A DNA stretch of 64,000 nt, taken from the IMG/VR virus record IMGVR_UViG_3300007538_000022, positions 1 to 64,000 of that record; one strand, 5' to 3'. Shown here one piece after another: positions 1 to 64,000 of this stretch. Numbering within the stretch: position 1 is the first letter of the stretch; the number at the start of each line of letters is the position of its first letter. The position numbers were made by a program, and so were the translations under genes. Origin of the DNA: a virus. Below the pieces are notes generated by a model. The model made no database searches, was not told where the DNA came from, and saw only the letters and a program-made list of their open reading frames with translations.

Positions 1-1217
1 ATCGAATATGAATTATTTACTTGATCTTGGTATACTATTGGAGAACTGCCTACTACTAATTGTGCTCCCCAAAGAGCCACGTCGGAAGTTGATGATATAT
101 CGATGTAATACTTGCAATTTGAAATATCTATAGGATCAACTACATTAGCAGGAGCAGTAAACGTCCAATATACTCTATGCCATTCGCTATCGTCGGGTAC
201 TGAATAGTATGCTTGATATGCAAATGGATAATCTATAGGGTTATTAACTCCTCCCCAAAACTTAGAACCGGTTTGATTATTCCAATATCTGAAACTAATT
301 GAGCTAGATGCATTATATGCTTTAACATATACAGAAAACGTGTATGTTACATTAGCATATATGTAAGAACCATATTCTAACCCACCATATTGCCCAGCAC
401 TTGATACTATTCGATCTGCAAAGTTTGATTTATTATCTGGAGCAACTTCATAGTCTCTAGTAGTTGCATACCATAGCGAATTAACTCGCTTCCATTTTGC
501 AAAGTCTGATCCAATTCCGTCCCTAATCAAGTTATAATCCAAAAATCCAAATCTCAGCGGATCAAATGGAGTAGTAACTAACTCGTTATTAATATCATAT
601 TCGTCAATTGACGGGTAAAAAAACAACTGCGTTCTAATTAATGAGTTAATGCCGTATTCTTCGATACTATCATATTGAAACTCTACTCCTGATATTGTAT
701 CTAATGTAGCACCCCACATTGAATATCTACTAGTAGAACCACTTACTAGCATGATATTAAATTCAGTAGGAACTGTGTTATCAACTTCAGCAGGTGTAGT
801 AAATTCCCAAGTATATTTTGTCCAAGGATTGGGAGTTACTTGATCACCTACAATTGTATTTTTATAGCTATCACCTGAAACTGAAAATCCTACTAAATTA
901 TGCTCAGATGTTATTGAACTATTTTGTGCATATAATGTACCGATTGTATTTGCTTGATATAATCTAAAAGTAAATCCCCCAGAATAACCTTCTGGGGAAT
1001 ACATCCAAATACTAAAATAATACGTAGTATTAGGTTCTAATATTGCTGTTGAATTTTTTAAACCACCATACGAACCTACTTGAGCTTCGATTTGGTCTGC
1101 CATGTTGCCTATACCAAGTGGATCTAACTCAGCATCTCTAGTAACAACATATGCCGAACCTGCAGTAGTTCTGTAATTCCATAAGTCGAATTTCGATCCG
1201 TAAGATAATAAATTCAT
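1..1217 (-). CDS. virion/tail-fibre protein with tandem carbohydrate-binding-like modules (partial)
   Basis: The frame opens at ATG 1217 (MNLLSYGSK) after AAGGATTGCTAA and stays open to the left edge, so the C-terminus is missing; at least 405 residues are present. It contains two similar modules. Each has a segment of the type TYYFSIWMY / TYTFSVYVK followed by WTKYTWEFTTPAE / WHRVYWTFTAPAN and a closing S-(M/L)-WGAxL. This alternating aromatic beta-strand pattern resembles CBM4/9-type jelly-roll carbohydrate-binding modules; that is inference from pattern, not a search. It lies next to two other fibre-type genes on the same strand, so a role in host-surface binding at the fibre tip is likely. 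Confidence 0.7.
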   Translation of the reverse strand, partial: MNLLSYGSKFDLWNYRTTAGSAYVVTRDAELDPLGIGNMADQIEAQVGSYGGLKNSTAILEPNTTYYFSIWMYSPEGYSGGFTFRLYQANTIGTLYAQNSSITSEHNLVGFSVSGDSYKNTIVGDQVTPNPWTKYTWEFTTPAEVDNTVPTEFNIMLVSGSTSRYSMWGATLDTISGVEFQYDSIEEYGINSLIRTQLFFYPSIDEYDINNELVTTPFDPLRFGFLDYNLIRDGIGSDFAKWKRVNSLWYATTRDYEVAPDNKSNFADRIVSSAGQYGGLEYGSYIYANVTYTFSVYVKAYNASSSISFRYWNNQTGSKFWGGVNNPIDYPFAYQAYYSVPDDSEWHRVYWTFTAPANVVDPIDISNCKYYIDISSTSDVALWGAQLVVGSSPIVYQDQVNNSYS

Positions 1218-1227
1218 TTAGCAATCC

Positions 1228-1686
1228 TTAAATATGAAATAACCCGTTATTAACATCCCACGTAATTAAAATATTCCCACCATTTGTTCCAGCACCGATA
1301 CCGTATCCAGAGTCAAATAGCGCAATTAATGGAGCAGATGCAGGGTCAGCTGGAGGACCGTCGATATTTGCAACATCTGGATCTTTAAAAATTACCAAAT
1401 ATGCAATAGTTTGATTAGCAACTACTGCAGTAAAGGTTACTGGATCAGCAACTGCTACTCCTAATACTGAATTTAAAACAGATGCTTTGTTTGTTAATGT
1501 AACAGTGTTTTGTGTCGCTGATAGAAAGTTACCTCCAAGGTCAGCGTATGTTGAATCGTTGTCAATACCTTGAGAACCGCCAATATATGAACCGGATACT
1601 AATGCTACTTTAATGTTATCATTAATCCAATCAATATCGCCTTGTAAAAAGTGTTGACGTGCCGCTGCGTATAGTGAATTTGCCAT
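1228..1686 (-). CDS. small virion structural protein
   Basis: A 152-residue protein starting MANSLYAAARQHFLQGDIDW. The opening, followed by IKVALVSGSY, is typical of a small structural protein common in tailed phages and found near tail fibres. No catalytic motif or membrane segment is visible; the composition is beta-rich with many small residues. AAGGATT precedes the ATG at a reasonable distance. It sits between two fibre-like genes with gaps of 10 and 29 bases, consistent with co-transcription. Exact function unknown. Confidence 0.7.
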   Translation of the reverse strand: MANSLYAAARQHFLQGDIDWINDNIKVALVSGSYIGGSQGIDNDSTYADLGGNFLSATQNTVTLTNKASVLNSVLGVAVADPVTFTAVVANQTIAYLVIFKDPDVANIDGPPADPASAPLIALFDSGYGIGAGTNGGNILITWDVNNGLFHI

Positions 1687-1715
1687 AGTTTATAAATCCT
1701 TATGTAATTGTGTTA

Positions 1716-2912
1716 TTAAATTCTTGGGTCTGGATAAGTTAATCTGATGTAATCTAAAAATAAAATAGGCTCATACGACCCGAATCTAGAAGTCCATCCT
1801 CCTACCCGTGCGCCTGTTGTATTTACTGGTAAATTACTTGAAATTGTTTCGGAAAGAATGCTAGTATTATCCATAGTTCTAACATCTAATGATGCACTTG
1901 TAACATCTGAGTTAATTAATATTGACACTTTATACCAAGTTGCTTCAGATAGCCCGACTGAATTAGTACCTGTTGTTTTAGAATTGTTATTTGCAGTTTT
2001 AAATTGGCCAATGTTTGTACTACCATCGTACCAAAATGTAGCACCATCTGCGGAAAAATCAATATTTCCCCATGAATCGTTAAAACCTATAGTGTATCGC
2101 ACAGTTGCTAAATCAGCAGGGTCAGTAGGAGTCCTAAAAACTGCTTCAAACAACATATTAGCTTCTAACTTAAACATTTCTTCAGTACCTAACCATCCAC
2201 TTGAGCCAGAAGTAGTACCTGTATTTCCTTTAAGACAAATAATACCGGGATGATTTTGAGAAAATGCTGCCATATCTGCAGCATCTACTGCGCCAATTGC
2301 TGCATTTGCAAGACCTGTAGTGAATGGTGATGTTTGCGATGCAGGTGACGTATAATAGTCATTGAAAATAACAATATTGTTGTTTGACACTTCTGACGGG
2401 ATCCAGTTAGAACCGTCCCACACTAATGCTTGCCCTATAGCCGGGGCAGTTGTAACAGTATCTACATCGTTGAATAAATTAATCGATGACGTATCTACAG
2501 TTCCCGGTTCTCCTTGAGGTCCTTGAAGTCCTTGAGGTCCTGGTTCACCTTGAGGTCCTTGTGGACCCACTAATGTTGCAAGCCATTCAGCTTCTGAGCC
2601 GATAAATCCTCCATTAACCGCTACTTCATATGCAGACGGTCCTTCAAGCGGAAGTGATGCATCGTCTGGATTAATCCAGATACTTCCATCAGCAATTGTT
2701 TGATCGATAGTTGGATCAGTAATTTGAACATATATTGGACTTTCAACATTATTATTTGCAAAATAAGTAAGATCATTCCATGCAGTAAGTCCGTTACCTA
2801 TTTTAAATAATTTAGCTGAAGTATCATACCCAATTTCGCCTTCGTGGAGAATTGGGTTTTTAGAAGACCAATTTGTAGTTGTGTCTCTTCGTAATTGTAT
2901 AGTAACAGCCAT
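1716..2912 (-). CDS. tail fibre protein with collagen-like segment
   Basis: 398 residues. The N-terminus (TIQLRRDTTTNW, then LHEGEIGYDT and KIGNGLTAWNDL) is the small domain found at the start of many phage fibre and Mtd-like proteins. Around residues 115-138 there is a Gly-X-Y run of Gly-Pro-Gln and Gly-Glu-Pro triplets, a collagen-like trimeric stalk. The C-terminal 210 residues look like a concanavalin/LamG-like beta sandwich (VRYTIGFNDSWGNIDFS, TWYKVSILIN, FLDYIRLTYP), plausibly the receptor-binding head. A strong AGAGG ribosome site precedes the ATG. A hairpin and a GATAAATA motif lie upstream. Confidence 0.82.
   Translation of the reverse strand: MAVTIQLRRDTTTNWSSKNPILHEGEIGYDTSAKLFKIGNGLTAWNDLTYFANNNVESPIYVQITDPTIDQTIADGSIWINPDDASLPLEGPSAYEVAVNGGFIGSEAEWLATLVGPQGPQGEPGPQGLQGPQGEPGTVDTSSINLFNDVDTVTTAPAIGQALVWDGSNWIPSEVSNNNIVIFNDYYTSPASQTSPFTTGLANAAIGAVDAADMAAFSQNHPGIICLKGNTGTTSGSSGWLGTEEMFKLEANMLFEAVFRTPTDPADLATVRYTIGFNDSWGNIDFSADGATFWYDGSTNIGQFKTANNNSKTTGTNSVGLSEATWYKVSILINSDVTSASLDVRTMDNTSILSETISSNLPVNTTGARVGGWTSRFGSYEPILFLDYIRLTYPDPRI
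2503..2571 (-). repeat. collagen-coding Gly-X-Y repeat
   Basis: Imperfect 9-base DNA repeat (CCTTGAGGT and variants on the plus strand) encoding Gly-Pro-Gln / Gly-Glu-Pro triplets of the fibre protein. Such repeats in phage fibres form trimeric stalks and often vary in length between relatives. Confidence 0.8.
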
Positions 2913-2941
2913 AAAAACCTCTCATTTTAAAATTATAAAAT

Positions 2942-2967
2942 GGTGCTTTACTATTATTTAAAGCACC
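2942..2967 (-). terminator. hairpin between folE and the fibre gene
   Basis: Perfect 9-bp stem GGTGCTTTA / TAAAGCACC with an 8-base loop, followed on the minus strand by ATTTTATAATTTT. It fits a terminator for the folE transcript. It lies downstream of the GATAAATA motif at 2981, so it would also sit in the leader of any fibre transcript started there. Confidence 0.6.
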
Positions 2968-2980
2968 GTATCATTTATAA

Positions 2981-2988
2981 TATTTATC
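2981..2988 (-). promoter_or_regulatory. candidate late promoter GATAAATA
   Basis: The minus strand reads GATAAATA, one base from the T4 late promoter core TATAAATA, about 70 bases upstream of the fibre gene start and just past the folE stop. Similar octamers precede other virion genes here. The motif is short, and chance occurrence in AT-rich DNA is expected, so confidence is modest. Confidence 0.4.
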
Positions 2989-3672
2989 TTATGCGGTTTT
3001 ATTTACGATATTCATAAATTCAAGACGTAAACTATGATCTGTTTTAAATGCTCCCCCAAGTTTTGATGTAACTGTACTTGAACCAGTATCCTCAACACCT
3101 CTAGCAGCAACACAGTAATGTTTTGCATCAATTACTACTGCAATATGATCTGTTTCCAGAATATATTGTAAAGCATAATATACTTGCTCAGTTAATCTCT
3201 CTTGAATTTGTGGTCTTTTTGCAAAATATTCAACAACTCGATTAATTTTTGATAATCCTAACACTTTGTTTTTTGGAATATATGCCACAGTTGCAAAACC
3301 GTCGATTACTACGCCATGATGCTCGCATTGACTTTGAACATTGACATTTTTCTCAACAACCATTTCATCATAACCCATTTTATTTTCAACAGTTGTACAT
3401 TTTGGAAAATGTTCAGGTATTAACCCCCACATTGTTTCTAAAACCCACATTTTTGCCATTCGTTTCGGTGTTTCAGCTAAACTATCATCTGTCAAATCGA
3501 GGCCCATTGTTTTCCAAATTTCAGTAAAATGATGTGTTAATTTTTCAATTTTAACACCTGAAGCCTCGTTAAGTTCATAAATTGACAAAGGTGTTTCTAC
3601 ATTACATTTTACTAAATGTTTATGAATTTCTTGTCCTAAAATTGGATCTGTTTTATTTATTTGAAATGCCAT
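2989..3672 (-). CDS. folE: GTP cyclohydrolase I
   Basis: Converts GTP to 7,8-dihydroneopterin triphosphate, the first step of folate and 7-deazaguanine synthesis. The start is ATG 3672 (MAFQINK, 227 residues): TTAGGAGATATT precedes it, while the longer frame to 3774 would overlap the neighbouring gene. Family hallmarks are clear: CEHH at 116-119 and HYC at 185-187, giving zinc ligands C116, H119 and C187; QERLT at 157-161; and ARGVEDTGSST near 190-200. Length matches bacterial FolE. With QueD (51175) and the DpdA-like enzyme (7097) in the same genome, the likely purpose is preQ0-type base synthesis rather than folate. QueE and QueC are not in this window. Confidence 0.95.
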   Translation of the reverse strand: MAFQINKTDPILGQEIHKHLVKCNVETPLSIYELNEASGVKIEKLTHHFTEIWKTMGLDLTDDSLAETPKRMAKMWVLETMWGLIPEHFPKCTTVENKMGYDEMVVEKNVNVQSQCEHHGVVIDGFATVAYIPKNKVLGLSKINRVVEYFAKRPQIQERLTEQVYYALQYILETDHIAVVIDAKHYCVAARGVEDTGSSTVTSKLGGAFKTDHSLRLEFMNIVNKTA

Positions 3673-3685
3673 AATATCTCCTAAT

Positions 3686-4225
3686 TTACTTATAAGTATC
3701 TTCCCAGGGGAATACAATCCATTCGTTATTTTCAGCTTTATTAATTTCTTTCCAACAATATGATACACCATCAAAACTTGATACTAGGTTATCTATTATT
3801 ACTGAAAATCTTACATTATGACCCCAGACGGTATCCCATACATTAGTTGAATCTAGCATACACGATCGTTGCCAGTCATCTTTCAACCAGTTAAATGTAG
3901 CTCCTGTGTCATTAATGTCGTCTACTACTAATATTTGTTTCCGTTCATTAGTAATAGTAGGTTCTACTAACGGATGTGAACTAACATAACCGTAAGCATC
4001 CTCGCTCATCCACAAATTACTTTCTAACCCTACCATATCTCGCAAACTAATTCCTAATCCATACATTGGGATTTTCAACCGATGGCTTAACATTACTGCT
4101 AACGGTAACCCTCCTCTAGCAATACCTACAATATAATCAGGACGCCAGTTATCGTTGTACATTTTAAGAATAATACTATTAATTGCAGTATCAATATCTT
4201 TCCATGTTAAGTGCGTAAGGTTCAT
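3686..4225 (-). CDS. purine-type phosphoribosyltransferase
   Basis: 179 residues with the type I PRTase fold signature: ARGGLPLAVMLSHRL near 36-50 and the PRPP loop VVDDINDTGAT at 100-110. Such enzymes join PRPP to a nucleobase; the short size and the YIVGIARGG start resemble xanthine/hypoxanthine-guanine PRTases (Gpt/Hpt) common in phages. The ATG overlaps the stop of the upstream dUTPase gene as ATGA, so translation is probably coupled. Substrate cannot be assigned from sequence. It could salvage purines or a modified base for the neighbouring deazaguanine pathway; that link is inference. Confidence 0.85.
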   Translation of the reverse strand: MNLTHLTWKDIDTAINSIILKMYNDNWRPDYIVGIARGGLPLAVMLSHRLKIPMYGLGISLRDMVGLESNLWMSEDAYGYVSSHPLVEPTITNERKQILVVDDINDTGATFNWLKDDWQRSCMLDSTNVWDTVWGHNVRFSVIIDNLVSSFDGVSYCWKEINKAENNEWIVFPWEDTYK

Positions 4226-4890
4226 TGCATACTTCCTACAGTTATATGATTATATTGTTCTTGAAGTTTATTGAAAATTACATCTTTATCAACAACTTCA
4301 GTCTCATTAAGAATTTGTTCTAAAAATACGTTATCTTCATAATTGCCCCATTGTTTTTGATATGATCCATTTTTATATCCATTTGCTTGTCTAAATAAAT
4401 TAAGAACATTTTTACCTATATATGCTTTAAAAAAGTCAGAAACAGTATAACCTAAAAATAAATGAGAGATTAAAATAGGCTCAAGCGTTAGTTCAATTAA
4501 ATCTAACGAGTCATTATCGGCATATATACATTTAATAGCATGTTCTATTGCTACAATTGCTTGTTGTTTATTTTCAGGAACATATTCTTGCTCTGCAATC
4601 TCGCTAATTTTTTTAGATAAGTCGCTTTCAAAATTAAGCGGTGATTCCATTACATTTGAAAGAGCAAAGTGAAATACATCAACCATTTCAATAAATGCTT
4701 GATAGTAGTTAGGTTCTTGATGTTTCCACCATTTCCAATTAAGATGGTCAATAGCTTCGACATATTCAACTAGCATTGCACGTTTCCAGTTATAATTATT
4801 CCCCCTCCATATAGGATGTACTGCGGTATTCATTGTGTCTTGTAAATATACACAATCTTTAACAGATTTCTCAATTTCATTAATATTCAT
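4222..4890 (-). CDS. dimeric dUTP diphosphatase (all-alpha NTP pyrophosphatase)
   Basis: Hydrolyses dUTP to dUMP and pyrophosphate, keeping uracil out of phage DNA and feeding thymidylate synthase. 222 residues. The paired metal-binding helices are visible: E42-x-x-E45 followed by a W-rich helix (NWKWWK), then E68-x-x-D71-x-x-H74 in IEMVDVFHF. This is the dimeric dUTPase/MazG-like superfamily pattern, not the trimeric beta-form. The stop overlaps the next gene by four bases, and the start overlaps the glycosyltransferase stop by 11. DHFR, dCMP deaminase and ThyA elsewhere in the window complete the dTTP route. Confidence 0.85.
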   Translation of the reverse strand: MNINEIEKSVKDCVYLQDTMNTAVHPIWRGNNYNWKRAMLVEYVEAIDHLNWKWWKHQEPNYYQAFIEMVDVFHFALSNVMESPLNFESDLSKKISEIAEQEYVPENKQQAIVAIEHAIKCIYADNDSLDLIELTLEPILISHLFLGYTVSDFFKAYIGKNVLNLFRQANGYKNGSYQKQWGNYEDNVFLEQILNETEVVDKDVIFNKLQEQYNHITVGSMQ

Positions 4891-5941
4891 TTGTTACCTT
4901 TTTATATAGTTTGTTACCTGAAAAAAAATCTAAGTACGTATCAGAAAGATATCGATTAATATCATTTTCGATTCTATCATAATTATACATAGTATATCTT
5001 ATTTTGTCAATTAAGTTATGTTTATGTTTTTGATATAATTCAAAATTTAAAGTCCATTCTGAAGGATAGAGAAAATTATCATAGTCTTTAAATATCTCCG
5101 TATAACTTAGTCTATTAGGTGCTAACGGTATTACACCAAATATAGGGCCTTCTGCACATGTTGAAATTCCCAGTGTTTCCTGTAAATTTGCACTAAACAC
5201 TATTTTTGCCTTATCTAAAATTGAATGATATTGATCTTTTGATAATGAGTTTTCTTGACATACTACAAAATCAAATTCAGGCATTTCTTTTTTCAAGTCG
5301 TAAAATATGTCAACTTGTTTTTCAGGTGCAATCCTATGTGGGAAAACAATTAAATTTTCTTTATTTTCAAATGTTGGACGCAGCGTTGCCTGTAAATATT
5401 CCATAGGCCATCCCACTTTATAAATCTTACTAGAATTACTATTTAATCCAAACGTATAACAAAATAATTGTTTATGATAATCTGTTGCAAAAAAATTGTG
5501 GTCATAACATTCGTACATTGAACGTTCTGCGTGTCTAATCCACGGTGTATTACCAATTAGCCTCCCTAAGAAATCGTTGTCATCATACGATCCAGCATGC
5601 CATAATCCACCTATTTTAATGTCAACATTAATTAATGATGCCATATACTTTAATTGTATAACTGTTGGATTCCATGCATCAGTATATAAGAAATAATCTC
5701 CATCTTTTACTTTACCAGTTGAAAATAATTGACTAATCTTTTGAAGTTGTGATGATTTATAATTGTTAGTTGCGCTGAAATCTAAAAATGCACCAGGAGT
5801 TGTAGTTGGAGGAATTTCATTTCCAGAGATATTTACTACATCTAAAAATGAGTATTGTTCAATTTGATTGGGGATAAACTCTCGCCATTGTTTAGTATAA
5901 CGAGTATCTATGGGTTCTAAATCTATAATATAAATAGTCAT
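4880..5941 (-). CDS. GT-B type glycosyltransferase
   Basis: 353 residues. The C-terminal half has GT4/GT1 features: FPHRIAPEKQVDIF near 200, and an E-x7-E-like nucleotide-sugar site in ETLGISTCAEGP, followed by VIPLAPN. The N-terminal half is the less conserved acceptor domain. The acceptor is unknown. Similar phage enzymes glycosylate modified bases or surface sugars; the position beside dUTPase, PRTase and FolE, and near the DpdA-like gene, makes a DNA-modification role possible but unproven. A hairpin lies just upstream. Confidence 0.78.
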   Translation of the reverse strand: MTIYIIDLEPIDTRYTKQWREFIPNQIEQYSFLDVVNISGNEIPPTTTPGAFLDFSATNNYKSSQLQKISQLFSTGKVKDGDYFLYTDAWNPTVIQLKYMASLINVDIKIGGLWHAGSYDDNDFLGRLIGNTPWIRHAERSMYECYDHNFFATDYHKQLFCYTFGLNSNSSKIYKVGWPMEYLQATLRPTFENKENLIVFPHRIAPEKQVDIFYDLKKEMPEFDFVVCQENSLSKDQYHSILDKAKIVFSANLQETLGISTCAEGPIFGVIPLAPNRLSYTEIFKDYDNFLYPSEWTLNFELYQKHKHNLIDKIRYTMYNYDRIENDINRYLSDTYLDFFSGNKLYKKVTNEY

Positions 5942-5954
5942 AATTTTGAATTAT

Positions 5955-5980
5955 ATTGCCTAGTACAAATACTAGGCAAT
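5955..5980 (-). terminator. hairpin terminator-like element
   Basis: Perfect 11-bp inverted repeat ATTGCCTAGTA / TACTAGGCAAT with a 4-base loop, in the gap between 5994 and 5941. The minus-strand downstream sequence (ATATAATTC) is not a clean U tract, so it may be an mRNA-stabilising or partial terminator hairpin. Confidence 0.6.
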
Positions 5981-5993
5981 TAATGAGTTAAAA

Positions 5994-6197
5994 TTAACGG
6001 CGTCGGGTATCTTTATTTCGGAAATCTGCGCGAGCTTTTGCTCTTAGATATCCTCGATATTTCTTATATGCTTCCCACACCGGTGCACCGTGACTGTATA
6101 AGTCCTTTTCATCAAATACTTTACCTTCAAACCGACAGTAATCTCTAAATTTATCAAGATCGTCAAAAATTTGATCAATGTTAGGTACATTATTCAT
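5994..6197 (-). CDS. conserved small phage protein
   Basis: 67 residues: an acidic and aromatic N-terminal helix region (IFDDLDKFRDYCRFEGKVFD) and a very basic tail (RAKARADFRNKDTRRR). I recognise the N-terminal pattern from small proteins in marine T4-like phages, but no function is known. AAGGAAAAC precedes the ATG. It lies between the QueD-like gene and the glycosyltransferase. Confidence 0.6.
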   Translation of the reverse strand: MNNVPNIDQIFDDLDKFRDYCRFEGKVFDEKDLYSHGAPVWEAYKKYRGYLRAKARADFRNKDTRRR

Positions 6198-6223
6198 TAG
6201 TTTTCCTTATTTCTTAGATGATA

Positions 6224-6589
6224 TTACTCGTGATAATATTCGATTATACCATCTGACTCTCCATCTTCTGAAACTACTACAATGTAATCTCTTGAAGAGC
6301 CGTATGTAGTTAATAAAAAATTGTTTAATATAATAGTTGCAATTGATTCACAACTGTGAGTATTTAGCTCTTGATTTTTTAGAAAGTTATTTAAATTCCA
6401 TTTTACTAAGAAAAATTCCAATTCTCTATCTAAGTGTGTAACAGATATTTTGACGCTAACTTTAAAAATATGTCTATGCATGTTTTCTAAAAATGAAATT
6501 TTAGGATCAATTTTCCCAGCATCTGGGTAACAATGAAATCCTTCAAATTCTGTTCGAACTTTTATAAATTGTTTTATTTTTGCACTCAT
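6224..6589 (-). CDS. small QueD-like (T-fold) conserved phage protein
   Basis: 121 residues. EFEGFHCYPDA, then NMHRHIFKVSVKISV, resembles the HGHSYKVEV strand of QueD/6-pyruvoyl-tetrahydropterin synthases. A helix (SCESIATIILNNFL) and VVVSEDGESDG fit the QueD order PTAENIAK then VWET. The Cys-x3-HGH zinc/catalytic motif is incomplete (HRH only), so it may not have the QueD reaction; a true QueD is at 51175. Similar proteins occur widely in phages without a known role. Position in an operon with the DpdA-like gene suggests work on the same base. QueD relation is inference from pattern. Confidence 0.55.
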   Translation of the reverse strand: MSAKIKQFIKVRTEFEGFHCYPDAGKIDPKISFLENMHRHIFKVSVKISVTHLDRELEFFLVKWNLNNFLKNQELNTHSCESIATIILNNFLLTTYGSSRDYIVVVSEDGESDGIIEYYHE

Positions 6590-6591
6590 AC

Positions 6592-7113
6592 TTAATATAT
6601 CACTGTGTCATTAGAATATTCAGACCAAGATGTAAATTTTTCTCTAGGAAGCAACGAATGTAAAGAGTGGCACCATACACCTGGATTAGATTCTTTAAAA
6701 TTTCTATCATCAATTTTAATCATGGTATTATAATTCCAGTGAGATACATATGGAATAGGAACTCTTATTTGTGGAATAAAGTTATCCCATTCACATAATC
6801 CACCTTCTAAAAAGTCTGCTGCATGCGATACATGAATGTCTAAACTACACAAAATATCTTTTTCTAAAAAATAACGAATCATAGTTTCCCACTCTAAATA
6901 ATCATCACTAGATGTTGGATTAAAACTATGATTAGCACCGAAAAATAGATGAGTACACGAATTGTCCTCCATGTAATGTACAATATCTGAAAATGATTGT
7001 ATTCCTACAATAAATAAAGTTTTTTGATTATATGCTGGAGTTTTTTCAACTTCGTATCCAGTAAAAAACGTAGCATTATTAACTGTGTTATTTGAATTAT
7101 ATGTTCTCTTCAT
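6592..7113 (-). CDS. conserved phage protein of unknown function (DpdA neighbour)
   Basis: 173 residues, cytosolic, no membrane segment. Recognisable conserved stretches are TLFIVGIQSFSDIV, CTHLFFGANHSF, NFIPQIRVPIPYVSHWNYNT, IKIDDRNFKESNPGVWCH and SLLPREKFTSW. I recognise this as a family present in many T4-like marine phages with no assigned function. The start overlaps the end of the DpdA-like gene by 17 bases, and the stop lies two bases from the QueD-like gene, so the three genes are tightly coupled. A role in base modification is suggested only by this linkage. Confidence 0.6.
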   Translation of the reverse strand: MKRTYNSNNTVNNATFFTGYEVEKTPAYNQKTLFIVGIQSFSDIVHYMEDNSCTHLFFGANHSFNPTSSDDYLEWETMIRYFLEKDILCSLDIHVSHAADFLEGGLCEWDNFIPQIRVPIPYVSHWNYNTMIKIDDRNFKESNPGVWCHSLHSLLPREKFTSWSEYSNDTVIY

Positions 7114-8644
7114 TTTCTAAAATCTCTAAGTTATGTTCTTGGTCTTCTGAAAAATCAGTTTCTTCAGATTGATCTACTTCTTCAAAAAATAAACTGTAAT
7201 TTGTGGACGAATTTATAGTTCTTTTCCCAACAGTTCCACGGGTTCCTATAATTTGCATCCAAAATTTACTATACTTTTCAATAGTTTTAATTGATGTATC
7301 TCTGTCTTTACACGAAAAGATTTCATCTACTAAATCTCTAAATAAAATTCGATTAAAATTTTCTTTTACTAGCATATTGGGAATTATACCGGTATCATAC
7401 CGACGATTTGCTTCCTGAACAGCATTAACATGAGCCCATACGTTATGGCACATTTGCATAGCATATGCAAATCCATCCCATGAAGTTACACTCATTTTAC
7501 CAACTTTATTTATTTGCCCAGGTGCATAAAAACAAATATCATTTATTTTTAACCCAGCAGTTATCGGCGAATCGTCAAATCGACTAAAAAACCCATCTTG
7601 AAGCATTGCTTGCCTAAAATTACGAGTATCAGCATGATATTTACGATCATCTATACCTGGTACCATCCGATAAACCCATTTGCTTCTATCGTCGATTTCA
7701 TATTGAGTATAAATTTGTCCATTAGCAGATGCTAAAAACGGACTTGCACAGTCGAATGTAATTGTAAACTTGGGATTATGGTATTTTCGTACTGCACGTT
7801 GAATATCAGTTAGCATAACAGCCCATTCCAATCGCGAAGTGCCTAAAAAATGCATAAAATCATGGATACCTTCTTCTAATAATCCATCATGAATTATTTC
7901 AACTATCCTATGCAACACTAAATGAATATCACACATATTTTGTCCACCCATTGCCCATCCATTAAAATGAGTTTCTGGAAATTGATTTGGATCACAATAA
8001 TGTTTCATTCGTTTGTACCAATCGTGTGCTTCAGTATGATTTTCACCTTGAAGTACATTTAGGAATTTACAATTACCGTTGCGGTGATGTATAAACCAAT
8101 CGTTATTAATGTAAGTACCTTGAACTGCATCTTCATAAGATGTAATTCCAGTAGCATCTCGTCCTGCAGGAGATCTACATACCCATGCAGGGATATCTAA
8201 AATCATTCCATAATCCATAAACGCATCCATCCAAGTTAAAACTTGTTCGCGTTTCTTTTGTGCTTTCGGACAAGCTGGATTTTTCCAGTCACCTTCCCAA
8301 ACACCTTTCCCTATTTGGAATCCACCCGAGTCACCTAGTAACCAACTATTATCACGATCACGATTTCTGACCATATCTTCCTTTATTACATACTTTGTAA
8401 CATTTAAATCAGCATGACCTGCTGAATATAATGACCATTTATATTTAAATTGTCCTTGAGTTGGATTTAAATAATTAAGACTTTCAACTCCATGTGTTAA
8501 ACTAGGTGGTAATCTAGTAGCAGGAATATAATTACTGTTATTTCGTTGTCTACCAATAAATGCTGCAAAAAACCCGCTGATTGCAGGTAAAAAAACAGCA
8601 TAATCTTTTTGTTCATATGTTAAATTTGTATTCATTCTTTCCAT
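7097..8644 (-). CDS. dpdA: TGT/DpdA-like deazaguanine DNA transglycosylase
   Basis: 515 residues related to tRNA-guanine transglycosylase. TGT landmarks appear in order: DSGGFQ at 105-110 (active-site Asp105), ILDIPAW ending near 154, VLQG near 197, GWAMGG at 229-234 (TGT glycine loop), HFLG at 265-268, and FDCASPF with D298 in the place of the TGT nucleophile (DCxxPT). The TGT zinc site is not evident. Phage enzymes of this type (DpdA) exchange guanine in DNA for preQ0-like bases, protecting phage DNA from restriction. With FolE and QueD in the genome this reading is favoured over tRNA modification. ATG 8644 is used; a second ATG at residue 4 is possible. Confidence 0.75.
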   Translation of the reverse strand: MERMNTNLTYEQKDYAVFLPAISGFFAAFIGRQRNNSNYIPATRLPPSLTHGVESLNYLNPTQGQFKYKWSLYSAGHADLNVTKYVIKEDMVRNRDRDNSWLLGDSGGFQIGKGVWEGDWKNPACPKAQKKREQVLTWMDAFMDYGMILDIPAWVCRSPAGRDATGITSYEDAVQGTYINNDWFIHHRNGNCKFLNVLQGENHTEAHDWYKRMKHYCDPNQFPETHFNGWAMGGQNMCDIHLVLHRIVEIIHDGLLEEGIHDFMHFLGTSRLEWAVMLTDIQRAVRKYHNPKFTITFDCASPFLASANGQIYTQYEIDDRSKWVYRMVPGIDDRKYHADTRNFRQAMLQDGFFSRFDDSPITAGLKINDICFYAPGQINKVGKMSVTSWDGFAYAMQMCHNVWAHVNAVQEANRRYDTGIIPNMLVKENFNRILFRDLVDEIFSCKDRDTSIKTIEKYSKFWMQIIGTRGTVGKRTINSSTNYSLFFEEVDQSEETDFSEDQEHNLEILENEENI

Positions 8645-8652
8645 CCGAAACC

Positions 8653-8946
8653 TTAGTTTTCACAATCCCATATACGATCATAGTTATTATTTTGCATGTC
8701 CCCCCACTTAGTTAACATTTCATCAAAGTTACTAAAAATATCTTTTAATTTGTATTCTAGAATACATTTTTCTGGAGTATTACAATTGAAATAAAAGTAA
8801 TTTGAGTCAGAATAATGCTATACATTTTAATATATTGTTCTAAAAAACATATCAACAAAATCTTGATCATATTTACGTTTTGATTTTTTAAGATTAATGT
8901 TGCAATCGTGTGTAAAATTATTAATTATGGGGGAGCAATCCCCCAT
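8653..8946 (-). pseudogene. decayed small gene with two in-frame stops
   Basis: The 310-base gap between the DpdA-like gene and gp45 holds one reading frame of 98 codons, interrupted by TAA (codon 40) and TAG (codon 43). The second part reads HYSDSNYFYFNCNTPEKCIL and continues to NYDRIWDCEN before TAA. It has protein-like composition but no start of its own except internal ATGs. The first part begins inside the gp45 terminator hairpin, so the original 5' end is probably lost. Alternative: non-coding spacer that happens to be open. No homologue recognised. Confidence 0.4.
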
Positions 8947-8949
8947 AAT
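8924..8949 (-). terminator. terminator after the sliding clamp gene
   Basis: Perfect 11-bp stem ATTATGGGGGA / TCCCCCATAAT with a 4-base loop, GC-rich core, immediately after the gp45 stop; on the minus strand it is followed by TAATAATTTT. A strong rho-independent-like terminator. Confidence 0.85.
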
Positions 8950-8956
8950 AAGTAGA

Positions 8957-9688
8957 CTATTTAGTTTGAGAAGGTAAGATATAATTATATACTGCTAATC
9001 CAGAGTCAACTGATATTTGCATTGCTCCTTGATCAGAAATGCTCATAGTAATATCTCCATTTAGATTAAGAATACTTAATACGTTGTTAATTGGCCAGCT
9101 ACATACGTGCGATAATGTACCTGAAACATTATTATGAAACACAAACGATCCTTCATGACTTGATGCATCACCGAAACTAAAAATTAAATTGTTGTTTACA
9201 GTTTTTACATTAAATAATGTTTCTTCAGAATGTGCAGCTCTTTGTAAACGCAATCTTGAAACAGCAGAAATTGCCGGTTCAAAGGTAACATTCCATTTTG
9301 CTCCTTTAAATCGTACACTTTTCATTTTTTCTTCAATAATTACTTTATTCATAAAACGATACGTATTCTCAAAATCTCCTAATTCATTGCTAAAATGAAT
9401 ATGAACCGGAACTACTTCGTTATTTCTAGTATCATTTATTACGTCAATAATTGCATTTTCTTGATATTCTGGATTTTTTAAATGTAGATTTAATTTATCT
9501 AAATTAGACATTCCAAACACACCGCTAAATTCGGAAACCGGTGATTTAGTATTTCCAAACAGTACTACAGATTTATCATCTGATAACGACTCGATTGTAG
9601 TTTCTGTTTCATTAGTTGAAACTTTAAGTAAGTTGATAAAACCTAAAGAATGAGTGTGTTCGACGATGTCAGTTAAAATGTCTTTCAT
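8957..9688 (-). CDS. 45: DNA polymerase sliding clamp (gp45)
   Basis: 243 residues, close to T4 gp45 (228). The opening MKDILTDIVEHTHSLGFINLLKV, the central KWNVTFEPAISAVSRLQRAAH-type region and the ending SVDSGLAVYNYILPSQTK fit the trimeric clamp that tethers gp43 to DNA and also activates late transcription in T4. It lies next to the polymerase gene halves, and gp44 is at 23834. AAGGAACATC precedes the ATG. The gp62 clamp-loader subunit is not recognised in this window. Confidence 0.88.
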   Translation of the reverse strand: MKDILTDIVEHTHSLGFINLLKVSTNETETTIESLSDDKSVVLFGNTKSPVSEFSGVFGMSNLDKLNLHLKNPEYQENAIIDVINDTRNNEVVPVHIHFSNELGDFENTYRFMNKVIIEEKMKSVRFKGAKWNVTFEPAISAVSRLRLQRAAHSEETLFNVKTVNNNLIFSFGDASSHEGSFVFHNNVSGTLSHVCSWPINNVLSILNLNGDITMSISDQGAMQISVDSGLAVYNYILPSQTK

Positions 9689-9739
9689 GATGTTCCTTTA
9701 TAAGAAGTTATTAGATTTGTATTTATTATACAAGATTTA

Positions 9740-10726
9740 TTATGAAAAATCAAATAAATCATTAAAGTGATTATCTCGTTTAGTTGAATCGATATCGTAA
9801 TTCAGTACTCCAATTAAGTTAGAGATCTTGTTATCTATAATAGTTTCAGACATTGCATCGTCGTCAAATGGCAATTCTTTAAACCATTCTGGTAATCGTA
9901 GTTCGTCAGTTGGATATGCAATAGAAGTCCACCCTAATGGGTTTGATCTAAGCTTGCAAACAATAACTTTCATTCCATCAACAATTTCCATTGAATGTTT
10001 GTCGCTATTTGCTCTACGTAGTGAGTTCCAGTTCAATGAAGCTCTAATATGCCCTGGCATATTAGCTTTCCCTAATCGTTCTTCTAATTCTTTATAGTGA
10101 GCTACATTGTTAGCACGTTTAGGAGTACCTTTATCCCATCCAGGCATGTCTTTAAATTTCTTTCTAAAAACAGTAATTTGTTCCAATATATCTTCTTCAG
10201 ATGATTCTTGTAAAACCATTAATAAAATTTTCATTAAAAATTCTTGCATATAGTCGGGAGTATCTGATCTACGTAAATCTAACCCCATAGCCTTAACTTT
10301 ACCTGGCTTACCATCTACATCTTTACGCTTCCCTTCTTCATCGTATACTAATGCAGCATATCGTTTTTTTGTGATGTATAATCCACTTAATGCAACAATC
10401 TCTCTACCTGCAGCAATAACATCCGATCTTGCTTTCCCACAATGAAATGCTTTTTCCATAAATTTTGGAAATGAAGAATTAGCTTGTTCGCATATTTGAT
10501 CATATAATACAACAACTTTTTCTTTATCCCAGGGTAACGTACCGTTGTTTATTTCGTTTTCAAATAATGGAAATGCGGAAAAATACACAGAGTCGGTATT
10601 GTGTACAAGTGATCCATTTGCAAAAAAGAATGGATCTTGATTAGCTATCGATACATCATAAACATAATCCTCTGTAGTATCTAATTTTTCTACACTTTTA
10701 ACTCGTTGTCTTATTGTTTCAGCCAT
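9740..10726 (-). CDS. 43: DNA polymerase gp43, C-terminal half with split-intein C fragment
   Basis: 328 residues. Residues 1-43 are the C-terminal part of a split intein: DYVYDVSIANQDPFFFANG, ending in Val-His-Asn. Extein sequence starts at Thr44 as TDSVYF, the second half of the family B polymerase motif C (YGDTDS). The rest (KKRYAALVYDEE, MGLDLRRSDTP and beyond) is the gp43 thumb and C-terminus, 285 residues. Joined to the 602-residue N-extein it gives 887 residues, close to T4 gp43 (898). The polymerase can only be active after trans-splicing with the product of 10930. The ATG overlaps the end of a decayed endonuclease frame. Confidence 0.92.
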   Translation of the reverse strand: MAETIRQRVKSVEKLDTTEDYVYDVSIANQDPFFFANGSLVHNTDSVYFSAFPLFENEINNGTLPWDKEKVVVLYDQICEQANSSFPKFMEKAFHCGKARSDVIAAGREIVALSGLYITKKRYAALVYDEEGKRKDVDGKPGKVKAMGLDLRRSDTPDYMQEFLMKILLMVLQESSEEDILEQITVFRKKFKDMPGWDKGTPKRANNVAHYKELEERLGKANMPGHIRASLNWNSLRRANSDKHSMEIVDGMKVIVCKLRSNPLGWTSIAYPTDELRLPEWFKELPFDDDAMSETIIDNKISNLIGVLNYDIDSTKRDNHFNDLFDFS

Positions 10727-10887
10727 TTAACACACCTTTGTATAGTTTCATGCATATTATTCTTAAATTCTGATTCCCAAATTACTAAAGTAGGAATATT
10801 TCTTTCAAATAATAATGCGTTAATTTTTTCTTTATCTTTTTGCCAAATATCTCTAGCAAGTAAATTTGCCTGTCTATGATAATAACC
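10711..10887 (-). pseudogene. remnant of a Vsr-like homing endonuclease between split-intein halves
   Basis: 58 codons open after a TAA, with no start codon at the left end. The translation starts GYYHRQANLLARDIWQKD, continues to NIPTLVIWESEF, and ends ETIQRCVKWLKQ. The pattern HRQ-rD-x-KD, then L-I-W-E-x-E matches the C-terminal part of Vsr/EDxHD-type endonucleases, where such motifs carry catalytic residues. The N-terminal half is missing, so it should be inactive. Its place between two halves of a split-intein gene matches the fractured-gene arrangement known from marine phage sequences. The family call is from pattern only. Confidence 0.6.
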
Positions 10888-10929
10888 TTACTCCTAATCA
10901 AGTTAAAAAAGCCAAAGATATAAAGAAAA

Positions 10930-13101
10930 TTAAGAATCTATAGAGATAATCAAATCATTATCTTCTAACTCTGTAGGTTTAACTTCGACTGTAACCCCAT
11001 CTCTATCAACTATTAAACTATGATCTTCTGTAACAGTCACAGAGCTACCGTCTTCCATTGTAACCTTGTATAATTGTTTAGATGTTTTATGTCGCATAAC
11101 ATACGCAATCTCACCAAATACAGCCTCATCTTCGTGTGCATTATATCCTAATACTTTTAGATCATGCTGTGCTTCTGTAGGAATAGCATATTCCTTGCCA
11201 TTATCTTGTTCTACTTTATACTGAATTTGATCAAACAAGTCTGATATAGGCATATCTCCTTTGTTCGTGTTTAATATAGTATCACCTATAACAGAGTCAC
11301 CATATATAACTGCTTTGCCGACATGGTCATAATCACCTGAAATTATCTTATTAACTTCTGCACTCATATGACGAACAATGCTTCTACCTGTTAATGTAGT
11401 AGATTGCCCTATACGTTTATCAAAAAATCGACAGCCTTGGTTTAATATAGCTCCATAAAGACTGTTTAAGTTAATTTTCTTTACAAGTTGGCGTTTATCC
11501 CAAAATGCAGCTTCTAACGTGTTTCCTGCTTGATCTGCTTTTTTCTTTTTAGCTTGAAGCTCTTTCCTTTCAGCATACCATCGTTTTAACAAACCTGGAA
11601 TAACACCTTCAAATTCAGTAGTAAATATTGTTCCATTTGCAGAAAGCATCCATGGTACATTACTTTCAAATATGAATTTATATATTTCAGCACCACTAAA
11701 TGTATCGGATTTACCATTAGTCCAGTCAATTGTAATAGCTAGATCTTTTCTTTTGTCCATTACAGCTTCATATTCTAAACTACTAAATCGGCCTTCCCAT
11801 GCTGTTGCGAACTTTTTTTTGTTTAATACAACTTCTTCATGCAACATTTGCTCAGTATAGTCCTGCCTTAATTGACCTACAATAGTTTCAGGAGCCATAT
11901 TTAATGCTCTAATAACGCTAGGATACAGTGAATTTAAGTCCATCGATCCTATCCATTTGTGGAATCCTTTTTTAGGATAAGCTACATATGCACCTGCTGC
12001 TTGCACTGCTTGTTCCGATTTTGGAGATCTATTTGGTACTTGTAGTCCACGTTCGTGCGCTTCGTTAATAATAGCTTGTTCTGTTACAGCTACTGCTCCC
12101 ATTGTAGTCTGAAGTAATACGGTATTTGCGTGAGCAAGTTCGTTTGTTAAATCTATAAATTTAAGTTTTTTATCAAGTTTATTCAATAACACAGTATCTT
12201 GGATATTATATTCGATAAACTTTTTAAAATCATTATTATATAATTGGTCTAAAGTTCCATCGTATGGAACTTTAGTTTCATTAACTTCTAATTCCCCAAT
12301 TGCGTCTAATCGATACGAATGTCTTTCTTCGTATGTATACTTTCTATAAAGTTCTAAAGAATCTAAATGAATCCTTCCAACAAGATCATACGTTTTTGAA
12401 ATTTTGCCATATCTTTCAAATTCTCGTTTTTTAGGAAGTTGATTCCATAAACAGAATCGTCGAGTATCGTCTTTGCTCAATGCTTTTGCTACCCGATTAA
12501 CCGTATATGGAATATCAAAACTTTCAGAGTTCCATCCTGAAAGCACATCGGCATCTTCAATTAAAGTTAAAAATGAATCTAACATTTCTGCTTCAGAATT
12601 ATATAATATTACACCGTTGATGTCTTTAACTTCTTCAGCAGCTTGCTCCATTGTTAAGGTTTTTGGTGGTACAGCTAAACATACCATTGTATCTAACCAT
12701 TGCAAATATACAGATATAGCAGTAATTGGCATAAACGGGTCATTAGGTGATGCATAACCTTTAGTTGGATCAAAGTCTGTTTCAATGTCAAAAAATGCAA
12801 TGTTTAGCTTAGGTGAATCCTGATTTAAATAGTGTTCGCTTAAATTTTGGAATATTGGATTAATATCAGATTCATAAAGTACTGAATTTTTATTAATAGC
12901 TAGTTCTTTTCTAAAATCTTTAGTATTTTTACATACTATTCTTGAAAGTGGTGTATTGTATATACTCTTATATTTTCCCTTTTGATCTTCATAGTAAAAC
13001 GTATATTTCACAGGATAATCAACAAATTTACGGGAGCCGTTATGCCGTTCTACTATGCGTATAGTGTCGGCTTCTTTATCAAAAAATGCATCTATGTACA
13101 T
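10930..13101 (-). CDS. 43: DNA polymerase gp43, N-terminal half with split-intein N fragment
   Basis: 723 residues. Residues 1-602 are family B polymerase: exonuclease motif I FFDIETDFD with D105 and E107, ExoII NSESFDIPY from 191, ExoIII YNIQDT near 298-303, motif A DLNSLYPS at 388-395, and motif B KKINLNSLYG. The extein ends at Tyr-Gly-Asp. The intein N fragment (121 residues) starts with Ser (SVIGDTIL), and has block B in VTVTEDHSLIV. A Ser at intein position 1, not Cys, is less usual. The protein stops after DLIISIDS. The missing TDS half of motif C is encoded separately at 9740. GAGGTTTT precedes the ATG. Confidence 0.95.
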   Translation of the reverse strand: MYIDAFFDKEADTIRIVERHNGSRKFVDYPVKYTFYYEDQKGKYKSIYNTPLSRIVCKNTKDFRKELAINKNSVLYESDINPIFQNLSEHYLNQDSPKLNIAFFDIETDFDPTKGYASPNDPFMPITAISVYLQWLDTMVCLAVPPKTLTMEQAAEEVKDINGVILYNSEAEMLDSFLTLIEDADVLSGWNSESFDIPYTVNRVAKALSKDDTRRFCLWNQLPKKREFERYGKISKTYDLVGRIHLDSLELYRKYTYEERHSYRLDAIGELEVNETKVPYDGTLDQLYNNDFKKFIEYNIQDTVLLNKLDKKLKFIDLTNELAHANTVLLQTTMGAVAVTEQAIINEAHERGLQVPNRSPKSEQAVQAAGAYVAYPKKGFHKWIGSMDLNSLYPSVIRALNMAPETIVGQLRQDYTEQMLHEEVVLNKKKFATAWEGRFSSLEYEAVMDKRKDLAITIDWTNGKSDTFSGAEIYKFIFESNVPWMLSANGTIFTTEFEGVIPGLLKRWYAERKELQAKKKKADQAGNTLEAAFWDKRQLVKKINLNSLYGAILNQGCRFFDKRIGQSTTLTGRSIVRHMSAEVNKIISGDYDHVGKAVIYGDSVIGDTILNTNKGDMPISDLFDQIQYKVEQDNGKEYAIPTEAQHDLKVLGYNAHEDEAVFGEIAYVMRHKTSKQLYKVTMEDGSSVTVTEDHSLIVDRDGVTVEVKPTELEDNDLIISIDS

Positions 13102-13129
13102 AAAACCTCATAGGTTAACGTAACTGATA

Positions 13130-13160
13130 TTCTAGTACCAAGCTAAATGTAGTACTAGAA
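13130..13160 (-). terminator. hairpin downstream of the dsbA-like gene
   Basis: 9-bp stem TTCTAGTAC / GTACTAGAA with a 13-base loop in the gap between 13181 and 13101. No U tract follows, so termination is uncertain. Nothing else is seen in this gap. Confidence 0.4.
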
Positions 13161-13180
13161 CATGGATAGGTGGGTGGGAT

Positions 13181-13444
13181 TTATTGCTTGTCTACTCCAA
13201 CAGTAGCAACTAATGTTTCCAAGTCTTCAAATTGGTCGTAATGTTTATCCCAATCTCTATTTTTGGCAATTTTAATAGCTTTATTAATTAAAGATGGTTT
13301 AATATCTAATTCTTCTGCAACAGCTTTAACGGTATCTTTAAAGCCTTCTCTAAGATCTTCAATTTCTTGTAAAACAATTACACCTTCTTTAACTAATCGT
13401 TCTAATTTAGCTTTTTCTTCAGCACCGTATGTACGATCGCTCAT
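13181..13444 (-). CDS. dsbA: DsbA-like double-stranded DNA-binding protein
   Basis: The start is ATG 13444 (MSDRTYGAEEKAKLERL, 87 residues), preceded by GAGGAACACT; the longer open frame to 13576 would read through a perfect promoter, so it is rejected. The body (LVKEGVIVLQEIEDLREGF, then VKAVAEELDIKPSLINKAIKIA) matches the family annotated as T4 DsbA, a small helical DNA-binding protein linked with late transcription. A consensus sigma70 promoter lies 35-60 bases upstream, so this copy should be expressed early as well. Confidence 0.75.
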   Translation of the reverse strand: MSDRTYGAEEKAKLERLVKEGVIVLQEIEDLREGFKDTVKAVAEELDIKPSLINKAIKIAKNRDWDKHYDQFEDLETLVATVGVDKQ

Positions 13445-13478
13445 AGTGTTCCTCAGTAGTTGTGTTAAATAAGCTAGT

Positions 13479-13506
13479 ATTATAACAAATACATGTATAA
13501 TGTCAA
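13479..13506 (-). promoter_or_regulatory. sigma70-type early promoter for the dsbA-like gene
   Basis: The minus strand has TTGACA (13506-13501), a 16-base spacer, and TATAAT (13484-13479): both hexamers match the consensus exactly. Predicted start of transcription is near 13471, giving a 27-base leader with a GAGGA site. Confidence 0.85.
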
Positions 13507-13582
13507 CTAGAAAGTTACAAAATATAATATACTTTGTTCCAGAAGTAATGTTTTTAAAATATGTAGTTAAGGTCATAATACA

Positions 13583-14029
13583 TCATGGAGCACGACTAGC
13601 ATCCTTCATTAATTGTACAAACTCATTTTTGTATGTTTGATTACTTAAACATTTTAGTAAAGCATTATTATAGACTTTAATATATTTATTGTAATTAAAT
13701 GTAACACTAGACGGGCTTATGGGTGTTAATACTATATCTCTACGAGTTTTTAACGCAGGATCAGCTAAAAACATTAAATCATTAAATCGTTTAAGTAATG
13801 CAGCATCACTAAAACATTTTTGTATATTTGGTTTTTCTGTAGCAATATATTGTTGCACTTTTTTTAATGCAGTAGGATCTTTTAAATTAGATGATTTTTT
13901 TTCTTGTTGATCAGGTTTTAGTACTCCAACTGTATTGTAGTTCTGCCATGCACTAGTTTTATCCAGACCTGTAGCTCTACCTACAATATCGGTTAACTCA
14001 CCTTCTGTTAAAAGTTCCATTATTTTCAT
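13583..14029 (-). CDS. putative internal head protein with capsid-targeting-like N-terminus
   Basis: 148 residues, no recognised domain. The N-terminus is MKIMELLTEG. Residues Leu7-Thr8-Glu9-Gly10 match the T4 prohead protease site [I/L]-x-E-[A/G], at the same position as in T4 internal proteins (MKTYQEFIAE|A). After this come a conserved-looking WQNYNTVG and a basic, helical body with several Cys. It follows two genes of the same type, so packaging in the head is plausible. The packaging claim is inference; enzyme activity is unknown. Confidence 0.55.
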   Translation of the reverse strand: MKIMELLTEGELTDIVGRATGLDKTSAWQNYNTVGVLKPDQQEKKSSNLKDPTALKKVQQYIATEKPNIQKCFSDAALLKRFNDLMFLADPALKTRRDIVLTPISPSSVTFNYNKYIKVYNNALLKCLSNQTYKNEFVQLMKDASRAP

Positions 14030-14031
14030 AT

Positions 14032-14517
14032 TTATTTCTTCCTTTTCATTCCATAATACGCACCGAGTGCCATTTTTTTACGTTCTTCTTTTGTTTTACC
14101 TTTAAACTTGGGATTTTTAGATTTTTGAAAATCTTTAATTACATCGCTGGCACTATCAGATTTTTTTATCTTTTCATCTAATCGATTATGTAAATAAGCC
14201 ATATAATCTTTAGTTTCCAGTTTAGAAGACTCTAATGATGGCAGATCAGAAATATTAATATTTTCTTGATTATCTAGTTCTTCGTAATCAAGTCGATGGT
14301 AAACATCACTAATAGCTTCTGATGCTCGAGTAATATACGATTGCATCCATCCGTCTAACCCTTCTTCTTCAGACACATGTTTTAACTTATTATGTAATTT
14401 AATTGCATACTTTGCAATTTTATATAGTTCTGCTCTTGCAAGTTGCACTTCATGATCTTGTTCAACTGCGCCTGCTAAATCTGCAAGACCTTCATGTAGT
14501 TTAGTTTTTCTTTTCAT
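14032..14517 (-). CDS. conserved phage protein, likely head-core or internal protein
   Basis: 161 residues, charged and helical. VEQDHEVQLARAELYKIAKYA, then SEEEGLDGWMQSYITRASEAI is a pattern I know from proteins of unknown function in marine T4-like phages. The N-terminus has MKRKTKLHE|GLADL: Leu7-His8-Glu9-Gly10 fits the prohead protease site. The C-terminus is Lys-rich (FKGKTKEERKKMALGAYYGMKRKK is abbreviated here to its key feature, a basic tail), as in scaffold/core proteins. The stop is two bases from the next gene. Confidence 0.6.
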   Translation of the reverse strand: MKRKTKLHEGLADLAGAVEQDHEVQLARAELYKIAKYAIKLHNKLKHVSEEEGLDGWMQSYITRASEAISDVYHRLDYEELDNQENINISDLPSLESSKLETKDYMAYLHNRLDEKIKKSDSASDVIKDFQKSKNPKFKGKTKEERKKMALGAYYGMKRKK

Positions 14518-14536
14518 TTATTATTTCCTAATAGTT

Positions 14537-15043
14537 TTACATATTGCGTTTCATTACTTCGCCGGTAAATAAGTTTACATTTGAATCTAACGCATTTTTC
14601 ACTGGTTTTTTGTTTTTTTTCTTACGAGTAACAGTTGGTGCTGCAACTGATGCAATTGCTCCAGCAGAAGTAGATGAGGATTCAAATTGTAATCGTTGAC
14701 GGTTAAATATGTCGTCATTTGATGATTTAAACTCGTTTTCATATAACTTTTCAATTATATGCATTATATCTTCTTTATCAATGATGTACTCAGGCGATCC
14801 TAATTTAAACTTATTACAATATGTAACAATAGCACTATCTACTACTGGTTTTAAAATTTTCTTGTAATCCACGTGTTTATGTTTCTTTTTTAACATCTTA
14901 AGTTTTTCCAATACTGGGAAAAACTTTTTACGATAAAACAATGGATCGTTTTCTATATAATGCACAATGTCATCAACTATATCAAAGGGCAATACCGGTT
15001 TATCAGTATTTTGTGTTATGTCCATAAATTCATGTAGTTTCAT
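14537..15043 (-). CDS. conserved phage protein, possible prohead core/internal protein
   Basis: 168 residues, starting MKLHEFMDITQNTDKP. The middle is highly charged (FFPVLEKLKMLKKKHKH), and the C-terminus has SSSTSAGAIASVAAP followed by a Lys-rich segment and LFTGEVMKRNM. The Ser-Ala-Gly-Ala-Ile-Ala-Ser segment recurs in head-associated proteins of marine T4-like phages. Unlike its neighbours it lacks a clean [I/L]xE[A/G] site at the N-terminus. Function not assigned; role suggested by neighbours. Confidence 0.5.
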   Translation of the reverse strand: MKLHEFMDITQNTDKPVLPFDIVDDIVHYIENDPLFYRKKFFPVLEKLKMLKKKHKHVDYKKILKPVVDSAIVTYCNKFKLGSPEYIIDKEDIMHIIEKLYENEFKSSNDDIFNRQRLQFESSSTSAGAIASVAAPTVTRKKKNKKPVKNALDSNVNLFTGEVMKRNM

Positions 15044-15055
15044 ATGTTACCTTAC

Positions 15056-15397
15056 TTAATGATTATAAGTGATTAAATTTACTGTTCCATCAAAGTAAAT
15101 TACTTGTGCTCTTATCCAAACATAGTTACCGACTATATTTTGTATTTTACTAGCAGTTTCCATATGAGTTTCATACACATGTGCATCAAACCAATCAGAT
15201 TCATCAGGTGTAACTGCTAATGTTGCTTGAATGGAAATAATACCAGAAAAATTTGTATATGTATATTGTACAGTATGAATCCCATCACTTTGTCGATAGT
15301 ACCCATCACCTTTATATGCATCGCCTGTTACAACTAACATCGTGCTATCGCCTGGATGTGTTTGCGTTGTTAATATTGTTTCACTATTTATTTTCAT
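15056..15397 (-). CDS. small virion structural protein
   Basis: 113 residues, beta-rich: MLVVTGDAYKGDGYYRQSDG, IHTVQYTYTNFSGIISIQA, then PDESDWFDAHVYET and NYVWIRAQVIYFDGTV. I recognise this as a small structural protein of marine T4-like phages. The ATG lies six bases from a GATAAATA motif, with no ribosome-binding site between them, so either the mRNA is nearly leaderless or the motif is not the promoter in use. Confidence 0.6.
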   Translation of the reverse strand: MKINSETILTTQTHPGDSTMLVVTGDAYKGDGYYRQSDGIHTVQYTYTNFSGIISIQATLAVTPDESDWFDAHVYETHMETASKIQNIVGNYVWIRAQVIYFDGTVNLITYNH

Positions 15398-15402
15398 AAT
15401 TA

Positions 15403-15410
15403 TATTTATC
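15403..15410 (-). promoter_or_regulatory. candidate late promoter GATAAATA
   Basis: Minus-strand GATAAATA directly upstream of the structural gene at 15397 and after the Clp terminator. Spacing to the ATG is unusually short (see that gene). Confidence 0.35.
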
Positions 15411-15412
15411 TA

Positions 15413-15454
15413 AACAAAAAAAAACCGTGATAGCTATTTAACTATCACGGTTTT
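15413..15454 (-). terminator. rho-independent terminator after clpA
   Basis: Perfect 13-bp stem AAAACCGTGATAG / CTATCACGGTTTT with an 8-base loop; on the minus strand it is followed by a long T run. It ends the clpA transcript. Confidence 0.92.
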
Positions 15455-15469
15455 AATTTACATCAATAA

Positions 15470-17716
15470 TTAATTACATTGCAACTGTATTTTATCTGTA
15501 TAATCTACAGTAACAGATCCACCATCTTTTAATGCACCAAACAGCATTTCTTTCGATAAAGGTGTTTTAATTTCCTTATCAATTACCCGTTGCAACGGTC
15601 TTGCTCCCATTTTAGGATCAAATCCTTTTTCAACTAAAAAGTTTATAGCTTGTTCGGAAATATTAATTTTAATATTTTTATCTTGAACTAATTCCTCTAA
15701 TTCAGAAATAAATTTGTGAATAATTTTTATCATAGTAGGTTTATTCAATCTGGAAAATGTAATAATTCCATCTAATCTATTACGGAACTCTGGAGAAAAG
15801 TATCGTTTTAATTCATCGTCTGGATAACTTTGATCGGTATCGTTTGCAAATCCAATTGAACCTTTCTCTGCATCTCTTGCACCTAAATTAGTAGTCAAAA
15901 TTAATACACAGTGACGAGCATCAGCTTCTTTGCCATTAGATCCTGTAACCTTTCCATTATCCATTAACTGCAACAAAATTTGTGCAACATCTGGATGTGC
16001 TTTCTCAATCTCATCTAACAATAATACACAATTGGGATGTTCTTGTAATTTTGTAATTAATTGTCCGGTATTTTCTTCATGTCCAACATATCCAGGAGGA
16101 GACCCGATTAATTTTGCAACAGAGTGTTGTTCTTGATATTCGCTCATATCAAAGCGAACTAATTTAATACCTAGATGTTTTGCTAATTGTTTAGCGGATT
16201 CTGTTTTACCACATCCGCTTTGACCCATAAAAACAAACGCTCCTACTGGCTTATTTGCAGATTTTAATCCTGCATGACTAACTAGTATCTTATCGACTAA
16301 CGATTCAATAGCATCGTCTTGTCCAAATATATGAGTTTTTAAGTTGTTTTCCAGTTGTGCAATATGTGTAGATTCACTTTCTAAGATTTGTTCAACTGGG
16401 ATATTTAAAATTTTTGCTATTTCAACTTGTACTGATTTTTTAGAAACAATCTTCTCCTCATTAGTTGATGTTAACTTGAATCTAGAACATGCTAAATCTA
16501 TTAAATCAATTGCTTTGTCTGGCAATTTTTTATCTGCTTGATATTTGTTAGATAACTTAACCGCAGCGTCAATTGCATCGTCGGTGATAGTAGTATTGTG
16601 AAACGACTCATAATATTTTTTAATTCCTTGAACGATATCTATAGCAGTAGCTAAATCAGGCTCGTCGACTACAACCCGTTGGAATCTACGCATTAATGCT
16701 CTATCTTTCTCAAAATACTTTCGATATTCTTCCCATGTTGTTGATGCAACAACTTTAATATTTCCTTTTGATAATGCAGGTTTAAGCATATTTGCTAAAT
16801 CATTTGCATTATTTGAACCAGACCCAGCTCCACTAATCATATGAGCTTCGTCTATAAACAAAATACAATTTCCTTTTTTTATTAAAGCATTTAGAATTTG
16901 TTTAATACGTTCTTCAAAATCACCTCTATAACGGGTACCTGCAAGAACCGCTCCTAAGTCTAAGCTATAAACACTGTAATCTGTTAAAAATTCTGGAATG
17001 TCCTTATTGACAATTTTATATGCAATACCTTCGATTATTGAAGTTTTGCCTACACCTGGGTCACCTACTAACAGTACATTGTTTTTAGATCTTCTTCCCA
17101 ATGCTAACGCAAGTGATTCTATTTCCGACGATCTGCCAATGATAGGATCTATTTTTCCATTAGCAACTTCTTCATTTAGCAGTACAGTGTACTTAGTTAA
17201 TGGATCTTGCTTTCTTCTAGTTGGATATTCGTCATCATCTAAATCATCATCTAAATCATCATTTAAATCGTCGTCTAAATCGTTATCGATATTTGTTTTA
17301 ACAAACTCAGCAAATTTAGTTTTTGTAAGTCCAGATGCTTCTATTAAATAACATGCAATACTTTTTCTCTCATTTAAAATACTAGAAGTTAAATCAAGCA
17401 AATCTAAATGCGTCCTACCTGCAAACAGTACTTGTGTGAACGCTCGATTAAGAACTCGTTCTAACGATTGTGTTTTCTTAGGTTTATACTTTTCAGCACT
17501 AATGATTATGTCATCGCACTGTGAATTTAAATGCTCATTTACTGATTCAATAAGCTTATCAGTATCAGCTCCAGCAGCTTGCAACATTTCAATATATTCG
17601 TCATCTGCAAGCATAGCTTGCAAAAGATGTTCTAGTGTTATATATTCATGTTTTAATGTTTTTGCCTGCGAAGTAGCGTGTTCAAATACTACTAATAATT
17701 CTTTCGATGGTTCCAT
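15470..17716 (-). CDS. clpA: ClpA-type AAA+ protein unfoldase
   Basis: 748 residues, nearly the length of E. coli ClpA (758). Layout: Clp N domain (1-140); Asp-rich linker (142-163); AAA-1 with Walker A GDPGVGKTS at 218-226 and Walker B LFIDE at 286-290; AAA-2 with Walker A GQSGCGKT at 498-505 and Walker B LLLDE at 565-569; and a C-terminal domain. There is no ClpB-type middle domain. An Ile-Gly-Phe loop (SIGFAND, 620-626) sits where ClpA carries its ClpP-docking IGL/F loop, just before RYFSPEFRNRLD. No clpP or clpS is seen here, so it probably drives host ClpP. A J-domain protein gene ends three bases upstream. Confidence 0.93.
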   Translation of the reverse strand: MEPSKELLVVFEHATSQAKTLKHEYITLEHLLQAMLADDEYIEMLQAAGADTDKLIESVNEHLNSQCDDIIISAEKYKPKKTQSLERVLNRAFTQVLFAGRTHLDLLDLTSSILNERKSIACYLIEASGLTKTKFAEFVKTNIDNDLDDDLNDDLDDDLDDDEYPTRRKQDPLTKYTVLLNEEVANGKIDPIIGRSSEIESLALALGRRSKNNVLLVGDPGVGKTSIIEGIAYKIVNKDIPEFLTDYSVYSLDLGAVLAGTRYRGDFEERIKQILNALIKKGNCILFIDEAHMISGAGSGSNNANDLANMLKPALSKGNIKVVASTTWEEYRKYFEKDRALMRRFQRVVVDEPDLATAIDIVQGIKKYYESFHNTTITDDAIDAAVKLSNKYQADKKLPDKAIDLIDLACSRFKLTSTNEEKIVSKKSVQVEIAKILNIPVEQILESESTHIAQLENNLKTHIFGQDDAIESLVDKILVSHAGLKSANKPVGAFVFMGQSGCGKTESAKQLAKHLGIKLVRFDMSEYQEQHSVAKLIGSPPGYVGHEENTGQLITKLQEHPNCVLLLDEIEKAHPDVAQILLQLMDNGKVTGSNGKEADARHCVLILTTNLGARDAEKGSIGFANDTDQSYPDDELKRYFSPEFRNRLDGIITFSRLNKPTMIKIIHKFISELEELVQDKNIKINISEQAINFLVEKGFDPKMGARPLQRVIDKEIKTPLSKEMLFGALKDGGSVTVDYTDKIQLQCN
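17232..17279. repeat. four tandem 12-base units encoding the Asp-rich linker
   Basis: Units of TCATCATCTAAA (two exact, two with one or three changes) in tandem, in frame with clpA, encoding Leu-Asp-Asp-Asp type repeats between the N domain and AAA-1. Likely expanded by slippage; length may vary between strains. Confidence 0.8.
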
Positions 17717-17719
17717 GTA

Positions 17720-18469
17720 TTAATCCTCAGATTTTGTGCAATAGTATAACTCTTCTAACTTTTGTAAAGTAGTATCGTTATTAATAATAGGTATTTTAAC
17801 ATCAATATGCACTAATATATCACCTGTTATATTAGTTTTAATGTTACGAACGCCATAGCCTTTAATGCTAAACACTGTATTTGGCTGTGTTCCTTTTGGA
17901 ATAGTTAGTTTAACTTGTTTTCCGTTTAGTGTATGTATTATTATAACACATCCTAACATTAAATCAAAGACATTTATTACTTGTTTTGTAATTAAATTAT
18001 TTCCAGATCGTGACCAATTTTCATCAGTTAATATTTTAATTTTAACTAATAAATTTCCACGAGGTGCATATGGAGAATAGCGATCGTCGCCTAATCCTTT
18101 AAAACTGATAACATCATTGTTGTTAGCACCAGGTGGAATATTAATTTTAACAACTTCCACTGACCCTGAAAATAATGTATATTGCAAAAACAACTCTGTT
18201 CCATACACTGCATCAAAAAAAGAAATTTGTGCAGTTAATGTTAAGTTTCTGTTTTGTTTCTTGTTGTGGTATTTTGGTATAAATGATGCATCGTATGCTG
18301 ATCGTTTAAATGGATCTTTTAATACATCGTATGCTTTATTAATTAGTTTCAGCTTTTCAGCATCCCCACCTCGATCCGGATGATGTATCATTGCTAATTT
18401 TCGATATGCAGCTTTTATATCATCGTCAGATGCTTTATTAGAAATGCCTAAGATTATATAGTAATTCAT
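17720..18469 (-). CDS. J-domain co-chaperone (DnaJ/CbpA-like, no zinc finger)
   Basis: 249 residues. The N-terminal J domain has H30-P31-D32 in HHPDRGGDAEKLKLINKAYDVL. The rest is two beta-barrel client-binding domains (INIPPGANNNDVISFKGLG, LTIPKGTQPNTVFSIKGYG) as in CbpA/DnaJ. The Cys-rich zinc finger and most of the Gly/Phe region are absent, making it a short class II J-protein. It should stimulate host DnaK. It is coupled to clpA, so the pair may feed unfolded or phage-targeted proteins to a Clp machine; that link is inference. Confidence 0.9.
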   Translation of the reverse strand: MNYYIILGISNKASDDDIKAAYRKLAMIHHPDRGGDAEKLKLINKAYDVLKDPFKRSAYDASFIPKYHNKKQNRNLTLTAQISFFDAVYGTELFLQYTLFSGSVEVVKINIPPGANNNDVISFKGLGDDRYSPYAPRGNLLVKIKILTDENWSRSGNNLITKQVINVFDLMLGCVIIIHTLNGKQVKLTIPKGTQPNTVFSIKGYGVRNIKTNITGDILVHIDVKIPIINNDTTLQKLEELYYCTKSED

Positions 18470-18487
18470 TATACTATTTAATCAATT

Positions 18488-18733
18488 TTACTCTCTAGTT
18501 TTTCCACCACCAGTATTAACATATAAGCCGAACCATGCTGCTCCTGCTCCTACTACAACTGAAACTAAAGATGCTTGTGCATTATTCGGTTCGTCTAGCC
18601 CAATAAACCATTGAATAACATCATGCAATATAATTAAATATACCACAATAAAAGTTCTTGGAAAAATTCTCCAAGAATCTAATGCACGAGCTAAATAAAT
18701 CCATTTAATAAAAGGACTATCATTGTTTTCCAT
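18488..18733 (-). CDS. holin-like small membrane protein
   Basis: 81 residues with two hydrophobic segments (about 24-44, TFIVVYLIILHDVIQWFIGL; and 54-72, SLVSVVVGAGAAWFGLYV) and a short charged tail. It overlaps the o-spanin gene by 14 bases within a spanin-endolysin cassette, which is the main reason for calling it a holin. Similar proteins occur beside lysis genes of marine T4-like phages. Alternative: another inner membrane protein. Confidence 0.6.
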   Translation of the reverse strand: MENNDSPFIKWIYLARALDSWRIFPRTFIVVYLIILHDVIQWFIGLDEPNNAQASLVSVVVGAGAAWFGLYVNTGGGKTRE

Positions 18734-19058
18734 AACTGTTTATTTGTTCCCTTAATGAATCGATTACTACTTGTTGCTGTTGTACTAATGATCGTATATC
18801 ATTGATATTTAAACTTAACTCCTCATAATCTTTAACAGTGATCCCATATAAAATTGCTGGACTACCTTGTTTTTGTAATTTTTCAAATACTTCTATATAA
18901 TTATCTAATGTAATTATGTTCCAATTTATAGTTCGCAGTTTTAATTGATCAACTTTTGGATGTAAAATTATTACAGGATTTGTATTACGTACTGTAATTG
19001 TTGGTTTATTTGTAGTAGTGCAGCTTGTAAGAAGTAATAAAAATAATAGCACTTTCAT
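18720..19058 (-). CDS. outer-membrane spanin lipoprotein (Rz1-like)
   Basis: The start is ATG 19058 (MKVLLFLLLLTSCTTTNKP, 112 residues), preceded by AAGGAAATTGCA. The signal peptide ends in the lipobox Leu-Thr-Ser-Cys, with Cys13 the expected lipidated residue. The C-terminus is a coiled coil (SLVQQQQVVIDSLREQI). The ATG overlaps the stop of the i-spanin as ATGA. This pair would span the periplasm and fuse membranes in the last lysis step. It is longer than lambda Rz1, and not nested in the Rz gene. Confidence 0.75.
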   Translation of the reverse strand: MKVLLFLLLLTSCTTTNKPTITVRNTNPVIILHPKVDQLKLRTINWNIITLDNYIEVFEKLQKQGSPAILYGITVKDYEELSLNINDIRSLVQQQQVVIDSLREQINSYGKQ

Positions 19059-19507
19059 TGCAATTTCCTTAAAAACGGACATTCTGAATTGAACTCTTTG
19101 TCTGTAGTTGCTGAAAGTTCTTTATCCGTAAGCGGTGATCCTGATAAAATTTCAAAACATCTATTTACATTTTCCGTAGCATTATTAATAACTTTTTCAA
19201 CTAATTTTGGTTTTTTGATTGATAGTTCTGTTAAGTTGTGTTTATTTTGTTTTTGTATTAATAATTGATTTTGTTTTCTAATTTTAGCTAATTTTTCATT
19301 TGTAGATTTAATAACCTTATTTGCTCGAGTAACATCTTCTTTTAGTGAGTCGATTGTATTATTACTAATTTCATTAGCTAAATTAAGTTCTGCATTATTT
19401 TTTTCTAAGTTAGCTATAGTTGTTTGGCTATATTTAAAATATAGTCCTCCTATAATTGAAGTTATAAGTACATATACTATTGCATAATTTATCATTCCGT
19501 TAAACAT
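19055..19507 (-). CDS. inner-membrane spanin (Rz-like)
   Basis: 150 residues: N-terminal transmembrane anchor (about 5-25, INYAIVYVLITSIIGGLYF), a long periplasmic coiled coil (NLEKNNAELNLANEISNNT to IRKQNQLL), then NRCFEILSGSPLTDKEL and a C-terminal ECPFLRKL. Two Cys near the C-terminus could form disulphides. It lies three bases after the endolysin start region and overlaps the o-spanin gene by four bases, the normal spanin layout. Confidence 0.78.
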   Translation of the reverse strand: MFNGMINYAIVYVLITSIIGGLYFKYSQTTIANLEKNNAELNLANEISNNTIDSLKEDVTRANKVIKSTNEKLAKIRKQNQLLIQKQNKHNLTELSIKKPKLVEKVINNATENVNRCFEILSGSPLTDKELSATTDKEFNSECPFLRKLQ

Positions 19508-19510
19508 TAA

Positions 19511-20341
19511 TTACCCCAATAGTTTTGTTAATGTATTATACCCTGCAATTCCATCAGGAATTAAATTATTATCTAATTGCCATTTTTTAAGTCGTCGTTC
19601 GGTATTAGGACCAAATATGCCATCTGCTGCTATTTTCAAAGCGTGCTGCAGTCTAATAACATCGTCACCTCGAGAACCTAACGATAATACTGTAAATTCT
19701 TTACCTTGATCGAGAACTGATAATGCCTTATTCCACTTTTTAATTCGATCATCTAATCCATTTGAACCACCGTTAATTTTAACCGACAGACCGACAATAT
19801 CTTTTTTATCGCAAAAGACATTTAAATTGTTCTTTTCCCAAAACCAGCAAGCTGATTCTACTGCACCATTAGGCGTTCTTACATATTCTACTGCTTTGTC
19901 AAGCGTAATATTTACAGCTTGACTAAAATGTTTATAATTATTTTTCCCAGTTAGTTGTATTAACCCACCTCCGCGATATCGCCATCCATCACCTGACGCT
20001 TCGTCGCTATTACCTAATCTATTTGAATAAACTATATTTGCAATTCTTTCAGGTTGTCTGTGATACAAATCTGCTGATCTTCCTGCTTTTATGAAATACT
20101 TGGGAAATACTTTATTCAATGCAGTTGAACTATAATTTAAATTTTCACTAAGTACAGTAAATTCGCATGATTCATGCGAACACTGTGCAATAAAGCACGC
20201 TACCCGATCTACAGTATTAATTTTCCATTTTGGTAGCATAACACACAATGCAGAATACCAGCTATCTACTTCCTGGTTAGATGGGATTAATTCTGCTAAA
20301 TAATCTCGTTTAAAATTAAAGTTAAATCCATATTCTTTCAT
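19511..20341 (-). CDS. endolysin: GH19 chitinase-like lysozyme plus peptidoglycan-binding domain
   Basis: 276 residues. The GH19 domain (about 10-205) has IAQCSHESCEF with the expected catalytic Glu, then WRYRGGGLIQLTGKNNY, and SVKINGGSNGLDDR. The C-terminal 60 residues (LGSRGDDVIRLQHALKI, DGIFGPNTERRLKKWQ, DGIAGYNTLTKLLG) are a peptidoglycan-binding type 1 domain. It cleaves the murein glycan at lysis. No signal peptide, so holin-dependent release. A second GH19 gene lies at 43797. Confidence 0.92.
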   Translation of the reverse strand: MKEYGFNFNFKRDYLAELIPSNQEVDSWYSALCVMLPKWKINTVDRVACFIAQCSHESCEFTVLSENLNYSSTALNKVFPKYFIKAGRSADLYHRQPERIANIVYSNRLGNSDEASGDGWRYRGGGLIQLTGKNNYKHFSQAVNITLDKAVEYVRTPNGAVESACWFWEKNNLNVFCDKKDIVGLSVKINGGSNGLDDRIKKWNKALSVLDQGKEFTVLSLGSRGDDVIRLQHALKIAADGIFGPNTERRLKKWQLDNNLIPDGIAGYNTLTKLLG

Positions 20342-20348
20342 TATCTTC

Positions 20349-21059
20349 TCACAACCGTTTTAATACTAATAAATGATTATCATTTTCAAAAGTTAACTTA
20401 TTACCATATTTTGTAATATTATAATCGCCGATATACTTAGATAAAAAAATAATTTCAGCAAAATCATTTGTATTATATGATTCTGTAATGTTACTTAATG
20501 TTTCTTTCAATGGACCAACATCTATAAACTCGAACAGTAAAGGATCTGCCCATTTTTTAGAAATTGTAATTTCATTTCCTTTCATTTCTATTAAATCTAC
20601 ATAGCTTCGATCAAAAAATCGACTATAATTATATATCGAAGATTCTGAAATTTTAGTAGCGTAGTCTTTAGTAGTAGCCGGTACTTCTGCTAAATTTTCA
20701 AGGGTTGCAGGTTTACTACGGAAATTTTTATAATAACGATACCTTATGTTAGGTATATTAGTCAATTTCATAATTCCTGTAATAATGTTAAACAATTGTT
20801 TTGCAATTTCAGAGTTTCGTTCTATTTCAACAAATACCTTGTAATATCCGTTATCTTGTTCTCCTGCAGTAACATCGGCATCTAATACATATGGAAATCC
20901 TTTTTCTAAAAAGTCAACCATATCTAATGCAGCTTCTTTTGTTTTTAGTTCGATTGCTACGGTTACAATATCTGCATCACTACCCATTTTTGAAGCATAT
21001 GAATCTATTTCTACAATATTATCTACTAAATCTATCAAATCGTTTTTTCTTAATGTCAT
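20349..21059 (-). CDS. conserved phage protein of unknown function
   Basis: 236 residues. The N-terminus (LRKNDLIDLVDNIVEIDSYA, KMGSDADIVTVAIELKTKEAA) and the central FPYVLDADVTAGEQDNGYYKVFVEIER followed by RYRYYKNFRS make up a family I recognise from marine T4-like phages, with no known role. The fold looks alpha/beta; no catalytic motif. The start lies two bases from the stop of 21062, so the two are coupled. Both follow a divergent promoter region shared with phoH. Confidence 0.6.
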   Translation of the reverse strand: MTLRKNDLIDLVDNIVEIDSYASKMGSDADIVTVAIELKTKEAALDMVDFLEKGFPYVLDADVTAGEQDNGYYKVFVEIERNSEIAKQLFNIITGIMKLTNIPNIRYRYYKNFRSKPATLENLAEVPATTKDYATKISESSIYNYSRFFDRSYVDLIEMKGNEITISKKWADPLLFEFIDVGPLKETLSNITESYNTNDFAEIIFLSKYIGDYNITKYGNKLTFENDNHLLVLKRL

Positions 21060-21061
21060 TA

Positions 21062-21640
21062 TTATATCCCTGCTGCTGCTTCAAATCCTGCGCCAGGTGT
21101 TCCTGCTGCTCCCCCTGCTGCTCCCCCTGGAGTTGCTGGAAATGGTTGTTGAGGTTGAGATTGCGTATTTTCCTTTGGTTTTTTAGTATTAAACTCGTTG
21201 TCATTAGATTCATCTTCTTCTTGATTTAATGCATCTATATCTAACTCGTCTAATAAATTTCTAGGCATTTGAATAGATACTATCCATATAGGTTCTTTAT
21301 CTAATTTTCCTTTTTTTGATCCAGGTCGAATGTCATCGGGTTTTTCAATTTTTCTAGGTTTAACTAAATTGGTTTTTTGATATGTTACTTTACACCCGTA
21401 GTCTAACATTCGTTCACCTCCAATAGGGTCAGGCATATTTTCATATTTCCACATAAATGAACATGTAACCCAATGACGTTTAATAATTGGTCCTTCGACT
21501 AATTCGCCATCTTCCCAATTACTGTAAACATACAAATTTAAATCATCTAACACTCTTTCAAATTCTTTTAATATATAAAAAGATGTTTTTGAGTGATAAA
21601 TTTGCTTAATATTATTAATAATATCTAATACGTCCTTCAT
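21062..21640 (-). CDS. conserved phage protein with Pro/Gly/Ala-rich tail
   Basis: 192 residues. The globular part (1-125) has NLYVYSNWEDGELVEGPIIK, VTCSFMWKYENMPDPIGGER and LDYGCKVTYQKT; an acidic linker follows, then a low-complexity tail of Gln/Pro and Gly-Gly-Ala repeats ending FEAAAGI. Recognised as a conserved protein of marine T4-like phages with no function assigned. The tail looks disordered. Adjacent to, and coupled with, 20349. Confidence 0.55.
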   Translation of the reverse strand: MKDVLDIINNIKQIYHSKTSFYILKEFERVLDDLNLYVYSNWEDGELVEGPIIKRHWVTCSFMWKYENMPDPIGGERMLDYGCKVTYQKTNLVKPRKIEKPDDIRPGSKKGKLDKEPIWIVSIQMPRNLLDELDIDALNQEEDESNDNEFNTKKPKENTQSQPQQPFPATPGGAAGGAAGTPGAGFEAAAGI

Positions 21641-21723
21641 TTATGAGCCTCTAATATTTTATCAAATTTGAGCGTGTTAATACCATTTCCCATTAAGGTA
21701 TATATTTAACGCGAGTATAACTA

Positions 21724-21731
21724 TATTTATC
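21724..21731 (-). promoter_or_regulatory. candidate late promoter GATAAATA
   Basis: Minus-strand GATAAATA about 85 bases upstream of 21640, in the 229-base divergent region between this operon and phoH. No other gene is seen in that region. Confidence 0.35.
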
Positions 21732-21787
21732 TCATCGCCAAATTACATCAAAATAACTAGTTATGTACATTTTACCAGTTTAACACA

Positions 21788-21829
21788 CTAAATATTGTAA
21801 GTAGATTATATTTTTTCTACTTACAATAT
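21788..21829 (+). promoter_or_regulatory. CTAAATA motif and 14-bp hairpin upstream of phoH
   Basis: CTAAATA (21788-21794, plus strand) runs straight into a perfect 14-bp inverted repeat (21792-21805 and 21816-21829, loop of 10). The hairpin would sit at the 5' end of the phoH mRNA, 40 bases before the ATG. It could protect the transcript, attenuate it, or bind a regulator as DNA. Confidence 0.5.
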
Positions 21830-21869
21830 CTAAATTATTTTAGATCACAACCTATAAAGGGAGAACTTA

Positions 21870-22583
21870 ATGGGTGCAAAAAGAAATTCACAAAAAACCT
21901 CAAGCTATGCAAATGTCGTTAACATTAATTTTACCTCATTACAAGCTAGTAAAGTTAAACTTTTACCTAGAAACACAAACCAAGAACAATATGTAATAAA
22001 TTTAATGGATAATTCAAAAGACATTGTATTTGGTATTGGTCCTGCAGGTACTGGCAAAACATTACTTGCGGTTCAGGCTGCCATAAAGCAGTTTAAAGAA
22101 AAAGAAGTGGATAAAATTATAATAACACGACCTGCGGTGTCGGTTGATGAAGATTTAGGATTTTTACCGGGAACATTGGAAGAAAAAATGGCTCCGTGGA
22201 CAATACCGGTGATGTCAATATTTGAAGAATATTATCATCCTACATCTATTAAAAGTATGTTAGTAGATAAAGTTATTGAGATAGCACCGTTAGCATACAT
22301 GAGAGGTAGGACTTTTAAAAATTCATTTATTATTGCAGACGAAGTACAATTAACAACATTAAATCAAATGAAAATGCTTTTAACTCGTATAGGAGAAGGA
22401 TCTAAAATGGCTATAACCGGGGATTTGAATCAAAGTGATCGATTATTAAATAATGGTCTACGTGACTTTTTGAATAAACTAGAAAAGTTCTCAAGTAATA
22501 GAATAAGTATTACACATTTTAACAATAATGACATCGAACGTCATCCTGTTGTTGAAGAAATTTTACAAATATATAATTTTTAA
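21870..22583 (+). CDS. phoH: PhoH-like ATPase
   Basis: 237 residues on the plus strand. Walker A GPAGTGKT at 57-64, then KIIITRPAVSVDEDLGFLPG, and Walker B-type FIIADEVQLTT, MAITGDLNQSD: the PhoH core. Marine phages commonly carry it; the role (RNA metabolism, phosphate stress) is unresolved. GGGAG precedes the ATG by six bases. It is one of only three convincing plus-strand genes and is ended by a strong bidirectional hairpin. Confidence 0.93.
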   Translation: MGAKRNSQKTSSYANVVNINFTSLQASKVKLLPRNTNQEQYVINLMDNSKDIVFGIGPAGTGKTLLAVQAAIKQFKEKEVDKIIITRPAVSVDEDLGFLPGTLEEKMAPWTIPVMSIFEEYYHPTSIKSMLVDKVIEIAPLAYMRGRTFKNSFIIADEVQLTTLNQMKMLLTRIGEGSKMAITGDLNQSDRLLNNGLRDFLNKLEKFSSNRISITHFNNNDIERHPVVEEILQIYNF

Positions 22584-22592
22584 TCTAAGTTG

Positions 22593-22627
22593 TTAAGTAA
22601 CGCTAGAATATTTCTAGCGTTACTTAA
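22593..22627. terminator. bidirectional terminator between phoH and dCMP deaminase
   Basis: Perfect 16-bp stem TTAAGTAACGCTAGAA / TTCTAGCGTTACTTAA with a 3-base loop between convergent genes; TTGTTTT follows on the plus strand. Confidence 0.9.
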
Positions 22628-22632
22628 TTGTT

Positions 22633-23154
22633 TTACACAATCTGCTCAACTCCGATATTACACTTTCTTAAAAAATCAACACCATCTAATGAGCGATACT
22701 TATGTTTGAAATAAACTTTTTCAATTCCAGCTCCGTAAATACTTTTAGAGCATTCTATACACGGTGTATGTGTAACAAACATATGTGCATGTTTTCCACT
22801 ATCATGACTATTAGCTAACTTATCAAGTGCATTTCGTTCTGCATGTAAAACTTCTAACTTAGTTGCTAAACGATATCGATCAATTTCTTGATCATCTATG
22901 TCGCTGTATTCGACATACGGCCAGGTGTCTTCAATTTCGTAAAGTGGTAAGTTTTCCCATAAGGGATTTTCATCTTTTCTCCAAACTCTATATTCACACT
23001 GATTGTCCCATCCAGCAGGAGTTCCATTATATCCAATTGAAATAATTCGATTATCTTTAACTATAATACATCCAACTTTCAATCGTTTAGCATAACTTAA
23101 TTCTGAAAATCTTGTTGCAACATCCATATACGCTTGTTTAATTCGATTATTCAT
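22633..23154 (-). CDS. cd: deoxycytidylate deaminase
   Basis: 173 residues. Converts dCMP to dUMP for thymidylate synthase. The zinc deaminase motifs are H104-A105-E106 (VLHAERNAL) and P131-C132-x2-C135 (TPCIECS); the N-terminal KVGCIIVKDNRIISIGYNGTP fits the family. Overlaps the next small gene by eight bases. Forms a nucleotide cluster with DHFR. Confidence 0.93.
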   Translation of the reverse strand: MNNRIKQAYMDVATRFSELSYAKRLKVGCIIVKDNRIISIGYNGTPAGWDNQCEYRVWRKDENPLWENLPLYEIEDTWPYVEYSDIDDQEIDRYRLATKLEVLHAERNALDKLANSHDSGKHAHMFVTHTPCIECSKSIYGAGIEKVYFKHKYRSLDGVDFLRKCNIGVEQIV

Positions 23155-23359
23155 TTGTAAAATACTCTTTTATTATTTTACCGCAAGCTAATGCGGTATC
23201 TGCTTTATCATTAAAATCATATGCTATCATCATGTTTGAATGCTGTTCGCATAACTTATAGCAATCTAATACTACGTCATTTATTAATGCAATAACTTGC
23301 TGACGATCAGTCTCGCATAGTGATAACGCATTAATTTTTGTTTGATATTTGTTAATCAT
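23147..23359 (-). CDS. small conserved-type protein between cd and DHFR
   Basis: 70 residues from ATG 23359 (MINKYQTKINALSLCE); the longer open frame to 23392 has only non-ATG starts. It is helical with several Cys (C, DCYKLCEQH, ALACGKI). It overlaps both flanking genes by eight bases, suggesting a genuine coupled gene. No family recognised. Confidence 0.55.
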   Translation of the reverse strand: MINKYQTKINALSLCETDRQQVIALINDVVLDCYKLCEQHSNMMIAYDFNDKADTALACGKIIKEYFTNE

Positions 23360-23831
23360 TCCTTGTCCAAATTTCAGTAGACACTGTTTCAAATTTGCGT
23401 TTGTAAATTTGATGAAATTTTTCTAAAATTTGATTAATAGGGATAAATTTATCACAATCATAACTTCCAAATATTCTACTTAAATGAAAGTTTTGTATCA
23501 CTGGCAGTGCTTGATTAAGTATATCTGCCCCTCCAATGACCCAAACAACATTTGTAGGATCGTCTTTCTCAAGACGTTTTAGAATATCAGGTACATCACC
23601 GTTAGCAGTTTCTACGTTAAGAAGTTCTTTATGTGTAACGACTACATTTCTTCGTTTAGGTAATGGTTTTGGCATACATGGATCTTCCCATGTTGTTCTT
23701 CCCATTACGACAATATTTTCAATAGTACTAGATTTAAACCATTTTAAGTCATTACTATTTTTTGGCCAGGGCAATGTACCATTTTTAGAAATACCACCAT
23801 TATCATCGCATGCTAAAATTGCATTAATCAT
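23352..23831 (-). CDS. frd: dihydrofolate reductase
   Basis: 159 residues. Reduces dihydrofolate made by thymidylate synthase. Typical landmarks: MINAILACDDNGGISKNGTLPW (N-terminal strand and substrate loop), VVMGRTTWED, RNVVVTH, and VVWVIGGADI (NADPH-binding Gly-Gly). The length equals E. coli FolA. Lies two bases from gp44, in one transcript with it and cd. Confidence 0.93.
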   Translation of the reverse strand: MINAILACDDNGGISKNGTLPWPKNSNDLKWFKSSTIENIVVMGRTTWEDPCMPKPLPKRRNVVVTHKELLNVETANGDVPDILKRLEKDDPTNVVWVIGGADILNQALPVIQNFHLSRIFGSYDCDKFIPINQILEKFHQIYKRKFETVSTEIWTRND

Positions 23832-23833
23832 TA

Positions 23834-24763
23834 TTAATCCTTACATGAAAGCCTAGCTAACTGAATTAAAACCGCAGCTAAATTAATTTCTGCATCTGCA
23901 CATATTGTATGATTCACTAAGCCGTCTTTTATAATTAAAACTGCATCATCTTGTAAAGTTTCAGTGTTACCAAATAACTCTATATTAGTATATAGCCATC
24001 TGTAAACATCCTCCATTTCTTCTGCTCTAATTGTACCGCATAATAATTTCCGAGCATCTTGGATTTTACCTTGTTTAAAAAGATCAACCATTTTAAACTT
24101 CCATTCTTGCTCTCCTGCATCTCCTTGCGATACTGGAGAAAGCATACCATTTTGTGAGTTCATTTGAACAGTGTTAATACACTTACGCAAATCTGGATAA
24201 GTTGCCTTAACATAAGTATCAAGAATGTCTAATTCAGGGGTAACTCCTTCGGTTAGCAATATTTCAGCAACTCTTGCAGTAAATTCTGTTTGATCTATTG
24301 TTTCAATTAAGAAACCTTGGCACCTTGAATGTATTGCTGGTATTATTTTATGAGGGAAGTTACATGTCATTAAAAATCTAGATGTACTATGATATTCCTC
24401 CATTACTCCACGTAATGCTGCTTGTGCATTGTGTGAAAGATAATCTGCTTCATCTAATAATACAGCTTTAAACTCACCAAACGGCATTAATTGAATAAAA
24501 TTAACAATTTTGTCCCTAATATCATCTACTGAATTTGTTCGTGAAGCATTAATTTGCAATATATCATAAGGATTTACATCTAATTCATTTAGAAGTATTT
24601 TTGCTAATGTTGTTTTTCCAACACCAGGTCCTCCGCTGAACAACAAATGTGGGATAGATTTTTCATCTATCCATTTACGAATTTGTTTTTCTTGATTAGA
24701 GTCTCTAAATACATATCCGTTAATTGTATCTGGTCGATACTTTTCGACCCATAAATTTTGCAT
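23834..24763 (-). CDS. 44: clamp loader large subunit (gp44)
   Basis: The start is ATG 24763 (MQNLWVEKYRP, 309 residues; T4 gp44 has 319), preceded by AAAGG. AAA+ features: Walker A GGPGVGKTT at 44-52, Walker B AVLLDEADYL, and the SRC arginine-finger motif (IHSRCQGF). Loads gp45 on DNA with gp62, which I cannot find in this window. A near-consensus promoter lies 31-60 bases upstream. Confidence 0.92.
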   Translation of the reverse strand: MQNLWVEKYRPDTINGYVFRDSNQEKQIRKWIDEKSIPHLLFSGGPGVGKTTLAKILLNELDVNPYDILQINASRTNSVDDIRDKIVNFIQLMPFGEFKAVLLDEADYLSHNAQAALRGVMEEYHSTSRFLMTCNFPHKIIPAIHSRCQGFLIETIDQTEFTARVAEILLTEGVTPELDILDTYVKATYPDLRKCINTVQMNSQNGMLSPVSQGDAGEQEWKFKMVDLFKQGKIQDARKLLCGTIRAEEMEDVYRWLYTNIELFGNTETLQDDAVLIIKDGLVNHTICADAEINLAAVLIQLARLSCKD

Positions 24764-24793
24764 ACATTTACCTTTAAAAAACAAATAAAATTA

Positions 24794-24823
24794 ATTATAT
24801 TACACAAACTATATTGTTGTCAA
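24794..24823 (-). promoter_or_regulatory. sigma70-type promoter for gp44-DHFR-cd
   Basis: Minus strand TTGACA (24823-24818), 18-base spacer, TATAAT (24799-24794). Both hexamers exact; the -35 box overlaps the last codons of dexA. Confidence 0.8.
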
Positions 24824-25365
24824 TAATAATTTTTTTTAATATTTAATTCAGAAAATGCTATTTGTATAGCTTTAGATTGGTAAATAGCATCTGCTAACGC
24901 ATTATGCAAATTTTGTTGAATTGATTTTCTAGGATCTTTAGCACAACATGAAAATAATGTTCTACTATCTCTAATTTGCCAAAAGTTCCAAGGTATTGAT
25001 CTTCCTGCTGAACGGTACATGTCTTCTAAAATAGTCATATCAAAACCATAACCTTGTGCCCAGATAACGTCTACACCTACTAACCATTTAGTAAGGGTAG
25101 TTAAACAGTTGTCAACTGTAATTGCATTTGTCTGATCTAATGCTTCTTCTAAGATAGATTGATCTTGTTTAGCCCACCAATTAATAGTGTCATCAGATGT
25201 TGTTCTACTTAACCGATTTTGATCATCGATTGAAATTTTTAAATATAATTCGTCATATGGTTCTTTAGATGAATGTGGATTAAATTTACACCCGCCTAAT
25301 GTAATAACTGTACTTTGAGGACAAGTATCTAAGGTTTCTAAATCGATCGTAGCATGTATTTTCAT
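24820..25365 (-). CDS. dexA: DexA-like 3'-5' exonuclease
   Basis: 181 residues, DEDD/DnaQ-like nuclease. IDLETLDTCPQSTVITLGG gives motif I (D-x-E), INWWAKQ follows as in the phage DexA/DUF5051 group, WAQGYGFDMTILEDMY gives motif II, and HNALADAIYQ gives motif III (H-x4-D). T4 DexA (227 residues) degrades single-stranded DNA; RNase T-like activity is an alternative. Its ATG overlaps the stop of the small upstream gene. Confidence 0.85.
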   Translation of the reverse strand: MKIHATIDLETLDTCPQSTVITLGGCKFNPHSSKEPYDELYLKISIDDQNRLSRTTSDDTINWWAKQDQSILEEALDQTNAITVDNCLTTLTKWLVGVDVIWAQGYGFDMTILEDMYRSAGRSIPWNFWQIRDSRTLFSCCAKDPRKSIQQNLHNALADAIYQSKAIQIAFSELNIKKNYY

Positions 25366-25538
25366 TCTCTATTTTCGTTTCCAATACCAGATAAAATTAA
25401 CATAATATATAAAATAGGCCATCCCCATCCAGATAAAAACCCAGTAATATGAAGTACCATTAATGATACTCCAGTTAAGCCTAGTGTGCTTATGCCAGAG
25501 GATACTGATGTATATCGTTTAAAGTTTTGAATTTTCAT
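25362..25538 (-). CDS. 58-residue membrane protein
   Basis: Open frame MKIQNFKRYTSVSSG, then two hydrophobic stretches (about 16-33 and 36-52, around a GWGWPILYIM segment), ending NENRE. The stop TGA overlaps the dexA ATG (ATGA), which supports a real gene. No clear ribosome-binding site (an AT-rich leader). Function unknown; resembles small phage inner-membrane proteins. Confidence 0.6.
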   Translation of the reverse strand: MKIQNFKRYTSVSSGISTLGLTGVSLMVLHITGFLSGWGWPILYIMLILSGIGNENRE

Positions 25539-25575
25539 ATTTAATTTGTTGTTATTGTTTATGTTAAATTATACT

Positions 25576-25607
25576 ATTGTTATAGGTAGACATCTACCTA
25601 TAACAAT
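25576..25607 (-). terminator. terminator after the gp31-like gene
   Basis: Perfect 15-bp inverted repeat ATTGTTATAGGTAGA / TCTACCTATAACAAT around a 2-base centre, directly at the end of the co-chaperonin gene. Confidence 0.8.
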
Positions 25608-26000
25608 TTAAATATTAGAAAAAAGTTGAGGATCAAATGATGCAGATTGGCCGTTTGAATATTCCGCTCCTACTTGCAAATCATTTGGTTTATGTGTATT
25701 AAATGCTAGTATATTATCTGGATCAACCATTCGATACGTTGTTTCAATAGTTTGATCTGTCATTGTAAAACTTCTAGTCCATCGGCCGTGTTCAACAAGA
25801 ACCCAATCTCCTATTTGATACTCGTCTACATTGTCTTTTCCTTTATCAACTACCCTTCCCCATCTAGGATAAATTCCTCTAGTAGTACCGTCGTCACTTT
25901 TTATAATAACACCTGATGCAGTTTTCTGTTCTCCAAAATACATATCAGTTATTATAACTCTATTAGTAATAGCTCTTGGCTTTCCAGATATAAGTCCCAT
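25608..26000 (-). CDS. 31: GroES-like co-chaperonin (gp31-type)
   Basis: 130 residues (T4 gp31 has 111). AITNRVIITDMYFGEQKTASGVII matches the first strands and the mobile loop region of Cpn10 proteins, and GRVVDKGKDNVDEYQIGDWVLVEHGRWTR matches the GroES core G-x-V-x-x-x-G...GD-V. It would cap host GroEL so that the capsid protein folds. An extra C-terminal tail (after 100) is phage-specific. Confidence 0.85.
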   Translation of the reverse strand: MGLISGKPRAITNRVIITDMYFGEQKTASGVIIKSDDGTTRGIYPRWGRVVDKGKDNVDEYQIGDWVLVEHGRWTRSFTMTDQTIETTYRMVDPDNILAFNTHKPNDLQVGAEYSNGQSASFDPQLFSNI

Positions 26001-26012
26001 ATAGTTTACCTT

Positions 26013-26435
26013 TTATTTTTGAACAAAATTTCCGTCTTTATCTTCAACCCATTCCTCATCTTCTAACATTTTCTTTTCTTCTGCAGAAAGCGGTTGTTTA
26101 ATTGTTTCTTTTTTTGTAGTCGGACTACTAGTTTTTTTGGATGTACTAGCAGTTTTTGTTGTATCTACATTCATTGAATCTGCTGTTTTTTCATTAGTAG
26201 ATGCATCTACAGTTTTATTAGTTTTTTTTTGAGTGTCGTCTTTTGCAACACGCGCATAATGCTCTTTTACAATATCTTCACGTTTTTTAATGATCTTTCC
26301 ACCTGGACCTAACTCGTCACCTCGAGCATTAACCCTAACATTACCGACTGCAGGAGTTAATTCGTTTTTCTTTTTGAGCAACTCCATGTCAACAATCTTT
26401 CCACGCATTGATTTATATTCACGTTTTATAGCCAT
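26013..26435 (-). CDS. conserved phage protein with disordered linker
   Basis: 140 residues. The N-terminus MRGKIVDMELLKKKNELTPAV, GNVRVNARGDELGPGGKII is a pattern conserved in marine T4-like phages without known function. Residues 68-112 are Thr/Lys/Ser low complexity, then a short acidic C-terminal motif (EWVEDKDGNFVQK). 12 bases from the co-chaperonin gene. Possibly a head-associated or scaffold-like protein; not established. Confidence 0.6.
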   Translation of the reverse strand: MAIKREYKSMRGKIVDMELLKKKNELTPAVGNVRVNARGDELGPGGKIIKKREDIVKEHYARVAKDDTQKKTNKTVDASTNEKTADSMNVDTTKTASTSKKTSSPTTKKETIKQPLSAEEKKMLEDEEWVEDKDGNFVQK

Positions 26436-26445
26436 ATCTTTTTCC

Positions 26446-26964
26446 TTATCTTAAAAACTCTCGCCAATCTAATTCATATTTGATTGGATTAATTTTGTGT
26501 AGTTCAAGTAAATATAATACAAATGAACTAACACTACTACCTCTACCTACGCCCCATAATATATTATGTTCTCTCATTAAGTCAACTAAAAATTTTACAT
26601 ATTTAAGAACATTTAAAAAATTAAGGTTAATGTATACTTCAAATTCTTCATTCAATCGGTCAACTTCTTGTTGACTTTGACATTTATTTAACAAATAATC
26701 ATAAACATCAAACTCTTTATATTTAGTAGGCATAAGCCATTCTGTTTGTAAAATTTCATCAAACATTAGTACATCAATGTCTAATGACATATACAATTTT
26801 AAACCTGGTAAATCTTTATTAAATTGTATTTCATTAAATTTCTCAACATCTTCAGATGGTTCACACAATACATTAAAAAGTTTACTAGCATCATTTGAAT
26901 ATAAGATATCTACAATATCTTTATCAGATGCTCTTAATAAACCATACTTATCTTTAACTAACAT
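26446..26964 (-). CDS. truncated DnaE/PolIII-alpha-like protein
   Basis: 172 residues. The end is strikingly like bacterial DNA polymerase III alpha: ILWGVGRGSSVSSFVLYLLEL (about 135-155), then NPIKYELDWREFLR, matching the DnaE GRGSAAGSLVAY and DPLxYxLLFERFL segments. The protein stops just before where DnaE has its catalytic Asp-x-Asp, so it cannot be a polymerase. The N-terminal 130 residues (LPGLKLYMSLDID and others) are less familiar. It may be a stable phage family derived from DnaE or a decayed one. Gene context: conserved proteins of unknown function. Confidence 0.6.
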   Translation of the reverse strand: MLVKDKYGLLRASDKDIVDILYSNDASKLFNVLCEPSEDVEKFNEIQFNKDLPGLKLYMSLDIDVLMFDEILQTEWLMPTKYKEFDVYDYLLNKCQSQQEVDRLNEEFEVYINLNFLNVLKYVKFLVDLMREHNILWGVGRGSSVSSFVLYLLELHKINPIKYELDWREFLR

Positions 26965-26995
26965 ATCAACAAACTATTATTAATAAAACATTATT

Positions 26996-27229
26996 TTAAT
27001 TGATATTAATTAATGTGTCAAGCCCTTCGATTCCTGATTGTTGTCGTTGCTTTTCAGCTTCCTCTGCACGTCTATTGTACAATTCTTCTTTATACATATC
27101 AATTACTACTGCAATTTGTTGTTTTAATATTGGATTATGTGTCTGAAAATATTTCCTTTGTAAATCTATTGTTCCAGTTTCAAGTTCAGATAGTGATATA
27201 CTGGAAACATTAATTAATGGATTAAACAT
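26996..27229 (-). CDS. small conserved phage protein
   Basis: 77 residues: LSELETGTIDLQRKYFQTHN, then PILKQQIAVVIDMYKEELYNRR, a charged helical region. I know this pattern from marine T4-like phages; no function. It overlaps the next structural gene by eight bases. Confidence 0.6.
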   Translation of the reverse strand: MFNPLINVSSISLSELETGTIDLQRKYFQTHNPILKQQIAVVIDMYKEELYNRRAEEAEKQRQQSGIEGLDTLININ

Positions 27230-27899
27230 ATTGCCCTTTACATTCTACAAACAATGTTTGCCCAGAGTCAGGCGTCCAAATTTCAAAAATCATAGGATTA
27301 TCTTGGCTAGTTGACTTTAATAGTCTAACCGTATTATCATATCCAATTGGTGTAGTTGCAGTATCATTTGCATAAATTGCTGATGTTGCGTATTTAGTAG
27401 TAGTTGCTGTATCAAAGTTTAAATTAACAGTAACATCACTATCTACACGAGTGCTAGTTACTGCAAGTCTCATAGATGTTACTGCAATATTGGAATCTTC
27501 CCGTAATGGCCAATCTGTAAAGTTAAACCCTACAGTTTGTATATTTTGTTCATCAATTGAGCTGTCAATCACAATGCGAACTTCTTGATATAAACCATCT
27601 GGTACATATATTGACAAGTTGTTCGATACACTGTCGTTATTAATTACCATTGTTGACCGTTTAAATTGTACTGAACTTAATGACAATATTGGATTAATTA
27701 GAATTTTACCAGTTGATCCAAAATTGTTATTTTCATTTATTTTAACAGTAGTATCTTGTAAATCAGTAATCTCACTTCCTGCTTTAGCAAAATTATCTTT
27801 AATAATTTGGAAATTATCTCTAAAGCCTTGTGTATCGTTATCAACACCTGCTACTGGATATTCTGCATCTATTGTTTCACTTATGATTGTACTAGTCAT
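27222..27899 (-). CDS. virion structural protein with shared N-terminal module
   Basis: 225 residues. Residues 8-45 (EYPVAGVDNDTQGFRDNFQ, IIKDNFAKAGSEI) are a version of the module DGTGDxLRxAFxKVNxNFxEL found at the start of three following proteins, so it probably attaches to the same baseplate or fibre site. The remainder is beta-rich (SVQFKRSTMVINND, VRIVIDSS). First gene of the 15-kb adhesion block. Confidence 0.65.
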   Translation of the reverse strand: MTSTIISETIDAEYPVAGVDNDTQGFRDNFQIIKDNFAKAGSEITDLQDTTVKINENNNFGSTGKILINPILSLSSVQFKRSTMVINNDSVSNNLSIYVPDGLYQEVRIVIDSSIDEQNIQTVGFNFTDWPLREDSNIAVTSMRLAVTSTRVDSDVTVNLNFDTATTTKYATSAIYANDTATTPIGYDNTVRLLKSTSQDNPMIFEIWTPDSGQTLFVECKGQYV

Positions 27900-27915
27900 T
27901 TGTTTTCCTTAAATT

Positions 27916-30900
27916 TTATACATTAACTTGATAATTCGCAAACAAAATAAATTGTTCACTTGAATTATCTTTTGTTCGTTTTATTATATATCTATCAATA
28001 TCATAATTAATAGTTTGTGGATTATAATCGCTGTTTTTTATGTTTCTTAATATGTTTTCACTTGTGCCAGGTTTACAATAACATATAGGAATAGCCATTT
28101 GATAATCCAGTTCTTGAAATTCTAATTGTGGGCTTCTCATCCATAATGGTAAAAACTCTCTTTCAGTTTTTCCAATAGCTTTTATATTATCTCGCATATT
28201 AGCAATACTTGAAATAAATCGAATTTGATCTTTACTATTACTTACTTTAATTGATGTTGTATCTGCTTTAAAAGTATTTGCATATTTAGGTCTACGTCGC
28301 ATTGGTTCACTATCACCGAGTTCTAAAACTACAGTTGCAGTAGACGAATCTCTTATGATAACTTCAAAATCATTCATATCAGTGTTTACTACTACATCAG
28401 TGTTACGAGTTTCTATAATTAGTTGATCGTTAGATACAATTAAAAATTTTGTAAGATTTCTTCCGTACACTGGTAACAGTTCGGTTCCTAAATTATATCC
28501 AGTAACGTCATCTTTTGCAGCATATTGCAAACTATCTACTGTAATATTATTAGCAGTATTTATAGTGAAGTGTTTTTTAGTTTTTCCAATTTTAGGTACC
28601 GCAGGATCAATAACATCAATATAAATTACTTCATATACAACATCACGAGTTCCAGGTAATATCGCAACTGCATTTTTAAACTCTCCCAATATATATTGTT
28701 TTCGTTTATGATTAGTTGCTGCCGCTGCTACAAATTTGTCTATCTCTTTAACTTCTATGCCGCTATAAACTAGCATGTCTAGATTAAGTTGTAATCCAAA
28801 ATTTTTATCTTGAGGTCTATAAATGCTTTCTGGTGTAAATATGCTTGAGTTACTAATAAATTCTCTATACGATAATCTTGTAGATTCTGCTAACATTGGT
28901 CGCATATAGATGTCTGTATATAAGGTATTATCAAAGTCGTTTACAGATAACTTAAATTCACGTTCAACTGCTGAGTAATTAAATCTATCTCTAGCTTCGA
29001 CTACAAAATGAAATTCTCTATCAAATGACGTATCACTTGATATGCCTCCATCAAACGTAGTAGATCTACTATCAAATATTGTTAACCCAGGTTGTTCGGG
29101 TGAGCTAGTTTGATTGGCAATTCCTATAATTTCCCCACTATACGACATATACATTCCGTATGGGAGTCTACCTGATTTAAATGTATACACTATGCTACTA
29201 TCTGGAACTGTAGTTTCTGCTTTAACAAATAATGTGCTTACATAATCTGAATTTATTGTACCTAAGTCAGAAGGAGTAATCCAATTAATATTCGAATCAA
29301 TTTCTCCAATTACTGTAAGTTCAAATGTCTTAACTGAACTTGGCATAACAACATCATCCTGACTTGCTACTACAAAATCTTTAGTAAAATAGTCGTCTTT
29401 AAGTAACGCTAATCCAATATTTCTGTATATTAGTAATTGCTGTCCAATATTAGTATTAAGTTGTACTTTATCTTCGTTCTCACGAAGAACTTGTATTGTT
29501 GTAAGATCTCCAAAAATATCTTTTATATTTGTTAAATTAGTAGTATGTGCTGTTTGTGGGAGCATTACTGTCCAATTTTTACTTGTTACTGCATTAATAT
29601 AAGCATCATAATTAAATTCATGTTTTAACATTAATAAAGTTGCAGATACTATCTGGGATATTGATAGTTGATTAATAGTTTCGGCGATTTCATCCCAATT
29701 TGATAATTCAAATGTAGAATAAGTATGATCCACTTTACATTTGTATATTTTACCATTTTCTCCTGTAACAATATCTCCTATGAAATAGTTTGTTCCAATA
29801 ACCAAATCATACGGCACATTTATTGGATATATATCGTTTTCACTAGTTATGCTATACTCAATATATGGTGAAACAGAATTAATAGTATATGATACATACT
29901 CACTAAACTTAATAACTCTTTCTTTCACTTGTTCTCGTTGTGCATTTGTAATTCGATTAATAAAAAAGTAATCTTGTCCGGCTGCTGCTGTTCTACTTAA
30001 TTTAAAGTCAATTTGTGCAATTAACGGTTGAGTTAATGTAATTGTGTCATAATCACTATTTGAATCATCTACACTTAATACTGTATACTGATGAACTCCT
30101 AATAAGATTTTTTGATTTACTAAATTTTTTAAATCTTGAAAGTTATCATCGCTTGTTAAATCTAATTTGTATATTTTAAATTTGGTATTTCCAGCAATTA
30201 CATCTTCGTAAAAGTTTGCATAAACAGTTATATGTTCGTCGTCTTGCGTCATTCTAGTTGCACGAATTGTAAACTTATAGTTTTCTGTAACTGCTGGCTG
30301 ATATGGCAATATTCCTGCAATTTCTCCAGATAATGCATCTAATGACAAGCCTGGTGGTAGTTCACTAATTGATCCATCGTCATTAAGATCCTCAAGGGTA
30401 TACACAGGTAATCCATCTAATGTTTCATTATGAATAATATCTAAAACTAATATAGTGTAATTATCGGCTCGTTTAAATCCTAGATTACGAGGAGTAATCC
30501 ATACTGGAGTACGTACATTAGTATTATCTGCAGTGAAAATTCCTGTAGCTGCATGCGTAATAGTATTGTCTGCGGTTAAGAAATCATCACCAACAACATA
30601 TATTGTAAAGTCACGCCTTACATACCAATCACCATCTGTTACTGTTACAGTGAATGGATAGTATCTATTTAATTTTATAGGCTGTCTTTCAGTTTCGCTA
30701 AAATCATATGGAACACTATCAAAATAATAGCTTGCAAATCCATTTGAACTTGGAACATAAAAATCTAACGGGTATTTGGAATACGGAGCCGTATCGTACC
30801 CTCCTCCTTGATATATTTTTTCTAGACTTAATAAAGGTTCAACAATGCCTTGTATTCTACCATCTTTAGATAGTGTTAATCCTGGTGGCAGTTCACCGTC

Positions 30901-32280
30901 ATGTTTTCCAATAAAAAATTCTAATTCATCTCCTGCCGGTATGTCAGAATCTGTTGCAATAAGTTGATAATCAACTATTTCATTATCTAATACGAATACA
31001 CTTTTCTTATTAGGATTAACAGGTAACAATCCAGCATTAGTTTGCCATTCGGGTGAATCAGGACCTATTACTAGTACTTCTAATGTTCTATCTTCAAATA
31101 AATCATTAAAGTATGCTCTAACAACAAATGTACTTAACTCATTATGCTGGACTTCAAATACTGTTCCAGTTATTCGATTTTTATTTAAACGCAAACCTCT
31201 AGGAAGTTTGCCACTAATTATTTCAGTATCAACAGTAGTTGAAGTTACTAACGGTAGTAATATATCTGTTGGTCTACGCTCAACTATTGTTCCTAAATTT
31301 GAGCCTGTTGGCACTTTCCATATAGTCGATAGCTCTGTGCTTGCAGAAGTTGGTTGATTAACATATGTTATTTTTTGTTTAGTACTAGGGCCAATGATAT
31401 ATGGATATGCCGGTGCACTTAATGTATCATCTGTAAATGTTACAAAATATGCGTAAGTACCTTTTGGATATTCAGGAGTTACACAATATCGTCCATTATA
31501 CTCGTCTAAGTCGCCGTTACTATAATAAAATACATAATCATCAACAAACGCTCCTGCAGTAAATGATAATGTGCCAAAAGTTGTTGATAATGTTTTGTCA
31601 TATTTCCAATCAGAAGGTCTATGAGTATCTTTAATTTTAGTTCGATACGAACTTAATAAAAGTTTTGTTCCACTATACTGATTAATAGATGTTTTGTATC
31701 CGTATGGTCCGTAGATTGGATACCCATCAAAACAAAATCCTAAAATTTTACTATGTCCGTCTGAATGTCTAAAAAAATCACTATTAAAATTAGTAGTCCT
31801 ATAATAATCATTACTAAAGTTATAAAATCGTTGAATACTCCATCCATTTGTTAGAAATGCACCGTCTCGATAAGTATACTCGTTTACCGATGTGCTTATT
31901 TGTTCTGTTACACCGTGTGCCGGATCGATAGTAAAAACACTTGGAAAATGACCTCGGTTTATTGTAAAACCTGATGGCATTGCAATATTATTGTTTGGGA
32001 TAGTAGATTCTGTTGAATACGGTTTTATTAAAACTCCATTTGCCAAAATACCAACATAATTATCAAACACTTTTTGTGGATTTTGTGTATTTGTTCCGCA
32101 TCTGTCTACAAATGAAAATTTATAATCTTGTAACGTAACTCCATTTATATTTGCATTTGCAGGGAAAGGGTTTCCATTACTTTCAACTGACAGTACTCCT
32201 TGCAATGTTGAAAATATCGACCTACTATTGTAAGAGCCTTGCCGAACATTTATACTTATTAGTTTTGGGTCAAATGCCAT
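27916..32280 (-). CDS. large virion protein with YHYH-like and Ig-like repeats
   Basis: 1454 residues. The N-terminal third contains FDGYPIYGPYGYKTS and related Tyr/Gly motifs of the YHYH domain seen in marine phage structural proteins. At least four Ig-like (He-PIG-type) repeats follow, each with a turn of the form LPxGLxLxxxxxxIxG (LPRGLRLNKNRITGTV, LPPGLTLSKDGRIQGIV, LPPGLSLDALSGEIAGIL, LPYGMYMSYSGEIIGI). The C-terminus is a distinct domain (MRRRPKYANTF, REFLPLWMRSPQ). Likely a baseplate-attached adhesin or fibre. AAGGAAGATTAA precedes the ATG. Confidence 0.8.
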   Translation of the reverse strand: MAFDPKLISINVRQGSYNSRSIFSTLQGVLSVESNGNPFPANANINGVTLQDYKFSFVDRCGTNTQNPQKVFDNYVGILANGVLIKPYSTESTIPNNNIAMPSGFTINRGHFPSVFTIDPAHGVTEQISTSVNEYTYRDGAFLTNGWSIQRFYNFSNDYYRTTNFNSDFFRHSDGHSKILGFCFDGYPIYGPYGYKTSINQYSGTKLLLSSYRTKIKDTHRPSDWKYDKTLSTTFGTLSFTAGAFVDDYVFYYSNGDLDEYNGRYCVTPEYPKGTYAYFVTFTDDTLSAPAYPYIIGPSTKQKITYVNQPTSASTELSTIWKVPTGSNLGTIVERRPTDILLPLVTSTTVDTEIISGKLPRGLRLNKNRITGTVFEVQHNELSTFVVRAYFNDLFEDRTLEVLVIGPDSPEWQTNAGLLPVNPNKKSVFVLDNEIVDYQLIATDSDIPAGDELEFFIGKHDGELPPGLTLSKDGRIQGIVEPLLSLEKIYQGGGYDTAPYSKYPLDFYVPSSNGFASYYFDSVPYDFSETERQPIKLNRYYPFTVTVTDGDWYVRRDFTIYVVGDDFLTADNTITHAATGIFTADNTNVRTPVWITPRNLGFKRADNYTILVLDIIHNETLDGLPVYTLEDLNDDGSISELPPGLSLDALSGEIAGILPYQPAVTENYKFTIRATRMTQDDEHITVYANFYEDVIAGNTKFKIYKLDLTSDDNFQDLKNLVNQKILLGVHQYTVLSVDDSNSDYDTITLTQPLIAQIDFKLSRTAAAGQDYFFINRITNAQREQVKERVIKFSEYVSYTINSVSPYIEYSITSENDIYPINVPYDLVIGTNYFIGDIVTGENGKIYKCKVDHTYSTFELSNWDEIAETINQLSISQIVSATLLMLKHEFNYDAYINAVTSKNWTVMLPQTAHTTNLTNIKDIFGDLTTIQVLRENEDKVQLNTNIGQQLLIYRNIGLALLKDDYFTKDFVVASQDDVVMPSSVKTFELTVIGEIDSNINWITPSDLGTINSDYVSTLFVKAETTVPDSSIVYTFKSGRLPYGMYMSYSGEIIGIANQTSSPEQPGLTIFDSRSTTFDGGISSDTSFDREFHFVVEARDRFNYSAVEREFKLSVNDFDNTLYTDIYMRPMLAESTRLSYREFISNSSIFTPESIYRPQDKNFGLQLNLDMLVYSGIEVKEIDKFVAAAATNHKRKQYILGEFKNAVAILPGTRDVVYEVIYIDVIDPAVPKIGKTKKHFTINTANNITVDSLQYAAKDDVTGYNLGTELLPVYGRNLTKFLIVSNDQLIIETRNTDVVVNTDMNDFEVIIRDSSTATVVLELGDSEPMRRRPKYANTFKADTTSIKVSNSKDQIRFISSIANMRDNIKAIGKTEREFLPLWMRSPQLEFQELDYQMAIPICYCKPGTSENILRNIKNSDYNPQTINYDIDRYIIKRTKDNSSEQFILFANYQVNV

Positions 32281-32296
32281 TTAATCTTCCTTTGTA

Positions 32297-32992
32297 TTAT
32301 ACTTGTCCAAAATCAATTATTGCTAACGATGGTGATTCAAATGTTCCCATATCAATAGTAGATTCGTGTGCTAACCATTCAATTGTAGTGTTAAACTTGG
32401 GATAAATATCTCCAAATTCCATATTTTCAAAATATGCAGAATACTGTGAAAAGTCAGATCCATTTAATGTTCCATAAAATGATCCTGTAACTCGTGCAGC
32501 ATCGATGATGCCCACTGTATAAAAATTATGCCCTTGTGCATTTAAACTGTTAGATAATTTAGGAAACGGATCAGTTTCTAATTTTGAAACAGTATTATCT
32601 ATAACAAGATAATCTCCTTCTATTTTAGTTTTAATTCCATCCCCACCTACAATTTTCAGTTCAGAGTTAGCAGTTAAGTTTATATAGTTTTCATCTGCAG
32701 ATATTGTAATATTAGCAAGATTTTCATTTGGAACACTAATAGTGATAGCAGAGTCTGACGACTCTAACACTACATTAGATCCACTAACTAATTTTTTAAA
32801 TTGTAAATCGTATATTAACTTTTGGGAAAAGATGCCTTCTCCTTCCCCTTCGATATTCGATGCAGTTACGTCACCGGTGATTCTTAAATCAAGTTCTTCA
32901 AAATTTTGATTAACTTTTATAAATGCTTCTCTTAGATCATCGCCTGTTCCGTCGTTTGCAATGTATCCTATATTAATTAATTCTATTGCCAT
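32297..32992 (-). CDS. virion structural protein with shared N-terminal module
   Basis: 231 residues. It starts ELINIGYIANDGTGDDLREA, continuing FIKVNQNFEELDLR, the clearest copy of the module shared with 27222, 34384 and 34923. A beta-rich body follows, with GVIDAARVTGSFYGTLNGSDFSQY near 165-190, a pattern typical of phage fibre proteins. A probable fibre or baseplate protein. Confidence 0.7.
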   Translation of the reverse strand: MAIELINIGYIANDGTGDDLREAFIKVNQNFEELDLRITGDVTASNIEGEGEGIFSQKLIYDLQFKKLVSGSNVVLESSDSAITISVPNENLANITISADENYINLTANSELKIVGGDGIKTKIEGDYLVIDNTVSKLETDPFPKLSNSLNAQGHNFYTVGIIDAARVTGSFYGTLNGSDFSQYSAYFENMEFGDIYPKFNTTIEWLAHESTIDMGTFESPSLAIIDFGQV

Positions 32993-33004
32993 TGTTATTT
33001 CCCT

Positions 33005-34345
33005 TTAAGCAATCTGTAACCAGATATTATTTAAATAAATCATTAAATGTTGTAATCCTGATCCAGTTGGATTCCAACTAATTCCATCCGATACTGCTAT
33101 TGTTCCAGGAGCAGGTTGTGATGGGATTGATCCTGGCATTAATACTAGCTGTTCTGATAACAGTTCAAATATATTAGCATATGGTGATGATATCGAGCCG
33201 TCTACTACATTAACTACTTGTGTAGAGTCATCTGCGTAAATTGACCCTACTACATCGCTGTGTAGCACTCCTGAATTTTGTGTAATTTCTTTTGTTGTTG
33301 GATTATAAAATAATAAACTTTGTGTAGATTCTACTCTAATAGGGTCAACAAAAAAACCTTCGTTTAACGAATTTAATATCGACGTTGATAAAATTATCGA
33401 GTTACTATGTTGCTTCGTAAATCCTGCACGATTTCCTATTGCAATACAATTAGAGCCTTGTAACTGATACCCTGCTTCTACTCCAATTGCAATACTGTAT
33501 GAATTTTGATCTATTTGCCCTGCAGATGTTCCGATAGCGATAGCATGTCTTTCTTGATTTTGATACCCTGACTGTACACCGATTGCTATTGCATTAGGTT
33601 GTTGATCAACATCACCTGCAAATATACCTAAAGAAATTCTATCTTCTCTACTCCGAATACTTTCTGCGTCAACATGACCGAAATAAGTGCTAGTACCTAT
33701 ATCTATTAATTTACTGCTATCATCATTATAAATATCACCTCTAATATCTAACAGAACATAGTCGGCTAAACTTTTAATATTTTCAATTTCAGCTATTAAT
33801 GTGCTAGATGTTACTACTTGTAAATCATCGACAAAGTTTGACAACGATGACGGAGCATCTTCAATTTTACTATACGAAATGGTTCCTGATAATGCATCTA
33901 CTATTATTTCACCGGATGACGAGTACAGTGAACCAACTAATGCAGTGGCGTTAATTTCTCTAAAAGGTCGAGCAGATGTGCCTATTAGTCCAACATTAGG
34001 AGTTTCTGGAATAATAACACCGTTTAATATAATAGATGTTACAGATATTTGACCCATATTTTCTAATGACCTAAACTCAACTCCATCTCCTCTTTCGTTT
34101 ACTTTTAAAAACGACCCTTCATTTCCAGTATAAGATGATGGAGTATCTACTAAATCTAAAACTGTTTGTGCTTTAATACTATTGCCATTAACTGTAATAG
34201 CAGCAGCATTAATAGTACCAATTGCATCAATGTTTTGTACATTTACTATGCTTGAGTCTTGGAGATTTAGATTATCGCCTGCAGGAAGTTCTTTAACTTG
34301 GTTACTGTTAGATGTGTCTAACACTAGTGGAAATCTATTGCTCAT
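33005..34345 (-). CDS. fibre protein with YadA-like head repeats
   Basis: 446 residues. Residues about 245-325 contain five tandem repeats of the form A-I-A-I-G-x-x-A-G-x-x-x-Q (AIAIGVQSGYQNQ, AIAIGTSAGQIDQ, SIAIGVEAGYQLQ, CIAIGNRAGFTKQ), as in trimeric left-handed beta-roll heads of YadA-type adhesins. The N-terminal part (ELPAGDNLNLQDSSI, ITVNGNSIKAQTVLDLVDTP) is fibre-like. The protein likely forms a trimeric shaft or tip. AGGATACATAC precedes the ATG; GATAAATA is 21 bases upstream. Confidence 0.75.
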   Translation of the reverse strand: MSNRFPLVLDTSNSNQVKELPAGDNLNLQDSSIVNVQNIDAIGTINAAAITVNGNSIKAQTVLDLVDTPSSYTGNEGSFLKVNERGDGVEFRSLENMGQISVTSIILNGVIIPETPNVGLIGTSARPFREINATALVGSLYSSSGEIIVDALSGTISYSKIEDAPSSLSNFVDDLQVVTSSTLIAEIENIKSLADYVLLDIRGDIYNDDSSKLIDIGTSTYFGHVDAESIRSREDRISLGIFAGDVDQQPNAIAIGVQSGYQNQERHAIAIGTSAGQIDQNSYSIAIGVEAGYQLQGSNCIAIGNRAGFTKQHSNSIILSTSILNSLNEGFFVDPIRVESTQSLLFYNPTTKEITQNSGVLHSDVVGSIYADDSTQVVNVVDGSISSPYANIFELLSEQLVLMPGSIPSQPAPGTIAVSDGISWNPTGSGLQHLMIYLNNIWLQIA

Positions 34346-34365
34346 GTATGTATCCTATTTTTATA

Positions 34366-34373
34366 TATTTATC
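34366..34373 (-). promoter_or_regulatory. candidate late promoter GATAAATA
   Basis: Minus-strand GATAAATA at 21 bases from the ATG of the fibre gene at 34345, the spacing expected for a late promoter with a short leader. Confidence 0.5.
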
Positions 34374-34383
34374 GCACACCTTA

Positions 34384-34893
34384 TCACCAAGTATCAGTTG
34401 ACCAGGCAATCCGTTTCCATATATCAGCTTCTCCTGTTGTGTATGTTTCTACACAATAATATATGTATGTAGAGTCTACTGATATTGCTCCTTGTGTATC
34501 TAATACTTGACCTTTACTAGTAACAGGTACACTAAATTGTATTACTAAATCTCCTGCTACTATTATATTACCTAATACTGTTAGATTTGAATTAAACACA
34601 ATATCATCGGACGAATTATTAGCTAAAAATTCAGTATCGTTAATATAAGAGCTTAATGTATTTGGCACAGAAAACTCTATAACATTATCAGTTTCGTTAT
34701 AAGACACTGTTATGTTTTCTTGAACTCCATTAGTTATTATATCGGAAAGAGACTGCTGTGCTGTTTCACTAGTAAGAGCTGTAGTTTCGTACAACTCTGT
34801 AAAATTATCATTGATTTTATCAAATGCAATTCTTAATGGGTCTCCATCACCTCTATTGGGACTAGTCCCTAAATTTATTAATTGTATAGTCAT
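34384..34893 (-). CDS. virion structural protein with shared N-terminal module
   Basis: 169 residues. N-terminus QLINLGTSPNRGDGDPLRIA, then FDKINDNFTELYE: the shared module. The C-terminal region, SVPVTSKGQVLDTQGAISVD, ends TGEADIWKRIAWSTDTW. Beta-rich, no enzyme motif. Likely a small fibre/baseplate component with the same attachment site as its neighbours. Confidence 0.65.
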   Translation of the reverse strand: MTIQLINLGTSPNRGDGDPLRIAFDKINDNFTELYETTALTSETAQQSLSDIITNGVQENITVSYNETDNVIEFSVPNTLSSYINDTEFLANNSSDDIVFNSNLTVLGNIIVAGDLVIQFSVPVTSKGQVLDTQGAISVDSTYIYYCVETYTTGEADIWKRIAWSTDTW

Positions 34894-34922
34894 ATTTTAT
34901 TCCTTATTGTTAGCAACTAATC

Positions 34923-37900
34923 TTAGTGTTTACCAACAACTACTTCGATCATTCCACGTTCGGTATCGAACTTATTTGTTAGTGCTTTTCCTATTATTGT
35001 ACCTGGAATTGCAGAATCTATAGCACACGCATACTCAGATATAGAGCTTGATACTAATAGATCTCCTTTTTTAACTTTTCCTACTACTTTACACATTACT
35101 CGACCTTGTAATGCTAATGGAATAACAAAATTTCCATCTAACGACGAGTTCATTAAGTGTGCAGGATTTTCAGATACAATACCTGCAACTCGTGTATCAG
35201 ATTTAATATTTGTAGTAGTTAATTCATATTCTCCACCAAAGATTAAAACAGTGCCAAATGTATAATAGTTATCTGCTAAATAATTTTCAGCTAAGTCAGC
35301 ATACCTAGCAGTAGTTGCAGTCCCGTTAAACAATGTTGCGTATACAGTGTTGTATACTAAATTTGATGCTCCAATGTTATATACATTTGTAGTGTCTGGT
35401 TTTACACCTGTACGGTCAAAAATAAACGGTGTAACACTAGAGTTTGATCCAGTATTTGCTGTTACAATTGCAACTTGTCCTGCAGTTGTTTTACCTGTTC
35501 CAGCTCCTAATGCAATTCCTGTAGATGCTGCTGTTTTTTCTTCTTGTGCTTCAATAAAACTGCTGTAAATCCAATTAGTTGATAAGAAACTCTGGTTATT
35601 GTAAGTTGACAAGCTTTGCAATACACTCTGTGATCCAGCATCGTCGCCTATTGACAAATTTCCATAAAAAGTTACATCAGGATATGTAGGTGATGTTCCT
35701 CCAGACCCGCCGACAGCAGTTAAAATTAAACCTTGAGAAGGAGTTTTTAAATTTAACATAGTACCTGTTAGCGACATTACTTCGTAGCTAGAGTCGTTAC
35801 CTATTATTAAGGATCGAGCATGAACACTACCGTTTGTATTTGTTTTTACTAAACTGTTAGCTTCGCCGGTAATTGATATATTACTTATTCCAAAAGTACC
35901 AGTTGACAATTTAACTAATGCAGAGCCTGGATCTTGTGCTGCTGGTATTTCTGTTGTAAAGTTACTTGGGAGCAGTGCGCCTCCTTCTGTAACTACTGTA
36001 GAAAAAGATATTTGCTCTATATGTGCAGACCCAGTATCGTTTGCCCAATTTCCTAATACTTTATTATTTTCAATTCTGGCAATTTTATTAAAATCAATTC
36101 CATTGTCAGCAAGAGAAATCCATCCATTTGATGCAGTAAATACCGTGCTGTTAAACGATGCAACTCCTAATTCTGATTGCGTGAGTCCGGTTGCATTACT
36201 TCGTGTAGTTGCTGCATTAAGTAATAATTTACTTTGTACAATCCCTGCTGTTGCAGAAACATCGCTATTAACAATAGTATTTGGTTTAATTTGGAAATTA
36301 ATTGTCGAATATTTTTCAGTAACTTCGTTATTAACTACAGTTAATGTATTAATATTTGTAAATGATATATCACTTAAATTATCATGTACAGCATTCGCCC
36401 ATTCATCAACTGGTCCTGATAATATTACAGCTTCTGCTCCTCCGACGACTTGAACAGTATCCACCGCAGGAGAATCTCCTTCAGGTTTACCATCACTAAA
36501 TACTCCAGATACTGGAGTATAAATTATCTCAGTTAAGTTTGTTCCTAAACTTTGAAAATCTCTAGTTCCTAAAATAGTACCAACTGCTCCAGTAACTGAT
36601 CCTACCATCTGATCATTAACTTCAAACGGACCGTTTACAATCGAACCTGAAATTACAAATATTTTTTTGTAACCTGTACTAATTAATAGCTGACCATTTG
36701 ATATATTTGTAATATCAACGTCGTTCATATCTGCTAACAATTCACTACTACTGTTAGCTAATATCAAGTCGTCAACGTAAATTTTAGTAGCAACATCTGA
36801 ATCGTTAGTAGGAGCTTTTAAATTAGTAATAGTGTTACTACCAGCATTTAAATCTCCAGTTAAAATAGTTGAGCCATCTGCTGCAATTGCACCTGGGCCG
36901 ATTTTATTAACTATAACATTTCCATTTGTATCAAATCCTAGTCTTCGATTAATGTATCCTCGAACGGCACTTTCAGTAGGTACTGTATCAGATGCATTGT
37001 CAGCCATTGCAGTGTCTGTGGAAAATTCAGTAATAACAACTCCACGCTTGAATCCTAATCCATCAACATCGGAAAGTGCAATGTTAGCAGCAAACGAAAC
37101 TGTGCCTGTACCTTGGTCTACACTAAAGAATCTTCCAGCTCTAAAAACACCATCCTGATCTGTTGATGTATAAAATACACGGCCTTTATTAATTTCTGTA
37201 ACTTCTTTAGAGCTGTCTTTTTCACTTGGGCTTCCGAAAATTACATTTGGGAAATTAGTATTGTTATAACTACCTGTACCTATGTCTAAGAAATCATGCC
37301 CAGTTACTCGACATGTTGAAATACCTACAGTAATGTTTCCAGTTTGATTTGCTTTCAACCCTGCTCTAATAGTAATATTTTCTGATCCGTAGATAACTGG
37401 AAGTGCTATACCTGTAGAGTCTGTTTGGTTAATAGTTTCAATATCTTCTAGATCAACAAGTGCATACGCTATATTTTCTGAAACAGGGACTTCGTTTCCT
37501 TCTGAATCAACACCTCGATAATTAAACACATAATGTGTTTTTCCACCCCATGATATAATAGGTGCTTCTACTAATGTTTCTGGTCTCCACCCTAATGGCC
37601 TAAATCCTTCAGGTGTCTTGCTATTATTGTTTAATCGATATATTTCATTAGTGTCAGAAACTGGTTGCAGTGCTAACCGCACATCTCCTATTGTTGCACC
37701 TTTAGTTGTACCTGAGCCGGCTAATTCACTAGTTTGAGCTCTTGCACTGTCAATGATTAATCGAATATAGTCGTAACCTTCATCAAAACTAACTTGTGCA
37801 GTTCCATCTGGCAATTCATTGCCTATACTATCGCTAGTTAAAAATGATATCGAACGATATACAGTATCAGTATTTTCATCAAAGACTATAGCAGTTGACG

Positions 37901-40900
37901 GTCTAATTGCTATTAATTCTTGTGATTTAATATCTGAAATTATATGTGTTTGATTTCTTCTATAATTTATTATTTTACCATATGGAACATTTTCTAATAA
38001 ACCGTTACGACTAAATTGAGTTTCGCTAGTAGAAAAATTCAATTTATATACACGACCGTCAAACATCGGAGTCGACGCTTCAACTTTAATAGTACCTGCA
38101 ATTGAAAATGCTGTAATAATTCCAGTTAATGCTACAGGATCACCATTATCAATTTCAGTTACTGTAATAATAGCATCATGTTCTACACTAGTACCTCCTA
38201 ATAAGTTACCGTCAACTGTAATAGTATCTCCTACTGTAAAGTTTGTACCGTTTGAAATTATATCTGCAGAATACCCATTGTGAATAGTTTTATAAATTGT
38301 AAATACTGCATTGTTAGCAAGAGGATTAGTTACATCTTTAGTAACTGGAATCGATGTTCCTACATTTTCGTATCTTCCTACACACGCATTAGTTTTTTCT
38401 ACGTTTGCTACTTCGTATCTAGCAAAGATTTGTTTAGTTTCATGATATATGTCAAATTCAGATCTTGATGATGGAACATCTTTAAAATCGAATGCATACA
38501 AGAACAATTTTTCCAATTGGTTTGTGTACCCATCTGGATCAATTGAAACTGGCACACTGTTTGCACCTAATGCTACAGAAGTAGGAGCTCCAAGTGCTGT
38601 TTCAGTAATTTCCAATTCATTAGTTAAATCAAATGCTCCTTGAACATTGATAAGATAAATTACAGTTGACCCTGAAGTATCGCTTGAATCAACTACAACT
38701 GTGCCGAAAGCACCGCTACTCACTTGCGTTAATACTTGCCCTTGTTCAACTACTACACCCCCAGATAATGTTAAAATAACATTAGCATTAAAAGTTCTAG
38801 CTGATTGAACCATATCTTGAGCTAGAAAAATATCATCTGGAATTTCATTTGGGTCAAACCCATCTGCTACTAATCCATATTCACCGTAACAACTTGAACT
38901 AGACAAAGACCTAATTTGTGATCCATTTTTTGAATAGTATGATGCCCAGCAATAATATGTAAACATTGATACTAGTTCTGACAATGCCCCATTAGCAACT
39001 ACTAATCCATAACCTAAATCGTTAATATTAGTAAAGTCATTACCTAATATTGATCTATTACCTGCAGTTTGCAATGTAATAGGAATTGGACTAGATAAAT
39101 CATTTAAGTTAACACCTGTAGATAAACTACTAGTTACTCCAGAAAAACCAAGATTGTTATTTGAACTATAATCTAATTTTAATTCTGCTATACCTAAATC
39201 TGGATCATATTGTGCAATTGCATTAACTTGAAATCGTTTTCCATCTATATAAAACACGCTAGGTGTTTCAGGTCTACGGACGAATAATCCTTGTGGTTCT
39301 GCTTGAGATCCATAACTCTGAACCATAATTCTAAATGGATCTCCATCTATTTTTTCATATACTTGAACAGCAGTATTTCCCACAAATGCATCTACAAAGA
39401 TACCACCACTGAATGATTGTTTGTTTGATGATTTTGAAAACGACGAAGATCCTTGAATATATGGTGATTTTGTTAATACTTGGCCTTCAGGATCAAGTAC
39501 TCCCATAAATCCTCCATGACCGTGAACTGATATGTTCCTAATCATAGTTGCATCATTTAATAAAAATACATCTAAGTCTTTATTGTTTAGTGGAGGATTA
39601 TATTCACCATCAAACCAATAAACAATAGTATCTATTAAATTTTCAGTTGCAGCATAAACACCGTCAATTTCTCTCCAATAATTAATACTTTCTAAATAAT
39701 CAAATTCTAATGATGACGTATGTGTTTTTGTTGCAACATAATAGTAATATACACCCGATGCTAAAACTTTAACAACTTCTTTTTCTTTATAAAGCGTACT
39801 TGGAGCCCATTCAAACGGATCAGCAATTCCTAATGAAATATCGTGATCGTATGTTTTAGTTGATTCAGTTCCATATGTTAATACCGGTTCTTCTGCGTTG
39901 TACAATTGTGTTAATAGCGTGTTTATAAAACGAATTGAATTATTAATTTCAGAAGTTGCATTATAACGATTCGCAATATCGTAGAATTTTCCTTGAAGTT
40001 CTAAAGCATATTCATTGCCACCGTTATTTAAATCATTAATTAATCCATCAATAATAAGACCTATATTTTTGAAAAAGATCGATCTTGAATAATCTCCAGA
40101 TAGTACATATGCAGGGAAAAAATATTCTACATAATTTGTAGCTTGTTCCTGTAAAAAAAGTTTGTTAACACGAATAATTTCAGTAGCAGCTACCCATCTT
40201 CCAACATTCTCATAGACACTGCCAACATTTTTAGTCAATGCTGGATCAGTGAGATAATGTCTGCCAAAGTATCCGTCAACTCGTTGAGTTAACGGATTTA
40301 TATATTCAACACCATTTGGAACTTTAGTAACAGTTAACACAATATCTGCAGCACCGTTGTTACCTAATTGTGCATCTTTTATAAATATTCTTTCATCTTT
40401 TTGAAATGATGTTCCAAACTCTAATATTTCTACATTTGAAATCTCACCTCCGCTTCCTACTGTTATTCTAAATACTGCATCTTTTCCAAAAAACTCTGAA
40501 ATGTAAGAACTTACAGTATATGTACCGGGTATGCGATATACATCAGTTTGAGCATCGTATGTAATAGTTTCTATATTACTTTTACCTAATACCATACCGT
40601 CAAATTCTGCATCACGATAAAAATACATATCAGCCCAAATAGATTGAGATATTCTATTTTTAGGTTTAATAACACATCTACGTAATTCGTCCCCGCAGAT
40701 TGATACATTCGGAGGTAATCGTATAGGGAAATCTTCTTCATATACGCCAGATTCAACAAATATAGCAATATGATTATTTCTTACAATATTACCATATTCC
40801 AGTTCTTCGCCATTTTCAAACTCAATTGGTTCTAATAGCTGAACATCTATCTCATCTGTTTCAAGTAAACTAACTGCTCTAGGCCCTGCTTCGTACTTAT

Positions 40901-42782
40901 AGTCGATGATTCTGCCAACAGCTCCTGAAAGTTTTCCTCTAACTATTTTCCCAGGTATAATGTCTGTATTAATTGGATCTGCTTGGTCAACATGACCATT
41001 ATTGCCATTGGATAAATTAATTTTATATGTAGTTCCACCGTCAATAACACCAGGCGCTCCTAATACTCCAGATTCGATTACAGTTAATACTACGTTAAAT
41101 TTCGCTTCTATTACAGATGCTGCTTGTAAGTCAGGTACTACAGTTTCATTTATATACTGTGTATACTTTGTTTGATACATAGTATCTACCGCAGTATTTG
41201 TTAAAATATAGTCTACTACTAAATCTCTTACAAATTCAATACTAGCAACAGTTTGTACTTTTTGTCTACTAATTGCATTCCTAGAACTAATATTTGAGTA
41301 GTATCGAATGCCAGCCCATCGAGATAAGTAATTAGCATTGTTTCCAGATAACGAGTCTAATGATACACTTTCTAAAATTAATTCTATATCTCTCTGACAT
41401 AGCTCAATATCGTAATTGTCAGAAAAACTTGGATAAGTAGATTTTATAAATCCAATAACTTCATTCACAATAAACACTTTATTTTTTAAAATAAGTGTTC
41501 TAGAATTATTACGACCGGAAATTGGGGAGCTCATTCCTGATGTAATAATAGTCGAATTATTGCTATTATTACCATATGTAATTGTTTGTATATAAGGGCC
41601 GGGCTCGTATGGAGTTGCTAGTATAAGTTCTTCTGCTTTTCTAGCAGCAGCGTTTATTGTTCGATATGCATAGCCGGGTGATCTTCCTTCTCTACCTATA
41701 GGAGTTGACAGTTGACGATCGTCTCCGGATGTGTTTACAAATAGATTAACATTGCTAGTTACTGCAGCATTGTCAACATATAATTTAGTAGCTGCTTGCA
41801 AATCAGTAGCATCGTTAGGAGTTCCTGTGCCGGACAAATCGCCAGGATGATCTGATAAGTACAATGGTCCTTCCATTGTATCTCCTTGGCGCCGTACAAC
41901 TGCATATCTTGGAAGTACAGAATTAGATAACCAGTTTCCTAATAGCGACGGATCGTAGTACAAGTCTGTTAACGTAAATTCTCCAGTTCCGCCAGTTAAT
42001 AATATTCTATTAACATTATTAATAGCATCTTCTGCAGAAGAATATAATCCAATATTGTTTTCATCTTGTATACGTATATAATATATTTCACCTGAAACTA
42101 CACCTGCAGGATCTGAACCTGATGAGTTAAAAATGTAAGCTCCGCCGGTATATTCAGAAGTTAATCCATGATCTTGAATGTATAAATATCCAGATGAAAT
42201 TGTAGATGTAGTTAAAATATAATTACTAGTATCTTGAGGTTCATCACCTATCCTAATTCCACTTCCTGAAATTTGTTTTTTTTGATATGTTTGATCTGCA
42301 TACCCTTTGTTAATAACTAATGCATCTAACGTGAAATCAGTATTATGAACATTGTTAAACAAGTCAATAGCATCAGATGATACTTCTACATTTGCAATAG
42401 CATACGAATTTGCATTAAGTGGGCTTGATAATTCTGCTTTCGGGTCGTTACTTAATTTTGATGAAAGTTGACGTACTATTAATTTTCCATCAACTGTAAA
42501 ATCAAAACCAATAGTATCGGCTGTATTATCTAATGCGCTGTTACTTGCTAGTTCTAAGAAAGTTAATCCTGACCCGTCTGATTTTACAATAACTGCTTTA
42601 TTTTCATTATTATTATATGCATCAGGAACATCGCCTAAATCAGTAAATGATATCTGGCCTCCTATACCAAAAACAGCATACAATTCGTTAAAATTTTCAT
42701 TTACTTTTCTAAATGATTCTCGTATACTATCTCCGGTACCGTCATTACCTTCAACACCGATATCAATTTCTTGTTTTGCCAT
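34923..42782 (-). CDS. giant virion structural/adhesin protein
   Basis: 2619 residues, the largest gene here. N-terminus IDIGVEGNDGTGDSIRESFR, KVNENFNELYAV is the shared module. The middle has beta-helix/pectate-lyase-like stretches (NHIAIFVESGVYEEDFPIRLP, SICGDELRRCVIKPK, ISVHGHGGFMGVLDPEGQV). A later region, DGVFRAGRFFSVDQGTGTVSF, is known from marine phage structural proteins. The C-terminal 130 residues (YADLAENYLADNYYTFGTV, TRVAGIVSENPAHLMN, ALQGRVMCKVVGKVKKGDLLV) look like a conserved trimerisation or chaperone-type end domain. GGAG precedes the ATG. A long side fibre or baseplate adhesin is most likely. Confidence 0.82.
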   Translation of the reverse strand: MAKQEIDIGVEGNDGTGDSIRESFRKVNENFNELYAVFGIGGQISFTDLGDVPDAYNNNENKAVIVKSDGSGLTFLELASNSALDNTADTIGFDFTVDGKLIVRQLSSKLSNDPKAELSSPLNANSYAIANVEVSSDAIDLFNNVHNTDFTLDALVINKGYADQTYQKKQISGSGIRIGDEPQDTSNYILTTSTISSGYLYIQDHGLTSEYTGGAYIFNSSGSDPAGVVSGEIYYIRIQDENNIGLYSSAEDAINNVNRILLTGGTGEFTLTDLYYDPSLLGNWLSNSVLPRYAVVRRQGDTMEGPLYLSDHPGDLSGTGTPNDATDLQAATKLYVDNAAVTSNVNLFVNTSGDDRQLSTPIGREGRSPGYAYRTINAAARKAEELILATPYEPGPYIQTITYGNNSNNSTIITSGMSSPISGRNNSRTLILKNKVFIVNEVIGFIKSTYPSFSDNYDIELCQRDIELILESVSLDSLSGNNANYLSRWAGIRYYSNISSRNAISRQKVQTVASIEFVRDLVVDYILTNTAVDTMYQTKYTQYINETVVPDLQAASVIEAKFNVVLTVIESGVLGAPGVIDGGTTYKINLSNGNNGHVDQADPINTDIIPGKIVRGKLSGAVGRIIDYKYEAGPRAVSLLETDEIDVQLLEPIEFENGEELEYGNIVRNNHIAIFVESGVYEEDFPIRLPPNVSICGDELRRCVIKPKNRISQSIWADMYFYRDAEFDGMVLGKSNIETITYDAQTDVYRIPGTYTVSSYISEFFGKDAVFRITVGSGGEISNVEILEFGTSFQKDERIFIKDAQLGNNGAADIVLTVTKVPNGVEYINPLTQRVDGYFGRHYLTDPALTKNVGSVYENVGRWVAATEIIRVNKLFLQEQATNYVEYFFPAYVLSGDYSRSIFFKNIGLIIDGLINDLNNGGNEYALELQGKFYDIANRYNATSEINNSIRFINTLLTQLYNAEEPVLTYGTESTKTYDHDISLGIADPFEWAPSTLYKEKEVVKVLASGVYYYYVATKTHTSSLEFDYLESINYWREIDGVYAATENLIDTIVYWFDGEYNPPLNNKDLDVFLLNDATMIRNISVHGHGGFMGVLDPEGQVLTKSPYIQGSSSFSKSSNKQSFSGGIFVDAFVGNTAVQVYEKIDGDPFRIMVQSYGSQAEPQGLFVRRPETPSVFYIDGKRFQVNAIAQYDPDLGIAELKLDYSSNNNLGFSGVTSSLSTGVNLNDLSSPIPITLQTAGNRSILGNDFTNINDLGYGLVVANGALSELVSMFTYYCWASYYSKNGSQIRSLSSSSCYGEYGLVADGFDPNEIPDDIFLAQDMVQSARTFNANVILTLSGGVVVEQGQVLTQVSSGAFGTVVVDSSDTSGSTVIYLINVQGAFDLTNELEITETALGAPTSVALGANSVPVSIDPDGYTNQLEKLFLYAFDFKDVPSSRSEFDIYHETKQIFARYEVANVEKTNACVGRYENVGTSIPVTKDVTNPLANNAVFTIYKTIHNGYSADIISNGTNFTVGDTITVDGNLLGGTSVEHDAIITVTEIDNGDPVALTGIITAFSIAGTIKVEASTPMFDGRVYKLNFSTSETQFSRNGLLENVPYGKIINYRRNQTHIISDIKSQELIAIRPSTAIVFDENTDTVYRSISFLTSDSIGNELPDGTAQVSFDEGYDYIRLIIDSARAQTSELAGSGTTKGATIGDVRLALQPVSDTNEIYRLNNNSKTPEGFRPLGWRPETLVEAPIISWGGKTHYVFNYRGVDSEGNEVPVSENIAYALVDLEDIETINQTDSTGIALPVIYGSENITIRAGLKANQTGNITVGISTCRVTGHDFLDIGTGSYNNTNFPNVIFGSPSEKDSSKEVTEINKGRVFYTSTDQDGVFRAGRFFSVDQGTGTVSFAANIALSDVDGLGFKRGVVITEFSTDTAMADNASDTVPTESAVRGYINRRLGFDTNGNVIVNKIGPGAIAADGSTILTGDLNAGSNTITNLKAPTNDSDVATKIYVDDLILANSSSELLADMNDVDITNISNGQLLISTGYKKIFVISGSIVNGPFEVNDQMVGSVTGAVGTILGTRDFQSLGTNLTEIIYTPVSGVFSDGKPEGDSPAVDTVQVVGGAEAVILSGPVDEWANAVHDNLSDISFTNINTLTVVNNEVTEKYSTINFQIKPNTIVNSDVSATAGIVQSKLLLNAATTRSNATGLTQSELGVASFNSTVFTASNGWISLADNGIDFNKIARIENNKVLGNWANDTGSAHIEQISFSTVVTEGGALLPSNFTTEIPAAQDPGSALVKLSTGTFGISNISITGEANSLVKTNTNGSVHARSLIIGNDSSYEVMSLTGTMLNLKTPSQGLILTAVGGSGGTSPTYPDVTFYGNLSIGDDAGSQSVLQSLSTYNNQSFLSTNWIYSSFIEAQEEKTAASTGIALGAGTGKTTAGQVAIVTANTGSNSSVTPFIFDRTGVKPDTTNVYNIGASNLVYNTVYATLFNGTATTARYADLAENYLADNYYTFGTVLIFGGEYELTTTNIKSDTRVAGIVSENPAHLMNSSLDGNFVIPLALQGRVMCKVVGKVKKGDLLVSSSISEYACAIDSAIPGTIIGKALTNKFDTERGMIEVVVGKH

Positions 42783-42830
42783 TATTTTGCTCCATTAAAA
42801 TCTGTATATTTATTAGAAATATGTTTAATA

Positions 42831-42838
42831 TATTTATC
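42831..42838 (-). promoter_or_regulatory. candidate late promoter GATAAATA
   Basis: Minus-strand GATAAATA about 50 bases upstream of the giant structural gene; a second, weaker AATAAATA lies closer, at 42806-42813. Confidence 0.45.
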
Positions 42839-42904
42839 TGGGATGCGTACTTGCTGCATTCTGCAAATACTAGCAAAAATAATGTATAGTAGTTATATTA
42901 TGAA

Positions 42905-42933
42905 AAGAGATAGGCGTACTTGCACTATCTCTT
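42905..42933 (-). terminator. terminator-like hairpin
   Basis: 9-bp stem AAGAGATAG / CTATCTCTT with an 11-base loop in the 179-base gap after gene 42962; on the minus strand it is followed by TTTTCATAAT. Separates the accessory block from the adhesion block. Apart from this and the promoter motif I see nothing else in the gap. Confidence 0.6.
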
Positions 42934-42961
42934 AATAAAGAAAGGTATTTAAAATTATTTT

Positions 42962-43294
42962 TTATGCAGCAGTACCTGTATCTGTTTTAGATACAGATTT
43001 AGTCTTTGATGCTGTTTTAGACTTAGATGTTGCTCTAGGTTTAGATTTTGCTCTGGGTTTGGGTTTAGGTTTTTCTACAATATTTGGGACTAATTTTTCT
43101 ATAAATTGTATTTTTTCTTTTTTCCACATAGTCCATAAGCTATAACCTATACCAAAGTATGCAACATACTGGGTAAACTCTTGAACAATTAAAAATGCAA
43201 CACATGCTGACAATAATATTAATCCGTCTAATGTAGTGCGTTCTTTAGATCGTTCAATAATCCAATTTTTCATATTAATTAATGTTTGTTTCAT
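42962..43294 (-). CDS. small membrane protein with basic Lys/Ser/Thr tail
   Basis: 110 residues: two hydrophobic segments (about 22-40, LDGLILLSACVAFLIVQEF; and 41-55, TQYVAYFGIGYSLWTMW), then a Lys-rich stretch and a low-complexity basic tail (KPKPRAKSKPRATSKSKTA, about 75-105). No enzyme motif. Possibly a holin-type or inner-membrane protein whose basic tail could touch nucleic acid; function unknown. CTAAATA lies about 28 bases upstream. Confidence 0.55.
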   Translation of the reverse strand: MKQTLINMKNWIIERSKERTTLDGLILLSACVAFLIVQEFTQYVAYFGIGYSLWTMWKKEKIQFIEKLVPNIVEKPKPKPRAKSKPRATSKSKTASKTKSVSKTDTGTAA

Positions 43295-43321
43295 TATTAC
43301 TCCTTGCTGATGTTATAATCG

Positions 43322-43328
43322 TATTTAG
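43322..43328 (-). promoter_or_regulatory. candidate late promoter CTAAATA
   Basis: Minus-strand CTAAATA, 28 bases upstream of the ATG at 43294, between it and the end of gene 43335. Short motif; suggestive position only. Confidence 0.35.
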
Positions 43329-43334
43329 TTCTCA

Positions 43335-43796
43335 TTATTTAAATGGATTTGTCGAATTATAAGAAAGCAATTCTTTTATGTTAATCCGTTTTGCCTTTGA
43401 TCCAGATTGCTGTGTTATTATGTTTGGAAATTCGTCTTTAGACTTAACTCTATTGTTAGCTGGCAAACGTAGTATTATTGGCATTTTAGATATATTTGAT
43501 TTTTTAATCATAGTAGCTCTTGCTCGTCCTTCATGATCATAAACTTTGCCATCTATAGTTATATCTAAAGTAGGTAACCAATCGCTTGTAAATTTTTCAT
43601 TATCAAATTGCCCGTACTGTAATGCACGGTCTGATGCTTGTCCGTTGCTATCGTCTGCAAGAAATAAAAAGTCATCTGGAGATATTTCAGCAACCGCAGC
43701 CCTAGATCGATCATCTGGATAGACGTTATTCTTAATCTCTTTTTTCCATTGCTGATCTGAAATATAGATTCGATTAGTTATTTCTACAATCTTCAT
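43335..43796 (-). CDS. HEGRxRA-motif (ParB/Srx-fold-like) protein
   Basis: 153 residues. The core LDITIDGKVYDHEGRARATMI with IPIILRLPANN resembles the ParB/sulfiredoxin-type motif (D-G-x-H-R / HEGRxRA) seen in phage and plasmid polyvalent proteins; substrate unknown. N-terminus MKIVEITNRIYIS is of the MK-x-x-E type shared by neighbours but without a protease site. The start touches the stop of the GH19 gene 43797, so they are co-translated. Confidence 0.5.
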   Translation of the reverse strand: MKIVEITNRIYISDQQWKKEIKNNVYPDDRSRAAVAEISPDDFLFLADDSNGQASDRALQYGQFDNEKFTSDWLPTLDITIDGKVYDHEGRARATMIKKSNISKMPIILRLPANNRVKSKDEFPNIITQQSGSKAKRINIKELLSYNSTNPFK

Positions 43797-44642
43797 TTAT
43801 GATCCAGATTTTGCAGTTGCAGTAGAAGTATTGTTAGCAACAGTTGTATTCATAGAGGAAACATATTTGTTATACTTATTAGTTCGATCGTCTAACCCAT
43901 TTAAGCTACTGTTAATACGTTTAGTTACTTGTTTAATATCTGTAAAATCAGTTACATGTGGTCTTACTCTTTTTTTCCAATACATTATAGCAACTTTTGC
44001 AGCAGTTTCAGGTTCAGATAATTTATTTGCATTTGTCCAAGTACTAGTAAAATCGTCACCTAACAATTTACCCATCCAATTATAGTTCCATCTACCAGTA
44101 AGTTGAAAATAACCTCTACCGATAAATCGTTTTGCATCATTTAAATTTTTATTACCTAAACTTTTATTTTTTAAATAACTTTTAATCCTAGGATTAGTTT
44201 CAACCATTCTAGTAAAATTTTGGCATTCGTGTGCTGCTTGTGCCATAAATGCTGCTAATTCTGTTCCTTTGATTCCAGCTTTTTTCGCAGCATCTAACAA
44301 TGTTTTTTCACTGGGCTGCTTAGTTAATAATTTAACAGTAGCTGCTTGTTTAGTAGTCTTTACTGTTTTAGGCTGATCTGCATTTGATTTAGGTGTACTT
44401 TTAGACACTGAGTCTATCTTGGGAGATTTTTCTTGAGATGTTGGATTTCTAATTTTATCCAATTCTTCTTGCGAATAAGTTTGATAAGTAGGGTCTTTAG
44501 TAAAGTCTGGATGATTATAGTCTTTAACTTTCATTAACCCAGCACCTGCTCCTGCAGTAACTGCTGCACCAATCCCTAAACTTGCTGCTAAATCCTTCCA
44601 ACCTTCGTTAATCATGTCGTCAGTTATTTCTATCATTTTCAT
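43797..44642 (-). CDS. second GH19 lysozyme-like enzyme, probably virion-associated
   Basis: 281 residues. GH19 domain (about 110-265): AFMAQAAHECQNFTRMVE with the likely catalytic Glu, RFIGRGYFQLTGRWNY, and VTKRINSSLNGLDDRTNKY. It differs from the lysis endolysin at 19511 by having no peptidoglycan-binding domain and by a 100-residue N-terminal extension that is Lys/Ser/Thr-rich. The N-terminus MKMIEITDDMINE|GWKD has Ile-Asn-Glu-Gly, a prohead protease site, followed by a hydrophobic Gly/Ala stretch. I infer a head- or tail-borne murein hydrolase used at entry, not a lysis enzyme. Confidence 0.75.
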   Translation of the reverse strand: MKMIEITDDMINEGWKDLAASLGIGAAVTAGAGAGLMKVKDYNHPDFTKDPTYQTYSQEELDKIRNPTSQEKSPKIDSVSKSTPKSNADQPKTVKTTKQAATVKLLTKQPSEKTLLDAAKKAGIKGTELAAFMAQAAHECQNFTRMVETNPRIKSYLKNKSLGNKNLNDAKRFIGRGYFQLTGRWNYNWMGKLLGDDFTSTWTNANKLSEPETAAKVAIMYWKKRVRPHVTDFTDIKQVTKRINSSLNGLDDRTNKYNKYVSSMNTTVANNTSTATAKSGS

Positions 44643-44654
44643 ATTGGTATTCCG

Positions 44655-44903
44655 TTATGTTTGCCGTATACTATACATTTTTTTCTCTATTCGACTTAAT
44701 GCTTCGCGTTGTACTCGTAATTGTGCTTCAAGTGCTTGAACATATCGTTGAGTAGGTATTTTTTGAATAACTCCATTTTCTCCTAGTAGCTCAAAATGGT
44801 CTACTCCTTGCCCTTTTAACCCACCTGCAACTCTGTTAGGATTTTTAGTATCAGTGGAAGACTGCTGGTGTTTTTTTCCATACATTGTATTTAAATAATT
44901 CAT
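44655..44903 (-). CDS. small conserved phage protein
   Basis: 82 residues. NPNRVAGGLKGQGVDHFELLGENG is a conserved phage pattern of unknown function, and the C-terminal 30 residues (YVQALEAQLRVQREALSRIEKKM) form a coiled coil. The start overlaps the metalloprotease stop by four bases. May be a structural or head accessory protein. Confidence 0.6.
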   Translation of the reverse strand: MNYLNTMYGKKHQQSSTDTKNPNRVAGGLKGQGVDHFELLGENGVIQKIPTQRYVQALEAQLRVQREALSRIEKKMYSIRQT

Positions 44904-45895
44904 TGTAATTCCTGTTTTTTATCTAAAAGTTGTTTGAGATTATCTCGATAATTTAATAATAACTTGCCGACTAACTTATAAAATCGTTTAAATATTTTAT
45001 ATTCTGAATAATTAGTCTTATCAAAATAAGAAGCATAGTTTGCCATTATGCTACTATAATATTCTTCTTTCATAAAGTTGCCATTTTTAATAAAGATTGA
45101 TAACCGTTTAAGGTAAAATTTTATATCTTCAATACTAGCATAATTAATATTATCTTCAATTAATTCATGTAAGATGTATAATACTGCTTCGTTTGCATAT
45201 GCTGATATTTCTTGTGGACTAGACAAATATAATTTTAAATCATTTTTGTCCCTTTTACCAGACATAATTGAATCTATTGCTTTATTAAAGATTTGCTGAT
45301 CATTAGTTAAATATGATCGATATTCTTTTGATTGTTTATTCTGTTTTAAATCTTGTTGCATATGTACTAATTCATGTATAAAAACATAAATTAGTTTTGC
45401 AACAGAATTACTTATTTTGTAAATAGGACTTTTAAATTTAATAGATTTAATAGTTTTGTATGCACGTTGGATGTTATGAATTGTATTAGTTTCATCAAAA
45501 TCATTTTGATTAAATAATTCTTGTGTAATACTATTTTTTAAATTTTCCAAAATAGCATCAAGTAAATCTATATTTAATAAAATTTCAGTGTTTGACGCTT
45601 GGCCAGGTACTGTTAAATTTTTTGAAAATTGAATCTCTAATGTATCTGCTAATTCCATATTTAATATATGTTTTGTAAAATATCTAAACTTTTTTATAAT
45701 ATTATTTTTTAAAATCCGTAGTAAAGTTTTATCTAAAAATAAATAAAAATCATCATAAGATATTAATTTTTGATTACTATATTGTTGATAGAATATCTCA
45801 CCAATAGAAGCAACAGTATCATGCAACGCATTGTCAACTAGTGATAACAATTCATCTCTATAATTGCTATATGAAATTACTTCATGTAGTTTCAT
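44900..45895 (-). CDS. putative zinc metalloprotease B (HExxH gluzincin-like)
   Basis: The start is ATG 45895 (MKLHEVISYS, 331 residues) with CGGAG 11 bases upstream; an upstream GTG is possible. FIHELVHMQQ gives H174-E175-x2-H178; 50 residues on, YLSSPQEISAYANEA gives E229 as the likely third zinc ligand. EYRSYL lies between. The same layout appears in 46871 and 55729, so the three are paralogues. Helical N-terminal 160 residues have no known domain. The leader is a copy of the 77-base repeat that also precedes 45978. No signal peptide. Substrate unknown; peptidase activity is inferred from the motif only. Confidence 0.65.
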   Translation of the reverse strand: MKLHEVISYSNYRDELLSLVDNALHDTVASIGEIFYQQYSNQKLISYDDFYLFLDKTLLRILKNNIIKKFRYFTKHILNMELADTLEIQFSKNLTVPGQASNTEILLNIDLLDAILENLKNSITQELFNQNDFDETNTIHNIQRAYKTIKSIKFKSPIYKISNSVAKLIYVFIHELVHMQQDLKQNKQSKEYRSYLTNDQQIFNKAIDSIMSGKRDKNDLKLYLSSPQEISAYANEAVLYILHELIEDNINYASIEDIKFYLKRLSIFIKNGNFMKEEYYSSIMANYASYFDKTNYSEYKIFKRFYKLVGKLLLNYRDNLKQLLDKKQELQ

Positions 45896-45967
45896 AATAT
45901 AATACACTCCGATATACGATCAATTAAACTAGCTCTATATTGTGTTAATTGTTGATATACAATTTTA
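45891..45967. repeat. direct repeat copy 1 (77 bases)
   Basis: 76 of 77 bases are identical to 46858-46934. It holds the ribosome site and start region of gene 44900, and is derived from the last 22 codons of a metalloprotease gene. The single difference (A at 45904, T in the other copy) turns the stop TGA into TGT. Confidence 0.95.
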
Positions 45968-45981
45968 TCGCTGTGATTCAT
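45892..45981 (-). pseudogene. 29-codon remnant of a metalloprotease C-terminus
   Basis: Reads MNHSDK, then IVYQQLTQYRASLIDRISE, as at the C-terminus of the metalloprotease 46871, then CIIL. Its ATG overlaps the stop of 45978 (ATGA), and its TGA overlaps the ATG of 44900, so it could still act as a coupling mini-ORF. Evidently left by the duplication that made the direct repeat. Confidence 0.65.
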
Positions 45982-46862
45982 AAATCCCTCTCTTTGTTAA
46001 AATGTGTTGCTAATGATTGGTCAATATAATTGTACGGTTCTTCTCTAGCTGCTGCACGTTTTAAATAACGGTTCTCAGGGTCTATTTTACTAGTATGTGA
46101 TAGCATTGCGCTATGTGTTCCAACTTTAGTAGCACCTACTTTAAATATTTTATCTTCAACAAAACTAACGTACTTAACCTGAGAGTTATTTTCAATAAAC
46201 TTATTAATTACATCGCCTAAAATTTTGATACATTGCGAATATGCAGCAGTGTCAAATGGCATTTTTTGTTTACCAGTACCGTAATATTTTTTCCAGTCTG
46301 CTGTGAATAAGCCGCCAGACTGTTGTGTGTCATCTGTGAATAATCCGGGATTATCATATTGTGGGAAATCCCCCCATAAACTACTAGGAACAATTCCTAA
46401 TGGTTCAGACACTGTTACAAAATAAACCGGATATTTATTATCGTTTATAATTCTGTTATAGCTTTTGTATATTCCACGAGCAGCATTTGCCCATGGTTTA
46501 GTTTTACCACAAGGTACAAATGCTACCATTTTATATTTAGAGGGAACTTCATACTTAACAATTTCTCGATGCCAGTTAGCAATCTCAGGATGCTTAAATA
46601 ATGCAAGTGTTTCGCCAGGAGTGTATGCTGTGAGCTCAGGATTAAGCAATGGATTACTAGCTAGACTACGTTGTACCAACCATTTTCTAAATTGCGGCCA
46701 CATTTCTTTTGAAATATATTTAGGAGAACCTAATTGATCTATTTCTGTTTGAGTGAGGTTGGCAAATGCGTTTTGTTTTTCTTCTGAACTGATATTAGTC
46801 GGTGGGGCAATACTTTTGATAGATATTTTTCCTGCTTCCTGTATAAATTCACTTGCTTTCAT
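45978..46862 (-). CDS. ArcS-core-like protein with capsid-targeting-like N-terminus
   Basis: The start is ATG 46862 (MKASEFIQEAGK, 294 residues), with CGGAG upstream. Residues 111-170 (VAFVPCGKTKPW, FVTVSEPLGIVPSSLW, then PQYDNPGLF) resemble the core of archaeosine synthase ArcS/DUF5591, where P-C-x-x-K-P-(Y/W) and S-x-PLG-(V/I)-VP are conserved. ArcS changes preQ0 in tRNA to archaeosine; here the link to a deazaguanine pathway is suggestive. Ile7-Gln8-Glu9-Ala10 matches the prohead protease site, implying packaging. The gene is exactly bracketed by the 77-base direct repeats, so it looks like an inserted cassette. Domain call is from motif memory only. Confidence 0.55.
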   Translation of the reverse strand: MKASEFIQEAGKISIKSIAPPTNISSEEKQNAFANLTQTEIDQLGSPKYISKEMWPQFRKWLVQRSLASNPLLNPELTAYTPGETLALFKHPEIANWHREIVKYEVPSKYKMVAFVPCGKTKPWANAARGIYKSYNRIINDNKYPVYFVTVSEPLGIVPSSLWGDFPQYDNPGLFTDDTQQSGGLFTADWKKYYGTGKQKMPFDTAAYSQCIKILGDVINKFIENNSQVKYVSFVEDKIFKVGATKVGTHSAMLSHTSKIDPENRYLKRAAAREEPYNYIDQSLATHFNKERDL

Positions 46863-46934
46863 AATATAATTCACTCCGATATACGATCAATTAAACTAGC
46901 TCTATATTGTGTTAATTGTTGATATACAATTTTA
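46858..46934. repeat. direct repeat copy 2 (77 bases)
   Basis: Partner of 45891-45967. Here it is the intact 3' end of metalloprotease gene 46871 plus the ribosome site and ATG of 45978. Confidence 0.95.
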
Positions 46935-47911
46935 ATGAATCGTTTATAGATAGCAAACTCTTTTTTATTTGCAGGTTTATAGAAAAAATCTCGATACGTT
47001 TGAATAATCTGATAACTTGTTGTATTATTTGACAAGCCTAATATTGCTTGATCCAACTTAAATAAAACATCACGTACAGAATCTTTGTTTTCAAGTGAAG
47101 AATCTAATACAGTACCTAAAATCTCTAAAATAATCCCATAAGCAGATTCTTGTGCATACGCAGCTATTTCTTGAGGACTAGCATAATATAATTTAAATTT
47201 GTAATCAGTGTCTTTGTTTTTCATTAGTTCCGCAAACTTTTTCTTATCCTTCATTAAGTAGGATCTGTACTCAAGTGCGTCTACGTTTTTTTGATAATGC
47301 AGTTGTCTTGAAATTTGGATAAAATGTCCAATTTCATGGATAAGAGTTGTTACAAAAGGAATTGTCACGTCTCGATATTCTCTAAACATAAAATTCCAAG
47401 TATTAAACATTTTTTTCAATACCGAAATCGCTTCACCTACTGTTGGAATGTATGCATCTTCATCTTCTTCTTCTTCTTCATCATCATCGTAGTTAAACCC
47501 TAGACTATCTAGTTCTAACACATCTGTTAACATCATATGCATAGAGTCTATCACAACAGACACCATATCCATTATTAAGCTAATATTAACGACTATATAT
47601 TCATTTCCAACAGCTTTTGCTTGAATTGACGGTCCTAACGCATCAAACCGAACTCTAACTAATGTTTTTTCATATATTCTATTAGACATTGCATCTAACA
47701 TTGTAGAAAAAAGTGAGTCTGGATCGTTAAAGTTAAGTTCTGATCTCATGCTTATAGGGGGTTCTAATAACTCGTCAGTAGGATCGTCTTCCTCTAATCG
47801 ATTAACCAATGCTCGAAGCGTATCGTCCATTGCTTGTAAAATTGCTGCTTTAAGTTTAACTTGCAGCTCTCTATGATCTACTGCTTCGATTATTACATCT
47901 TTTATTTTCAT
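46871..47911 (-). CDS. putative zinc metalloprotease A (HExxH gluzincin-like) with head-targeting-like N-terminus
   Basis: 346 residues. LIHEIGHFIQ gives H192-E193-x2-H196; YYASPQEIAAYAQES gives E248 as the likely third ligand; ALEYRSYLM is between. N-terminus MKIKDVIIE|AVDH: Ile7-Ile8-Glu9-Ala10 fits the prohead protease site at the same position as T4 internal proteins. An acidic run (about 141-152) follows GFNY. The C-terminus (about the last 22 codons) is duplicated at 45891. No signal peptide or membrane segment. It could act on a host protein after injection; target unknown, activity inferred from motif. Confidence 0.65.
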   Translation of the reverse strand: MKIKDVIIEAVDHRELQVKLKAAILQAMDDTLRALVNRLEEDDPTDELLEPPISMRSELNFNDPDSLFSTMLDAMSNRIYEKTLVRVRFDALGPSIQAKAVGNEYIVVNISLIMDMVSVVIDSMHMMLTDVLELDSLGFNYDDDEEEEEDEDAYIPTVGEAISVLKKMFNTWNFMFREYRDVTIPFVTTLIHEIGHFIQISRQLHYQKNVDALEYRSYLMKDKKKFAELMKNKDTDYKFKLYYASPQEIAAYAQESAYGIILEILGTVLDSSLENKDSVRDVLFKLDQAILGLSNNTTSYQIIQTYRDFFYKPANKKEFAIYKRFIKIVYQQLTQYRASLIDRISE

Positions 47912-47912
47912 T

Positions 47913-48353
47913 TTAGTCCTCAGTATTGAAAAAATCTAAACTTAATACATTGCAATATATTGTTTTCTTTCCTTGAAGATAACTAGCGACAATTCTATGG
48001 TTGCCATCAGCTGCATAGTATATTTCATTAGCAAGATATAGCAAAGGCGGTTCAAAAGAATCGCCTTTATTTTTCACGATATTTTTAATATGCTCGGAGC
48101 TTAGTTTTTCTTCAATACACTTAATAGATTTAATTGGCACTTCCATTCGTGTTCCATATAACATATTCCTTTGTACAAATGGAACGTCAGGATACATATA
48201 TTCATACACTTCGTCGATTATATCCATTGTATCTGAAACAATTTTACCTTTTGCAACTGGCAATGGATTGATAAAATCATATATTGGCTTTTTTTGCTTA
48301 TTTTCTGCAATATAAGATTGCACTACTCCATGTATAATTTCACTTAAATGCAT
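47913..48353 (-). CDS. ParB/sulfiredoxin-fold-like protein
   Basis: 146 residues. VPIKSIKCIEEKLSSEHI, PPLLYLANEIYYAADGNHRIVASYLQ, then TIYCNVLSLD fit the small ParB-like nuclease/Srx domain: strand, helix, D-G-N-H-R loop (about 116-120). N-terminus MHLSEIIHGVVQSYIAEN resembles the targeting-type starts nearby but Glu is followed by Asn. Lies one base from the metalloprotease gene. Confidence 0.6.
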   Translation of the reverse strand: MHLSEIIHGVVQSYIAENKQKKPIYDFINPLPVAKGKIVSDTMDIIDEVYEYMYPDVPFVQRNMLYGTRMEVPIKSIKCIEEKLSSEHIKNIVKNKGDSFEPPLLYLANEIYYAADGNHRIVASYLQGKKTIYCNVLSLDFFNTED

Positions 48354-48408
48354 TAAATATTTCCTATATTTTTAGTACAATGTATTGCACGTTTATTGTA
48401 GATAGAAA

Positions 48409-48416
48409 TATTTATG
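48409..48416 (-). promoter_or_regulatory. candidate late promoter CATAAATA
   Basis: Minus-strand CATAAATA, 56 bases upstream of the ATG at 48353, at the head of the block of packaged-type genes. Suggestive only. Confidence 0.35.
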
Positions 48417-48425
48417 CAAAATTGG

Positions 48426-49445
48426 TTACATCAACTGATCTTTAAACTTATTATAAAGTTCAGTTGTTGCAAGATTTTTATTTTTTGATTCGCACATAAT
48501 ATCGGCAGTATTTGAAAAGGACAATGCCCATTCATTTACTGTATGATTTGGGTAATTATCACTATGCGCTCGTAACTTTTGTCGTTTACATCCAGACTCT
48601 TTCAACAGTTGCATATTTGGAAAGTCATTTTCAATATGACCAACAAATTCGTGTCTACTATAACTATAATGAATTACCGGTCTTACTCCGTTCCACGAAT
48701 CTATAATACGTAGATATCGACTGTCATTTGGTTTGATATATTCTCCAGTGTTAACAAAATGATGATGAATATCTAATACTAATGCACAATCATTAGCTAG
48801 TTCTAAACTAGCATCGATACCCCATTTATTTTCGTCATTTTCAATAGTTATACAATTCCTTGCTTCAGACGATAGTCTAGGTAATACTTGTTTAATACCA
48901 TCAGGCCCACGTTTACCTGAAATATGAACATTAATTTTAAAATCTTGAAATTGTTTTCCATATCCCATCCATCGAGCAATGTCGGTGTGATATTCAAATT
49001 CTTTAATTGAATTTTCAACAATAGCATCATTATCGCTTGCTAAAACAGTAAATTGACCTGGATGCATTGATAATCTAATATCATTATCTCTTGCAATTTT
49101 TCCAATTTTTGATAATTCAGATTCGCATAGAGATCTAACATCTGATTGTTTCCAAAACGGTTGAAACTGCTCATGAGTGTATAATGGAAGACAATCACTT
49201 CCTATACGATACATTCTTAAACTTTGATCTAATTTTGAAACATATTCAATTGCATTTTTTAATGCAAGTAAGTTATGCTGTGTTAAGTACCATAACCGTT
49301 CATTTACACCATATGCTGTTTGTTCAGATAACCATTTAACTGTTGTAGATTTAAAATTTAAATTAGGTACAGCAACTACTTTATTTTTTACTTTTTCTGA
49401 TATTTTACAAGCAAACCCTAGACGTTTGATATTTTGATTAAACAT
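48426..49445 (-). CDS. uvsE: UV damage endonuclease
   Basis: Start taken at ATG 49445 (MFNQNIKRLGFACK, 339 residues), with a weak GGA site; an ATG at 49493 has none. UvdE/UvsE family features: RLGFACKI, YRIGSDCLP, LSMHPGQFTVLAS, NVHISGKRGPDG, ITIENDENKWG, LVLDIHHHFVN, and HSDNYPNHTVNEWA. This TIM-barrel enzyme nicks 5' to pyrimidine dimers and replaces T4's DenV role. A sigma70-type promoter with a nearby dyad lies upstream. Confidence 0.9.
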   Translation of the reverse strand: MFNQNIKRLGFACKISEKVKNKVVAVPNLNFKSTTVKWLSEQTAYGVNERLWYLTQHNLLALKNAIEYVSKLDQSLRMYRIGSDCLPLYTHEQFQPFWKQSDVRSLCESELSKIGKIARDNDIRLSMHPGQFTVLASDNDAIVENSIKEFEYHTDIARWMGYGKQFQDFKINVHISGKRGPDGIKQVLPRLSSEARNCITIENDENKWGIDASLELANDCALVLDIHHHFVNTGEYIKPNDSRYLRIIDSWNGVRPVIHYSYSRHEFVGHIENDFPNMQLLKESGCKRQKLRAHSDNYPNHTVNEWALSFSNTADIMCESKNKNLATTELYNKFKDQLM

Positions 49446-49525
49446 GATTATTTTTTCCAAGTTAGTGAATTGCGCTTGATTGATGTTAAGCATAGAGGTA
49501 ATGTGTACTATACAACATAGTGTAC

Positions 49526-49555
49526 ATTATACTGTAGTTTTTATTGATTTGTCAA
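49526..49555 (-). promoter_or_regulatory. sigma70-type promoter for uvsE
   Basis: Minus strand TTGACA (49555-49550), 18-base spacer, TATAAT (49531-49526). Just past the -10 box lies an imperfect dyad (49503-49525, TGTACTAT / ATAGTGTACA on plus), a possible operator. Confidence 0.8.
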
Positions 49556-49629
49556 TAGTTTTTGTAAGTTCGATTTAACCGTTGAATTGCTGCATAAATA
49601 TATGTATCAATTTGATTACATTATATACA

Positions 49630-50451
49630 TTAGTACGATCCCCAATTAGATTCTTCTTCGTCGTGTGCTAATTGTGCTTTAGTGGGTTGTATTGGTGAAT
49701 ATTTGTTATCTACTAATTTTCTATTTTTAATGATAGAAGTTTTAAAGAAAAGTGCTTGAATCGGTTCATTATGATGTATGATTCCAGTATTATCAATAAA
49801 ACCATCTATTCCAAGATGTTTTGTGAATAATACAGTTAGTGCAGATGGAATTGACTTTGGTGTTGGTAAATAAGGAATATGCTGAACTGCGTAACAAAAC
49901 GCCCAAAATCTACCACCTGGTAACTTTGATCTTAACGCTGTTTTAAAGACTTTTTGTTTCAACTCGTTTATATATTCTACTAAAAATGATGTATCAACAT
50001 CTTCGATACTAATTTCATAGTCAATTTCTTTCATTTGTGCAAGGTATTGAGTAATCCAAGAATAGATAATACGTTCTTCTATGACTTTGTAGTAATGAGA
50101 AACTTGTTCTTCGGATATTGATGGCAAATCGATAATATTTCCAGAAACTGAAAACAAATTAGCATACGGAGATGTTCCTGCAAATGGTAAAAAATAAGCA
50201 GATTTGCCATCTTTCATAATGTTATATACATATTCAAGTGGATATGCGTATATTCCAACTGGAGTGTTGTATGATGTTTGAGGATTGATTCCTAACTTCT
50301 CAATGTTTGTAAATGAAATAAACGCATTTTTAATAGTCGAGTTAGGCAATGTACCTGCTTTTTCTAAGTAATCTTTAATATGCTGATTAATAGATATTTT
50401 TGGATTTAATATCGAATGTTTTCGTGCTTCTAAGATATCTTTTACTTTCAT
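49630..50451 (-). CDS. unknown protein with head-targeting-like N-terminus
   Basis: 273 residues, no confident family. N-terminus MKVKDILE|ARKHS: Ile6-Leu7-Glu8-Ala9 fits the prohead protease site. Striking features: NTPVGIYAYPLEYVY (about 62-77), YFLPFAGTSPYANLFSVSG, LPGGRFWAFCYAV, and a C-terminal GIIHHNEPIQALFF. The order of a G-I-Y-A-Y strand, an S/P-containing loop and a late acidic residue vaguely recalls ADP-ribosyltransferase-type effectors, but I cannot place the catalytic triad, so that is speculation. CTAAATA lies six bases before the ATG, with no ribosome site. Confidence 0.5.
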   Translation of the reverse strand: MKVKDILEARKHSILNPKISINQHIKDYLEKAGTLPNSTIKNAFISFTNIEKLGINPQTSYNTPVGIYAYPLEYVYNIMKDGKSAYFLPFAGTSPYANLFSVSGNIIDLPSISEEQVSHYYKVIEERIIYSWITQYLAQMKEIDYEISIEDVDTSFLVEYINELKQKVFKTALRSKLPGGRFWAFCYAVQHIPYLPTPKSIPSALTVLFTKHLGIDGFIDNTGIIHHNEPIQALFFKTSIIKNRKLVDNKYSPIQPTKAQLAHDEEESNWGSY

Positions 50452-50456
50452 TACAG

Positions 50457-50463
50457 TATTTAG
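50457..50463 (-). promoter_or_regulatory. candidate late promoter CTAAATA at the gene start
   Basis: Minus-strand CTAAATA only five bases from the ATG at 50451; a message begun here would be almost leaderless. Similar to the situation at 15403. Confidence 0.3.
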
Positions 50464-51171
50464 TTAAATCCAATTATCAATTACCCATTGATCTTTACAA
50501 TTGTGAGGATTTGGATCTCCATGAAACACTGCAATAGAAGTTTCTTTTTTTATTATAGGATCTCCGTTTTTTATAAAATCACGTTTTCCTTTAATTCCTT
50601 TTTCTAACGGAGATTTGTTACGCATTTCCCATTTATAACTTTGTATCCATTCATCGGGCCAAAATTCATAATTCTTTTTAATTGAATATCTAATCCAATC
50701 TTGATCACCTAAAAATCGATTCATTACATTTTTAGGATTTTTCATAAATTCAGTATAAACGTAACTATGCTGTCCTGTTTCTAATCTAAATACACTTGAA
50801 TTAAACTTCTCATAATTTCTAATCACACATCGATTAAAGTCTCGGATAATTAAAAATTCATAAGGATTATATGTAAACAAGTAATTTATATTTTTAAATA
50901 TAATTAGATCTAAATCTAAAAAGAGAATAGTACCTTTTAATACATTATTGGGATTAAACATTAGAGTTTTAAACCACCAACCTGTAATATCATATTCTAA
51001 TGATAGTGGTTCAACTCTAATGTTCTTATTAATTTTAAAGTCGTTGTCAGTAAAACATACAAATTCATGATCCAATGTTAAATTACGTTGGATCATGTTA
51101 TATAATTTGTTTACATACGTTGAGCTATATTTCTCTCCATACTTTAGGCAAACTACATATCTTTTTCCCAT
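50464..51171 (-). CDS. GT-A type glycosyltransferase-like protein
   Basis: 235 residues. GTILFLDLDLIIFKNI holds a D-x-D-type metal/nucleotide-sugar motif (DLDL, about 83-86) as in GT8-like enzymes. DHEFVCFTDND precedes it and FHGDPNPHN near the C-terminus fits the family's H-G-x-x-x-P. Donor and acceptor unknown. It lies four bases from queD. Possible targets are host LPS, phage fibres or modified DNA; none shown. Confidence 0.7.
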   Translation of the reverse strand: MGKRYVVCLKYGEKYSSTYVNKLYNMIQRNLTLDHEFVCFTDNDFKINKNIRVEPLSLEYDITGWWFKTLMFNPNNVLKGTILFLDLDLIIFKNINYLFTYNPYEFLIIRDFNRCVIRNYEKFNSSVFRLETGQHSYVYTEFMKNPKNVMNRFLGDQDWIRYSIKKNYEFWPDEWIQSYKWEMRNKSPLEKGIKGKRDFIKNGDPIIKKETSIAVFHGDPNPHNCKDQWVIDNWI

Positions 51172-51174
51172 GTT

Positions 51175-51810
51175 TTACCCATATCTGCAATGACTTTTTT
51201 TAGTTTCCCATAATTCTACTGCAGATACAGTTGCTATATTACCGATTTTTGATTGTGCATAATCTTTTAAAAATTTACAAATGTTTTCACTTGTAGGACA
51301 AAAATCAACAATAACAAAACTATCACGGTGTAATTGTAAATTTTCATCATCTACCGGAAATTCAGCTCCTAAATGAATAATCTTATTTTTAAGAAAGTTT
51401 TCTTTAATTGCAATATCATACGGACTTACTGTAGTAATTATCATACAATTTGGATCATTAATATCAACCATAAATTTATGATCTAATATTTCATCTAAAA
51501 ACTGTTTCATAAAGTTTAAATTTTTGAAATCAGTTACCATAAACGACTGGTCTAATTCAGATGATGATAACTCAATTTTTACTTCGTATGAATGTCCATG
51601 TAAATGTTTACATGCACAATCTGTTGTTATACTTAAATCCTCATGCTCCAACTTTTGAGACCATACACGATGTCCCATTTCAAAATTAAATGTCTTATCA
51701 ATTGACCAAATCGGCTTTTGTTCCTGTGGTTCAACGTCAGGAGTAACTGGAATATCTTCTACTACTGGCAATTCTACTACTTTTTTTGATTTTTTAAAAA
51801 AACTAAACAT
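51175..51810 (-). CDS. queD: 6-carboxy-tetrahydropterin synthase QueD with N-terminal extension
   Basis: 211 residues; the QueD domain starts near 38. It has H47 (FEMGHRVW), C67-x3-H71-G-H73 (CKHLHGHSYEV) as catalytic Cys plus zinc ligands, a DFKNL motif, DHKFM, PTSENICKFL and a C-terminal VELWETKKSHCRY. It converts dihydroneopterin triphosphate (the FolE product) to 6-carboxy-tetrahydropterin. The first 37 residues (FFKKSKKVVELPVVEDIPV, then Pro/Glu-rich) are extra and look disordered. Start AAATC-rich, with AGGATAAATC before the ATG. Together with folE, it supports a phage deazaguanine pathway. Confidence 0.9.
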   Translation of the reverse strand: MFSFFKKSKKVVELPVVEDIPVTPDVEPQEQKPIWSIDKTFNFEMGHRVWSQKLEHEDLSITTDCACKHLHGHSYEVKIELSSSELDQSFMVTDFKNLNFMKQFLDEILDHKFMVDINDPNCMIITTVSPYDIAIKENFLKNKIIHLGAEFPVDDENLQLHRDSFVIVDFCPTSENICKFLKDYAQSKIGNIATVSAVELWETKKSHCRYG

Positions 51811-51836
51811 GATTTATCCTATATTTAAAGTTTAAA

Positions 51837-52094
51837 TTAATCATTACTAAATGATTTACGAATATTTTTTATTTCAGTATATATTTTGGTAATATTTTTC
51901 GACGCAGATGTTAGTATCTTATAAACTTTTAACGTATGAAACAGCGTCCAAGTACACCATATTACTGAAAACAAGGCTGTAGACAATATAAATTTGTCAT
52001 GTAATGTAAATACGTAAAGCCCAACAAAGCATAGTATAACTACAATGTTACTAATAACTACATATTTTTGCCATGTGTGTAATTTTTTGAGCAT
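51837..52094 (-). CDS. small two-pass membrane protein
   Basis: 85 residues with two hydrophobic segments (about 11-30, YVVISNIVVILCFVGLYVF; and 36-56, ILSTALFSVIWCTWTLFHT) and a basic helical tail. Between gp52 and queD on the same strand. Function unknown. Confidence 0.55.
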   Translation of the reverse strand: MLKKLHTWQKYVVISNIVVILCFVGLYVFTLHDKFILSTALFSVIWCTWTLFHTLKVYKILTSASKNITKIYTEIKNIRKSFSND

Positions 52095-52108
52095 AGTATT
52101 ACTATTTA

Positions 52109-53440
52109 TTAAATAGTAATGTTAAGTGCGTCTTTAAGTAAAATTTCTTCAAAAGTAAATGTTCCATATTCTATAATTTTAGAGTGCAAATCTGCAGATT
52201 TAGCATTCAACTTAGCAATTTCTTCCTCAGTTAACGACTTCATTGGGAGAGATAAGAATTTTTGAATATACGGTGTTAACAGTTGATTATATTTTTCTGC
52301 TTGTAAAATAACATCTTGCTCTTTTTTATTGCGTAGCTCAATTTTACCATTAACTACTCCTGATATAAAAATAGACTTTGCTGTAATATAATCTAAATCA
52401 ACTTGCATTTGTTGTAGTACATGTTGCTTTCTTAAATTATTAAATTCAATCCGTTTTTCATACCATGCATTTAATAACTCATCAATTGAATTAAATATAA
52501 TTATTTTATTATCTTCATCTATACAAGTAAAGTTTTCTGTTATTTTTTTTACTAATTTAAGTTTATTAAGAATCCACTCATCGTCTCGTTCGCTAAACTG
52601 TCTATCTACTAGAATTTCAAATAAAAATTCGTCGTTATCTGACAAGTCGTCGTAATCTTTAATGTCTTTATCATCAACTAATTTATCCAAAACTGCTTGA
52701 TATTGTTTTAATGTATATCCAATTGGAAGGGCATCAATTACTAATCTGTGTTTTAACTTTCGATAAAAATTTCCTTTAATAATCCATTGTGTATCTAACT
52801 CTCCTGATTCAACAGTACACTTCATTCCATTCCAATGTGGTGTTAAATTAACTTTAGGTTTTCTAATTTTTGTTCGTTGCTTAACCCACTTTAAGATTTG
52901 TTTTGGATCTCTTGGCAGAATTTTCTGTGCAAATCCAATTGACACACCTTCCGATCCATTAATTGCAATTAATGGTAATACAGGAACGTAGAATCTAGGT
53001 TCAATAGATTCATTTTCAAATAATTGATGATTTAATATTTCATAATCGTCTTTAATAAATATTGATTTAAGAATGGGATTCATTCTTGCAAAAATGTAAC
53101 GTGTAGCTGAAGCATCTGGAATAAACGTACTACCAAAATTACCATCGCCTTCTAATAAAGGTAAATTATTACCCGAACCTACGTAATCCGCAGTCATATT
53201 TACAATAGTACTTTCCAGAGAACCATGCAAGTATTGTGCATAGTCTTGAACTTTAGGACCTAAATTTGATACTTTTACAAATTTATCAATATTTTGTCTA
53301 ATAACAGTGTGAAGTATTTTACGAGAAGCATTTTTTTGCCCATCAATATAACTTCCTAATTTACGAACATTATCATAAACTGAAAATGAAATATATTCAT
53401 CTTTGAAAAAGTCTTCCAATGGTAATGTATGTGTATTCAT
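52109..53440 (-). CDS. 52: type II DNA topoisomerase medium subunit (gp52)
   Basis: 443 residues, as T4 gp52 (442). GyrA/ParC-like cleavage core: YIDGQKNASRKILHTVI, DYAQYLHGSLESTIVNM, GNFGSTFIPDASATRYIF, with catalytic Tyr115 in ATRY. The C-terminal region is the coiled-coil dimer gate. Works with gp39 (53448), seven bases away, at replication forks. Confidence 0.93.
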   Translation of the reverse strand: MNTHTLPLEDFFKDEYISFSVYDNVRKLGSYIDGQKNASRKILHTVIRQNIDKFVKVSNLGPKVQDYAQYLHGSLESTIVNMTADYVGSGNNLPLLEGDGNFGSTFIPDASATRYIFARMNPILKSIFIKDDYEILNHQLFENESIEPRFYVPVLPLIAINGSEGVSIGFAQKILPRDPKQILKWVKQRTKIRKPKVNLTPHWNGMKCTVESGELDTQWIIKGNFYRKLKHRLVIDALPIGYTLKQYQAVLDKLVDDKDIKDYDDLSDNDEFLFEILVDRQFSERDDEWILNKLKLVKKITENFTCIDEDNKIIIFNSIDELLNAWYEKRIEFNNLRKQHVLQQMQVDLDYITAKSIFISGVVNGKIELRNKKEQDVILQAEKYNQLLTPYIQKFLSLPMKSLTEEEIAKLNAKSADLHSKIIEYGTFTFEEILLKDALNITI

Positions 53441-53447
53441 TGTTTTC

Positions 53448-55235
53448 CTATATGTGCATTATATTAAATGGAGCTGCTTGTAAAATTTGATCTTTTCTAA
53501 ATGTTGTTGTACTTCCAGAAAACCATTGATTAAACAGTTCTGTATCTGTAATTGAAACTGTAGGTAACATACTTGCTAAAGTATCAATTGCAATAATATC
53601 TTTTAAATCTCTTTCACTCCATGAACCTAATCCTTTTTGATATTGTATATCTAATTTGTTATCTAACTTTGACACGTCGCTAAATGTATATGCCCACTCT
53701 TTAACTTTGTTATTCTTTTTTCCAATAGCAATCGGAGTTCTTAGAATTTTAAGGAGTCCGTTATTTAAATGGTCTGGAAAAAACTTAAACATAAATAACG
53801 CCACTAAACCTCTAATTCTAGAGCCGTCTGCATCTGCATCAGTTGCGATACAAATTTCTGCTTCTGGGAAAGTAGTTATAATAGCATACAACTCAGATAG
53901 TTCTTTGTTAGCCATAAACTTTTGATGGGACACTTCTAGAACGTTTAGTGGAACTCCTTTCAACGCATAAAATGCGTTACCTTTCCTACCGAGACACTTA
54001 ATAAGACCGCCCGAAGCTGAGTCACCTTCAACAATTAGTATACGTTTTGTGCCACCAATTGCAGGAAAGTATTTATCAGACGCTATTTTCTTTTTCTTTT
54101 CTAGCTTATTAAGATCTTTTTTAGCAGCTAATTCTTCCTGTAGCCTAGTGTACGCACAAATTTCATCAATTAATTCTTCATTAGTTAAAAGCTTTTTTAC
54201 TATCTTCGTTACATCAAACTCGCCAATCGCATCTCGACACTCTGTAGCGGAATTTGTAATTCGTTCTTTTGTTTGTGAATCAAATTTTAATGCAGGGAAA
54301 TTATTAATAATTGCATGAACTCTTAAATGTTGTTTCAATCTAGCAGCAGTAATATCAACTTTCTTTTTCTTTTTTAATACTTCCCTAAATTCGGAAATAA
54401 CAGCATTTGTAAAGTAGTCAATGTGTGTACCTGCTTTAATGCCTAATCCATTAACTACTGAATATGTTTGAAATGCTCCATCTGATTTTGTAATACCAAA
54501 CAATGCTTTTTCTGTTTGAAACTGATCGCATTTTCCAAAAAAGTCTTCAAATTTTACTTTAACTACTTGGTTATTAAATTTGAATTTAATTGTATCAAAC
54601 GCTAATGCTAACGATTTTACACGTTCTTCGATCATTTTAACATGATCTTGATCTATATTTGTAATACCAAAAAAACTATAATCTGGTTTAAATTTAACAG
54701 TTGTACCTTTATGCGACGATGCTTTAGTGTTAACTGTCTTAATTTGACCTCGTGAACCAACTAATTGAACTTCTGTAGTACCATCAGAAGATGTTGCATG
54801 AAACATTTCCGTTGTTACAAATGTAATCATTGATCCTACGCCATTCATACCAATTGATTCTCGATTAGAATCATCAAAATTTGATCCTGCTCTTGCCCTA
54901 GTAAATGCTGCAACCATTTGGTATTCTAAACCGTCTGGAGTTTCAATTTTATTGCTGGGGATCCCCCTTCCATTGTCAGATACTGTAACTATGCCATAAT
55001 TATCTATAGTAATATCAATTTTATTAGCATATTTGCGATTAGTTCTTACATGTTCGTCTACCGAATTATCTATAATTTCATTAATAATCTTTAGTAATCC
55101 CCCAACAATATTTACTTTTGTAAATTCAGCATCTGCAAACACTGTTTCTTCTTGAGAAACTTGACTTCCTCCATACATAGAAAATCTCTTTCTAATATGG
55201 GAAGCGTCACTTAAAATTTTAAAATCATTATTCAT
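53448..55235 (-). CDS. 39: type II DNA topoisomerase large subunit (gp39, with gp60 region)
   Basis: 595 residues. GHKL ATPase: INEIIDNSVDEH (E53, D56, N57), DNGRGIPSNK at 87-96, GSNFDDSNRESIGMNGVGS. The TOPRIM domain is in the same chain: ILIVEGDSASGG and CIATDADADGSRIRG, then QKGLGSWSERDL. In T4 these parts are split between genes 39 and 60; here they are fused as in most relatives. AAGGAAATTAC precedes the ATG. Confidence 0.93.
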   Translation of the reverse strand: MNNDFKILSDASHIRKRFSMYGGSQVSQEETVFADAEFTKVNIVGGLLKIINEIIDNSVDEHVRTNRKYANKIDITIDNYGIVTVSDNGRGIPSNKIETPDGLEYQMVAAFTRARAGSNFDDSNRESIGMNGVGSMITFVTTEMFHATSSDGTTEVQLVGSRGQIKTVNTKASSHKGTTVKFKPDYSFFGITNIDQDHVKMIEERVKSLALAFDTIKFKFNNQVVKVKFEDFFGKCDQFQTEKALFGITKSDGAFQTYSVVNGLGIKAGTHIDYFTNAVISEFREVLKKKKKVDITAARLKQHLRVHAIINNFPALKFDSQTKERITNSATECRDAIGEFDVTKIVKKLLTNEELIDEICAYTRLQEELAAKKDLNKLEKKKKIASDKYFPAIGGTKRILIVEGDSASGGLIKCLGRKGNAFYALKGVPLNVLEVSHQKFMANKELSELYAIITTFPEAEICIATDADADGSRIRGLVALFMFKFFPDHLNNGLLKILRTPIAIGKKNNKVKEWAYTFSDVSKLDNKLDIQYQKGLGSWSERDLKDIIAIDTLASMLPTVSITDTELFNQWFSGSTTTFRKDQILQAAPFNIMHI

Positions 55236-55255
55236 GTAATTTCCTTGATAAGAAG

Positions 55256-55429
55256 TTAGAGTGAACTATGTTGTTCTGTATGTTCACTATCGTTATTAGT
55301 TGATTTCATTTTTTTGTAATAGATAATGCAGAAAGAACATTTTCGGTCACTTCCCTCAAGTCTATTAATTAACTCACTAAGGGACGGGTAGTCTTCTTCT
55401 GATATATTTCTACATGTACATGCTATCAT
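55256..55429 (-). CDS. 57-residue CxC/CxxC mini-ferredoxin-like protein
   Basis: Reads MIACTCRNISEEDYPSLSEL, then a linker, RKCSFCIIYYKKM and a polar tail. Four Cys as C4-x-C6 and C31-x2-C34, spaced like the [2Fe-2S] BFD domain (C-x-C-x~32-C-x2-C). The ATG directly follows the TAA of the upstream gene. It could bind an Fe-S cluster or zinc. BFD assignment is inference from Cys spacing; a zinc ribbon-like fold is the alternative. Confidence 0.55.
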   Translation of the reverse strand: MIACTCRNISEEDYPSLSELINRLEGSDRKCSFCIIYYKKMKSTNNDSEHTEQHSSL

Positions 55430-55627
55430 TTATTCAGGTTTTTTAAACATTGCGGAATTTTTGCAGGTAACAGTGCTATAACTAATTGTGCTAATTCCTT
55501 CGTTCTTTTCACAAACAGAAGTAGCCCATTCAATATCTTTAATAGTAATTTCATTATTTGAAATGGTCATTCCAACCATTACTGCTAAACTACAAATTAT
55601 AATAATAGCAAGTATAATATCAGTCAT
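55430..55627 (-). CDS. small membrane-anchored protein
   Basis: 65 residues from ATG 55627 (MTDIILAIIIICSLAVMVG), with AAGGTG seven bases upstream. N-terminal transmembrane segment (3-22), then an outside-type domain with two Cys (SVCEKNEG, TVTCKNSAM) that could form a disulphide in the periplasm. First gene after a consensus early promoter. Function unknown. Confidence 0.6.
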   Translation of the reverse strand: MTDIILAIIIICSLAVMVGMTISNNEITIKDIEWATSVCEKNEGISTISYSTVTCKNSAMFKKPE

Positions 55628-55668
55628 TAATTTCACCTTTTATTTTTTATTAAAACATATATGTATAT

Positions 55669-55697
55669 ATTATATAGCATTTTTTTACTTCTGTCAA
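55669..55697 (-). promoter_or_regulatory. sigma70-type early promoter
   Basis: Minus strand TTGACA (55697-55692), 17-base spacer, TATAAT (55674-55669): exact consensus. Drives 55627 and probably the small Fe-S-type gene, gp39 and gp52 downstream. Confidence 0.88.
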
Positions 55698-55698
55698 G

Positions 55699-55705
55699 CT
55701 AAATA
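55699..55705 (+). promoter_or_regulatory. candidate late promoter CTAAATA (plus strand)
   Basis: CTAAATA 24 bases before the ATG of the plus-strand metalloprotease, back to back with the early promoter on the other strand. Same heptamer as upstream of phoH. Confidence 0.4.
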
Positions 55706-55728
55706 GTTAATACTATACAGGAGTACAA

Positions 55729-56571
55729 ATGTTATCACTAAAACAACTATTAATAGAAAAAATTATATTAAGTAATGAAATTTTTTCTAAAATCGAACGA
55801 GCAGTAGACAAATGGTTTAATATAGTTAGTAATGGTCAATTAAGTGTTCAGTACGATCGGCGAGATCGAATTAAAGAAGAAAAAGGGAAACTTGAAATCC
55901 TACGCAAAACCCTTCATCCTACTATTAACAAAGTATTAAAAGATAATTTAAATTTCATAAAAGATCAACACTATTTAGGTCATAAGTTACGACTAGTTAT
56001 TAATACTAATACATTTGCAGACGATGTTTCAGTTTCTGGGTGGTTTTCAAAAAAACCTTTCAAATTGAGCAAATCACCGCACAGTTTAGACTACTTTCTA
56101 GTATGTGAGCTATATCTCGAGGTTCCACAAAAAGTTAACAAGAATACTACCCGTGATGAATTAATATCAGTAATTTCACACGAACTAACTCATTTGATTC
56201 AATTAGCTCGAACTAAAAACAAAGACCACCAAATAACTGCTAAACCTAGTAATCTAAAAAATTCTGACAACGACACTAACTACTTAGCATTAAGATATGA
56301 AATTGATGCATTTGCACAATCTGTTGCTTCTGATATCATTTTACATGCAAAACAGTTTGACGATCCTTATCAAACTGTTCAAAATCAATTAACTGCTGTG
56401 AAACATGGTTTAGACAGCCTATTTGGTAAAAAAATAATCCCTAGTGATAGCTATCATACATACAAGAAAAAGTTTTCAAATATTAAAGATGATCGTAACC
56501 GTACTGCTGTTTGGAAAATATTTAACAAAAAATTGTACGAAAAATTAGTTAATTGGTTAGAACATAATTAG
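55729..56571 (+). CDS. putative zinc metalloprotease C (HExxH gluzincin-like)
   Basis: 280 residues on the plus strand; AGGAGTACAA precedes the ATG. SVISHELTHLIQLA gives H151-E152-x2-H155; LRYEIDAFAQSVA gives E191 as the likely third ligand, in a context like SPQE-I-x-A-Y-A of paralogues A (46871) and B (44900). N-terminus MLSLKQLLIEK recalls the targeting-type starts but has Lys after Glu. It differs from A and B in orientation and in its shorter linker. Opposite to its neighbours, so separately regulated. Confidence 0.62.
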   Translation: MLSLKQLLIEKIILSNEIFSKIERAVDKWFNIVSNGQLSVQYDRRDRIKEEKGKLEILRKTLHPTINKVLKDNLNFIKDQHYLGHKLRLVINTNTFADDVSVSGWFSKKPFKLSKSPHSLDYFLVCELYLEVPQKVNKNTTRDELISVISHELTHLIQLARTKNKDHQITAKPSNLKNSDNDTNYLALRYEIDAFAQSVASDIILHAKQFDDPYQTVQNQLTAVKHGLDSLFGKKIIPSDSYHTYKKKFSNIKDDRNRTAVWKIFNKKLYEKLVNWLEHN

Positions 56572-56831
56572 CTCGAGTGAATTACTTTGTTATATTCGTC
56601 ACGCATTTGTTCAAATTTTAAATGCTGCTGACATACTGATTTTAAATATTCATGTGCTGATTCAACTGCTACATCAATTGTTAAATAGCCTGACATGGAA
56701 AAATTATTAAACTCGAAAAAAAATTTAATTTCTCGATTAATACATACACCTAATTTAAAATTATGTATATTATCGTCATATTTGTTTAATAGTGCTATCA
56801 ATTGATTAATTTGTTGTTCCTTAGATTTCAT
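56568..56831 (-). CDS. hypothetical small protein
   Basis: 87 residues: helix (EQQINQLIALLNKYDDN), a two-strand middle (FKLGVCINREIKFFFEFNNF), helix (ESAHEYLKSVCQQHLKFEQM). No family recognised. Its stop overlaps the convergent metalloprotease stop by four bases. Six bases from GT2, likely same transcript. Confidence 0.45.
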   Translation of the reverse strand: MKSKEQQINQLIALLNKYDDNIHNFKLGVCINREIKFFFEFNNFSMSGYLTIDVAVESAHEYLKSVCQQHLKFEQMRDEYNKVIHSS

Positions 56832-56837
56832 TCTATA

Positions 56838-57551
56838 TTATTCCCAGTATTTTCTATTATCTAAATTAGTCCAGTACGTTTCATTATTGCGATTTATGAA
56901 ATTTTTAATAAGATATATAGTCATTCCAAGATATCCCATTTTCTTAAATCGTCTGCTATCCTGTCCAAAATAGTGGTTGAGAATTTTGAATTTCTTAGGA
57001 TTATACATTCTTGATAGAAAAAAATCTTCACTAGTAGAATATTTTGCAGGAAAGCCGCCTAAGTTATCAAAGATTGTTTTTCTAGTAAGCATAAACGCTC
57101 CTACAGCAAATGGGACTTTATATTTCATAATATTATTAATAACATTGAAAATTTTAAATCCTATAATAGTTCTAAAATCATTATCATAACATTTAATGTT
57201 TAATCCGACTAAATCTAAATTTTTAGTTTCTAGTGCTTGTACTGCATCGTATATTGTATTAGAGTTAAAGAAAATAACATCAGCATCTATAAAAAGTATA
57301 TAAGGAGTTTTAACTAATGCTGCACCATTATTCTTAGCAATTGATACAGGACCACCTTGAATTACTTCAACCCGTAAATCACCTTTATATTTTTTAATTA
57401 TTTCTCTAGTATTATCCGTCGAAGCATCGGCAATAATAATACGAACTCCTTCTATTTCTTTTTGTTTTTTTAAACTATTTAAAAGATTGTGAATATAATC
57501 TCTTTCATTTTTACACGGTACAACAATTGTTATTTTATTTGCTAGAGTCAT
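56838..57551 (-). CDS. family 2 glycosyltransferase
   Basis: Start ATG 57551 (MTLANKITIVVPCKNE, 237 residues); the longer frame lies within the phosphatase gene. GT-A fold: IVVPCKNERDYIHNLL, IIIADASTDNTREII, FIDADVIFF (D-x-D), AVGAFMLTRKTIFDNLGGF, and TSEDFFLSRM (catalytic base region E-D). Probably acts on a lipid-linked or LPS sugar. Overlaps the LpxH-like gene by 17 bases, so the pair may remodel the host envelope; inference. Confidence 0.88.
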   Translation of the reverse strand: MTLANKITIVVPCKNERDYIHNLLNSLKKQKEIEGVRIIIADASTDNTREIIKKYKGDLRVEVIQGGPVSIAKNNGAALVKTPYILFIDADVIFFNSNTIYDAVQALETKNLDLVGLNIKCYDNDFRTIIGFKIFNVINNIMKYKVPFAVGAFMLTRKTIFDNLGGFPAKYSTSEDFFLSRMYNPKKFKILNHYFGQDSRRFKKMGYLGMTIYLIKNFINRNNETYWTNLDNRKYWE

Positions 57552-58278
57552 AGTAAATTTCCCAAGTGCCATCTGTATGTTCAAGTAAGGCTGTGGCACT
57601 TTCAACCCAATCTCCGTCGTTCATATATAATACACCATTAATTTTTTTAATTTCTGCATGATGTATATGTCCACAAATTATTCCATTATAATTGTTCTCA
57701 ATGCAATAATCTGCAATATAATTTTCATACTTATTGATAAAATTAACAGCTTGCTTAGTATTATCTTTAAGCCATTTGCTTAAACTCCAATACTTTAATC
57801 CTAAAAGTTTTCTAATCGAATTAAAATGAATATTCACCCATATTAGTAATTCATACAACGTATCGCCTAAGTGCATCATCCACTTATACTTATCTATCAT
57901 TAATTTATCAAATATATCTCCATGAACTACAAGGTATCTTTTATTATCAACACCTGTATAGTCGTAGCTGTTTATAATTTGAATACTTCCTATGTTAATG
58001 TCGTAGTTTAAAAATTTACGAATTCCCTCGTCATGATTTCCGATAATATAATAAACATTAGTACCTTTTTTTGCTAATGTTAATATACGTCGAATAACAT
58101 TAGCATGCGATTGTGGAAAGAACCATTTTTTTCGTAATTTCCACCCGTCAATTATATCACCTACTAGAAATAAATTATCAGATGTATTATTTTTCAAAAA
58201 AAGACACAAAGCATCAGCTTGACAACCCCGTGTTCCTAAATGAACATCTGAAATAAAAATACTTTTATAATGTTTCAT
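57535..58278 (-). CDS. LpxH-like UDP-2,3-diacylglucosamine diphosphatase family phosphoesterase
   Basis: 247 residues. Metallophosphoesterase motifs: ISDVHLGTRG (D-x-H), VGDIIDGW (GD), IGNHDEGIRK (GNHD), VVHGDIFDKL, and CGHIHHAEI (GH-x-H). The layout, the helical insert around 115-190 and the ending MNDGDWVESATALLE fit the LpxH/YbbF-like branch involved in lipid A synthesis. In a phage it may alter host lipid A or serve superinfection exclusion. The product cannot be proved from sequence; other substrates are possible. Confidence 0.8.
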   Translation of the reverse strand: MKHYKSIFISDVHLGTRGCQADALCLFLKNNTSDNLFLVGDIIDGWKLRKKWFFPQSHANVIRRILTLAKKGTNVYYIIGNHDEGIRKFLNYDINIGSIQIINSYDYTGVDNKRYLVVHGDIFDKLMIDKYKWMMHLGDTLYELLIWVNIHFNSIRKLLGLKYWSLSKWLKDNTKQAVNFINKYENYIADYCIENNYNGIICGHIHHAEIKKINGVLYMNDGDWVESATALLEHTDGTWEIYYDSSK

Positions 58279-58286
58279 AATTATTT

Positions 58287-59588
58287 TTAAATCTTTTCGC
58301 CTATTTCAAAACCTCTAAATGTTTTAAATCTTGGAAATCGTAGCGAGTATGTACTATCTTGATTTTGAGTTATTGCATCTGCACGAACTTCCACCATATG
58401 CCCTATAACATTAGTGTTCCATATATCATTTCTCTGTTCATCTGTAAATCCAGATCCAACATTAACTTTAATGATTTTCCCGCTATCAATCCCTTCACAT
58501 ACTAACGCCCCTAATCTTCCTATATTTTTACCTGTTCCTTCCTCAACAGAAATAACATTTAATGTAACTTCGATAAATGGTTTTATTTTTAGCCACGAAT
58601 GTGTTCTTTTACATTCATACGGTGCATCAGGATCTTTTACCATAATACCTTCGTATCCTAACTCGATTGCTGATTGATTAATTTCTTTAAATCTATCACT
58701 TCCATTAGGTGTATCTAAATCTACTTCTTCATTTCCAACTATTCGAATAATTTCATCATTAAACAATTTTGATAATCTCGATAAGTTAGTTGACCTATCT
58801 TTTTGAGGAACTAATGACTTTCCATTTTTAAAATCTTTCAAACTAATTACATCAAACAGATATAGTACTGCATCATTTGTTTGAACATTTGTTTTTCGAT
58901 GTACTTGTTTCATTAGATCTTGAAAGGTTGAACTCATCACTTCTCCATCAAACACAGTGTCTTCTGTTAGCTGTGAAGAAATATGATTTTTAAACCATTT
59001 TGCTATTCTAGGAAAGTTTTGTAATTCTTTACCATTTCGGCTATACATTGTTACAATGCCGTTTGTCCTGACAACAGTTATAACCCTAACGCCATCTAAT
59101 TTAACTTCGATTAGTTTATTGCCACTTAGTTTTTTTTCGTGATTAGCACCGTCATGTGCTAATTGACATGAAAATACAGGTATTGAATATTTTGGGTACG
59201 TTTTAGTTACTTTATTAACTGTTTTTACACTAACTCCACATTTTAAATCTTTAGTTAAAATGCGTCTGTACCACATATTCCATTCTACTGTAGTTGCAAC
59301 ATCCATGCACAATTTAATTGCATCACGAGCAGCATATCCTGTTAATTCTCTATTATTTAACTTGTTTGCTAAATCTTCAAATACATTCCATGCTAATCCC
59401 TGCCCATTAACTGTTGACTCTGGTACTTGTTTGATCCCAAACGTGAATAATGGATCCAAGCACATTTTTAAACCTGAAAAAAATGTATCCACATTCTCAT
59501 TCATTGCAAGTGTTAAAATAGATTCTTTTGCAAGTCTAGAATTATTTGATTCTAAATTTTTAATTATTTCGTGTGGCAAAGTATGCAT
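58287..59588 (-). CDS. 30: ATP-dependent DNA ligase (gp30)
   Basis: 433 residues (T4: 487). Motif I K163-L-D-G-V-R (adenylated Lys163), IVTMYSRNGKELQNF (III-type), FDGEVM (IIIa), YEGIMVKDPDAPY (IV), WLKIKPF (V). The N-terminal region is the helical DNA-binding part of T4-type ligases, and the C-terminus (GSGFTDEQRNDIW, ADAITQNQDSTYSLRFPRF) the OB fold. Confidence 0.93.
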   Translation of the reverse strand: MHTLPHEIIKNLESNNSRLAKESILTLAMNENVDTFFSGLKMCLDPLFTFGIKQVPESTVNGQGLAWNVFEDLANKLNNRELTGYAARDAIKLCMDVATTVEWNMWYRRILTKDLKCGVSVKTVNKVTKTYPKYSIPVFSCQLAHDGANHEKKLSGNKLIEVKLDGVRVITVVRTNGIVTMYSRNGKELQNFPRIAKWFKNHISSQLTEDTVFDGEVMSSTFQDLMKQVHRKTNVQTNDAVLYLFDVISLKDFKNGKSLVPQKDRSTNLSRLSKLFNDEIIRIVGNEEVDLDTPNGSDRFKEINQSAIELGYEGIMVKDPDAPYECKRTHSWLKIKPFIEVTLNVISVEEGTGKNIGRLGALVCEGIDSGKIIKVNVGSGFTDEQRNDIWNTNVIGHMVEVRADAITQNQDSTYSLRFPRFKTFRGFEIGEKI

Positions 59589-59633
59589 AGTAGCGATCCT
59601 ATAAATAGTAGTGTGATGTATGTAAGGCTATAG

Positions 59634-59768
59634 TTAATTGATATTTAATTCTTGTTGTAGTGATTCGATTCGTTCAGCGGCAAGAATTAATAGCATCGAC
59701 AACGATTCGTTGTTTGAATAATTAACTGACATTATTAAAAGTGTATTTACAAGTTCGGTATTTGTCAT
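59634..59768 (-). CDS. 44-residue small protein
   Basis: MTNTELVNTLLIMSVNYSNN, then ESLSMLLILAAERIESLQQE. An amphipathic helical protein in the gap before ligase. Codon pattern and position suggest a real gene, but there is no good ribosome site. Divergent from the HNH gene (starts four bases apart). Confidence 0.4.
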   Translation of the reverse strand: MTNTELVNTLLIMSVNYSNNESLSMLLILAAERIESLQQELNIN

Positions 59769-59771
59769 ATT

Positions 59772-60083
59772 ATGAAAGAAATTAAAGAATTATATAATCA
59801 TTTAAAAAATTCAGCAAAAAAAAGAAATATTCCATTTTCGCTAACATTAACAGATCTAAATAACTTATCATTTCCGTTAACGTGTCCAGTGTTAGGTATA
59901 AAATTACAATGGAATACTGGAAATCCAAAAGATAATTCGTATTCCATTGATCGAATTGATTCTACTAAAGGGTATGAAATTGACAATATTATTGTCATTA
60001 GCTATAGAGCTAACAAATTAAAAAATAATGCAACATTAAATGAATTAAATCTAATAGCTGGATTTTACAACTCTTTAATGTGA
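59772..60083 (+). CDS. HNH-like endonuclease (possible homing endonuclease)
   Basis: 103 residues on the plus strand. CPVLGIKLQWNTGNPKDNSYSIDRID followed by YEIDNIIVISYRANKLKNN is a pattern of small phage HNH-type nucleases: a Cys near the start, D-R-I-D in place of the HN strand, and N-I-x-V-x-S-x-x-x-N in the final helix. The second Cys of the zinc pair is absent. Located against the flow of neighbouring genes with no promoter, it looks like an inserted selfish element. Confidence 0.7.
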   Translation: MKEIKELYNHLKNSAKKRNIPFSLTLTDLNNLSFPLTCPVLGIKLQWNTGNPKDNSYSIDRIDSTKGYEIDNIIVISYRANKLKNNATLNELNLIAGFYNSLM

Positions 60084-60244
60084 TTATTAATGTAATTTAT
60101 CCAATGCCCTTTAACATCAACAAAATCGTGTGGATTGTAAAAAAATCGAGTATATTTAACATTTGATTCTTCTTCAACCCACTCTTTAATAGCAAATACT
60201 TGGTTAATGTTTATTAAATATTGGCTAATATGTACAAAGTTCAC
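60065..60244 (-). CDS. 59-residue small protein, GTG start
   Basis: VNFVHISQYLININQVFAIK, then EWVEEESNVKYTRFFYNPHD, ending NYINNHIKEL. The GTG overlaps the stop of gene 60241 as GTGA, indicating coupling. It overlaps the 3' end of the convergent HNH gene by 19 bases. The pattern (QYLIN-x-x-x-V-F-A-I-K-E-W) is one I associate with small T4-like phage proteins of unknown function. Confidence 0.5.
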   Translation of the reverse strand: MNFVHISQYLININQVFAIKEWVEEESNVKYTRFFYNPHDFVDVKGHWINYINNHIKEL

Positions 60245-60381
60245 GCACGTGTTGCCTGTCTTTTACGAAGTTCTTTATTAATTTTAACTTGATCCTTTTT
60301 TCTACCTTTAAAGTTAAGAAGTTTTTCAGTTGACATACCTTCTACTGAAACTTTTGAACCTTTAGAACCTATTTTCATCAT
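60241..60381 (-). CDS. 46-residue basic protein
   Basis: MMKIGSKGSKVSVEGMSTEK, then LLNFKGRKKDQVKINKELRK, ending QATRA. Very basic, probably nucleic-acid binding. GGAGAAAT precedes the ATG at ideal spacing; coupled with 60065. Confidence 0.55.
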   Translation of the reverse strand: MMKIGSKGSKVSVEGMSTEKLLNFKGRKKDQVKINKELRKRQATRA

Positions 60382-60391
60382 ATTTCTCCAA

Positions 60392-60475
60392 TTAAAATTT
60401 TTGAATTGTTACAATTCTACCAATAATGAACCCTAATATAAAAGAAATTAGCATCCACCCTATAAATAATTCCAT
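60392..60475 (-). CDS. 27-residue single-span membrane peptide
   Basis: MELFIGWMLISFILGFIIGR, ending IVTIQKF: one transmembrane helix with a GxxxG-like face. It fits the gap between 60479 and 60381 exactly, in the same direction. Too short for confident calling. Confidence 0.45.
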   Translation of the reverse strand: MELFIGWMLISFILGFIIGRIVTIQKF

Positions 60476-60478
60476 TGT

Positions 60479-60772
60479 TTAATGCCCGTAGTTAAACCCG
60501 TATAAATATGATTTTCCACTTTTACATCTCATTTGACTGTCAAAAAACCCACAGCAACCTTCATTTTTTATTTTTGTGTATTGTTTATGTCCATTATATG
60601 TATTAGGAAAAATCCTAAAATTATCTTCATATTCAGTATCTAGCATTGCTATAGATAATGCAACTAAAATTTCTAAACGATCTTCCATAGGAATTTCTTG
60701 CATCATTTCATCATCTAACAAATACCCTATTTTATCTATCGCATACTTTTCATAAGAATCTGTAGTATTCAT
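60479..60772 (-). CDS. conserved small phage protein
   Basis: 97 residues. N-terminal helices (EKYAIDKIGYLLDDEMMQEI, RLEILVALSIAML), and a Cys-containing C-terminus: GCCGFFDSQMRCKSG, KSYLYGFNYGH. The C-terminal pattern is one I have seen in phage proteins of unknown function; three Cys could bind metal. Driven by a consensus early promoter. Confidence 0.6.
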   Translation of the reverse strand: MNTTDSYEKYAIDKIGYLLDDEMMQEIPMEDRLEILVALSIAMLDTEYEDNFRIFPNTYNGHKQYTKIKNEGCCGFFDSQMRCKSGKSYLYGFNYGH

Positions 60773-60803
60773 ACAGTTATTTTTTTATTTTGTTAAAAAC
60801 TAT

Positions 60804-60832
60804 ATTATACATGTTTGTTAATATTATGTCAA
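60804..60832 (-). promoter_or_regulatory. sigma70-type early promoter
   Basis: Minus strand TTGACA (60832-60827), 17-base spacer, TATAAT (60809-60804): exact consensus; start of transcription near 60797, before the gene at 60772. Nothing else is seen in the 113-base gap. Confidence 0.9.
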
Positions 60833-60885
60833 CTGTTTTTAAAAAATATCGTTTATGTGTTAGTAAATGTAAATTTGATCGAGTA

Positions 60886-61119
60886 TTATTCGTTATCATC
60901 TAATAACTTTCCAGTATTACAATAATATATAAATTTAACCCATTTAATATCATCATTTAACTTGTTAATATCCATATCGTAGGAGCTTATAACTGTTGCA
61001 TATCGCATTTCGCTATGTCGATTTTCTCTAATCATTAATTCTAAATCGTTTAATCTACGAGATTTAATTCGTTGTTTCAGTTTAATTTTTTCTTTTAGTG
61101 CTCTAATTGTTTGTTTCAT
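60886..61119 (-). CDS. hypothetical coiled-coil protein
   Basis: 77 residues from ATG 61119 (MKQTIRALKEKIKLKQRIKS); the longer frame to 61203 would overlap the next gene. Basic N-terminal helix, then SEMRYATVISSYDMDINKLN. A weak GAG site precedes the ATG. No family recognised. Confidence 0.45.
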   Translation of the reverse strand: MKQTIRALKEKIKLKQRIKSRRLNDLELMIRENRHSEMRYATVISSYDMDINKLNDDIKWVKFIYYCNTGKLLDDNE

Positions 61120-61141
61120 TGTGTCTCTATTGTTAAGTAGT

Positions 61142-61774
61142 TTAAGTCCATAGGGAATGATAATATTTACCAAATAATCTAAGACCATTATTAATTCGTT
61201 CATGATACTTATCTAGATTCTCCTTATCAATTTCAAAGTTAAAAGGTTTGTCCGGTGTACTAGGTAGTTCTTTAAAAAACTCATCTTCTCCATCGATTAA
61301 TTTTTGCTGAAATGCCCAAATCATTTCATCTATGATCCAATCCCACCTTAAAAACCAGTTGTCGTCAACATCGTCAAATTGTTGATTTTCATTTTTATTC
61401 CGTAAGTTATCTGGAACATCATCATTATCAACAAATGGAGCTCCATGTTTTTCCTTTTTTAGTTCAATAAGTAACGGTACAATGATATGCGCCAAAGTTA
61501 CATCAGCAGACCATGTATCATACTTATCTATTTTTACTTTTACTTTTTGTTTCTTTTTAGAATGTATCCACTCTAAAAAGTTATACAATATTGTTTGATT
61601 ACTTTCAATCCGTTCTTTAAATCCATAAGCAAGCCAGTCACCGAACTTATGAACACAATCTGCTGAACATTTAATACCATACTCGTCAGTTTGTTTAGGA
61701 TACCACCACATTAACATTTCTGCTAATTGATACGGACCTATCCAAGTTATATATGGGCCTACATACACTTTCAT
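61142..61774 (-). CDS. conserved phage protein of unknown function
   Basis: 210 residues. KVYVGPYITWIGPYQLAEML, KKQKVKVKIDKYDTWSADVT, LAHIIVPLLIELKKEKHGAP, then WFLRWDWIIDEMIWAFQQ are conserved blocks I recognise from many T4-like phages; no activity known. Note HGAP and repeated Trp/Asp in the last block. Its start overlaps the stop of 61774 by one base. Confidence 0.65.
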   Translation of the reverse strand: MKVYVGPYITWIGPYQLAEMLMWWYPKQTDEYGIKCSADCVHKFGDWLAYGFKERIESNQTILYNFLEWIHSKKKQKVKVKIDKYDTWSADVTLAHIIVPLLIELKKEKHGAPFVDNDDVPDNLRNKNENQQFDDVDDNWFLRWDWIIDEMIWAFQQKLIDGEDEFFKELPSTPDKPFNFEIDKENLDKYHERINNGLRLFGKYYHSLWT

Positions 61775-62088
61775 TATTTTTCCTCTAAAAAGTCAAGAGC
61801 ATCTTTAACTGCAGATATCCAATTTAATGCTGTTTGTTTAGATAATATAATTTCATGATCGATAGTGTTTGAACCACTAAACAAGAATTTAAGTTTTTCA
61901 AAAAATGTAAACTGTTTTTGAACATAAAAACTTACTTCCACACACTGCAAATCTTTTTCAGCATTAACTTCAACCCATGTATTTATTGAATGCTCGTGTG
62001 ACATGCAATCACATTGTACTGTAAAACAAATTGCATTATCGTATTCAGCAGAAGTTGATATTCCAACCGTAGGTTTTTCTCTTTTCAT
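61774..62088 (-). CDS. hypothetical phage protein
   Basis: 104 residues: FTVQCDCMSHEHSINTWVEV gives a C-x-C-x4-H-x-H cluster that might bind metal; a beta-rich middle; final helix (TALNWISAVKDALDFLEEK). Transcribed with 61142. Function unknown. Confidence 0.5.
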   Translation of the reverse strand: MKREKPTVGISTSAEYDNAICFTVQCDCMSHEHSINTWVEVNAEKDLQCVEVSFYVQKQFTFFEKLKFLFSGSNTIDHEIILSKQTALNWISAVKDALDFLEEK

Positions 62089-62212
62089 AGCTATTTATTT
62101 TTTTTAAACTGTGGAAATAATGAAATTAAAACAATCGGTACTATTTTGAAAACGTATAGTATTTTAATTTCAATCCAGATAGTATTAGATTTACGCACAA
62201 TAACAACTAATG

Positions 62213-62986
62213 CTAAATTTCAAGTACTTTAGTAAAATAACTAGTATCTTTAAGCTCACCGGGATATCCTTTGGGATTACTTTCAATTTGAGTATTTCCA
62301 ATTTCATAACTCACTGATTCATGTATATGTCCGTGAATCCATAACTTTGGGTTATACTGTAATATATGTTCGGACAAATCTGAACAATAACCGTGATTAA
62401 TTGATGAATTTTTAAATTTTTCTGCAATTGATTTAAAACTAGGAGCATGATGTGTAATTACAATATTAGTATGCTCAGTTGAGTACGATTTTTTAAAAAA
62501 CTCAATAGTTTTATTAAATTCAACAAATGCATCTTTAGGATCAAATTTTCTCATATATGGCACTCCATATGATCCTGTTCTAATACAGTGAAAATCATTC
62601 ATTCGTTTTCTAACTATAAACGCAGTTAATTCATCATAGTTATTATAGTCCGACCACATAGTACTACCTAAAAATCGGTAGTTTTCAATGTCAATGTAAG
62701 ATCGATTAAGTACAGTTAAATTAGGATAGCTCAATTGACTAATATAATCATTAACTAGTTTAACTGAACCTTTATAAAATTCATGATTACCAAATACATA
62801 TAAAACATGTTTAAATCGTGTAGTTACATCATTAAAAAAATATTCAAACTTTTTAATTTTGGATAAAATGCAAATATCTCCTGCTAGAATTAGTATAGTA
62901 TTTTGTTCATCTTCTGAACTGTCTAAACAAAATGGTTCTTTATCATACCATTCTAAATGTAAATCTGATTCTATTCTTACTTTCAT
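62213..62986 (-). CDS. calcineurin-like metallophosphoesterase
   Basis: 257 residues. Motifs in order: SDLHLEW (D-x-H), LAGDICI (GD), FGNHEFY (GNHE), VITHHAPSFKS, and LWIHGHIHES (GH-x-H). A compact cytosolic phosphoesterase common in T4-like phages and host genomes. Substrate unknown (nucleotide, protein or nucleic acid). Overlaps the next small gene by four bases. Confidence 0.88.
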   Translation of the reverse strand: MKVRIESDLHLEWYDKEPFCLDSSEDEQNTILILAGDICILSKIKKFEYFFNDVTTRFKHVLYVFGNHEFYKGSVKLVNDYISQLSYPNLTVLNRSYIDIENYRFLGSTMWSDYNNYDELTAFIVRKRMNDFHCIRTGSYGVPYMRKFDPKDAFVEFNKTIEFFKKSYSTEHTNIVITHHAPSFKSIAEKFKNSSINHGYCSDLSEHILQYNPKLWIHGHIHESVSYEIGNTQIESNPKGYPGELKDTSYFTKVLEI

Positions 62987-63180
62987 TTTTTGTATAATCT
63001 CTTATGGGTTAGTCTATGATGTTTTAATATTTTACCTATAGATTTATATAGGGCATATTCTGTATATAAAAACGAACTTGCTAATCTTAACATAAAAATT
63101 AAATCTATAACTGTATCTGAAACTAGCAATGCTCCAATGGAAAATGATAATACTATAGTTATTATAACATCTATAAACAT
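62983..63180 (-). CDS. small membrane protein
   Basis: 65 residues from ATG 63180 (MFIDVIITIVLSFSIGALLV); an in-frame GTG at 63189 is an alternative start next to the thyA stop. N-terminal hydrophobic segment (about 2-20) and a second weaker one (LIFMLRLASSFLY), then a basic tail (HHRLTHKRLYKK). Function unknown. Confidence 0.5.
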   Translation of the reverse strand: MFIDVIITIVLSFSIGALLVSDTVIDLIFMLRLASSFLYTEYALYKSIGKILKHHRLTHKRLYKK

Positions 63181-63190
63181 AGTAGTCACG

Positions 63191-64000
63191 CTATACTGCT
63201 ACAGGAGCAGAAATTTTTCCTAATGGATTATAATTAACAACATTAAAATCGGATAACTTAAAATCATTAATATTATTAACAGTGTTTGTTATATATAGTT
63301 TTGGATCAGATAAATTGTATGTATCCCTAGACAATAACTCCGTAACTTGTTCGATGTGATTCTTATATATGTGGCAATCACCTCCTGTCCAAATAAATGT
63401 ATGGGGGATCATATTTGTTATATGTGCAATCATATACGTTAGCAAGGAATAACTAGCAATATTATATGGCAATCCTAAAAACAAATCTGAAGATCTTTGA
63501 TACAATTGACAAGAAAGTGCATATCTTGGAATATTCCTTTCATCCAAATCCATATTAATTATGTATTCTTCTGTTTTTAACACAACACTACTACATTTTG
63601 ATAATCGATCTCTTACCATATCAACATATTCGGTGTCGTTTGTTAGCCTAGCTCTTTCAATTGTAGGAATTTGACTAGTATAAAACTGAAAAAAACAGTG
63701 GCATGGAGCTAATGCCATTTTACCATTTAATACATTATTGTGTGGGGATTGTGTTTCATCTGGTAAGTCTGCTACATTCCATGCTGACACAATATGTCGT
63801 CTACTTGCTGGTCTTTCAATTAATGATTGAATAACTTGTTCTATTTGATCTATTGTTTGCCCGTTTGGAGTTTTCCATGATCTCCATTGATGTCCGTAAA
63901 TTGGGCCTAATTCACCTGAATGATTATTATCATATACTGCCCATTCTTTCCATATAGTGTCTTGATTTTCTTTTAAATTACAAATTTTGGCAAGATCTTC
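63191..64000 (-). CDS. thyA: thymidylate synthase ThyA (partial at right edge)
   Basis: The frame is open to the window end; 269 residues are seen, lacking the N-terminus. ThyA motifs: [41 protein letters not shown] with catalytic Cys, [21 protein letters not shown], and [13 protein letters not shown]-type [11 protein letters not shown]. Makes dTMP from dUMP with methylene-tetrahydrofolate; DHFR at 23352 recycles the folate. Classical ThyA, not the flavin-dependent ThyX common in some marine phages. Confidence 0.95.

Follow-up and report, generated by a model that had tools for sequence, protein, structure and literature searches.

A marine phage gene cluster built around a diverged DpdA-like transglycosylase and its likely role in 7-deazaguanine modification of DNA

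We analysed a window of 64,000 nucleotides from a virus (IMG/VR record IMGVR_UViG_3300007538_000022, positions 1 to 64,000), for which the original prediction had proposed a 7-deazaguanine DNA modification system at positions 2989–8644. All of the ORFs named there were confirmed at their coordinates, and all are on the (-) strand, as are the other genes described here. In the direction of transcription, the cluster comprises a 515-aa diverged DpdA-like guanine transglycosylase (DPD, 7097–8644), a conserved partner with a beta/alpha half-barrel (P173, 6592–7113), a QueD-like protein (QDL, 6224–6589; PHROG 17812), a conserved 67-aa protein (5994–6197), a predicted GT-B/GT4-like glycosyltransferase (GT, 4880–5941), a dUTPase_2-family nucleotide hydrolase (4222–4890; Pfam PF08761, 1.3e-21), a phosphoribosyltransferase (3686–4225; Pfam PF00156, 1.6e-12) and FolE, GTP cyclohydrolase I (2989–3672; NCBIfam NF006824, 1.7e-85). 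The P173 and DPD genes share 17 nt, and 2 nt separate P173 from the QDL gene that follows it, confirming the tight coupling that had been claimed for these two small genes. The dUTPase-like, phosphoribosyltransferase, GT-like and 67-aa genes within the same interval had been passed over. Directly upstream of DPD is a sliding-clamp-like gene (8957–9688), whose homologue in phage Phosso is annotated as a sliding clamp, and upstream of that lie two ORFs that together encode a family B DNA polymerase and carry intein halves (9740–13101; Pfam DNA_pol_B and Intein_splicing). The clamp-like gene precedes DPD in 121 loci and the position of the polymerase is conserved among the loci compared; the clamp-like gene is a conserved neighbour that lies outside the pathway. 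QueD, 6-carboxytetrahydropterin synthase, is encoded at 51175–51810, unlinked to the cluster (Pfam PTPS, 4e-24; PHROG 2389, 9e-34).

DPD had no match in Pfam, NCBIfam, PHROGs or PADLOC. Its AF2 model (pLDDT 81, pTM 0.85) was compared with the PDB using Foldseek, and all 14 matches with E < 1e-3 were tRNA-guanine transglycosylases (TGTs); against the TGT 2ash, 301 residues aligned (VIA Z 19.2, rmsd 4.2). The motifs DSGGFQ, GWAMGG and FDCASP occur exactly as originally quoted and are not a chance occurrence: D105-SGGFQ, D150, G234, H265-x-LG, D298 and S301 are invariant in 13 homologues with identities down to 23%. DPD has the full set of TGT catalytic motifs, with D105, D150, Q199, G234, H265-x-LG and D298 in the same order as in TGT. 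tRNA TGT has a CxCxxC zinc motif, which is present in E. coli Tgt but missing from 12 of 13 DPD sequences examined, including that of the window; among the DPD sequences it occurs only in the most distant one, from NCTB. The DPD start could also be an ATG three codons in; other members of the family begin with MNTDLT.

Profile comparison linked DPD to DpdA2 (hhalign E 1e-11, score 95, with decoys at 22 or below), and the DPD HMM picked out DpdA2 in the genomes of nt-1 and KVP40 at 4–5e-6. By sequence, DPD is a sister group of DpdA2 rather than a member of that subfamily, because nt-1 was absent from its tblastn matches (E ≤ 0.01) and identity is only about 17% over the core. A search of PDB sequences with the DPD profile returned no TGT, but DpdA2 likewise gives none, so the lack of a plain profile link between DPD and TGT is not evidence against the relationship. 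The enzymes of Campylobacter phage CP220 and halovirus HVTV-1 reportedly belong with the DpdA3/DpdA4 subfamilies, and these two genomes, searched with the DPD profile alone, gave no match. One Vibrio phage relative has genes for QueF, a YhhQ-type transporter, QueC and FolE adjoining its DPD gene, which ties DPD to deazaguanine chemistry independently of the partner genes. DPD is very probably an enzyme that inserts a deazaguanine into DNA; its relation to DpdA2 and its gene neighbourhood point to DNA as the substrate.

QDL is related to QueD, with an hhalign score of 40 (decoys up to 20). Like QueD/PTPS, it has the three-histidine zinc site (H19, H38 and H40, 100% conserved across 58 sequences) and two glutamates (E81 and E108). 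The 58-sequence alignment differs from QueD in that the stretch from H19 to H38 has no conserved Cys, a DH motif is missing, and an invariant S-C-E motif is new. As the catalytic Cys and Asp-His are missing, sequence comparison identifies QDL as a diverged relative that is QueD-like rather than a true QueD. Phages Bakedbeans and MA9V-3 encode QDL fusions, in which a scan for an informative partner domain found none. Judged from gene content, the prospect that QDL acts at the 7-carboxy-7-deazaguanine (CDG) step in place of QueC is about even. Cui et al. (2023) reportedly found dDG and a CDG decarboxylase, DpdL, in phages. QDL may be DpdL, which would act at the step where QDL appears to replace QueC.

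The GT-like gene, the most strictly associated partner, was missed in the original prediction. Its product matched Pfam Glycos_transf_1 below the cut-off, and an alignment of 14 sequences showed conservation of the E-x7-E and HR..PEK motifs; the copy in the window has one extra residue inside the E-x7-E region. At a coverage of at least 80%, GT was found only in 16 phage records, representing five lineages, all of which also encode QDL and a DpdA-type enzyme, usually in an operon with GT. P173 had no match in Pfam, NCBIfam, PHROGs or PADLOC, and in phage ACP17 a homologue is flanked by FolE and DpdA2 (BFVD match, E 1.5e-5). Its structure aligned to QueE 5th5 over 131 residues (Z 6.2, rmsd 3.6), tied with unrelated folds. 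This single structural match raised the idea of a QueE lacking its cluster, which sequence profiles ruled out: the hhalign score against QueE was 23.7, compared with 29 for shuffled QueE, and a search for a radical-SAM cysteine cluster found no conserved Cys motif. The 67-aa protein has homologues of 35–75% identity at the same position in several loci, and the phosphoribosyltransferase is present in 58 DPD loci, always on the same strand. The dUTPase_2-like gene, although in the operon here, had no homologue in the relatives' loci that were compared.

The assignments of FolE and QueD are firm: FolE scores 286 bits against an NCBIfam equivalog cut-off of 202, and QueD has its catalytic motifs (Cys, Asp-His and Glu) intact. 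Both are true family members and the TGT-like protein relates to DpdA2; the outline of a DpdA pathway first drawn from these three genes was borne out. FolE more likely starts at the ATG at 3672 than at the listed TTG at 3774, and the later start removes an overlap with the upstream phosphoribosyltransferase gene. The remaining steps, QueE and QueC, had been expected to lie off the window or to be supplied by the host. This held for QueE: the 90-kb contig yielded none, but 18 of 19 large QDL-type relatives encode it, so it probably lies outside the contig. The expectation was not supported for QueC, which had no strong match in the same 19 contigs. Weak partial matches (≤33 bits) in large relatives were not counted, and those whose flanks were read were short or embedded in other ORFs and did not resemble a complete QueC. 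Among isolates, clear QueC was present in 0/11 with QDL and in 7/9 without it (Fisher p 4.6e-4), the latter being known deazaguanine phages and hence a non-random sample. This absence of QueC from QDL-bearing relatives suggests a pathway in which the phage makes no preQ0 of its own. The cluster probably does without QueC, and we find it reasonably likely that the base derives from CDG without that enzyme.

Independent searches showed that P173, QDL and GT accompany a DPD-type transglycosylase in nearly every relative, in line with the earlier hunch that both small genes are partners. DPD was present in 77/78 P173 loci and in 68/74 GT loci (the remaining six being contigs that end just upstream), and DPD or DpdA2 in 66/80 QDL loci, although the IMG/VR loci are mutually related, so these counts overstate independence, and among isolates GT is restricted to about five lineages. 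Some of the 14 QDL loci without DpdA within reach reflect contig edges, and most of the others are QueE-QueD-FolE-QDL clusters that have no GT. In phiST and RHph_I1_18, for example, QDL has neither a DpdA nor a GT close by, so glycosylation does not follow from QDL alone. The module partners are all on one strand across loci, and FolE and QueE recur in DPD loci. The fold and motifs of DPD, its relation to DpdA2 and the co-inheritance of the module are computational observations.

Among the closest known systems is DpdA2 of the nt-1 and KVP40 type, which like DPD is TGT-derived, lacks CxCxxC and lies in FolE/QueD clusters (PMC6884629); dPreQ0 is present in the DNA of Vibrio phage nt-1 (PMC6884629). 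The two share DSGG-Q, the IP-motif Asp, H-LG and the catalytic Asp in matching order, but DPD, unlike DpdA2, usually occurs with QDL, P173 and GT and without QueC. DpdA1 of Enterobacteria phage 9g is similar in context, as dpdA adjoins genes for DNA polymerase, clamp, FolE, QueD and QueE. It differs in having no profile similarity to DPD detectable by hhalign, and 9g has Gat-QueC and makes dG+. CxCxxC is absent from the DpdA1 and DpdA2 proteins examined, as in DPD. Acidovorax phage ACP17 (and in part X1 and BUCT-ZZ01) has the same partner genes, annotated as hypothetical, and no strong QueC match; its gene row is QueD-FolE-P173-DpdA2-GT-QDL-QueE, so the inserting enzyme there is DpdA2 instead of DPD. 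The glucosylated hydroxymethylcytosine of T4 is an analogy only: a modified base is decorated by a GT-B glycosyltransferase, but the base is cytosine rather than guanine and other enzymes make it.

The cluster most likely swaps guanines in the phage's own DNA for a 7-deazaguanine base, and to that extent the original reading, a modification system built on a TGT-fold enzyme related to DpdA2, is supported. The explanation that we favour on balance is a 7-deazaguanine-type phage DNA hypermodification module that operates without QueC and with QDL, DPD, GT and P173. FolE, QueD and the off-contig QueE would convert GTP to CDG, and QDL would process CDG or its successor in QueC's place to a product other than preQ0. 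DPD would then exchange guanines of replicated phage DNA for the CDG-derived base; by analogy with TGT, D298 would be the nucleophile and D105 the acid/base. The GT4-like enzyme may glycosylate the inserted base, and P173 might serve as an accessory subunit or further tailoring factor. Based on gene content, GT is a tentative candidate for that last reaction. It is possible, and we suggest this slightly more cautiously still, that the final product is a glycosylated 7-deazaguanine in DNA, reached from a QueC-less CDG-derived base through DPD (or DpdA2) and addition of a sugar by the GT4-type enzyme. To our knowledge no such DNA base has been described.

A rather unlikely alternative ends at plain 7-deazaguanine, with QDL as the CDG decarboxylase (DpdL), DPD inserting its product, and GT and P173 assisting insertion or modifying another molecule. 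QDL does replace QueC in FolE-QueD-QueE clusters, and Cellulophaga phage phiST has QDL without GT; however, the confinement of full-coverage GT to five lineages of phages with QDL and a DpdA-type enzyme, usually in one operon, is hard to explain if GT has no role. It is improbable that the phage relies on the standard preQ0 pathway, with its own FolE, QueD and QueE, QueC or preQ0 from the host, and DPD inserting preQ0 as DpdA2 does. Host supply of pathway steps is a known possibility (PMC6884629) and some relatives encode a YhhQ-type transporter (Vut_1, 2.6e-24), but the absence of QueC tracks the presence of QDL in the isolate comparison above, and these phages keep three of the four preQ0 genes and consistently drop the same one.

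Synthesis of a deazaguanine nucleotide by the phosphoribosyltransferase for incorporation by the polymerase, leaving DPD a secondary role, is very improbable: the gene recurs in the cluster, but less consistently than DPD, QDL and GT, PF00156 enzymes usually serve ordinary purine salvage, and every catalytic residue is kept in DPD. We give even less weight to DPD as a tRNA-modifying TGT through which the cluster would boost queuosine-type modification of host tRNA. While the TGT fold and catalytic residues fit such an enzyme, DPD lacks CxCxxC, its nearest characterised relatives are DpdA2, its gene adjoins DNA polymerase and clamp like dpdA in phage 9g, and QueF was absent from the QDL-bearing records searched.

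Bases of the 7-deazaguanine type shield phage DNA from restriction. If the hypermodification reading is correct, an unrecognised modification module would be common to hundreds of uncultured aquatic phages, PA5oct-type P. aeruginosa jumbo phages and ACP17, and a role could be proposed for several proteins now annotated as 'hypothetical'. A QueC-less route, and possibly a sugar-bearing purine, would join the catalogue of natural DNA bases, and the final base may be one that is still undescribed. Cultured carriers of the module exist.

The cluster is a predicted 7-deazaguanine DNA modification system with a diverged inserting enzyme and three co-inherited partners, and it most likely runs without the QueC step. 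Every ORF listed in the original prediction was found in the window. The identities of FolE (2989-3672, minus strand, probably starting at ATG 3672; NCBIfam, 1.7e-85) and QueD (51175-51810, minus strand; Pfam, 4e-24) are certain. The inserting enzyme, a 515-aa DpdA-like guanine transglycosylase (DPD; 7097-8644, minus strand), matches nothing in Pfam, PHROGs, NCBIfam or PADLOC. We collected 46 relatives from IMG/VR, and distant ones occur in Pseudomonas phage PA5oct and its kin, Sinorhizobium phage Phosso, Vibrio phage 2.275.O and phage NCTB. Residues invariant among 13 diverse members include D105-SGGFQ, W138, D150-x-P, G200, G234, H265-x-LG, D298 and S301, which match, in order, the acid/base Asp, base-binding Asp, QG and GG motifs, and nucleophilic Asp of tRNA-guanine transglycosylase (TGT), where these roles are well established. 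When DPD is aligned directly to E. coli Tgt, FDCASPFLASANGQIY falls opposite FDCVMPTRNARNGHLF. TGTs are the sole structural matches with E <0.001 to the AlphaFold2 model (pLDDT 81, pTM 0.85; VIA Z 19.2, rmsd 4.2 over 301 residues). DPD lacks the CxCxxC zinc motif of tRNA TGT, as do the DpdA1 and DpdA2 proteins examined. Profile comparison with DpdA2 gave E 1e-11 and a score of 95 (shuffled or unrelated profiles reach at most 22), and a search of the complete genomes of nt-1 and KVP40 with the DPD profile recovered DpdA2 in both (4-5e-6). Phage nt-1, the DpdA2 prototype, carries dPreQ0 (PMC6884629). From the motifs, the TGT-only structural matches, the DpdA2 similarity and the missing CxCxxC, we place DPD among the DpdA-type enzymes, as a sister group of DpdA2.

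Relatives share the order DNA polymerase, clamp, DPD, P173 (6592-7113), the QueD-like protein QDL (6224-6589), sometimes a 67-aa protein (5994-6197), a GT4-like glycosyltransferase (GT; 4880-5941), sometimes a phosphoribosyltransferase, and FolE, often followed by QueE; partner genes are always on the same strand as DPD, here the minus strand. To avoid circularity, IMG/VR was searched with each partner by itself. DPD was present in 77/78 P173 loci and DPD or DpdA2 in 66/80 QDL loci, bearing out the suggestion that these two small genes are partners of the DpdA-like gene; for GT it was 68/74, the remaining six contigs stopping just upstream of GT. Loci within one search share kinship and are not independent, and phage isolates provide an independent view. 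Acidovorax phage ACP17 encodes QueD-FolE-P173-DpdA2-GT-QDL-QueE, Xanthomonas phage X1 has FolE, GT, DpdA2, QDL and QueE inside 6 kb, and Synechococcus phage BUCT-ZZ01 groups DpdA2, QDL and GT together. PA5oct has DPD-GT-QDL with QueE nearby and P173 elsewhere in the genome; Phosso has QDL-GT-FolE-QueE with DPD elsewhere. These five lineages account for the only 16 of 50,697 phage records with GT at high coverage. Because the partners are found with two different DpdA types, this argues for a common role in modification rather than for common descent alone. A search of 84,980 species of bacteria and archaea turned up QDL in just 10 contigs, all metagenome-assembled, several of which hold the same phage-like cluster.

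P173 is predicted to be a compact beta/alpha half-barrel (pLDDT 87), its sole strong structural match being the ACP17 homologue. It resembles QueE structurally (Z 6.2), but sequence comparison does not bear this out. GT keeps the GT4 motifs, with marginal Pfam and PDB matches; from its exclusive company, we infer that it transfers a sugar to the base. A glycosylated 7-deazaguanine as the final DNA base is a live possibility, albeit the less probable outcome. One group of relatives has two genes between DPD and P173 (L018:9470-11241, L027:9470-11252, L030:9544-11300) that by eye resemble an oxidoreductase and a zinc-type alcohol dehydrogenase, possible further tailoring enzymes. Two DPD loci each have a gene for a YhhQ-family (Vut_1) transporter close to FolE (L025:15268-15873, L052:13862-14491), possibly for import of a deazaguanine precursor.

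QDL (121 aa) aligns to QueD in profile comparison with a score of 40 (E 1.2e-5), against 13-20 for unrelated families and no more than 17 for shuffled profiles. All 58 sequences compared share three histidines, two glutamates and a new S-C-E motif, but have lost the catalytic Cys and Asp-His of QueD. QueE and QueC had been expected outside the window or from the host. As the window is the initial 64 kb of a 90,274-base viral contig, a gene missing from it is little proof of absence. QueE was present in 18/19 large QDL-type contigs, while strong QueC was found in none of these 19 and in 0/11 complete isolates with QDL. QueC matched at E 1e-46 or better in 7/9 deazaguanine-related isolates without QDL (one-sided Fisher 4.6e-4, for groups sampled non-randomly and including near relations such as nt-1 and KVP40). 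QDL clusters that have neither DpdA nor GT usually consist of QueE-QueD-FolE-QDL. Most simply read, QDL would take the place of QueC in the pathway. A 2023 study by Cui et al. reportedly found that phage DNA can contain 7-deazaguanine itself and described DpdL, a decarboxylase of 7-carboxy-7-deazaguanine, with which QDL may be identical.

In phages D479 and MA9V-3 (L250:5989-8085, L252:5431-6782), QDL lies beside a nucleotide-kinase-like gene with no recognised DpdA nearby, hinting that the base is incorporated before replication. Four QueE proteins (L013:14647-15627, which Pfam does not recognise, L059:414-1310, L061:405-1268 and L050:12469-13341) have the second and third cysteines of the radical-SAM cluster (C-x3-C...GCD) separated by a long insertion, tens of residues in length.

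Elsewhere on the contig, DNA polymerase B (window:9740-13101) and, past the window, the ribonucleotide reductase large subunit (L049:4116-5581, L049:5593-7502) are divided into separate ORFs ending or beginning with intein halves (Intein_splicing); the polymerase seems to hold a single split intein and the reductase two. ClpS and heme oxygenase are encoded at 64001-78000 (L048), as by eye are GroEL, GroES, ClpP and an Hsp20-like protein, so that the contig has an unusually rich complement of host-like genes for proteostasis. A UvdE-type UV-damage endonuclease is encoded at window:48426-49493 (Pfam, 2.4e-39).

Follow-up and report, generated by a model that had tools for sequence, protein, structure and literature searches.

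A gp43 gene divided between two cistrons

The window, a stretch of 64,000 nucleotides taken from a 90,274-base virus record, carries on its minus strand two neighbouring ORFs that together encode a T4 gp43-like PolB polymerase cut at YGD/TDS (the slash marks the break). In the first ORF (10930-13101, 723 aa), an intein N fragment comes after the exonuclease and the larger part of the polymerase domain; in the second (9740-10726, 328 aa), an intein C fragment precedes the remainder of the polymerase. Pfam profiles recognized exonuclease, DNA_pol_B and Intein_splicing domains in the former, and DNA_pol_B and Intein_splicing in the latter.

We set the boundaries between exteins and intein from relatives with an empty site. 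In 69 related loci, which were fetched with the C-terminal half of the polymerase, the protein is contiguous at exactly YGD/TDS. The N-extein (11296..13101, minus strand; 602 codons) comprises the exonuclease and the N-terminal part of the polymerase and ends in AVIYGD (Pfam DNA_pol_B_exo1, 3e-21; DNA_pol_B, 8e-27; phrog_262, 4e-145). The C-extein (9743..10597, minus strand; 285 codons, stop codon at 9740-9742) starts with TDSVYF, with Thr at position +1 (phrog_1918, 3e-49). Joining the two restores YGDTDS and gives 602 + 285 = 887 residues, and the residues and lengths listed in a preliminary description of this DNA are correct for both ORFs and their parts. A DNA pattern search found no version of the window's own virus with an empty site. 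In bacterial and archaeal genomes, the polymerase C-half had a single relative, lacking IntC, in a MAG labelled Euryarchaeota.

The intein is naturally split between blocks B and F, at the position where an endonuclease usually sits. IntN (10933..11295, minus strand; 121 codons, SVIGDT...IISIDS; alignment A1) has Ser at position 1 and TEDH in block B, and its stop codon lies at 10930-10932. It matched Pfam Intein_splicing and, above the cut-off, the NCBIfam profile TIGR01445 intein_Nterm (2e-10). IntC (10598..10726, minus strand; 43 codons, MAETIRQ...SLVHN; alignment A2) forms a separate cistron with its own ATG at 10726; it matched Pfam Intein_splicing at 3e-4 and scored 14.6 bits with TIGR01443, for which the cut-off is 15.6. 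Ser1, TEDH, the C-terminal VHN and Thr+1 are the residues of a class 1 intein with a HINT splicing domain, which is predicted to splice. Neither IntN nor IntC contains a cysteine.

Together, IntN and IntC matched inteins of solved structure, the best being 9hth, a fused form of the Aes123 PolB1 split intein (E = 2e-16). We modelled the fold of a contiguous relative, L151, whose aligned rows include the window halves; the AlphaFold model (mean pLDDT 96) had the same 9hth as its best PDB match (TM 0.89). Because solved inteins match across both fragments and 69 relatives read through at YGD/TDS, a chance resemblance is excluded. The preliminary reading of the locus as a natural split intein that fractures gp43 at YGD/TDS, and whose splicing would restore an 887-aa polymerase, is supported by the family matches, the empty-site relatives and the conserved catalytic residues.

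The gene might instead be broken, with the phage relying on another polymerase, and a short PolIII-alpha-like ORF at 26446-26964 could be cited for this. However, both halves are open over their full length with conserved motifs, the intein is under constraint (see below), and no other complete polymerase gene occurs among the window ORFs inspected, in a record that may be incomplete. We consider a degenerate polymerase very improbable.

An endonuclease remnant between the intein halves

Split inteins in fractured genes from ocean metagenomes were reportedly described by Dassa et al. in 2009, a study cited in PMC6892783 and PMC3653736. In such genes, the intein halves flank a free-standing gene for a VSR-related endonuclease. 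In relatives of the window intein, a gene for an endonuclease of about 314 aa likewise sits between the halves. The window differs from this arrangement in that its gap (10727-10929, 203 bp) retains only a remnant of 58 codons, which the preliminary description had missed while recognizing the split intein itself. One frame of the gap reads GYYHRQANLLARDIWQKDKEKINALLFERNIPTLVIWESEFKNNMHETIQRCVKWLKQ followed by a stop codon and matches the final 58 residues of the endonuclease. This 3′ end of a gene for a VSR-like homing endonuclease (10711..10887, minus strand; 58 codons plus stop, start codon absent) corresponds to residues 257-314 of the endonuclease of the related locus L011, with 53% identity (E = 1.9e-16). 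It also matched phrog_22677 (1e-5) and could be placed in the endonuclease alignment A3. The conserved stretch YDI...IEFNGDYWH, the N terminus with CxxC...HxxxxC and the catalytic core are all missing, and no intact endonuclease gene lies between the halves in the window. The assignment of the lost gene to the VSR type rests on depositors' labels for its homologues in PTm1 and Aes508, since a fold search with an endonuclease model returned no usable match and the A3 profile matched Vsr structures weakly (residues 239-303, E = 0.36-0.46).

As in Aes508, the stop codon of the remnant overlaps the start of IntC. Within the remnant lies AAAGG (10735..10739, minus strand), which probably serves the IntC cistron as ribosome-binding site, a function suggested by its sequence; the corresponding region reads AAAAGGTGTG in L010 and CAAAGGTGC in L011. 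Retention of this site may be the reason why the 3′ end of the endonuclease gene survived.

The rest of the gap (10888..10929, minus strand) derives from the spacer that once separated IntN from the lost gene. It aligned with the same stretch of L091, the locus with the closest intein apart from that of the contig L090, up to a deletion junction near 10885-10888 (score 54, against at most 33 in 500 shuffles), and the right arm of the gap aligned with the 3′ end of the L091 endonuclease gene. With both arms aligned, about 0.9 kb of L091-like sequence is missing from the window. With L011, the 5′ part of the gap did not align significantly, as 39 of 300 shuffles scored equally well. L091 further contains small ORFs, over about 900 bp, between the endonuclease gene and IntC, which the window lacks.

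As the virus is known from metagenome contigs only, the gap could be an assembly or sequencing error in what is really a contiguous intein or an intact gene for the endonuclease. We rejected this explanation, whose probability is practically negligible: an independent contig, L090, which differs by 8 mismatches over 12,363 bp (99.94% identity), has the same break and an identical gap, and other lineages have similar gaps of differing size.

The preliminary description had argued that insertion into the most conserved codons of the polymerase favours homing. Relatives with an intact endonuclease gene do show signs of homing, but with only about 58 codons of that gene left, the window copy should not home on its own. 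A co-infecting phage with an intact endonuclease gene might still mobilize the window allele in trans, in which case this allele would not be dead but a non-autonomous hitch-hiker. Related viruses do carry intact endonucleases of this family, and one such gene accompanies an intein that is 87% identical. In contrast, no recent transfer of an endonuclease-less copy was seen, and the 90-kb record holds no second endonuclease copy, a weak point given that the record may be a fragment. Such mobility is compatible with loss of the endonuclease by deletion, but we regard it as unlikely.

Horizontal origin and relatives of the intein

Apart from L090, the closest intein is that of L091, whose endonuclease is complete. 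IntN and IntC are 87% and 86% identical to it at the amino acid level, whereas the polymerases of the two loci are only 57-64% identical, and empty-site polymerases reach 77% identity to that of the window. At the DNA level, the intein is 81-83% identical to that of L091, and identity falls to 60-64% over the 600 bp that flank it on either side. A topology uniting the window and L091 polymerases in one clade was rejected (AU test, p = 3e-63). The discrepancy between intein and polymerase identities and the rejection of joint polymerase ancestry show that the intein arrived horizontally.

The intein is under purifying selection despite the loss of the endonuclease. The dN/dS ratios between the window and L091 were 0.06 for IntN, 0.15 for IntC and 0.40 for the remnant, the last value being imprecise and indicative only, since the remnant is short and overlaps in part with the control sequence of IntC. 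Constraint on an intein without endonuclease is expected if the polymerase needs splicing.

A profile of IntN gave 239 confirmed matches in viral contigs, and the break that the preliminary description proposed to look for in marine viromes recurs at the same or a neighbouring position in dozens of contigs and in some isolated phages. Among the best 80 of the 239 matches, we distinguished 42 classifiable inteins: 29 with a full endonuclease gene, six with a 3′ remnant, five split without a recognizable endonuclease and two contiguous. One of the five, in L102, has a gap of 1.3 kb that may hold another gene. The family uses two insertion points, YGD/TDS with Thr+1 (as in KP13-7 and SCTP-2) and YGDTD/S with Ser+1 (as in PTm1, PA5oct and Aes508).

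Intact copies of intein and endonuclease look recently mobile. In L011 and L013, about 1.5 kb spanning both are 99-100% identical in DNA, and identity drops sharply to about 70-90% in both flanks. Conversely, endonuclease loss is ongoing among near-identical genomes: L112 carries a full endonuclease gene, while L111, L113, L114 and L115, whose long flanking pieces are 99-100% identical, lack about 825 bp of it. Across a tree of 69 inteins, the endonuclease switches between full and not full at least 16 times; this count also covers members with a different type of endonuclease (L003, possibly L102) and gives no direction by itself.

The contiguous intein L151 forms a single open frame nested among split relatives. 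It reads TLTNN-MDTEYTRV, and MDxxYTxV is the start of IntC in its split neighbours. The nesting and the internal motif point to re-fusion, and L151 appears to be a split intein that became contiguous again, with moderate branch support (SH-aLRT about 90). For the tandem intein of L150, we found no second case.

Cysteine-less PolB split inteins of phages have been documented, expressed and engineered (PMC11923092, PMC12707363). The Ser nucleophile, which the preliminary description had presented as a novelty, is therefore a known feature: Ser1 inteins that are characterized and of solved structure include Aes123 PolB1 (PDB 9hth), CP21 PolB1 and LCGC14 PolB2 (PMC11923092, PMC12707363). The PolB1 intein of the T4-like Aeromonas phages Aes123 and Aes508 (JN377894; 9hth; PMC11923092) resembles that of the window in being cysteine-less, with Ser1, an IntN of about 120 aa, a location in the gp43 YxDTDS motif and, through the L151 model, a similar fold. 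A VSR-like endonuclease ORF lies between its halves, its end overlapping the start of IntC by about 17 bp. In contrast with the window, the Aes inteins insert after DTD, two codons downstream, with Ser+1, and their IntN is only about 31% identical; Aes508 has moreover kept the endonuclease, and its gp43 is further broken. GenBank entries for PTm1 and Aes508 label their parts of gp43 as 'intein-containing split DNA polymerase precursor'.

The Pseudomonas jumbo phage MIJ3 has also been described as having a split PolB intein whose halves enclose a free-standing endonuclease (PMC6892783), an arrangement shared by PA5oct (NC_071039). Unlike in the window, insertion is at YGDTD/S, IntN is 39.5% identical and the endonuclease is of a different type, annotated as Hef-like in PA5oct and as HNH in MIJ3. 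Klebsiella phage KP13-7 (OP617745) and Salicola phage SCTP-2 (MF360958) share the YGD/TDS insertion with Ser1 and Thr+1. The gp43 gene of KP13-7 is split around an endonuclease-like ORF, which is full-length and annotated as hypothetical, whereas the SCTP-2 intein is contiguous and ends in Lys-Asn. LCGC14 PolB2, GOM-OPS-1 PolB2 and CP21 PolB1 are naturally split at the typical position, with Ser1 and an IntN of 115-120 aa, and trans-splicing has been shown for all three; they differ from the window intein by Ser+1 and by one non-essential cysteine each (PMC12707363). We found no published description of a Thr+1 split member at YGD/T in the open-licence literature.

Predicted trans-splicing and the fate of split inteins

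We propose that gp43 was invaded at the YGD/TDS codons by a fractured-gene mobile element, namely a split, cysteine-less class 1 intein with a free-standing gene for a VSR-like homing endonuclease between its two halves. The donor was a phage with a distant polymerase. An internal deletion of about 0.9 kb then took the endonuclease gene, sparing its last 58 codons. The neighbouring cistrons would yield two precursors, whose IntN and IntC parts would associate; Ser1 and Thr+1 would perform the N-O acyl shift and the transesterification, and the C-terminal Asn would cyclize. The predicted outcome is release of an 887-aa polymerase containing YGDTDSVYF and the peptide AVIYGDTDSVYF. The anatomy of the locus, its exact insertion point, the horizontal transfer, the deletion and the constraint on the intein are demonstrated by the data above. 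Although expression of the two cistrons, trans-splicing and the need of the phage for it are deduced, we hold this account as a whole, from horizontal invasion and deletion to trans-splicing, to be very probably correct.

Split polymerases can function without splicing: the split gp43 of Aeromonas phage 44RR works as a two-subunit complex, and intein-free breaks of gp43 exist in other phages, such as the upstream gp43A/gp43B break of Aes508. The window products might similarly assemble non-covalently, the intein parts being inert leftovers. However, the break separates the two aspartates that are conserved in the catalytic motif, so that neither half should polymerize alone and splicing should be kept by selection. 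Every splicing residue is kept, the IntN dN/dS ratio is low in a copy without endonuclease, and the VHN-T junction is conserved in nearly all split members. We therefore judge a two-subunit enzyme improbable and favour trans-splicing.

Three split inteins appear to be present in the same phage, and no intact endonuclease gene adjoins any of them. Scanning the 90-kb record with an intein profile revealed a further match at 81.5-83.1 kb, where nrdA, the gene of the ribonucleotide reductase large subunit, is distributed over four ORFs by two further split inteins, both with Cys1. The gaps between their intein cistrons are 11 and 2 bp and contain no endonuclease. All three split inteins thus appear to sit in enzymes that make and polymerize the building blocks of phage DNA.

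The window adds a fully cysteine-less natural split intein of the Ser1/Thr+1 type, two codons from characterized insertion points. Related loci show how split inteins without endonuclease arise, with alleles at a single codon that are empty, endonuclease-bearing, endonuclease-deleted or apparently re-fused. This series, together with the presence and absence of the endonuclease gene among near-identical genomes, makes their origin and fate directly testable. On balance, and with some reserve, we favour a life cycle at this codon in which homing with the endonuclease is followed by repeated independent deletion, which leaves a compact and immobile split intein as in the window, and by occasional re-fusion to a contiguous mini-intein, as in L151 with the former start Met of IntC in its interior. 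If so, the split state would not be terminal but a reversible side effect of having a free-standing endonuclease gene, and endonuclease-stripped Ser1/Thr+1 split inteins would constitute a natural pool of trans-splicing tools.

Endonuclease loss and apparent re-fusion of the halves

In L091, whose intein is the closest relative apart from that of the near-identical contig L090 and which keeps the full endonuclease gene, a small antisense ORF (about 6355-6510, minus strand; MRIKEVTKKVV...LTPAQVKKAKALKKIKNL) is convergent with the end of the IntN half. The window keeps the 3' end alone of an ORF of this type (10888-10943, plus strand), and the deletion therefore took the antisense ORF too. Loss of endonuclease sequence separates near-identical genomes elsewhere: about 825 bp of endonuclease gene is present between the intein halves in L112 and deleted in L111, L113, L114 and L115. 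The contiguous intein of L151 (L151:6001-6477) groups inside the split relatives and retains the IntC start motif MDTEYTRV internally; it is apparently a split intein that has been re-fused.

Further interruptions of the polymerase gene

Some related polymerases carry two inteins. L015 (L015:2531-5962) and, likewise, L094-L096 combine a Cys1 contiguous intein of the LAGLIDADG type in the exonuclease motif (SGWN|SEGYD) with an endonuclease-less split intein at YGD|TDS, the gap of which is below 40 bp. The N-extein is also broken near residues 520-548 in nine loci (L100, L128, L130, L135, L139, L145, L150, L151 and L154), with inserts of about 0.2-1.9 kb, making this region a second recurrent break point.

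In L150, two contiguous inteins lie in one open frame (L150:6001-6978) arranged as YGD-[intein]-TD-[intein]-SCYF, so that the dipeptide Thr-Asp is the sole spacer between them. The first is similar to the YGD|TDS group and the second to the YGDTD|S group. A search for more tandem inteins of this type found no second case, and the L150 tandem may represent a chimeric contig.

Other genes of the window and record

The PolB replicase coexists in this phage with a PolIII-alpha-like fragment of 172 residues (26446-26964, minus strand; phrog_11127). Many window proteins share an N-terminal MK-x-x-E/D-hydrophobic leader, with the variants MKIMELL, MKIVEI, MKMIEI, MKLHEV, MKASEF, MKIKDV and MKVKDI (13583-14029, 43335-43796, 43797-44642, 44900-45907, 45978-46874, 46871-47911 and 49630-50451, all minus strand); this pattern is reminiscent of the leaders that target the internal head proteins of T4 to the capsid.

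Outside the window, nrdA is encoded by four ORFs together (G000:C1:81116-84502, equivalent to L244:2617-6003; minus strand). The break between ORFs 2 and 3 is without an intein. Two further Cys1 split inteins are found among the ORFs, with gaps of 11 and 2 bp that hold no endonuclease; their junctions are VYMSNL|CLSGDT...LVHN|CQEITL for the first and MPSES|CLNWEH...ISHN|SSVVSN for the second.

What the first reader, a model, noticed from the sequence alone, without database searches (positions are those of the whole stretch)
10711..10887. Vsr-like homing endonuclease caught decaying between intein halves
A 58-codon frame with no start and no N-terminal half, but an HRQ...RD..KD and LVIWESEF pattern of Vsr/EDxHD-type endonucleases, sits exactly between the two split-intein genes. 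This is the fractured-gene layout with the endonuclease on the way out, a snapshot of the homing cycle.
Basis: partly seen in the sequence, partly recalled or inferred. Interest (0 to 1): 0.7.

Follow-up and report, generated by a model that had tools for sequence, protein, structure and literature searches.

The report
Deleted homing endonuclease in split-intein polymerase
A phage DNA polymerase gene was broken in two by a mobile split intein, and the gene for the DNA-cutting enzyme that spread it has been lost by deletion, leaving only the last fifth; relatives show every stage, from intact enzyme to complete loss.

Summary
Confirmed. Window 10711-10887 (minus strand) is the C-terminal 58 codons of a ~316-aa Vsr-fold (EDxHD-type) homing endonuclease (HEN), lying between the halves of a split intein (YGD|TDS) in a T4 gp43-like DNA polymerase. 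Relatives carry the full HEN at the same place, and its predicted structure matches Vsr (Z 11.5) and I-Bth0305I (Z 10.0). The remnant has no start codon and none of the family-invariant acidic/His residues. A near-identical second contig shows the same truncation. The window's intein is sister to that of L002 (full HEN), while its polymerase belongs with intein-free polymerases: it arrived horizontally, then lost the HEN by one deletion. It is a deletion stump with a still-open frame, not a gene slowly filling with stops.

Among 50 distinct inteins, I found 33 with full HEN, 12 with C-terminal stumps of about 17-166 codons, 1 with none, 1 with the HEN replaced by a radical-SAM gene, and 3 continuous mini-inteins. 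All 12 stumps keep the HEN 3' end, which holds the ribosome-binding site and start codon of the downstream intein-C/polymerase-C gene. The layout is known ('fractured genes'; Aes123 PolB1). The directional erosion and re-fusion are the fresh part.

The parts
11296..13101 (-). N-terminal 602 codons of family-B DNA polymerase (T4 gp43-like), N-extein ending ...VIYGD
   Evidence: Pfam DNA_pol_B_exo1 E 3e-21 and DNA_pol_B E 8e-27, PHROG 262 DNA polymerase E 4e-145; boundary set by alignment with intein-free relatives
10930..11295 (-). IntN: 121-residue N-terminal half of the split intein (Ser1, ...TVTEDHS...), with stop codon
   Evidence: Pfam Intein_splicing E 2.3e-8, just under the curated cut-off; 87% identical to IntN of L002
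10711..10887 (-). 58-codon C-terminal remnant of the homing endonuclease (equals residues ~257-314 of the L002 HEN), with stop codon; no start codon
   Evidence: 75% / 54% identical to the C-terminus of full HENs in L002 / L003; HEN profile 50.3 bits
10884..10890 (.). deletion junction: homology to L002 ends at window 10887 on the IntN side (L002 4074) and resumes at 10884 (L002 5001); about 926 bp of the L002 layout are missing; the two L002 break regions share GTGTAA
   Evidence: blastn break points, sequences
10887..10943 (+). truncated end (18 aa + stop) of a 49-codon antisense ORF that is complete in L002; same deletion cut it
   Evidence: tblastn 83% over 18 aa, E 3e-4
10733..10739 (-). 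Shine-Dalgarno-like AAAGGTG inside the HEN remnant, serving the ATG of IntC-PolC at 10726
   Evidence: sequence; same arrangement in nearly all intact relatives
10598..10726 (-). IntC: 43-residue C-terminal half of the split intein (...FFFANGSLVHN)
   Evidence: Pfam Intein_splicing positions 119-155, E 3e-4; 86% identical to L002
9740..10597 (-). C-terminal part of the DNA polymerase, C-extein starting TDSVYF, with stop codon
   Evidence: PHROG 1918 / 262 DNA polymerase E 3e-49 / 1e-47

Best explanation
The feature is the leftover 3' end of a Vsr-fold (EDxHD-type) homing endonuclease gene that sat between the two genes of a split intein in a phage DNA polymerase. Shown: an intein closely related to that of L002 is present in a polymerase that groups with intein-free ones, so it came horizontally; a deletion then removed the HEN promoter-proximal four fifths together with most of a small antisense ORF; the intein halves and their splicing motifs remain. 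Inferred: IntN and IntC still trans-splice the polymerase (both extein halves are intact and the enzyme is essential); the remnant makes no nuclease; the 3' tail was kept because it carries the ribosome-binding site and the ATG of the IntC-polymerase gene, so deletions that remove it are not tolerated. The element can no longer home by itself.
For: Full HENs of 316-318 aa at the same place in L002 and L003 and in most of about 100 further loci, all between IntN and IntC of PolB. AlphaFold model of the L002 HEN pLDDT 92.6; Vsr Z 11.5, I-Bth0305I Z 10.0. E196, D232, E241 and H248 are invariant and D245 over 90% conserved in 42 HENs; the remnant starts after them. No other HEN copy in the 90-kb record. 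Same junction in L001, 8 mismatches in 10,174 bases. Intein tree: window + L002 sisters 100/93; extein data reject that pairing, AU p 0.0008; window PolB lies in a 26-row set (SH-aLRT 99) made mostly of empty-site polymerases. All 12 stumps in the HEN-independent scan keep the 3' end; IntC start with SD lies in the last 13-34 nt of the HEN in nearly all intact loci.
Against: The remnant frame is still open and its pN/pS against L002 (0.46) is only slightly above that of intact HEN pairs (0.12-0.45, median 0.37), so nucleotide decay is not visible; a recent deletion fits, but selection on the peptide is not strictly excluded. The closest intact relative is 18% diverged at the DNA level, so the exact break points and the 6-bp repeat are approximate. 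Splicing and loss of homing are not measured.
Confidence: 0.93

Rival explanations
1. The 58-codon frame is a real small gene (for example a DNA-binding or regulatory peptide derived from the HEN C-terminus) kept by selection.
For: Frame open; pN/pS well below 1; several independent lineages keep stumps of about 57-79 codons.
Against: No start codon or ribosome site in the window; stumps elsewhere range from about 17 to 166 codons with different break points; L211 has a stop inside its stump; the constraint is explained by descent from an intact HEN and by the IntC start region.
Confidence: 0.04
2. The truncation is an assembly artefact and the phage has a complete HEN.
For: Metagenomic assemblies can collapse variable regions.
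Against: A second contig (L001) from IMG/VR has the same junction with only 8 mismatches in 10 kb; clean in-register break points occur in many other loci.
Confidence: 0.02
3. Chance resemblance: an AT-rich spacer frame with no relation to nucleases.
For: Open frames this long appear in 7.7% of shuffles of the interval; Pfam and NCBIfam are silent.
Against: 75% identity over 56 residues to a full HEN at the same locus; profile 50.3 bits against a best shuffled score of 10.4.
Confidence: 0.005

Closest known systems
Aeromonas phage Aes123 PolB1 split intein with 'putative VSR endonuclease' (JN377899)
   Same: gp43 split by IntN/IntC with a VSR-type endonuclease gene between them, overlapping the start of the C half by 17 nt; HEN 36% identical to L002 HEN. 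The Aes intein is a characterised split intein (PMC12707363).
   Different: Aes123 keeps the full 1062-nt HEN gene; the window keeps 58 codons. IntN identity to the window only 32%.
Fractured genes with split inteins and EDxHD endonucleases (Dassa et al. 2009, NAR 37:2560; cited in PMC12350094)
   Same: Free-standing Vsr-like HEN gene between genes for the two intein halves (layout as I recall it from the paper; full text not held).
   Different: Here the HEN is deleted; host gene is PolB.
I-Bth0305I (EDxHD homing endonuclease, PDB 3r3p) and E. coli Vsr (1cw0)
   Same: Fold of the HEN C-terminal domain, residues ~190-316.
   Different: I-Bth0305I is intron-encoded and Vsr is a mismatch-repair enzyme (general knowledge); 18-21% identity; the remnant holds only the last helix-strand-helix of that fold.
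Homing cycle of Goddard and Burt (review PMC1654191)
   Same: Empty, occupied, degenerate and HEN-free states coexist in one gene family.
   Different: In a split intein the HEN can be deleted without joining the halves, leaving a trans-splicing mini-intein; later in-frame fusion to a cis mini-intein is also seen (L252).

Membership tests
EDxHD / Vsr-like homing endonucleases | Vsr-type nuclease fold | tested here: met
   Full-length relative L002: Z 11.5 to Vsr, Z 10.0 to I-Bth0305I. For the remnant itself only by homology.
EDxHD / Vsr-like homing endonucleases | Catalytic acidic/His residues | tested here: not met
   Present in the family (E196, D232, E241, D245, H248); absent from the window remnant, which starts at residue ~257. 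The remnant is a pseudogene of the family, not a working member.
EDxHD / Vsr-like homing endonucleases | Match to curated Vsr profile | tested here: inconclusive
   No Pfam or NCBIfam Vsr match for remnant or full-length relatives.
Split inteins / fractured genes | IntN and IntC encoded on separate genes with the exteins | tested here: met
   Separate ORFs 10930-13101 and 9740-10726; intein domains in both.
Split inteins / fractured genes | Splicing motifs: nucleophile at position 1, block B TxxH, terminal HN, nucleophile +1 | tested here: met
   Ser1 (YGD|SVIGD), TVTEDHS, VHN|TDS.
Split inteins / fractured genes | Endonuclease gene between the halves | tested here: not met
   Only the 58-codon stump remains; full gene in relatives.
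Split inteins / fractured genes | Trans-splicing activity | not testable with these tools
   Needs expression of both halves.
Mobile intein (homing) | Intein and extein phylogenies disagree; empty sites exist | tested here: met
   AU p 0.0008 (extein) and 0.002 (intein); 80 loci with the uninterrupted site.

The most novel reading that the evidence does not exclude
In these polymerase split inteins the endonuclease erodes in one direction only: deletions between short direct repeats eat it from its 5' end up to the last 20 or so codons, which are protected because they contain the translation start of the C-half polymerase gene; when the erosion runs through in frame, the two genes re-fuse into a cis-splicing mini-intein whose linker is the former ribosome-binding site and start codon. 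The window is one rung of this ladder.
Probability: 0.6. Interest if true: 0.6.

Novelty: new member of a known kind. Interest (0 to 1): 0.47.

Why it matters
It turns the homing cycle of fractured genes from a drawing into a series that can be read base by base: empty polymerase, split intein with full endonuclease, stumps of a dozen lengths, endonuclease-free split mini-intein, and re-fused mini-intein. It gives a simple physical reason, an overlapping translation start, for which part of the endonuclease survives. It also offers a set of natural endonuclease-free, apparently cysteine-poor PolB split inteins of the kind used in protein ligation (for example 121 + 43 residues in the window).

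Tried and rejected
Pfam, NCBIfam and PDB sequence searches of the fragment and Pfam and NCBIfam searches of the full HEN: no relevant hit. Foldseek alone did not rank Vsr significantly; the realignment did. dN/dS as a decay clock: too few sites and too little contrast with intact HENs. Neutral survival of the open frame: 10-20 random substitutions leave it open in 22-43% of trials, so the open frame does not discriminate. A remote second HEN copy acting in trans: none in the 90-kb record, which may be incomplete. The antisense ORF as part of a general intein package: found only in L002 and the window. Dassa et al. 2009 could not be read.

Full report
What is there. The minus strand of the window carries a family-B DNA polymerase in two genes: PolN+IntN (10930-13101) and IntC+PolC (9740-10726). 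The insertion point is YGD|TDS, in the polymerase active-site motif, with Ser at intein position 1, a TVTEDHS block, VHN at the end and Thr at +1.

What the frame is. A scan of IMG/VR with the 58 residues found three loci. L001 is nearly the same phage (8 mismatches in 10,174 bases) with the same truncation. L002 and L003 have complete genes of 316 and 318 aa at the same place, between IntN and IntC of the same polymerase, and the window frame aligns with their last 58 residues at 75% and 54% identity. Using the full proteins, about 90 further relatives were found; every one that could be placed sits between IntN and IntC of a PolB. The AlphaFold model of the L002 protein (42-sequence alignment, pLDDT 92.6) has a helical N-terminal region and a C-terminal domain that aligns with Vsr (1cw0, Z 11.5, 114 residues) and with the EDxHD catalytic domain of I-Bth0305I (3r3p, Z 10.0, 95 residues). 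E196, D232, E241 and H248 are invariant and D245 is over 90% conserved. The window remnant covers only the last helix-strand-helix of that fold and none of these residues, so it cannot cut DNA (inference from the fold).

More than chance. A profile of the 42 HENs picks the frame at 50.3 bits out of 1,513 frames of the window; the runner-up has 4.9 bits and 20 shuffled windows give at most 10.4.

How it got there. In a tree of the extein parts the window polymerase lies among polymerases with an uninterrupted YGDTDS, of which 80 loci were fetched. Its intein is nevertheless the sister of the L002 intein (100/93), and the extein data reject window + L002 as a pair (AU p 0.0008). At amino-acid level IntN is 87% identical to L002 and PolN 63%. 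So the intein moved horizontally into this polymerase lineage. L002 has the full HEN, so the simplest reading is that the HEN was lost in the window lineage after the split. Against L002 the homology breaks at window 10887 and resumes at 10884, which removes about 926 bp: the front of a 49-codon antisense ORF present in L002 and HEN residues 1 to about 256. The two break regions in L002 share GTGTAA, which suggests, but at 18% divergence does not prove, deletion between short repeats. The same kind of event is unambiguous in a close pair: L225 (71-codon frame) against L231 (full HEN), 97% identical on both sides, with the junction inside a shared CTGGCA.

Is it decaying. The remaining frame has no stop, and its pN/pS against L002 is 0.46 compared with 0.12-0.45 (median 0.37) for the same part of intact HEN pairs and 0.125 for IntN of the same pair. 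The deletion is therefore probably young relative to the divergence from L002. 'Deletion stump' describes it better than 'caught decaying'.

The ladder of states. A scan with IntC, which does not depend on the HEN, gave 80 loci. After removal of near-duplicates 50 distinct inteins remain: 33 with full HEN, 9 with stumps recognised by profile (frames of 25-166 codons, window included), 3 with a tail only (L211, with a stop inside; L212; L238), 1 with nothing left (L215/L220 group), 1 with the HEN replaced by a radical-SAM gene (L232, Pfam E 1e-10), and 3 continuous mini-inteins (L241, L252, L265). Parsimony on the intein tree needs at least 16 changes between full and not-full (the tree is short and weakly resolved, so this is a rough count). 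In the IntC-scan set no full-length HEN was broken by stops or frameshifts.

Why the 3' end survives. All 12 stumps and tails keep the HEN 3' end and none keeps the 5' end. In nearly all intact loci listed the start codon of IntC lies 13-34 nt inside the HEN gene, with a Shine-Dalgarno-like AAGG/GAGG a few bases upstream, also in HEN codons. The exception is L002, where cargo genes separate HEN and IntC. The window keeps AAAGGTG...ATGG; L007 keeps AAAAGGTG...ATGG; where the tail is gone (L009, L012) a new AGGAGG with a TTG start is present. Selection for polymerase translation is thus a sufficient reason for one-sided erosion (inference; not tested experimentally).

Re-fusion. L252 is a single-gene intein almost identical to the split L253 with full HEN (97.8% and 93% DNA identity on the two sides). 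Its linker reads AAAGGTAAAAAAATGGAT, which is the L253 HEN tail with the IntC ribosome site and ATG, now read through in the IntC frame. This shows at least one passage between split and continuous forms; the preserved ATG and SD argue that it went from split to continuous.

What is known. PolB split inteins with a VSR-type endonuclease between the halves are annotated in Aeromonas phage Aes123 and relatives, the same arrangement lies in Campylobacter phage CP21, and the Aes123 and CP21 inteins have been studied (PMC12707363). The fractured-gene layout and the EDxHD family are credited to Dassa et al. 2009 (cited in PMC12350094). HEN loss after fixation is part of the homing-cycle model (PMC1654191). 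I did not find a description of one-sided erosion or re-fusion in the held literature; absence there is weak evidence of novelty.

Noticed in passing
L002 5181-6070 (same as L195): Four small ORFs sit between the HEN and IntC, so the gap in a split intein can carry cargo genes; the first appears to use the start codon embedded in the HEN tail.
   Followed up: partly
L232 about 2836-3995: A radical-SAM gene (Pfam PF04055, E 1e-10) occupies the place of the HEN between IntN and IntC.
   Followed up: partly
L045, L052, L059, L071, L081: Related split inteins with HEN sit two codons downstream, at YGDTD|S instead of YGD|TDS, so one intein/HEN family uses two neighbouring insertion points.
   Followed up: no
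L009 2606-3768 and L065 2015-3324: A second insertion interrupts PolN near query residue 191 (exonuclease domain), with a weak IntC-like match at its end: possibly a second intein.
   Followed up: no
L002 4021-4167 (-), window 10887-10943 (+): Small antisense ORF converging on the IntN stop, whole in L002 and truncated in the window; no other homologue in the loci fetched.
   Followed up: partly
L106 4585-6471: Two IntN-like and two IntC-like matches around one HEN: possibly tandem split inteins in one polymerase.
   Followed up: no
window 6224-8644 (-): A 121-aa and a 515-aa ORF look by eye like 7-deazaguanine pathway genes (QueD-like, tRNA-guanine transglycosylase-like), but Pfam gave no match at E 0.001.
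   Followed up: partly
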